From: Methanocalculaceae archaeon
GTDB taxonomy: Archaea; Halobacteriota; Methanomicrobia; Methanomicrobiales; Methanocorpusculaceae
Direction: 5' to 3'
DNA: 12,781 nucleotides
NCBI GenBank assembly: GCA_031255895.1
Contig: JAIRRQ010000074.1
Coordinates: 1-12,781, forward strand
Of the stretch, positions 1-12,781 are shown one piece after another (position 1 is the first letter of the stretch; every line of letters starts with the position of its first letter). The position numbers and the translations under genes were made by a program. Below the pieces are notes generated by a model. It was not told the DNA's origin and did no database searches. It saw only the letters and a list, made by a program, of their open reading frames with translations.

Positions 1-63
1 CGTTTTCAGATCCTTATCTTACCTATCTCTAATTCATCAACGATTCTTCAGAAAAAGGCAAAT

Positions 64-110
64 TGCCACAAGTCAAGATATATGTGGCATGCCGGTCAAA
101 TAGGTAGTGA
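64..110 (+). promoter_or_regulatory. Probable promoter of the nitrogenase-like operon, with flanking inverted repeat and RBS
   Basis: A perfect 7-bp inverted repeat, TGCCACA (64-70) and TGTGGCA (83-89), flanks an AT-rich TATA-like stretch, AAGATATAT (about 75-83). The TATA-like box lies about 28-36 bases before the ATG at 111, so transcription would start very near the gene, giving a short leader. GGTAGTGA (103-110) just before the ATG resembles an archaeal Shine-Dalgarno site, but its spacing is tight. The repeat would place a dimeric regulator directly over the TATA box, which is a common archaeal repressor layout. The regulator is unknown; the arms do not match the GGAA/TTCC nitrogen operator of NrpR. 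Bases 1-63 hold no gene that I can see. Confidence 0.45.
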
Positions 111-917
111 ATGAAACAGATAGCCCTCTATGGTAAGGGAGGTATCGGAAAATCCACGACATCCGCGAACCTTTCGGCAGCGTTTTCTGAGATGGGATTG
201 GATGTCATGCAGATAGGTTGTGATCCAAAGCATGACAGCACCAGGATGCTAATGCACGGACGCTGGATTCCAACTGTTCTGGAATGTATGCACGAACGAA
301 ATGATTTCACCATTGATAATGTTGTCTTTACTGGGTTTGGCAGTGTTCGATGTGTTGAGGCAGGAGGGCCAGAGCCTGGTATCGGGTGTGCGGGCAGAGG
401 GATCATTGCGACGTTTCAGCTACTGGAAAAGATGAATGCACTCTACGGAGATGTAGTAGTGTATGATGTGCTGGGTGACGTGGTTTGTGGCGGGTTTGCG
501 ATGCCTATGCGGGATGGATATGCACAGGAGATCTATCTGGTAACGAGTGGCGAACTGATGAGTTTGTACGCCGCAAACAATATCTGCAAAGCAATTGCTC
601 GGTTGTCACAGCGAAATACTGCACGATGTAGGCTGGGGGGAGTTATCTGTAATTCAAAGAATATGGATTATGAACGCGAGCTTGTTACTGAGTTTGCAAA
701 TAGGATCGGATCAACTCTCGTGCAATTTATTCCTCGTGACAAGACAGTGCAGGCGGCCGAGGTGAATCAAATGACGGTGATCGAACACACTCCACAATCG
801 CAGCAGGCTGAAGTATATCGCAGGCTTGCAAAGACGATTCTTTTCAATGAAGATCTGCAAATTCCCAAACCTATTGAACTTGACGAGTTGGAACATCTTG
901 CCAGAGAATACTTATGA
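111..917 (+). CDS. NifH-like ATPase (group IV nitrogenase-like reductase component)
   Basis: A 268-residue protein of the NifH/BchL/CfbC family, dimeric ATP-dependent [4Fe-4S] electron donors. Visible motifs are the Walker A loop GKGGIGKST (residues 8-16), switch I DPKHDST (38-44), the two cluster cysteines C93 (in GIGCAGRGI) and C126 (in GDVVCGGF), and switch II DVLGD (119-123). R96 matches the arginine that is ADP-ribosylated in NifH. Length is close to CfbC and NifH. The ATG at 111 is fixed by an in-frame TGA directly before it. It is the first gene of an operon with NifD-like and NifK-like genes, so it should donate electrons to that complex. It could be mistaken for cfbC, but cfbC works with a single CfbD rather than a D/K pair. 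The family is certain; the substrate of the system is unknown. Confidence 0.93.
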
Positions 918-1944
918 AACCAGAATGGCAGGCTGTGCCTTAACTGGTGCCCTGTCGGTTGCCTGTTTTATTCTCGGAGCGACGGTTGTGGTACACGCAC
1001 CGCAGGGTTGCGTGCATCAGATGTTTTCAATGTTGCACGCTACAGCAAGTGATAGTGAGATTTTGGCTATTCCAGAGATCATCGTTTCCGATGTTTCTGA
1101 CTGTGATGTGATCTTCGGTGGAGAGGAATGTTTGTTTGATGCCTTGACACAGGCAGCGACGAGGCGTCCTGATTTGATTCTGGTGATGACTTCTTGTGTA
1201 CCTGAGACGATTGGTGATGACTGTGGTGCAGTCTGTGCCCACCATCCGTATGCGGATCGGATTGTGTATGTGCCGACATCTGGATTTTTGGGCGGCAGTG
1301 CAAAAGATGGAGAGAATGCAGTGCTCACGGCCCTTGCAAATCGTGCACCAATTGCCGAGTTGATTCCTGGAACGGTCGCACTGATTGGGGAAAAAAATCT
1401 GGAGTCAGAAGTAGATCAGAATTATGCGGAAGTGGAACGGCTGCTCGATCGATTGAATCTCCATGTTGTAGTGAGGTTTTGTCGGAATTGTAACTATATG
1501 GATCTGATGAGGCTTGGGACGGTTGCCTGTTTCATTCTGCGGGATGACTGGGTAGCGGATGCGGGGAAGAATATCGGTGAACGATTTGGACGTCCGGTTA
1601 TTCCTGAGATGCCTCGTGGGCTTTCCGAATGTCTTGTGTTTCTGCGTGTTACAGGTGTTGCTTGCGGCATAGCAGAGGAATGGATTGCGATGGCGATTGC
1701 AGAAGAAACAGCATATCAGAATTCGATGCTTGCAAAATTCGCAAATCTTTCCGGAAAAACGGTATTTCTCGGTGCTGAACCGTTTGTGGGAACAACGTCA
1801 GTCGCTCGAGAGGCAATTACACGATTGGGTATGCAGGAGAGTGTGGATGGATTTTTGATTCGACTTCCATTTTATCTACCTATCGGAGTGATGGGGGTCG
1901 AAAAGATGCTGTATCTGTGGCGACGTGCGGTGAACAATGGCTGA
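898..1944 (+). CDS. NifD-like catalytic subunit of a nitrogenase-like enzyme
   Basis: A nitrogenase component 1 type protein of about 348 residues, against about 480 for true NifD. All three NifD P-cluster cysteines have counterparts: GCALTGA (C13 from the TTG start), HAPQGC (C38) and [11 protein letters not shown] (C100). At the C-terminus LPIGVMG replaces the NifD region around the cofactor histidine, and no histidine is present there. The Cys ligand of FeMo-co also has no clear match. The start is uncertain: ATG 925 leaves only three residues before the first cysteine, while TTG 898 adds PENTYETR, which I think belongs to the fold; ATG 847 is also open. With TTG 898 it overlaps the NifH-like gene by 20 bases, suggesting coupled translation. 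The last 8 bases overlap the NifK-like gene. CfbD is the best known relative in methanogens, but here a second subunit is encoded beside it. Confidence 0.88.
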
Positions 1945-3076
1945 GAACAACTGTGCAAATCCTGTATGGCCATGTGCGATGATCGGGGCTGTGGCGACGC
2001 TTTCAGGTTTTTCAGATCTTTGCATAATTATTCACGGATCGTCTGGGTGCTATTATTATCCAAAGTCATTGCTGAAGGTGCAGCTGTTCAGTACACTTCT
2101 ACTGGAGTCAGAGGTTGTGTTCGGGACAATCGATCGATTGTATGAGGTTACTACTGAGGTTGCAAAGATCGGGAGGCCGATTGTGGTGGTGAATACTTGT
2201 GTTCCAGCACTGATAGGTGAAGATCTGAAGACGGTACTTTCAGATATTATGGCAACATTTGTGGACTCTCCTGGTTTTTGCGGAAATGTGGAAGAAGGAG
2301 CCGCAAAGGCGTTTGTGGCGATGATGCCTGACATTGTAGCGGATCGATCCGGAGTCAACATTGATGGTATCAATCCATTGGATTTGTTTTGGCGTGGGAA
2401 TCTGTATGAAATGGAACGGTTGCTCGATCTTCTCGGGATTCCCGTTGCGGTACGATTTTGTCACGATACATGGGAAAATATTCGACGAGGTGTTTCCCCG
2501 GTCACCATCTCTGCAAATCCGTCTTATGCATCCGGTGTGGGAAAAAGTCTTGGCAGTATGCTGTTTTTGGACATTCCGAAAACAATTGATCAGTGCCTCA
2601 CGCAGTTCCAGAATATTAATGCAGATGCCGTGCTTGCGGAACGACAACGTGCCGAAGAACAGATGTTTTACTCCTGCGATAAGTATTTGAGGAAGTACGC
2701 ACCGCCAGTCGTTGCAATTGCTGCACAGGAGAGTTACGCAGTGTTTGCGAAGGCGATGATGGAACGATATTTTGGGTCAGATGTACCTGTGGTATTCGCG
2801 CGCAATCGAACAACGATGGGTGTTCCATACTCTGTGAATTCCGCAGAGATTAATGCAATGATTGATGAGGTGAATCCAGATCTAATCCTTGGATCATCCT
2901 TTGAAGCGGCAGCCTGCCGGAATGCAGCGTTTTTCGGCATTACACCGCCGGATAGAACTCACGTTTTCGTTGCAGCTCGACCTCTCGTCGGTGTGGAGGG
3001 TGGATTGGTATTGATCGAGGGGGCGCTGAATGCACTGATAAATAACCAAAAAAAAAGAAAATTTTTGAATATATGA
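1937..3076 (+). CDS. NifK-like subunit of a nitrogenase-like enzyme
   Basis: A 379-residue nitrogenase component 1 type protein that matches NifK at its N-terminal half: WPCAMIGA (C13), IHGSSGC (C38) and NTCVPALIGEDL (C88) are the three P-cluster ligand positions of NifK. It also shares a segment with the neighbouring NifD-like protein: ERLLDLLGIPVAVRFC (161-175) against [16 protein letters not shown], showing common ancestry and an extra shared cysteine. The C-terminus, RPLVGVEGGLVLIEG, is the counterpart of the cofactor-side helix region. GGTGA at 1929-1933, three bases before the ATG, serves as ribosome binding site, and the start overlaps the NifD-like stop by 8 bases. It probably forms an alpha2beta2 complex with NifD-like. 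The basic tail (KKRKFLNI) is odd and may be drift. The partner role is inferred from operon order and motifs; substrate unknown. Confidence 0.88.
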   Translation: MAENNCANPVWPCAMIGAVATLSGFSDLCIIIHGSSGCYYYPKSLLKVQLFSTLLLESEVVFGTIDRLYEVTTEVAKIGRPIVVVNTCVPALIGEDLKTVLSDIMATFVDSPGFCGNVEEGAAKAFVAMMPDIVADRSGVNIDGINPLDLFWRGNLYEMERLLDLLGIPVAVRFCHDTWENIRRGVSPVTISANPSYASGVGKSLGSMLFLDIPKTIDQCLTQFQNINADAVLAERQRAEEQMFYSCDKYLRKYAPPVVAIAAQESYAVFAKAMMERYFGSDVPVVFARNRTTMGVPYSVNSAEINAMIDEVNPDLILGSSFEAAACRNAAFFGITPPDRTHVFVAARPLVGVEGGLVLIEGALNALINNQKKRKFLNI

Positions 3077-3750
3077 ATCACTTTTCGAATTGATTGGTAA
3101 TCGTTTCCTCTTGGAATGTAGATTGCATACCTCCTTTTATTTTTCGAATAAGTCATGAATTGTTTATTTCACCAAGATATATCACAATGAACAATATTTT
3201 AGATTATATCCTTTCATAATTGTGTTCTGTCCTCAGTCAACATGGAACTATTTCTCAATTGTGACAAAAATTGGCATGTTATTCGAATAAATGGGTTTTT
3301 GTGCCATATTTCCATTTTCATTGATATTGTGTTGATCTTACTCTTCCATTTAGCAACGAAGATTTCTGTTTGAAGTGATCTCCTTATATCGTCGAAGACT
3401 AGCATATGGTCTTGGTGACTCTTTTGAGGAATTTTTCCTTGTCAATGTCGTCAAATTCGGAATGTCACGTGAAATACGAGTTGTCTGAGAAAAATCCTTC
3501 ACCATCCACATGCTGGAACATGACAGAAATAGTTTTTTTTTCAATTTTCGATTTTCATTTCCCAATTGTCTCCCAATAGTGAGGTTCAATAGACTCTGCT
3601 GATCTCACAAAGATTGTTTTGATGTGTATTTTCCACATTACTGGTAATTTGAAGTATATTTTTGTGTGAAACTAGCGAAACGTCATTTCGAAACGTGTGT
3701 TGTACTGCATGTTCATCGTGTTTCTTGCAATATTTCTCCGTGTAAGAGGT

Positions 3751-3853
3751 GCTCCGACAAGAGATAGTGAGATTCGAACTGCTCAGTCGGGAGATGATGT
3801 GTTTCTCCGTGAGACGATCACGATTTGATTGGACGGTTGTTATCTGATCAAAT
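3751..3853. repeat. Cluster of consecutive inverted repeats
   Basis: Three potential hairpins follow each other. CTCCGAC (3752-3758) pairs with GTCGGGAG (3786-3793) with one bulged G, and encloses TGAG/CTCA (3768-3771 and 3782-3785). CGTGA (3808-3812) pairs with TCACG (3818-3822). ATTTGAT (3823-3829) pairs with ATCAAAT (3847-3853). TTTCTCCGTG occurs twice (3734-3743 and 3802-3811). They lie just before the candidate RNA promoter, so they could be upstream regulatory sites or part of a longer transcript. Function unknown. Confidence 0.35.
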
Positions 3854-3860
3854 TTGCCGA

Positions 3861-4152
3861 AGATATAGTATAATGGATCTGATATCTCTCAATGATGATT
3901 GTTCATTCACTCATTATGATAATCTCATTACTTCCAGTTTTGGGATATCATGGAAAAATGGTGACTAAATGGTGACGAGGTAAGAAATGAGTGCATGTCC
4001 ACATATGATATCCTAACTAACTCTTCCCGAAATCATCCTGGGTATTTCCATTGATAGGATGTTCATTGGATTGGGTAGCAACATCTCATTTGTGATCAGT
4101 GTACGTGATATTTGCACATCAAACGCGGATATTACGACAAAAATGTCGTTTT
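3861..4152 (+). ncRNA. Candidate structured non-coding RNA (low confidence)
   Basis: A TATA-like stretch (GATATAGTATAATGG, 3862-3876) is followed by a long-range inverted repeat: GGATATCAT (3943-3951) and ATGATATCC (4005-4013), extendable to 12 pairs with two G-U. Inside the loop the 9-mer AATGGTGAC occurs twice at 11-base spacing (3957-3965 and 3968-3976). A 6-bp hairpin followed by a T-run closes the region at 4134-4152. Together these form promoter, stem and terminator in the right order for a transcript of about 250-260 bases on the + strand. There is no match to RNase P, SRP RNA or tRNA that I recognise. Inverted repeats of this size can arise by chance in AT-rich DNA, so this is a hypothesis. 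Confidence 0.25.
4134..4152 (+). terminator. Hairpin plus T-run, terminator-like
   Basis: ACGACA (4134-4139) and TGTCGT (4144-4149) form a perfect 6-bp stem with an AAAA loop, running directly into TTTT (4149-4152). This resembles an intrinsic terminator for a + strand transcript. No protein gene lies directly upstream, so it would end either the candidate RNA above or read-through from the nitrogenase-like operon. Archaea mainly need only the T-run, so the hairpin's role is uncertain. Confidence 0.35.
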
Positions 4153-4743
4153 CACTACACTTTTTGAAGATAAAACAGTTGATTTGGTGGAACGAGTATC
4201 ACTGATATTTTGTTTACCGCTGCAGAGGTAACTGCATTGAGGATAAAGGTTTCCGCAAAAAACTCTGTAATAACTGAAATTTTGACTGTACTTACTGAAT
4301 TTGTCGTGTTACAATGTTCATGCGACTACACCACTGAGAATAATCTGATATCTTTTATCATCTCGCAAGAGGATCTGTTCATCATAACTAACAAGGATAG
4401 AACCATTTGAGACAATGCGTTTTTTTAAGATTGATGTATTAGTGAACAGCGGTGTGGTTGATGTCCAGAGAGTGATGATCTTTGGCATCAGGTACTTTGA
4501 TAGGTATCTGTCTTCGAAATACTAACTGACACGTACTAAATAATATATTGTGTGTGTAATTTGTAAGGTACGATTTTTGAATTAATATAGGGCAGCGGAG
4601 TAGGAAAATATGCATGCGTGTTTTGCCATGGTGTGTTCGTTCTCTATTTTTTGGATGCTGTCGTTATGACTGGCAATTGTCAGGCATTGGAATACTGACA
4701 CATCATGATGATGACGAACATACCTGATGCTCCGATTTTCAAT

Positions 4744-5589
4744 TCATTTTCGCGTATTATCATGATTGGGGATATATTTATTACATTTTTTTGCTGTGGA
4801 GTACTTCCCAAGAACATCCATATGTTTCTCTGGTTGATTCATGATATCAAGTGTGTCCCCGGAACCTACGAGATCATAGAGCCCGCGTCCCTCTTCAAGA
4901 CCAATCTCTGGCAACGACAGTGGCAACATCACATGCATCGGGATTGGATCTCCGTAGTGTGAGTTTGCAATCCATCCCTCCTTTATCATGTAATAGTAGG
5001 CGGCACCTCGCATTTTTTCGATTTCACTGTACTCGCTGACAAATTCCGTTGAGACAATGTTCGCCATTATCAGTTCTTCATTCCAGGGGTTGATTGCTAC
5101 ATGACCGTAATCGGGAGGTATCAACACAGTGTTTCCTTTGTGCGCTGGAAGCAGAACCACATCTGTGTGATCGCGACGTTGCAATAGGTAATACGCGAAA
5201 CCAGACAAAACCTCATACATCTCTGGATATGACATTCCAGCAGGATTTTCTGGATGATAGTGACCCTTCGTTTTGATGAATTCGCCGTTGAAAATACCCG
5301 ATGGAATCACGGTAATATCGTATCTGAGGTGATGGTGCTTCAACCAAGCATGATCATCATGGTCTCTCCAGAGATCACGGTACATATAGTAGAGTGGCGT
5401 TTCCGGATTGACGATTGGCGGTCGTGCAAATACGTTTGCCATATCGGCAATCGTTCGAACATCCGGTTCTGGAAGCGTGCCGGACCAATATTTTTTCATG
5501 GCATGCATCATAGTAATATTGTGGGCTGCCCATATGGATAGTTTGCTGGGGTTTTGTTCCAAAGATCCAATTTCGTTCATGAATGGCAT
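4744..5589 (-). CDS. pgiA: Glucose-6-phosphate isomerase, archaeal cupin type
   Basis: A 281-residue metal-dependent cupin that interconverts glucose 6-phosphate and fructose 6-phosphate, unrelated to bacterial/eukaryotic Pgi. The cupin motif is clear: TKGHYHP (H110, H112), PEMYEVLSG (E123) and PPDYGHVAIN (H163) match the metal ligands H88, H90, E97 and H136 of the Pyrococcus furiosus enzyme. The protein is longer than the roughly 190-residue Pyrococcus form, with about 80 extra N-terminal residues and a C-terminal extension ending in a low-complexity polar tail. The ATG at 5589 is used; a second in-frame ATG at 5580 is possible. It stands alone between two long spacers with its own TATA box. 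In a methanogen it would work in gluconeogenesis and sugar-phosphate supply. Confidence 0.92.
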   Translation of the reverse strand: MPFMNEIGSLEQNPSKLSIWAAHNITMMHAMKKYWSGTLPEPDVRTIADMANVFARPPIVNPETPLYYMYRDLWRDHDDHAWLKHHHLRYDITVIPSGIFNGEFIKTKGHYHPENPAGMSYPEMYEVLSGFAYYLLQRRDHTDVVLLPAHKGNTVLIPPDYGHVAINPWNEELIMANIVSTEFVSEYSEIEKMRGAAYYYMIKEGWIANSHYGDPIPMHVMLPLSLPEIGLEEGRGLYDLVGSGDTLDIMNQPEKHMDVLGKYSTAKKCNKYIPNHDNTRK

Positions 5590-5591
5590 CT

Positions 5592-5644
5592 CGATTCAAA
5601 GTGAATCGTTTGAAACCATTTGGTGCGATGATTATTTATATTGA
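5592..5644 (-). promoter_or_regulatory. Promoter and leader hairpin of the cupin glucose-6-phosphate isomerase gene
   Basis: On the minus strand TATAAATA (complement of 5633-5640) is a near-ideal archaeal TATA box about 44-51 bases before the ATG, predicting a leader of about 20 bases. Between it and the ATG lies a perfect 6-bp inverted repeat, CGATTC (5592-5597) and GAATCG (5603-5608), with a 5-base spacer. It falls around the expected transcription start, so it could be an operator or a small leader hairpin. No strong Shine-Dalgarno site is seen. Confidence 0.55.
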
Positions 5645-6013
5645 CCGTGGAAAATGCAGAATTTCGCTGACAATTCTGATTAACCATATTGTGCAATCTG
5701 AGGTTTGGATGAGTCCGTTCGAATCATCTTTTGGTGATTGATTGGTATTTTTCTGTAGTCAATGTGTCTTTTTTTTCGTTTGACGAGGTTATATCACGTC
5801 AAATCATCTATAATCTTCTATGATGAGATGGATTATTGAGAGTACTAAAAAAAGCATTTTGGCACGTTACTCATGGATCTGTAACGACAAACTCTAATAA
5901 TTTATCGGACAAGCAATTTTTTTGGGGGATTATGTGAATTGAAATAATTTACCACACCCTTTCGTGATAACGAATTTTTCCGTTGGATTTTCAACGAACA
6001 CAAAATTAACTAT
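5645..6013. other. Spacer between guaB end and the isomerase promoter, with inverted repeats
   Basis: No gene is seen. It holds TTTGACG (5779-5785) and CGTCAAA (5797-5803), a perfect 7-bp repeat around a TATA-like GGTTATATC. Near the guaB end, CGTTG (5981-5985) pairs with CAACG (5992-5996), and TTCGT (5961-5965) pairs with ACGAA (5970-5974) followed on + by TTTTTC. The first of these (5981-5996) lies 18 bases beyond the guaB stop and may help end that transcript, though no T-run follows it on the minus strand. Confidence 0.5.
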
Positions 6014-7492
6014 TCAGATCCCCATCCGATAGTTAGGGGCTTCGTCCGTAATTAAAATATCATGTGGGTGACTTTCCTTCATACCTGCTGCAGTGATTCG
6101 CACAAAGCGTGCATTTTTGCGCATGAATTCGATATCCTTGCTGCCGGTGTAACCCATTGCAGATTTCAGACCTCCGATCGTCTGATAGATAACTTCTGTC
6201 ACCGATCCGACGTACGGCGTTGCACCTTCAACCCCTTCTGGCACATATTTTGTTGCACCTATACCCTTTTTCTGGAAATAGCGGTCACCTGATAGCCCTG
6301 ATGTCATCACACCAAGAGAACCCATTCCGCGATATTGCTTGTAGCGGCGTCCCTTCATCACAACAATTTTTCCCGGGGCCTCGTCAGTCCCGGCAAACAT
6401 ACTGCCCATCATCACTGACGACGCACCTGCAACAATGGCCTTTGCTACATCACCACTGTATTTCACGCCACCGTCTGCAATCACAGGGACTCCCGCAGGT
6501 TCGGCAACATCGCACACATTCGCAATGGCCGATATCTGCGGAATACCTACTCCTGCAACAATACGGGTTGTACAGATAGAACCAGGACCGATGCCAACTT
6601 TAATACCATCCACAAAGTCCACTAGTTCACTGGCTGCGGCCGCCGTCGCAATATTTCCCGCAACCACATCGCAAGAAACCGAACCTTTAATGTCCTTCAC
6701 ACTTTTTACCACATGCATATTATGACCGTGAGCACAGTCCACAATAATTGCATCACTGCCAGCCTCAGCGAGCATTAGTGCACGATTCATATCAAAGGGA
6801 CCGACTGCAGCTGCAACTCGGAGGTTACCGCCCTTATCTCTGTTTGCATTCGGGAATTGTTGTTTTTCCAGCAGATCCTGCATCGTGATAATCCCGATCA
6901 GTTTGCCCTTTTCATCCACGACCGGCAATCGCTCAACCTTTTTCGCGTACATCGTGTTGATTGCTTCCTCTGCGGTTACGTCTTCTTTCACCGTGATAGG
7001 TTGCTTCGTCATGATCGTATCAACTGTCTCCTCCCCTTTCTTGCGAATGACCCCACGCACATCACGGCGTGAAACGATCCCAATTAGATTTTCGTTCGGA
7101 TCTACGACAGGGACCCCGCCGATACCGTGCATATCCATCAAATTTGCCACGAATCCAATCATCGCATCGGGTGTCACACATCTGACATCGCGCTCGATTA
7201 CTTTCTCGGCATTCTTCACATGCTCCACAAATGCCACCTCCTGTTCTGGCGTACAGTTTCTGTGCAAAACTCCGATACCTCCTGCACGTGCCATGGCAAT
7301 TGCCATTGCCGATTCTGTAACTGTATCCATGGCGGAACTCACAAGTGGAATTGACAGCGGAATATTTTTAGAAAATTTCGATTTTACATTCACATCGCTC
7401 GGTTCGGTCCAAGACTCCGTTGGCACGATCAATACATCATCAAACGCCAATGCTGTTGGAATATTGAGTTTGTCACTGTACACGTTGCTCAC
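6014..7492 (-). CDS. guaB: Inosine-5'-monophosphate dehydrogenase
   Basis: A 492-residue IMP dehydrogenase, which oxidises IMP to XMP with NAD in the first committed step of GMP synthesis. The TIM barrel opens with ALAFDDVLIVP and is interrupted by two CBS domains (about 103-158 and 163-212) that sense adenine/guanine nucleotides in this family. The active-site loop is GPGSICTTR, with catalytic C307 and GVGIPQ after it; IADGGVKYSGD (338-348) binds the IMP phosphate and YKQYRGMGSLGVM (384-396) is the following loop before the flap. Length is normal. The GTG at 7492 overlaps the mfnB stop as GTGA, and a second GTG at 7483 would give the family-like start VYSDKL, so the true start may be three codons later. 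It is co-transcribed with mfnB. Confidence 0.97.
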   Translation of the reverse strand: MSNVYSDKLNIPTALAFDDVLIVPTESWTEPSDVNVKSKFSKNIPLSIPLVSSAMDTVTESAMAIAMARAGGIGVLHRNCTPEQEVAFVEHVKNAEKVIERDVRCVTPDAMIGFVANLMDMHGIGGVPVVDPNENLIGIVSRRDVRGVIRKKGEETVDTIMTKQPITVKEDVTAEEAINTMYAKKVERLPVVDEKGKLIGIITMQDLLEKQQFPNANRDKGGNLRVAAAVGPFDMNRALMLAEAGSDAIIVDCAHGHNMHVVKSVKDIKGSVSCDVVAGNIATAAAASELVDFVDGIKVGIGPGSICTTRIVAGVGIPQISAIANVCDVAEPAGVPVIADGGVKYSGDVAKAIVAGASSVMMGSMFAGTDEAPGKIVVMKGRRYKQYRGMGSLGVMTSGLSGDRYFQKKGIGATKYVPEGVEGATPYVGSVTEVIYQTIGGLKSAMGYTGSKDIEFMRKNARFVRITAAGMKESHPHDILITDEAPNYRMGI

Positions 7493-8178
7493 TTAACCAT
7501 CTGAATTGCTTTTGCCACCAACTCTGCTTTGATCATCGTTGCTCGGTCGCCACCGCAAACCATGCTGCGGACACCGATGATCTCGGGATTGATTCTCTTC
7601 AGCACTGGAATATCTTTAAACATAAGGGAACCGGCAAGAGCCGTTCCCAAGCCAAATGATCGATTTTGATCCGTAAATGCCTGCAGTTCCTTTTCGTCCA
7701 TAAACTCAAATGTACTCTTCCCATCCTTCTTACCGGTGTCAATCATTGCAAAATCTGCTCCGCATTCAGCGGCAATTGGAGACATAACATGCGGGGCAAT
7801 GGTTCCGAGTCGGGCATAGTCGGAGTATGCAGCAATTACCACGATTTTCTCCGGAAATGGTTCTTTGACAGCACGGACTACTCCTTCGATGACATCATGG
7901 GTTGCATCCTTGTCGCTGAACATCAGACCGATTTTTATAAAATCTGCACCAGCACATGCTGCACCGTATGCGGCAAGAGCTGCATTGCCTGGAGTTGGTC
8001 CATAGTCGCCTATCGCAGCTGAAATTGGTGTATTTCCAGCAATTTTTTTAATTTCATGGATTATCCACGGAAAATTCGCACCTAGCGACCCCTCGATGGG
8101 ACGCTTTACATCAATAATGTCAGCATTGAGGCACAATTTTGCCTCATCTATAGAGCTTGGGCTGACTAAGAGTTTCAT
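7489..8178 (-). CDS. mfnB: (5-formylfuran-3-yl)methyl phosphate synthase of methanofuran synthesis
   Basis: A 229-residue DUF556-family TIM barrel that condenses two glyceraldehyde 3-phosphates into 4-(hydroxymethyl)-2-furaldehyde phosphate, the furan precursor of methanofuran, the CO2 acceptor of methanogenesis. Family signatures are MKLLVSPSS at the N-terminus, DVKRPIEGSLGAN (23-35) with K25 as the likely catalytic lysine near K27 of the Methanocaldococcus enzyme, FIKIGL (80-85), and MIDTGKKDGKS (145-155), where a second catalytic lysine is expected. The ATG at 8178 is chosen because the 13 extra upstream codons of the longer frame (to 8217) do not resemble the family and lie over the promoter. 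It is the first gene of a two-gene unit with guaB. It is a strong marker for a methanogen or other methanofuran user. Confidence 0.95.
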   Translation of the reverse strand: MKLLVSPSSIDEAKLCLNADIIDVKRPIEGSLGANFPWIIHEIKKIAGNTPISAAIGDYGPTPGNAALAAYGAACAGADFIKIGLMFSDKDATHDVIEGVVRAVKEPFPEKIVVIAAYSDYARLGTIAPHVMSPIAAECGADFAMIDTGKKDGKSTFEFMDEKELQAFTDQNRSFGLGTALAGSLMFKDIPVLKRINPEIIGVRSMVCGGDRATMIKAELVAKAIQMVK

Positions 8179-8286
8179 GGATATTATATGATCTTTACCC
8201 TTAATAAGGACATTCACTTTTGGTCTCTATGGTTGGAAAATTCCGGGGATTTTTTTATTTCCAAGTGCGCCATATATGGTAATGAA
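8179..8286. promoter_or_regulatory. Divergent promoter region between mfnB and the HisA-like gene
   Basis: This 108-bp gap must hold both promoters. On + a TTTTTATT box (about 8252-8259) lies 28-35 bases before the HisA-like ATG, suiting a near-leaderless transcript. On - the TTATTAA box (8201-8207) lies about 23-29 bases before the mfnB ATG, also suiting a leaderless transcript. Two perfect 10-bp palindromes lie between them, GGAAAATTCC (8234-8243) and CCATATATGG (8270-8279), and either might bind a regulator or, for the second, act as a TATA box for mfnB. Confidence 0.45.
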
Positions 8287-8970
8287 ATGGATGTCATACT
8301 TGCCATGGATCTCAAAGATGGATACGTGGTACACGGAAACTCAGGCAATCGTGAGATTTATGCTCCACTAACGTGGGGTCTCTCCTCCTCGGCAGATCCA
8401 TCTGCATATCTTGAGACGATGCAACCAAGGTATCTGTATGCAGCGGATCTCGATCGGATTGGGATGTGCGGGGATCACACAAATATGATTTTTCAGCTTG
8501 CAAAACGAGTTGCAGGACTCTGGGTGGATCGCGGATGTCGGATTCCTGATGAATATTTGAAAGGATCCGGTATCCATAATATTGTTGGTACAGAAACAAT
8601 TGATGTTCCTCTCAGCGAATTTGATGGTGGATTTCTGAGTATTGATGTCAAAGATGGTCGTGTGATGGGCATTGCATTCCCTTCCGCGACTATCCCCGAA
8701 GATGCCCTGTATGCAGCAAACGAAACAAATTTTGATGGATGCATTTTTTTGAATATCTCCTCGATCGGCACAATTTTGGGAGTAAATCCAGCATACGCTG
8801 AACTGTTGCGGAGCTGTTCGGAGAAGAAACTCTACTATGGTGGAGGTGTGCGTTCAGTGGAGGATCTGCGAACTCTTGCGGATGCAGGATTTGATGGCGC
8901 AATTATTGCAACTGCGGTGCACAAGGGAACAATTCCACTCAAAATAGTTCAAGAGGGTTCGTTTTGCTGA
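8287..8970 (+). CDS. HisA-like TIM barrel protein (COG1411 type), function unknown
   Basis: A 227-residue protein related to HisA/HisF phosphosugar isomerases but clearly apart from HisA. It opens with VILAMDLKDGYVVHG, like the HisA AIDL-x-xG-x-VV strand with the catalytic-position Asp (D7), and has phosphate-binding loops GGGVRSVEDL (185-194) and GAIIATAVHKG (204-214). It lacks a recognisable second catalytic region of HisA, so histidine synthesis is unlikely. The ATG at 8287 is chosen because the 33 upstream codons of the longer frame run through the divergent promoter. Its stop overlaps the thymidylate kinase start, so the two are coupled. Such proteins are usually listed as uncharacterised in methanogens; divergence from mfnB makes a role in a phosphorylated C1-carrier precursor conceivable, but this is only inference. 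Confidence 0.85.
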   Translation: MDVILAMDLKDGYVVHGNSGNREIYAPLTWGLSSSADPSAYLETMQPRYLYAADLDRIGMCGDHTNMIFQLAKRVAGLWVDRGCRIPDEYLKGSGIHNIVGTETIDVPLSEFDGGFLSIDVKDGRVMGIAFPSATIPEDALYAANETNFDGCIFLNISSIGTILGVNPAYAELLRSCSEKKLYYGGGVRSVEDLRTLADAGFDGAIIATAVHKGTIPLKIVQEGSFC

Positions 8971-9566
8971 TTACACTTGAGGGTATCGATGGATCTGGTA
9001 AATCAACGCTTTATGACGGATTGAAGGGTCGGCTTGCAGATCTTGATCCCATTTTTACCAGCGAACCAGGAAGTCCGTATCTCGGTGATATAGTTCGACA
9101 CGTCATTGCCACTGATGGAGATCCAATGGTTGAGGCCACGTTATTCGTCGCCGATCATGCGGTGCATCTCGCTAACGTTGTTCACCCTGCCCTAATTCAG
9201 GGTCGCGTTGTCATTTCCGATCGGTACTCGGACTCACGGTTCGCCTATCAGGAGGTATCACTTGCGGGCGTGCATTTCGATCCACACGGTTGGTTGGAGG
9301 CAGTTCACGCTGGTTGGTCTGTTCGACCTGACATGACTATCCTTCTTGTCCTGCCTGTGACGGTGGCGATGTCACGACTTGCTGAACGAACCGAACATGA
9401 ACATTTTGAACAACTGGGGTTTCTGGAAAATGTGCAGAAAAATTATCTCATTCGTGCTGCTAAGGATCCTGGACGGTTCGTTTTGGTGGACACTGATTGT
9501 GATACGGAAACGATTCTTGATTTTGTAGAAAAGAGTATTCGTACAGCCGTGCAGCAAAACGTGTGA
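8964..9566 (+). CDS. tmk: Thymidylate kinase (dTMP kinase)
   Basis: A 200-residue P-loop kinase that phosphorylates dTMP to dTDP for DNA synthesis. Motifs are LEGIDGSGKST (5-15, Walker A), the TSEPGSP segment (32-38) that binds dTMP, SDRYSDSRFAYQ (85-96) with the DR(Y) motif, and an RTEHE segment (142-146) in the lid region. Length fits the family. The start is a TTG at 8964, or the following CTG, because no ATG precedes the family N-terminus; it overlaps the HisA-like stop by 7 bases, and AGAGGG (8952-8957) can serve as ribosome site. The lid lacks the long arginine-rich stretch of some bacterial enzymes. Confidence 0.94.
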   Translation: MLITLEGIDGSGKSTLYDGLKGRLADLDPIFTSEPGSPYLGDIVRHVIATDGDPMVEATLFVADHAVHLANVVHPALIQGRVVISDRYSDSRFAYQEVSLAGVHFDPHGWLEAVHAGWSVRPDMTILLVLPVTVAMSRLAERTEHEHFEQLGFLENVQKNYLIRAAKDPGRFVLVDTDCDTETILDFVEKSIRTAVQQNV

Positions 9567-9694
9567 GATTTCACCTTGTTTTCGCATTCTTTTCAAAAAT
9601 CTCTCTGTACGATTGTTTGGGTACGTACGAAGTGTTCGTTCATCTCTTACTAGGATTTATTAATGCGTCACGGACTACATATAATGCTATAGAC
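9567..9694 (+). promoter_or_regulatory. Spacer with probable pyrD promoter
   Basis: The 128-bp gap starts with T-rich stretches (CTTGTTTTCGCATTCTTTTC, 9574-9593) that may end the tmk transcript. GTACGTAC (9621-9628) is a short palindrome. A TATA-like TTTATTAA (9656-9663) lies about 32-39 bases before the ATG at 9695, pointing to a short leader; no Shine-Dalgarno site is seen right before the ATG, which fits. Confidence 0.4.
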
Positions 9695-10585
9695 ATGATC
9701 AAGCTGCAGATACCGACAGAAAAGATCGGTGATGTCCCCCTCGACAATCATATGCTTCTCGCTGCAGGGATCCTCGGGACCACCGCTGCATCACTGTCGC
9801 GAATGCTTTTTCTCGGAGCAGGTGGGGTTGTCACCAAATCGATTGGCCCAGAACCAAAAAACGGTCACCATGGTCCGTCGCTCATTCCGATTTCTGGTGG
9901 CATCCTCAATTCAATGGGTCTACCAAACCCTTCACAGGAATTTACCGACGAAATTGCCCCGCTTCTTGCTGTAAGCAAATCGGTAGTGATCAGCATCTTC
10001 GGCGGAACTCCGGAAGAATTCGCCAAAGTCGCTGAATGGTTTCCGAACGCTTCTGCATTTGAACTTAATCTCTCATGTCCACATGCCGATGGATACGGAT
10101 CTGCAATTGGCACAAACCCACGAATTGTGCGAGAATGTACTGAAGCAGTCAAAGTTTTCGACAAACCTGTTTGGGTCAAAATTACCCCGAATGTTACCGA
10201 CATAGGTGTCATCGGCAGAGCAGCTGAAATCGGTGGAGCAGACGCCATCGTCGCCATCAATACCATAAGAGCGATGCGCATCTCAACTGGCATGCGCTGT
10301 CCTGTTCTTGGAAACAAGTTTGGTGGTCTGTCAGGAACGGCTGTGTTTTCGATCGCCATCCGTGCGGTGTATGACCTCTATGAAGCCTGCTCCCTCCCTA
10401 TCATTGGATGTGGTGGTGTCTCTACTGCAGACAATGTCCTTGAGATGATGATGGCAGGTGCATCAGCTGTTGAAATTGGTAGCGCAGTCTACGAAAATAT
10501 TAACGTTTTCTCTGATATTTCCAAAGATCTTTATGATGCCAATGGAATACCTGCCGCAGAGATTGTAGGATGTGCTCATGATTGA
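9695..10585 (+). CDS. pyrD: Dihydroorotate dehydrogenase, class 1B catalytic subunit
   Basis: A 296-residue FMN enzyme that oxidises dihydroorotate to orotate in pyrimidine synthesis, passing electrons through PyrK. Visible are VVTKSIGPEP (45-54) with the FMN-contact lysine K48, NSMGLPNP (72-79), the active-site loop NLSCPH (125-130) whose C128 is the class 1B catalytic base (class 2 uses Ser), VKITPN (161-166), AINT (187-190), GGLSG (210-214) and the phosphate site GCGGV (238-242). The ATG at 9695 starts the family N-terminus; the 44 upstream codons of the longer frame read through the promoter. The gene directly downstream, pyrK, overlaps it by 8 bases. Confidence 0.96.
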   Translation: MIKLQIPTEKIGDVPLDNHMLLAAGILGTTAASLSRMLFLGAGGVVTKSIGPEPKNGHHGPSLIPISGGILNSMGLPNPSQEFTDEIAPLLAVSKSVVISIFGGTPEEFAKVAEWFPNASAFELNLSCPHADGYGSAIGTNPRIVRECTEAVKVFDKPVWVKITPNVTDIGVIGRAAEIGGADAIVAINTIRAMRISTGMRCPVLGNKFGGLSGTAVFSIAIRAVYDLYEACSLPIIGCGGVSTADNVLEMMMAGASAVEIGSAVYENINVFSDISKDLYDANGIPAAEIVGCAHD

Positions 10586-11339
10586 AGAACACATGCCGAT
10601 GGTGGTCACAATCACTAAAGTACTCTATGAGACACCGACCATTAAAACCATTGTTTTCGATGAACTCTTCAACAGTCGACCTGGTCAGTTTTGCATGGTC
10701 TGGGTGCCTGGCGTTGATGAGATTCCTATGGCCTTTTCCGCTGCGAATGCCATCACTGTCATGAGAGTGGGAGATGCAACTGCAGCCCTTTCCACTCTTA
10801 AAGAGGGTGACAAGATCGGTATTAGGGGGCCGTTTGGCAACGGATTTTTCACGACTGGCAAAGTTCTTGCCATTGGAGGTGGTATCGGTGTAACTCCACT
10901 GTTCACTCTTGCCACAAATGGTGGGATTGATACCTTCCTTTTCGGGGCACGTACCGCCAAAGAACTGGTATTCGCGGATGAACTTTCGGATGTGACTGAC
11001 CTAAGGATCGCAACTGATGATGGAACTATGGGGCATCATGGATTTGTCACTGATATCCTAGATCAGATTGACGCAACCGAATACGATACTATCTGCACCT
11101 GCGGTCCTGAGATGATGATGAAAGGAATCCTTGATCGACTTGTTGTAAAAGGCATCGAATCACGGGGACAATTTTCACTGCATCGATATATGAAATGCGG
11201 TGTTGGAGTCTGTGGCTCCTGTTGCATGGATTACGAAGGGCTTCGTGTCTGCCGCGACGGTCCTGTTTTCACCGGTGATATCCTCAAAAACAGCGAATTT
11301 GCCAATTATTATCGAGATTCTTCTGGAAGAAAGGAATAA
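10578..11339 (+). CDS. pyrK: Dihydroorotate dehydrogenase electron transfer subunit
   Basis: A 253-residue FAD and [2Fe-2S] protein that passes electrons from PyrD to NAD. It has a ferredoxin-reductase-like beta barrel, a nucleotide loop IGGGIGVTP (99-107), CGPEMM (175-180), and the cluster motif C207-x4-C212-x2-C215-x9-C225. The usual FAD motif RPxS is replaced by EIPMAFSAAN (48-57), a form I believe common in archaeal PyrK. Starts are possible at GTG 10572, ATG 10578, ATG 10593 or ATG 10599; AGG at 10568-10570 favours 10578, but homology begins only around PMVVTITK. It overlaps pyrD by 8 bases and is followed after 4 bases by the first CpXC gene, so all are likely one transcript. Confidence 0.94.
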   Translation: MIEEHMPMVVTITKVLYETPTIKTIVFDELFNSRPGQFCMVWVPGVDEIPMAFSAANAITVMRVGDATAALSTLKEGDKIGIRGPFGNGFFTTGKVLAIGGGIGVTPLFTLATNGGIDTFLFGARTAKELVFADELSDVTDLRIATDDGTMGHHGFVTDILDQIDATEYDTICTCGPEMMMKGILDRLVVKGIESRGQFSLHRYMKCGVGVCGSCCMDYEGLRVCRDGPVFTGDILKNSEFANYYRDSSGRKE

Positions 11340-11343
11340 TACC

Positions 11344-11982
11344 ATGGAATCCATAGTAAAAACCATAATTTGCCCGAAATGCGGGAAAAAACAAAACTTC
11401 ATCATGTACCCGAGCGTCAATGTTTCGCTTGATCCGGATCTCGCGGATAAATACCTTGACGGAAATCTTTCCATCCTGACTTGTGAGGATTGTGGTTTCT
11501 CAGGAATTGTTGAGTATCCTATACTTTATTACGATATTGAAAAAAAATTTTCGATCTTTTTTTCGCCGGATAAAACCGATCACGAGGCAAAAATCCCGGA
11601 TGTCCTGCCAGTCCATCTGCTTCCTGGGATGTGTTTGCGACTTGTCCACAGTTCAGATGATCTCCGTGAAAAGATCTTCATTTTCCGCGATTTGTTGGAT
11701 GATCGGGTCGTCGAAATCGTAAAAGATTCTATTTTGCGCGAGATGAACGTTCGCCACGAGGCAAAAATTCCCGATTATCTCTACTATGCGCAGGATATGT
11801 TCGACTGTGAAAATCGGTTCCTTATCTTTGTTCCGAAGAAAGACGAGAAGTATCTTGGACCAATCAAAATTCCGTTTGGTACCTATGAAAAAATCAAGAT
11901 GTTGATGCGTGGAATCTGGGATCGGCCTATTGAAGGCTACACCGTTGTTGACAAACACTGGGTGCAGTCTGCGGCAAAATAG
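11344..11982 (+). CDS. CpXC-domain zinc-ribbon protein (first of a tandem pair)
   Basis: A 212-residue protein with an N-terminal CpXC domain (PF14353 type): CPKC (C10, C13) and CEDC (C47, C50) form a four-cysteine zinc ribbon flanking the SVNVSLDPDLADKYLDG segment typical of the family. The rest is a soluble alpha/beta region without a signal peptide or membrane segment. CpXC proteins occur widely in bacteria and archaea but have no established function. The ATG at 11344 follows pyrK by 4 bases with AAGGAA (11330-11335) as ribosome site; the longer frame upstream only shadows pyrK. It aligns along its length with the next gene, so the pair arose by duplication. Its position in a pyrimidine/arginine operon gives no direct clue to its role. 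Confidence 0.82.
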   Translation: MESIVKTIICPKCGKKQNFIMYPSVNVSLDPDLADKYLDGNLSILTCEDCGFSGIVEYPILYYDIEKKFSIFFSPDKTDHEAKIPDVLPVHLLPGMCLRLVHSSDDLREKIFIFRDLLDDRVVEIVKDSILREMNVRHEAKIPDYLYYAQDMFDCENRFLIFVPKKDEKYLGPIKIPFGTYEKIKMLMRGIWDRPIEGYTVVDKHWVQSAAK

Positions 11983-11990
11983 GGGAAGAT

Positions 11991-12608
11991 ATGATCATTG
12001 ACGAGGATATTATTATTTGTTCCGAGTGCGAACACAAACAGATGACTGTTGTCTGCCAGTCTGTGAACGTAACGATCGATCAGAAGACGTGCGAAATGAT
12101 CTTTTCCGGTGAGCTGTTTTTGTTCGTCCATGAGAGATGTCACTACACTTTGTTTGCTGGATACTTGATCGTCTATGATGACAAAAAAACGCAAGGCAGA
12201 TTTTTGATATGCCTTGAACTTATTCGTCCTGATCGCAGAGAGGATGTCGATGATGATATGGTGGCTTGGATAGTTCGTCGTAAAATATCGATGTGGTTGG
12301 TTTCGGATCTGAATGTTTTGACAAATATCTTTATTTATGAGGTAGATTTCGACGATCAGGTGGTGAGCTTGTTTGAGATGTTATCACTCACAATATCACT
12401 CGGCCCCGATCCTGAGCAAGTACCGGTTGTTGTTTTATCACTCATCAATGTGGATGAGGATCTTGGCAGCGAAAAAACGCTTTGTGCAACGTTTTGGAAT
12501 AACAAACATCCGGATGTTTTTGAATTGTCACACTCGTTTTGTCAGACATATGCGATGACCCGCAAAATCTATCTTGGATGTACTGATAATGGAATGTGTT
12601 GCGGCTGA
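11991..12608 (+). CDS. Divergent CpXC-like paralogue with altered zinc site
   Basis: A 205-residue protein that aligns to its upstream neighbour with no gap across the zinc ribbon: C10, C13 and C50 are kept but the third ligand C47 has become H47 (HERC instead of CEDC), and the CPxC proline is lost (CSEC). SVNVTIDQ matches SVNVSLDP at the same position. The site could still bind zinc as Cys3His. The C-terminal half is more diverged, and cysteine-rich at its end (CTDNGMCCG). AGGGGA (11981-11986) gives a good ribosome site 4 bases before the ATG. The gap after its neighbour is 8 bases. Frame and ribosome site are intact, so it is probably expressed; function unknown. Confidence 0.72.
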   Translation: MIIDEDIIICSECEHKQMTVVCQSVNVTIDQKTCEMIFSGELFLFVHERCHYTLFAGYLIVYDDKKTQGRFLICLELIRPDRREDVDDDMVAWIVRRKISMWLVSDLNVLTNIFIYEVDFDDQVVSLFEMLSLTISLGPDPEQVPVVVLSLINVDEDLGSEKTLCATFWNNKHPDVFELSHSFCQTYAMTRKIYLGCTDNGMCCG

Positions 12609-12612
12609 TCAG

Positions 12613-12678
12613 ATGCAGATTTCCGAACTGCTGAAAATCAGTGATGCATATGAGGGTGTATTAGATGAAAAAAGCTGA
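12613..12678 (+). CDS. Possible 21-residue leader peptide before argH
   Basis: The small frame MQISELLKISDAYEGVLDEK (plus a final Ser) starts 4 bases after the previous stop and ends 14 bases inside the probable argH start. Its composition is protein-like (amphipathic), yet no strong ribosome site precedes it and so short a frame may be chance. If translated it could couple argH translation to the upstream genes. Confidence 0.2.
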   Translation: MQISELLKISDAYEGVLDEKS

Positions 12679-12781
12679 TCAGATTCGAAAAGGACGATTC
12701 GATGGCGATCGGAGTTCTGTTGTCGCAGAGTACCTCTCCTCGGTATCAATAGACAGGCGTATTGCTTACTGCGATCTCCGC
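12665..12781 (+). CDS. argH: Argininosuccinate lyase, N-terminal part (cut by window end)
   Basis: Only the first 39 codons are present. The segment DQIRKGRFDGDRSSVVAEYL followed by SSVSIDRRIAYCDLR resembles the archaeal ArgH N-terminus (basic x-x-GR-x-x-G-x-RS, then E-x-LSS-x-x-x-DR-x-IA-x-xD-x). ArgH splits argininosuccinate into arginine and fumarate, the last step of arginine synthesis. GAGGGTG (12651-12657) is a good ribosome site 7 bases before the ATG at 12665. The gap to the CpXC-like gene is 56 bases, so it may belong to the pyrDK-CpXC transcript. The assignment rests on this short stretch alone. Confidence 0.65.
   Translation, partial: MKKADQIRKGRFDGDRSSVVAEYLSSVSIDRRIAYCDLR

Follow-up and report, generated by a model that had tools for sequence, protein, structure and literature searches.

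In the methanogenic order Methanomicrobiales, a single NifH homologue (H) probably performs two tasks: it would act as CfbC for a CfbD that is encoded elsewhere, and also as the Fe protein of a second, order-specific component 1 (D/K), which would be a tetrapyrrole reductase. The three genes lie at the left end of the window, meaning the whole 12,781-base stretch of DNA analyzed, which is an entire contig (G000:C107). All three are on the forward strand, and each overlaps the next. H (positions 111–917) codes for 268 amino acids (Pfam Fer4_NifH, 354 bits), D (898–1944) for a short alpha-type component 1 protein of 348 amino acids (PF00148, 156 bits), and K (1937–3076) for a beta-type component 1 protein of 379 amino acids (PF00148, 119 bits). 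The start of D is read as the TTG at 898 because close relatives begin at the same residue, and D spans only positions 1–296 of the 399-position PF00148 model. Since the three genes recur as neighbors, the trio is not a chance arrangement.

The residues that hold iron-sulfur clusters are kept throughout. Both [4Fe-4S] ligands of H, Cys93 (387–389), which we take to be the equivalent of NifH Cys97, and Cys126 (486–488), presumably that of NifH Cys132, are present in 23/23 aligned rows, the window included. The six P-cluster cysteines of the NifDK type are likewise conserved, the window again included: D has them at Cys13 (934–936), Cys38 (1009–1011), and Cys100 (1195–1197) in all 54 aligned rows, and K at Cys13 (1973–1975), Cys38 (2048–2050), and Cys88 (2198–2200) in all 45. 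The first-pass annotation of this DNA had described a NifH-type ATPase followed by two component 1 proteins with three P-cluster cysteines each, and the overlapping reading frames and the aligned rows agree with it.

It is already known that the NCBI model calls H CfbC. With the NCBIfam F430_CfbC model, H scores 423.4 bits (cut-off 402), three CfbC proteins of other families, linked to cfbD or cfbB, score 409–430 bits, and one nif NifH scores 364.8 bits. H is also the sole NifH match in its own assembly, which is 62% complete. For the order as a whole, 150 Methanomicrobiales genomes were sampled, and 108 of them are good (completeness of 90% or more, contamination of 5% or less). Exactly one NifH match occurs in 19 good genomes; the match is H in 18, and the weak match in the remaining one (G116) is not H. 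CfbD scores over its cut-off in 16 of these 18 near-complete genomes but not in two (G094 and G098). In the window's own genome, cfbD sits with cfbB and cfbE on another contig (G000:C105). Among 31 cfb loci of the order (the 30 best matches plus this one), cfbE, cfbD, and cfbB were seen, with no NifH near the cfb genes in the available stretch. In three other families (f8, f22, and f30; 12 loci), NifH lies beside cfbD in 9 loci, in 8 of which it adjoins cfbB as well; in the other 3 its cfb neighbor is cfbB only. Since H is the only NifH match, CfbD is present, and the cfb loci examined lack a cfbC, H is by elimination the working CfbC of the order, as far as gene content can tell. Among own-genus genomes, 6 of 25 have no CfbD over the cut-off, which is unremarkable because their completeness is 69–92%.

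The role of H in F430 synthesis does not seem to depend on D/K. One genome that is 99% complete (G047) has a single NifH match, of the H type, and neither D nor K; the one component 1 match that each search returned is taken as CfbD by its place. The CfbC model accepts H from this genome (406.5 bits) and from the other genome that lacks D/K (G149; 415.0 bits), so H can apparently serve CfbD where D/K is absent. In the single-NifH genomes that do carry D/K, the pair would, by the same process of elimination, use H. The first-pass annotation had assigned H to a system apart from F430 synthesis, and this part has to be given up. Its broader claim that the trio is not CfbCD divides in two: it holds for D/K, which falls outside the CfbD clade, and fails for H. 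A cfbD was indeed found elsewhere in the genome, as that annotation had proposed looking for, while another cfbC was not, so one half of what it said would make the trio the F430 system was found.

The NifH tree bears on the origin of H. It holds 23 H rows, including 20 of the 77 named H loci, and a linked CfbC group of 12, in which cfbD lies beside NifH in 9 and only cfbB does in 3 (L220, L221, and L229). All 12 linked CfbC fall into a single clade and all 23 H rows into a second, each supported at 100/99, and H joins nif-type NifH at 96/91. Because the Bch outgroup is very long, the tree was repeated without Bch and without L219, and the value was then 98/91. A tree constrained to unite H with linked CfbC is 7.55 log units worse, with a p-AU of 0.122; that H replaced an older CfbC is thus favored but not proven. 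Three lone NifH proteins (L219, L232, and L233) also fall outside the linked CfbC clade and below the CfbC cut-off, which means that unusual Fe proteins may be in use in other families as well.

D/K is nearly universal in the order. With an orthologue defined by an E-value below 1e-45, D is found in 104 of the 108 good genomes. Two of the four without a full D (G047 and G149) lack D/K, and the other two (G116 and G020) hold K or pieces and are for that reason counted as assembly gaps. H and K match D in their distribution across the 150 genomes, some K being broken or partial. In a phylum sample of 294 genomes, the D profile scores 357–516 bits in 54 of 55 Methanomicrobiales, and every other match, paralogues included, stays at or below 180 bits; D is therefore an order-level gene, at least within the phylum. 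A pattern scan reaching beyond the phylum, of which the best 80 of 179 loci were used, returned Methanomicrobiales or metagenome-assembled genomes titled Euryarchaeota. The nearest named loci to the window among these 80 belong to Methanocorpusculum and related metagenome-assembled genomes, in line with the earlier view that the host is a methanogen.

The gene order is just as regular. Among the best 80 of 179 loci, H immediately precedes D in each of the 77 with an H, and the remaining three (L140, L173, and L177) start at D or within 160 bases of it. K is near D in 74 of the 80. It follows D on the same strand in 64 of these 74, four of them more than 50 bases away (in one case only because K is split), and lies on the opposite strand, 2.0–3.7 kb from D, in the other 10, of which 8 are titled Methanoculleus. 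Besides the trio, the survey of recurrent neighbors in the named loci found no gene common to all. Upstream, on the same strand and within 6 kb, the 50 loci with at least 5 kb of upstream sequence hold TrkH (37), a flavodiiron-type protein (29), a PRK-family kinase (16), and superoxide reductase (9), each family being annotated from one representative; none of the four occurs upstream in 7 of 13 own-genus loci. These genes were considered as operon partners or as a pathway and rejected, their patchy recurrence looking like synteny.

In the two genomes without D/K, the pair is gone exactly between H and a family of 139-aa proteins (c6), and H still follows the conserved genes for flavodiiron, TrkH, or kinase proteins. 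In a cfbDEB tree, the two genomes group together (100/95) beside two D/K-bearing genomes (94/79), and an AU test that makes all D/K-bearing genomes one clade is not rejected (p 0.116). With this p-value in mind, the trees favor loss of D/K over its never having been gained. The existence of two good genomes without D/K also means that the pair is not essential to methanogenesis.

What, then, is D/K? The curated models place it in none of the known families. Against the CfbD model TIGR03282 (cut-off 268.4 bits), D scores 27.5 and K 41.9 bits; against the NifE model (cut-off 505.1), which is the best curated match of D, 80.0 and 49.8 bits; and against the BchB model (cut-off 490.35), 60.1 and 22.1 bits, with all cut-offs of the dark-operative protochlorophyllide reductase (DPOR) missed. 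In a component 1 tree, built quickly without bootstrap and containing long Bch branches, D, K, and CfbD each form a clade of their own (SH-aLRT 99, 100, and 100), and D and K fall outside the NifD/E and NifK/N groups (100 and 98). This bears out the earlier description of D/K as a heteromeric component 1 that is neither CfbD nor Nif, at the resolution of a quick tree. In an alignment with NifD and NifE, the column of the cofactor cysteine, which we take to be NifD Cys275, holds arginine in 13/13 D rows, with a two-residue gap just before it, and the column of the cofactor histidine is gapped in the same 13 rows. After the cysteine position, 125–134 residues follow in D, 219–221 in two NifE, and 268–274 in two NifD. 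The missing cysteine is a strong but not an exclusive sign, because one of the two NifE rows lacks it too. As the alignment reads, a FeMo-type cofactor is not expected in D/K, and H-D-K would belong among the nitrogenase-like reductases that act without FeMo-cofactor.

The most likely class of substrate for D/K is a tetrapyrrole, which the first-pass annotation had offered as a possibility; the preference comes from the DPOR-like fold of the pair and from the neighbors of its sister system. AlphaFold models of the single chains are of high confidence, with a pLDDT of 90.4 (D) and 93.2 (K). The first Foldseek match by E-value is NifE for D and VnfK for K, DPOR not being first. By the VIA-align Z score, the DPOR subunit BchB comes first for both, at 30.0 for D (rmsd 3.8 over 330 aligned residues) and 37.4 for K (rmsd 2.6 over 371), and the best row outside DPOR is a chain of methylthio-alkane reductase (27.8 and 34.0). 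On the predicted models and by VIA-align, the fold of D/K would thus be closest to that of a tetrapyrrole reductase. Fold similarity does not establish function, and BchB, too, has a short chain.

The sister of both D and K in the quick tree (SH-aLRT 95 and 89) is a NifH::NifE fusion with its NifN-like protein; such fusions are mentioned, with data not shown, in the available portion of Dos Santos et al. 2012 (PMC3464626). In the NifH tree, H and the NifH half of the fusion are not sisters, which means that D/K and H need not have traveled together. Among the matches listed, 16 fusion loci, with families named from one representative each, carry an ABC ATPase (12), a FecCD permease (10), a binding protein (9), the adenosylcobinamide amidohydrolase CbiZ (9), a CbiK-type chelatase (5), CobN (4), and ChlI/ChlD (4). 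The counts are modest and point to uptake of corrinoids or other tetrapyrroles and to metal handling. The neighbors of the fusion system may act on something else. No tetrapyrrole gene was found beside H-D-K itself. One aligned fusion row also lacks the cofactor cysteine; the fusion differs in that its reductase is joined to the alpha subunit and is often encoded with corrinoid and chelatase genes. Both systems occur together in one genome (G025), so they are not the same system.

If the enzyme works as DPOR and CfbCD do, an H dimer carrying ATP would dock on D/K, hydrolyze ATP, and pass on one electron at a time. The electrons would reach a P-cluster-like iron-sulfur cluster held by the six cysteines at the interface of a putative heteromeric D/K complex, and this cluster would reduce a tetrapyrrole that binds directly in the pocket occupied by the cofactor in nitrogenase. 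With D shortened, there would be space for a bulky ring. Possible substrates are F430, one of its derivatives, and a corrinoid. The oxidation of F430 yields 12,13-didehydro-F430, a product on which the literature search returned nothing, and there is a slim chance that H-D-K re-reduces or modifies the finished cofactor, for example by returning this product to F430, so that H would make F430 via CfbD and mend it via D/K. A role in cofactor repair would be consistent with the upstream genes for defense against O2 and with the salvage genes around the sister system. Replacement of CbiJ by D/K was considered and dropped because families without D/K also lack CbiJ: none of 288 phylum-sample genomes had a Pfam CbiJ match, while the M. 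jannaschii control was positive.

The known systems place the proposal in context. CfbCD and DPOR are described, in the accessible parts of PMC12552129 and PMC7242693, as reductases that act on double bonds and have [4Fe-4S] clusters and sites for a tetrapyrrole. CfbCD would share with H-D-K its ATP-driven Fe-protein chemistry on a tetrapyrrole, and H passes the CfbC model. However, CfbD is a homodimer encoded elsewhere and D/K is a separate heteromeric pair, and in the tree H is nearer to nif-type NifH than to linked CfbC, a placement that is not significant by the AU test. DPOR (BchLNB) would share the heteromeric make-up and the lack of a FeMo-cofactor, and it has the first-ranked fold by VIA-align for both models, but identity by VIA-align is about 16–22%. 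According to excerpts of PMC12552129, BchNB and CfbD do not keep all six of the cysteines that D/K keeps, so electron transfer would not be exactly DPOR-like. Excerpts of Dos Santos et al. 2012 (PMC3464626) describe NifE/N-like pairs of archaea in general, and its Fig. 4 may include these sequences among pairs that have 3 + 3 cysteines but lack cofactor ligands. Mlab_1040/Mlab_1039 of Methanocorpusculum labreanum, from the same genus group, is a NifE/NifN-like pair as well, with 2 + 1 cysteines and an ABC transporter in those excerpts, compared to 3 + 3 cysteines in the window; on this description, it is taken as a different system.

Among the alternatives, the one that fares best, and it too is improbable, is that D/K is a NifEN-like maturase or carrier of cofactors, such as the [8Fe-9S-C] clusters used to activate methyl-coenzyme M reductase (MCR). 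A NifE is both the best curated match of D and, at 149 bits, the best solved chain for its profile, and the portion of PMC12176620 at hand reports that methanogens need NifB even without nitrogenase and that the MCR activation complex has complex iron-sulfur clusters. However, the cofactor cysteine of NifE/NifD is in no D row, and D is cut short after its position. MCR activation is also common to methanogens, whereas D/K is confined to Methanomicrobiales in the phylum sample and is absent from G047 and G149.

Slightly less probable still is a reductase of a small non-tetrapyrrole compound (a methylthio-alkane, a sulfonate, or similar) with a catabolic or assimilatory function, like MarHDK or IsrHDK. 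The isr genes have the same H-D-K order (PMC11423573, in part), as MarHDK does, and MarDK too has six P-cluster cysteines in the excerpts of PMC12552129. Mar, however, binds an [Fe8S9C] cluster according to the same excerpts, and D has lost the cysteine there, as judged against the NifD/NifE alignment. No radical-SAM protein is among the 10 annotated families of recurrent neighbors (of 25 clusters), and D/K occurs nearly throughout the order, as a catabolic gene would not.

It is quite unlikely that D/K is a spare or regulatory F430 cyclase, in effect an additional CfbD with an identical substrate. Such a role would suit the shared H and a D as short as CfbD (348 vs 356 aa), but the three separate clades speak against it, and CfbD itself is conserved, at 64–72% to the window's own CfbD in the loci of the order, and present without D/K in G047 and G149. 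Least likely of all is that H works for D/K alone while another ATPase feeds the CfbD of the order, since, for all that H shares a locus with D/K and falls with nif-type NifH in the tree, the CfbC model accepts H, and in G047, which lacks D/K, H has stayed in its usual position and the single component 1 match is taken as CfbD.

A search of the open-licence literature returned no account of the D/K pair, of an order-wide pairing of CfbC with D/K, of a cfb cluster without cfbC, or of genomes that lack D/K. Methanomicrobiales are a large source of biological methane, and a nitrogenase-type D/K is present in almost every good genome of the order that was sampled. The CfbC role of H would explain why cfbC seems to be absent from the cfb cluster of the order, and the retention of H where D/K is absent suggests that CfbD alone can hold H in the genome. 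If the proposal is true, one Fe protein would serve two different component 1 proteins, making H the shared reductase of two nitrogenase-type systems. The question of the substrate could be approached by comparing the tetrapyrroles of species with and without D/K.

The gene found directly downstream of K, on the same strand, in 25 of 77 loci encodes a 139-aa protein family (c6; for example, L143:9728-10144), and the one member tested matched no Pfam or NCBIfam model. In both genomes without D and K (G047 and G149), the c6 gene still adjoins H. In the window, the roughly 1.6 kb downstream of K (3080-4740) holds only short and unsupported ORFs, and no Rfam family is matched there at the gathering score. 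The contig's right end (11200-12608) encodes two CpXC-domain proteins side by side.

Lone NifH proteins also occur elsewhere, in genomes G328, G249, and G171 (loci L219, L232, and L233, respectively). They score below the CfbC cut-off (NCBIfam F430_CfbC, 402 bits), and the NifH tree places them outside the clade of CfbC proteins linked to cfbD or cfbB.

Besides CfbD and D/K, a third component 1 protein of 396-417 aa, encoded alone, is present in three loci: L250:2950-4200 (+ strand) and L251:2430-3617 (- strand; PF00148, 282 bits), both from family f5, genus g6, and L249:3087-4307 (- strand), from family f6. In L250 and L251, the gene order is cfbD, cfbB, one more ORF, and then the lone component 1 gene, while in L249 cfbD lies about 16 kb away. 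The three proteins form a separate clade with support of 100 in the component 1 tree, and in the alignment all three have a cysteine at the FeMo-cofactor position, in contrast to D, which lacks it.

In corrin synthesis, CbiJ (cobalt-precorrin-6A reductase) is matched in none of the 288 phylum-sample genomes, with the M. jannaschii control positive, and this absence leaves an unexplained gap in the pathway. NifH::NifE fusion ORFs of 671-805 aa, with a NifN-like partner, are found in L258-L273, often accompanied by genes for a transporter, CbiZ, CbiK, CobN, and ChlI/ChlD. These fusion loci probably represent a system that salvages corrinoids or tetrapyrroles and includes a nitrogenase-like reductase of its own.
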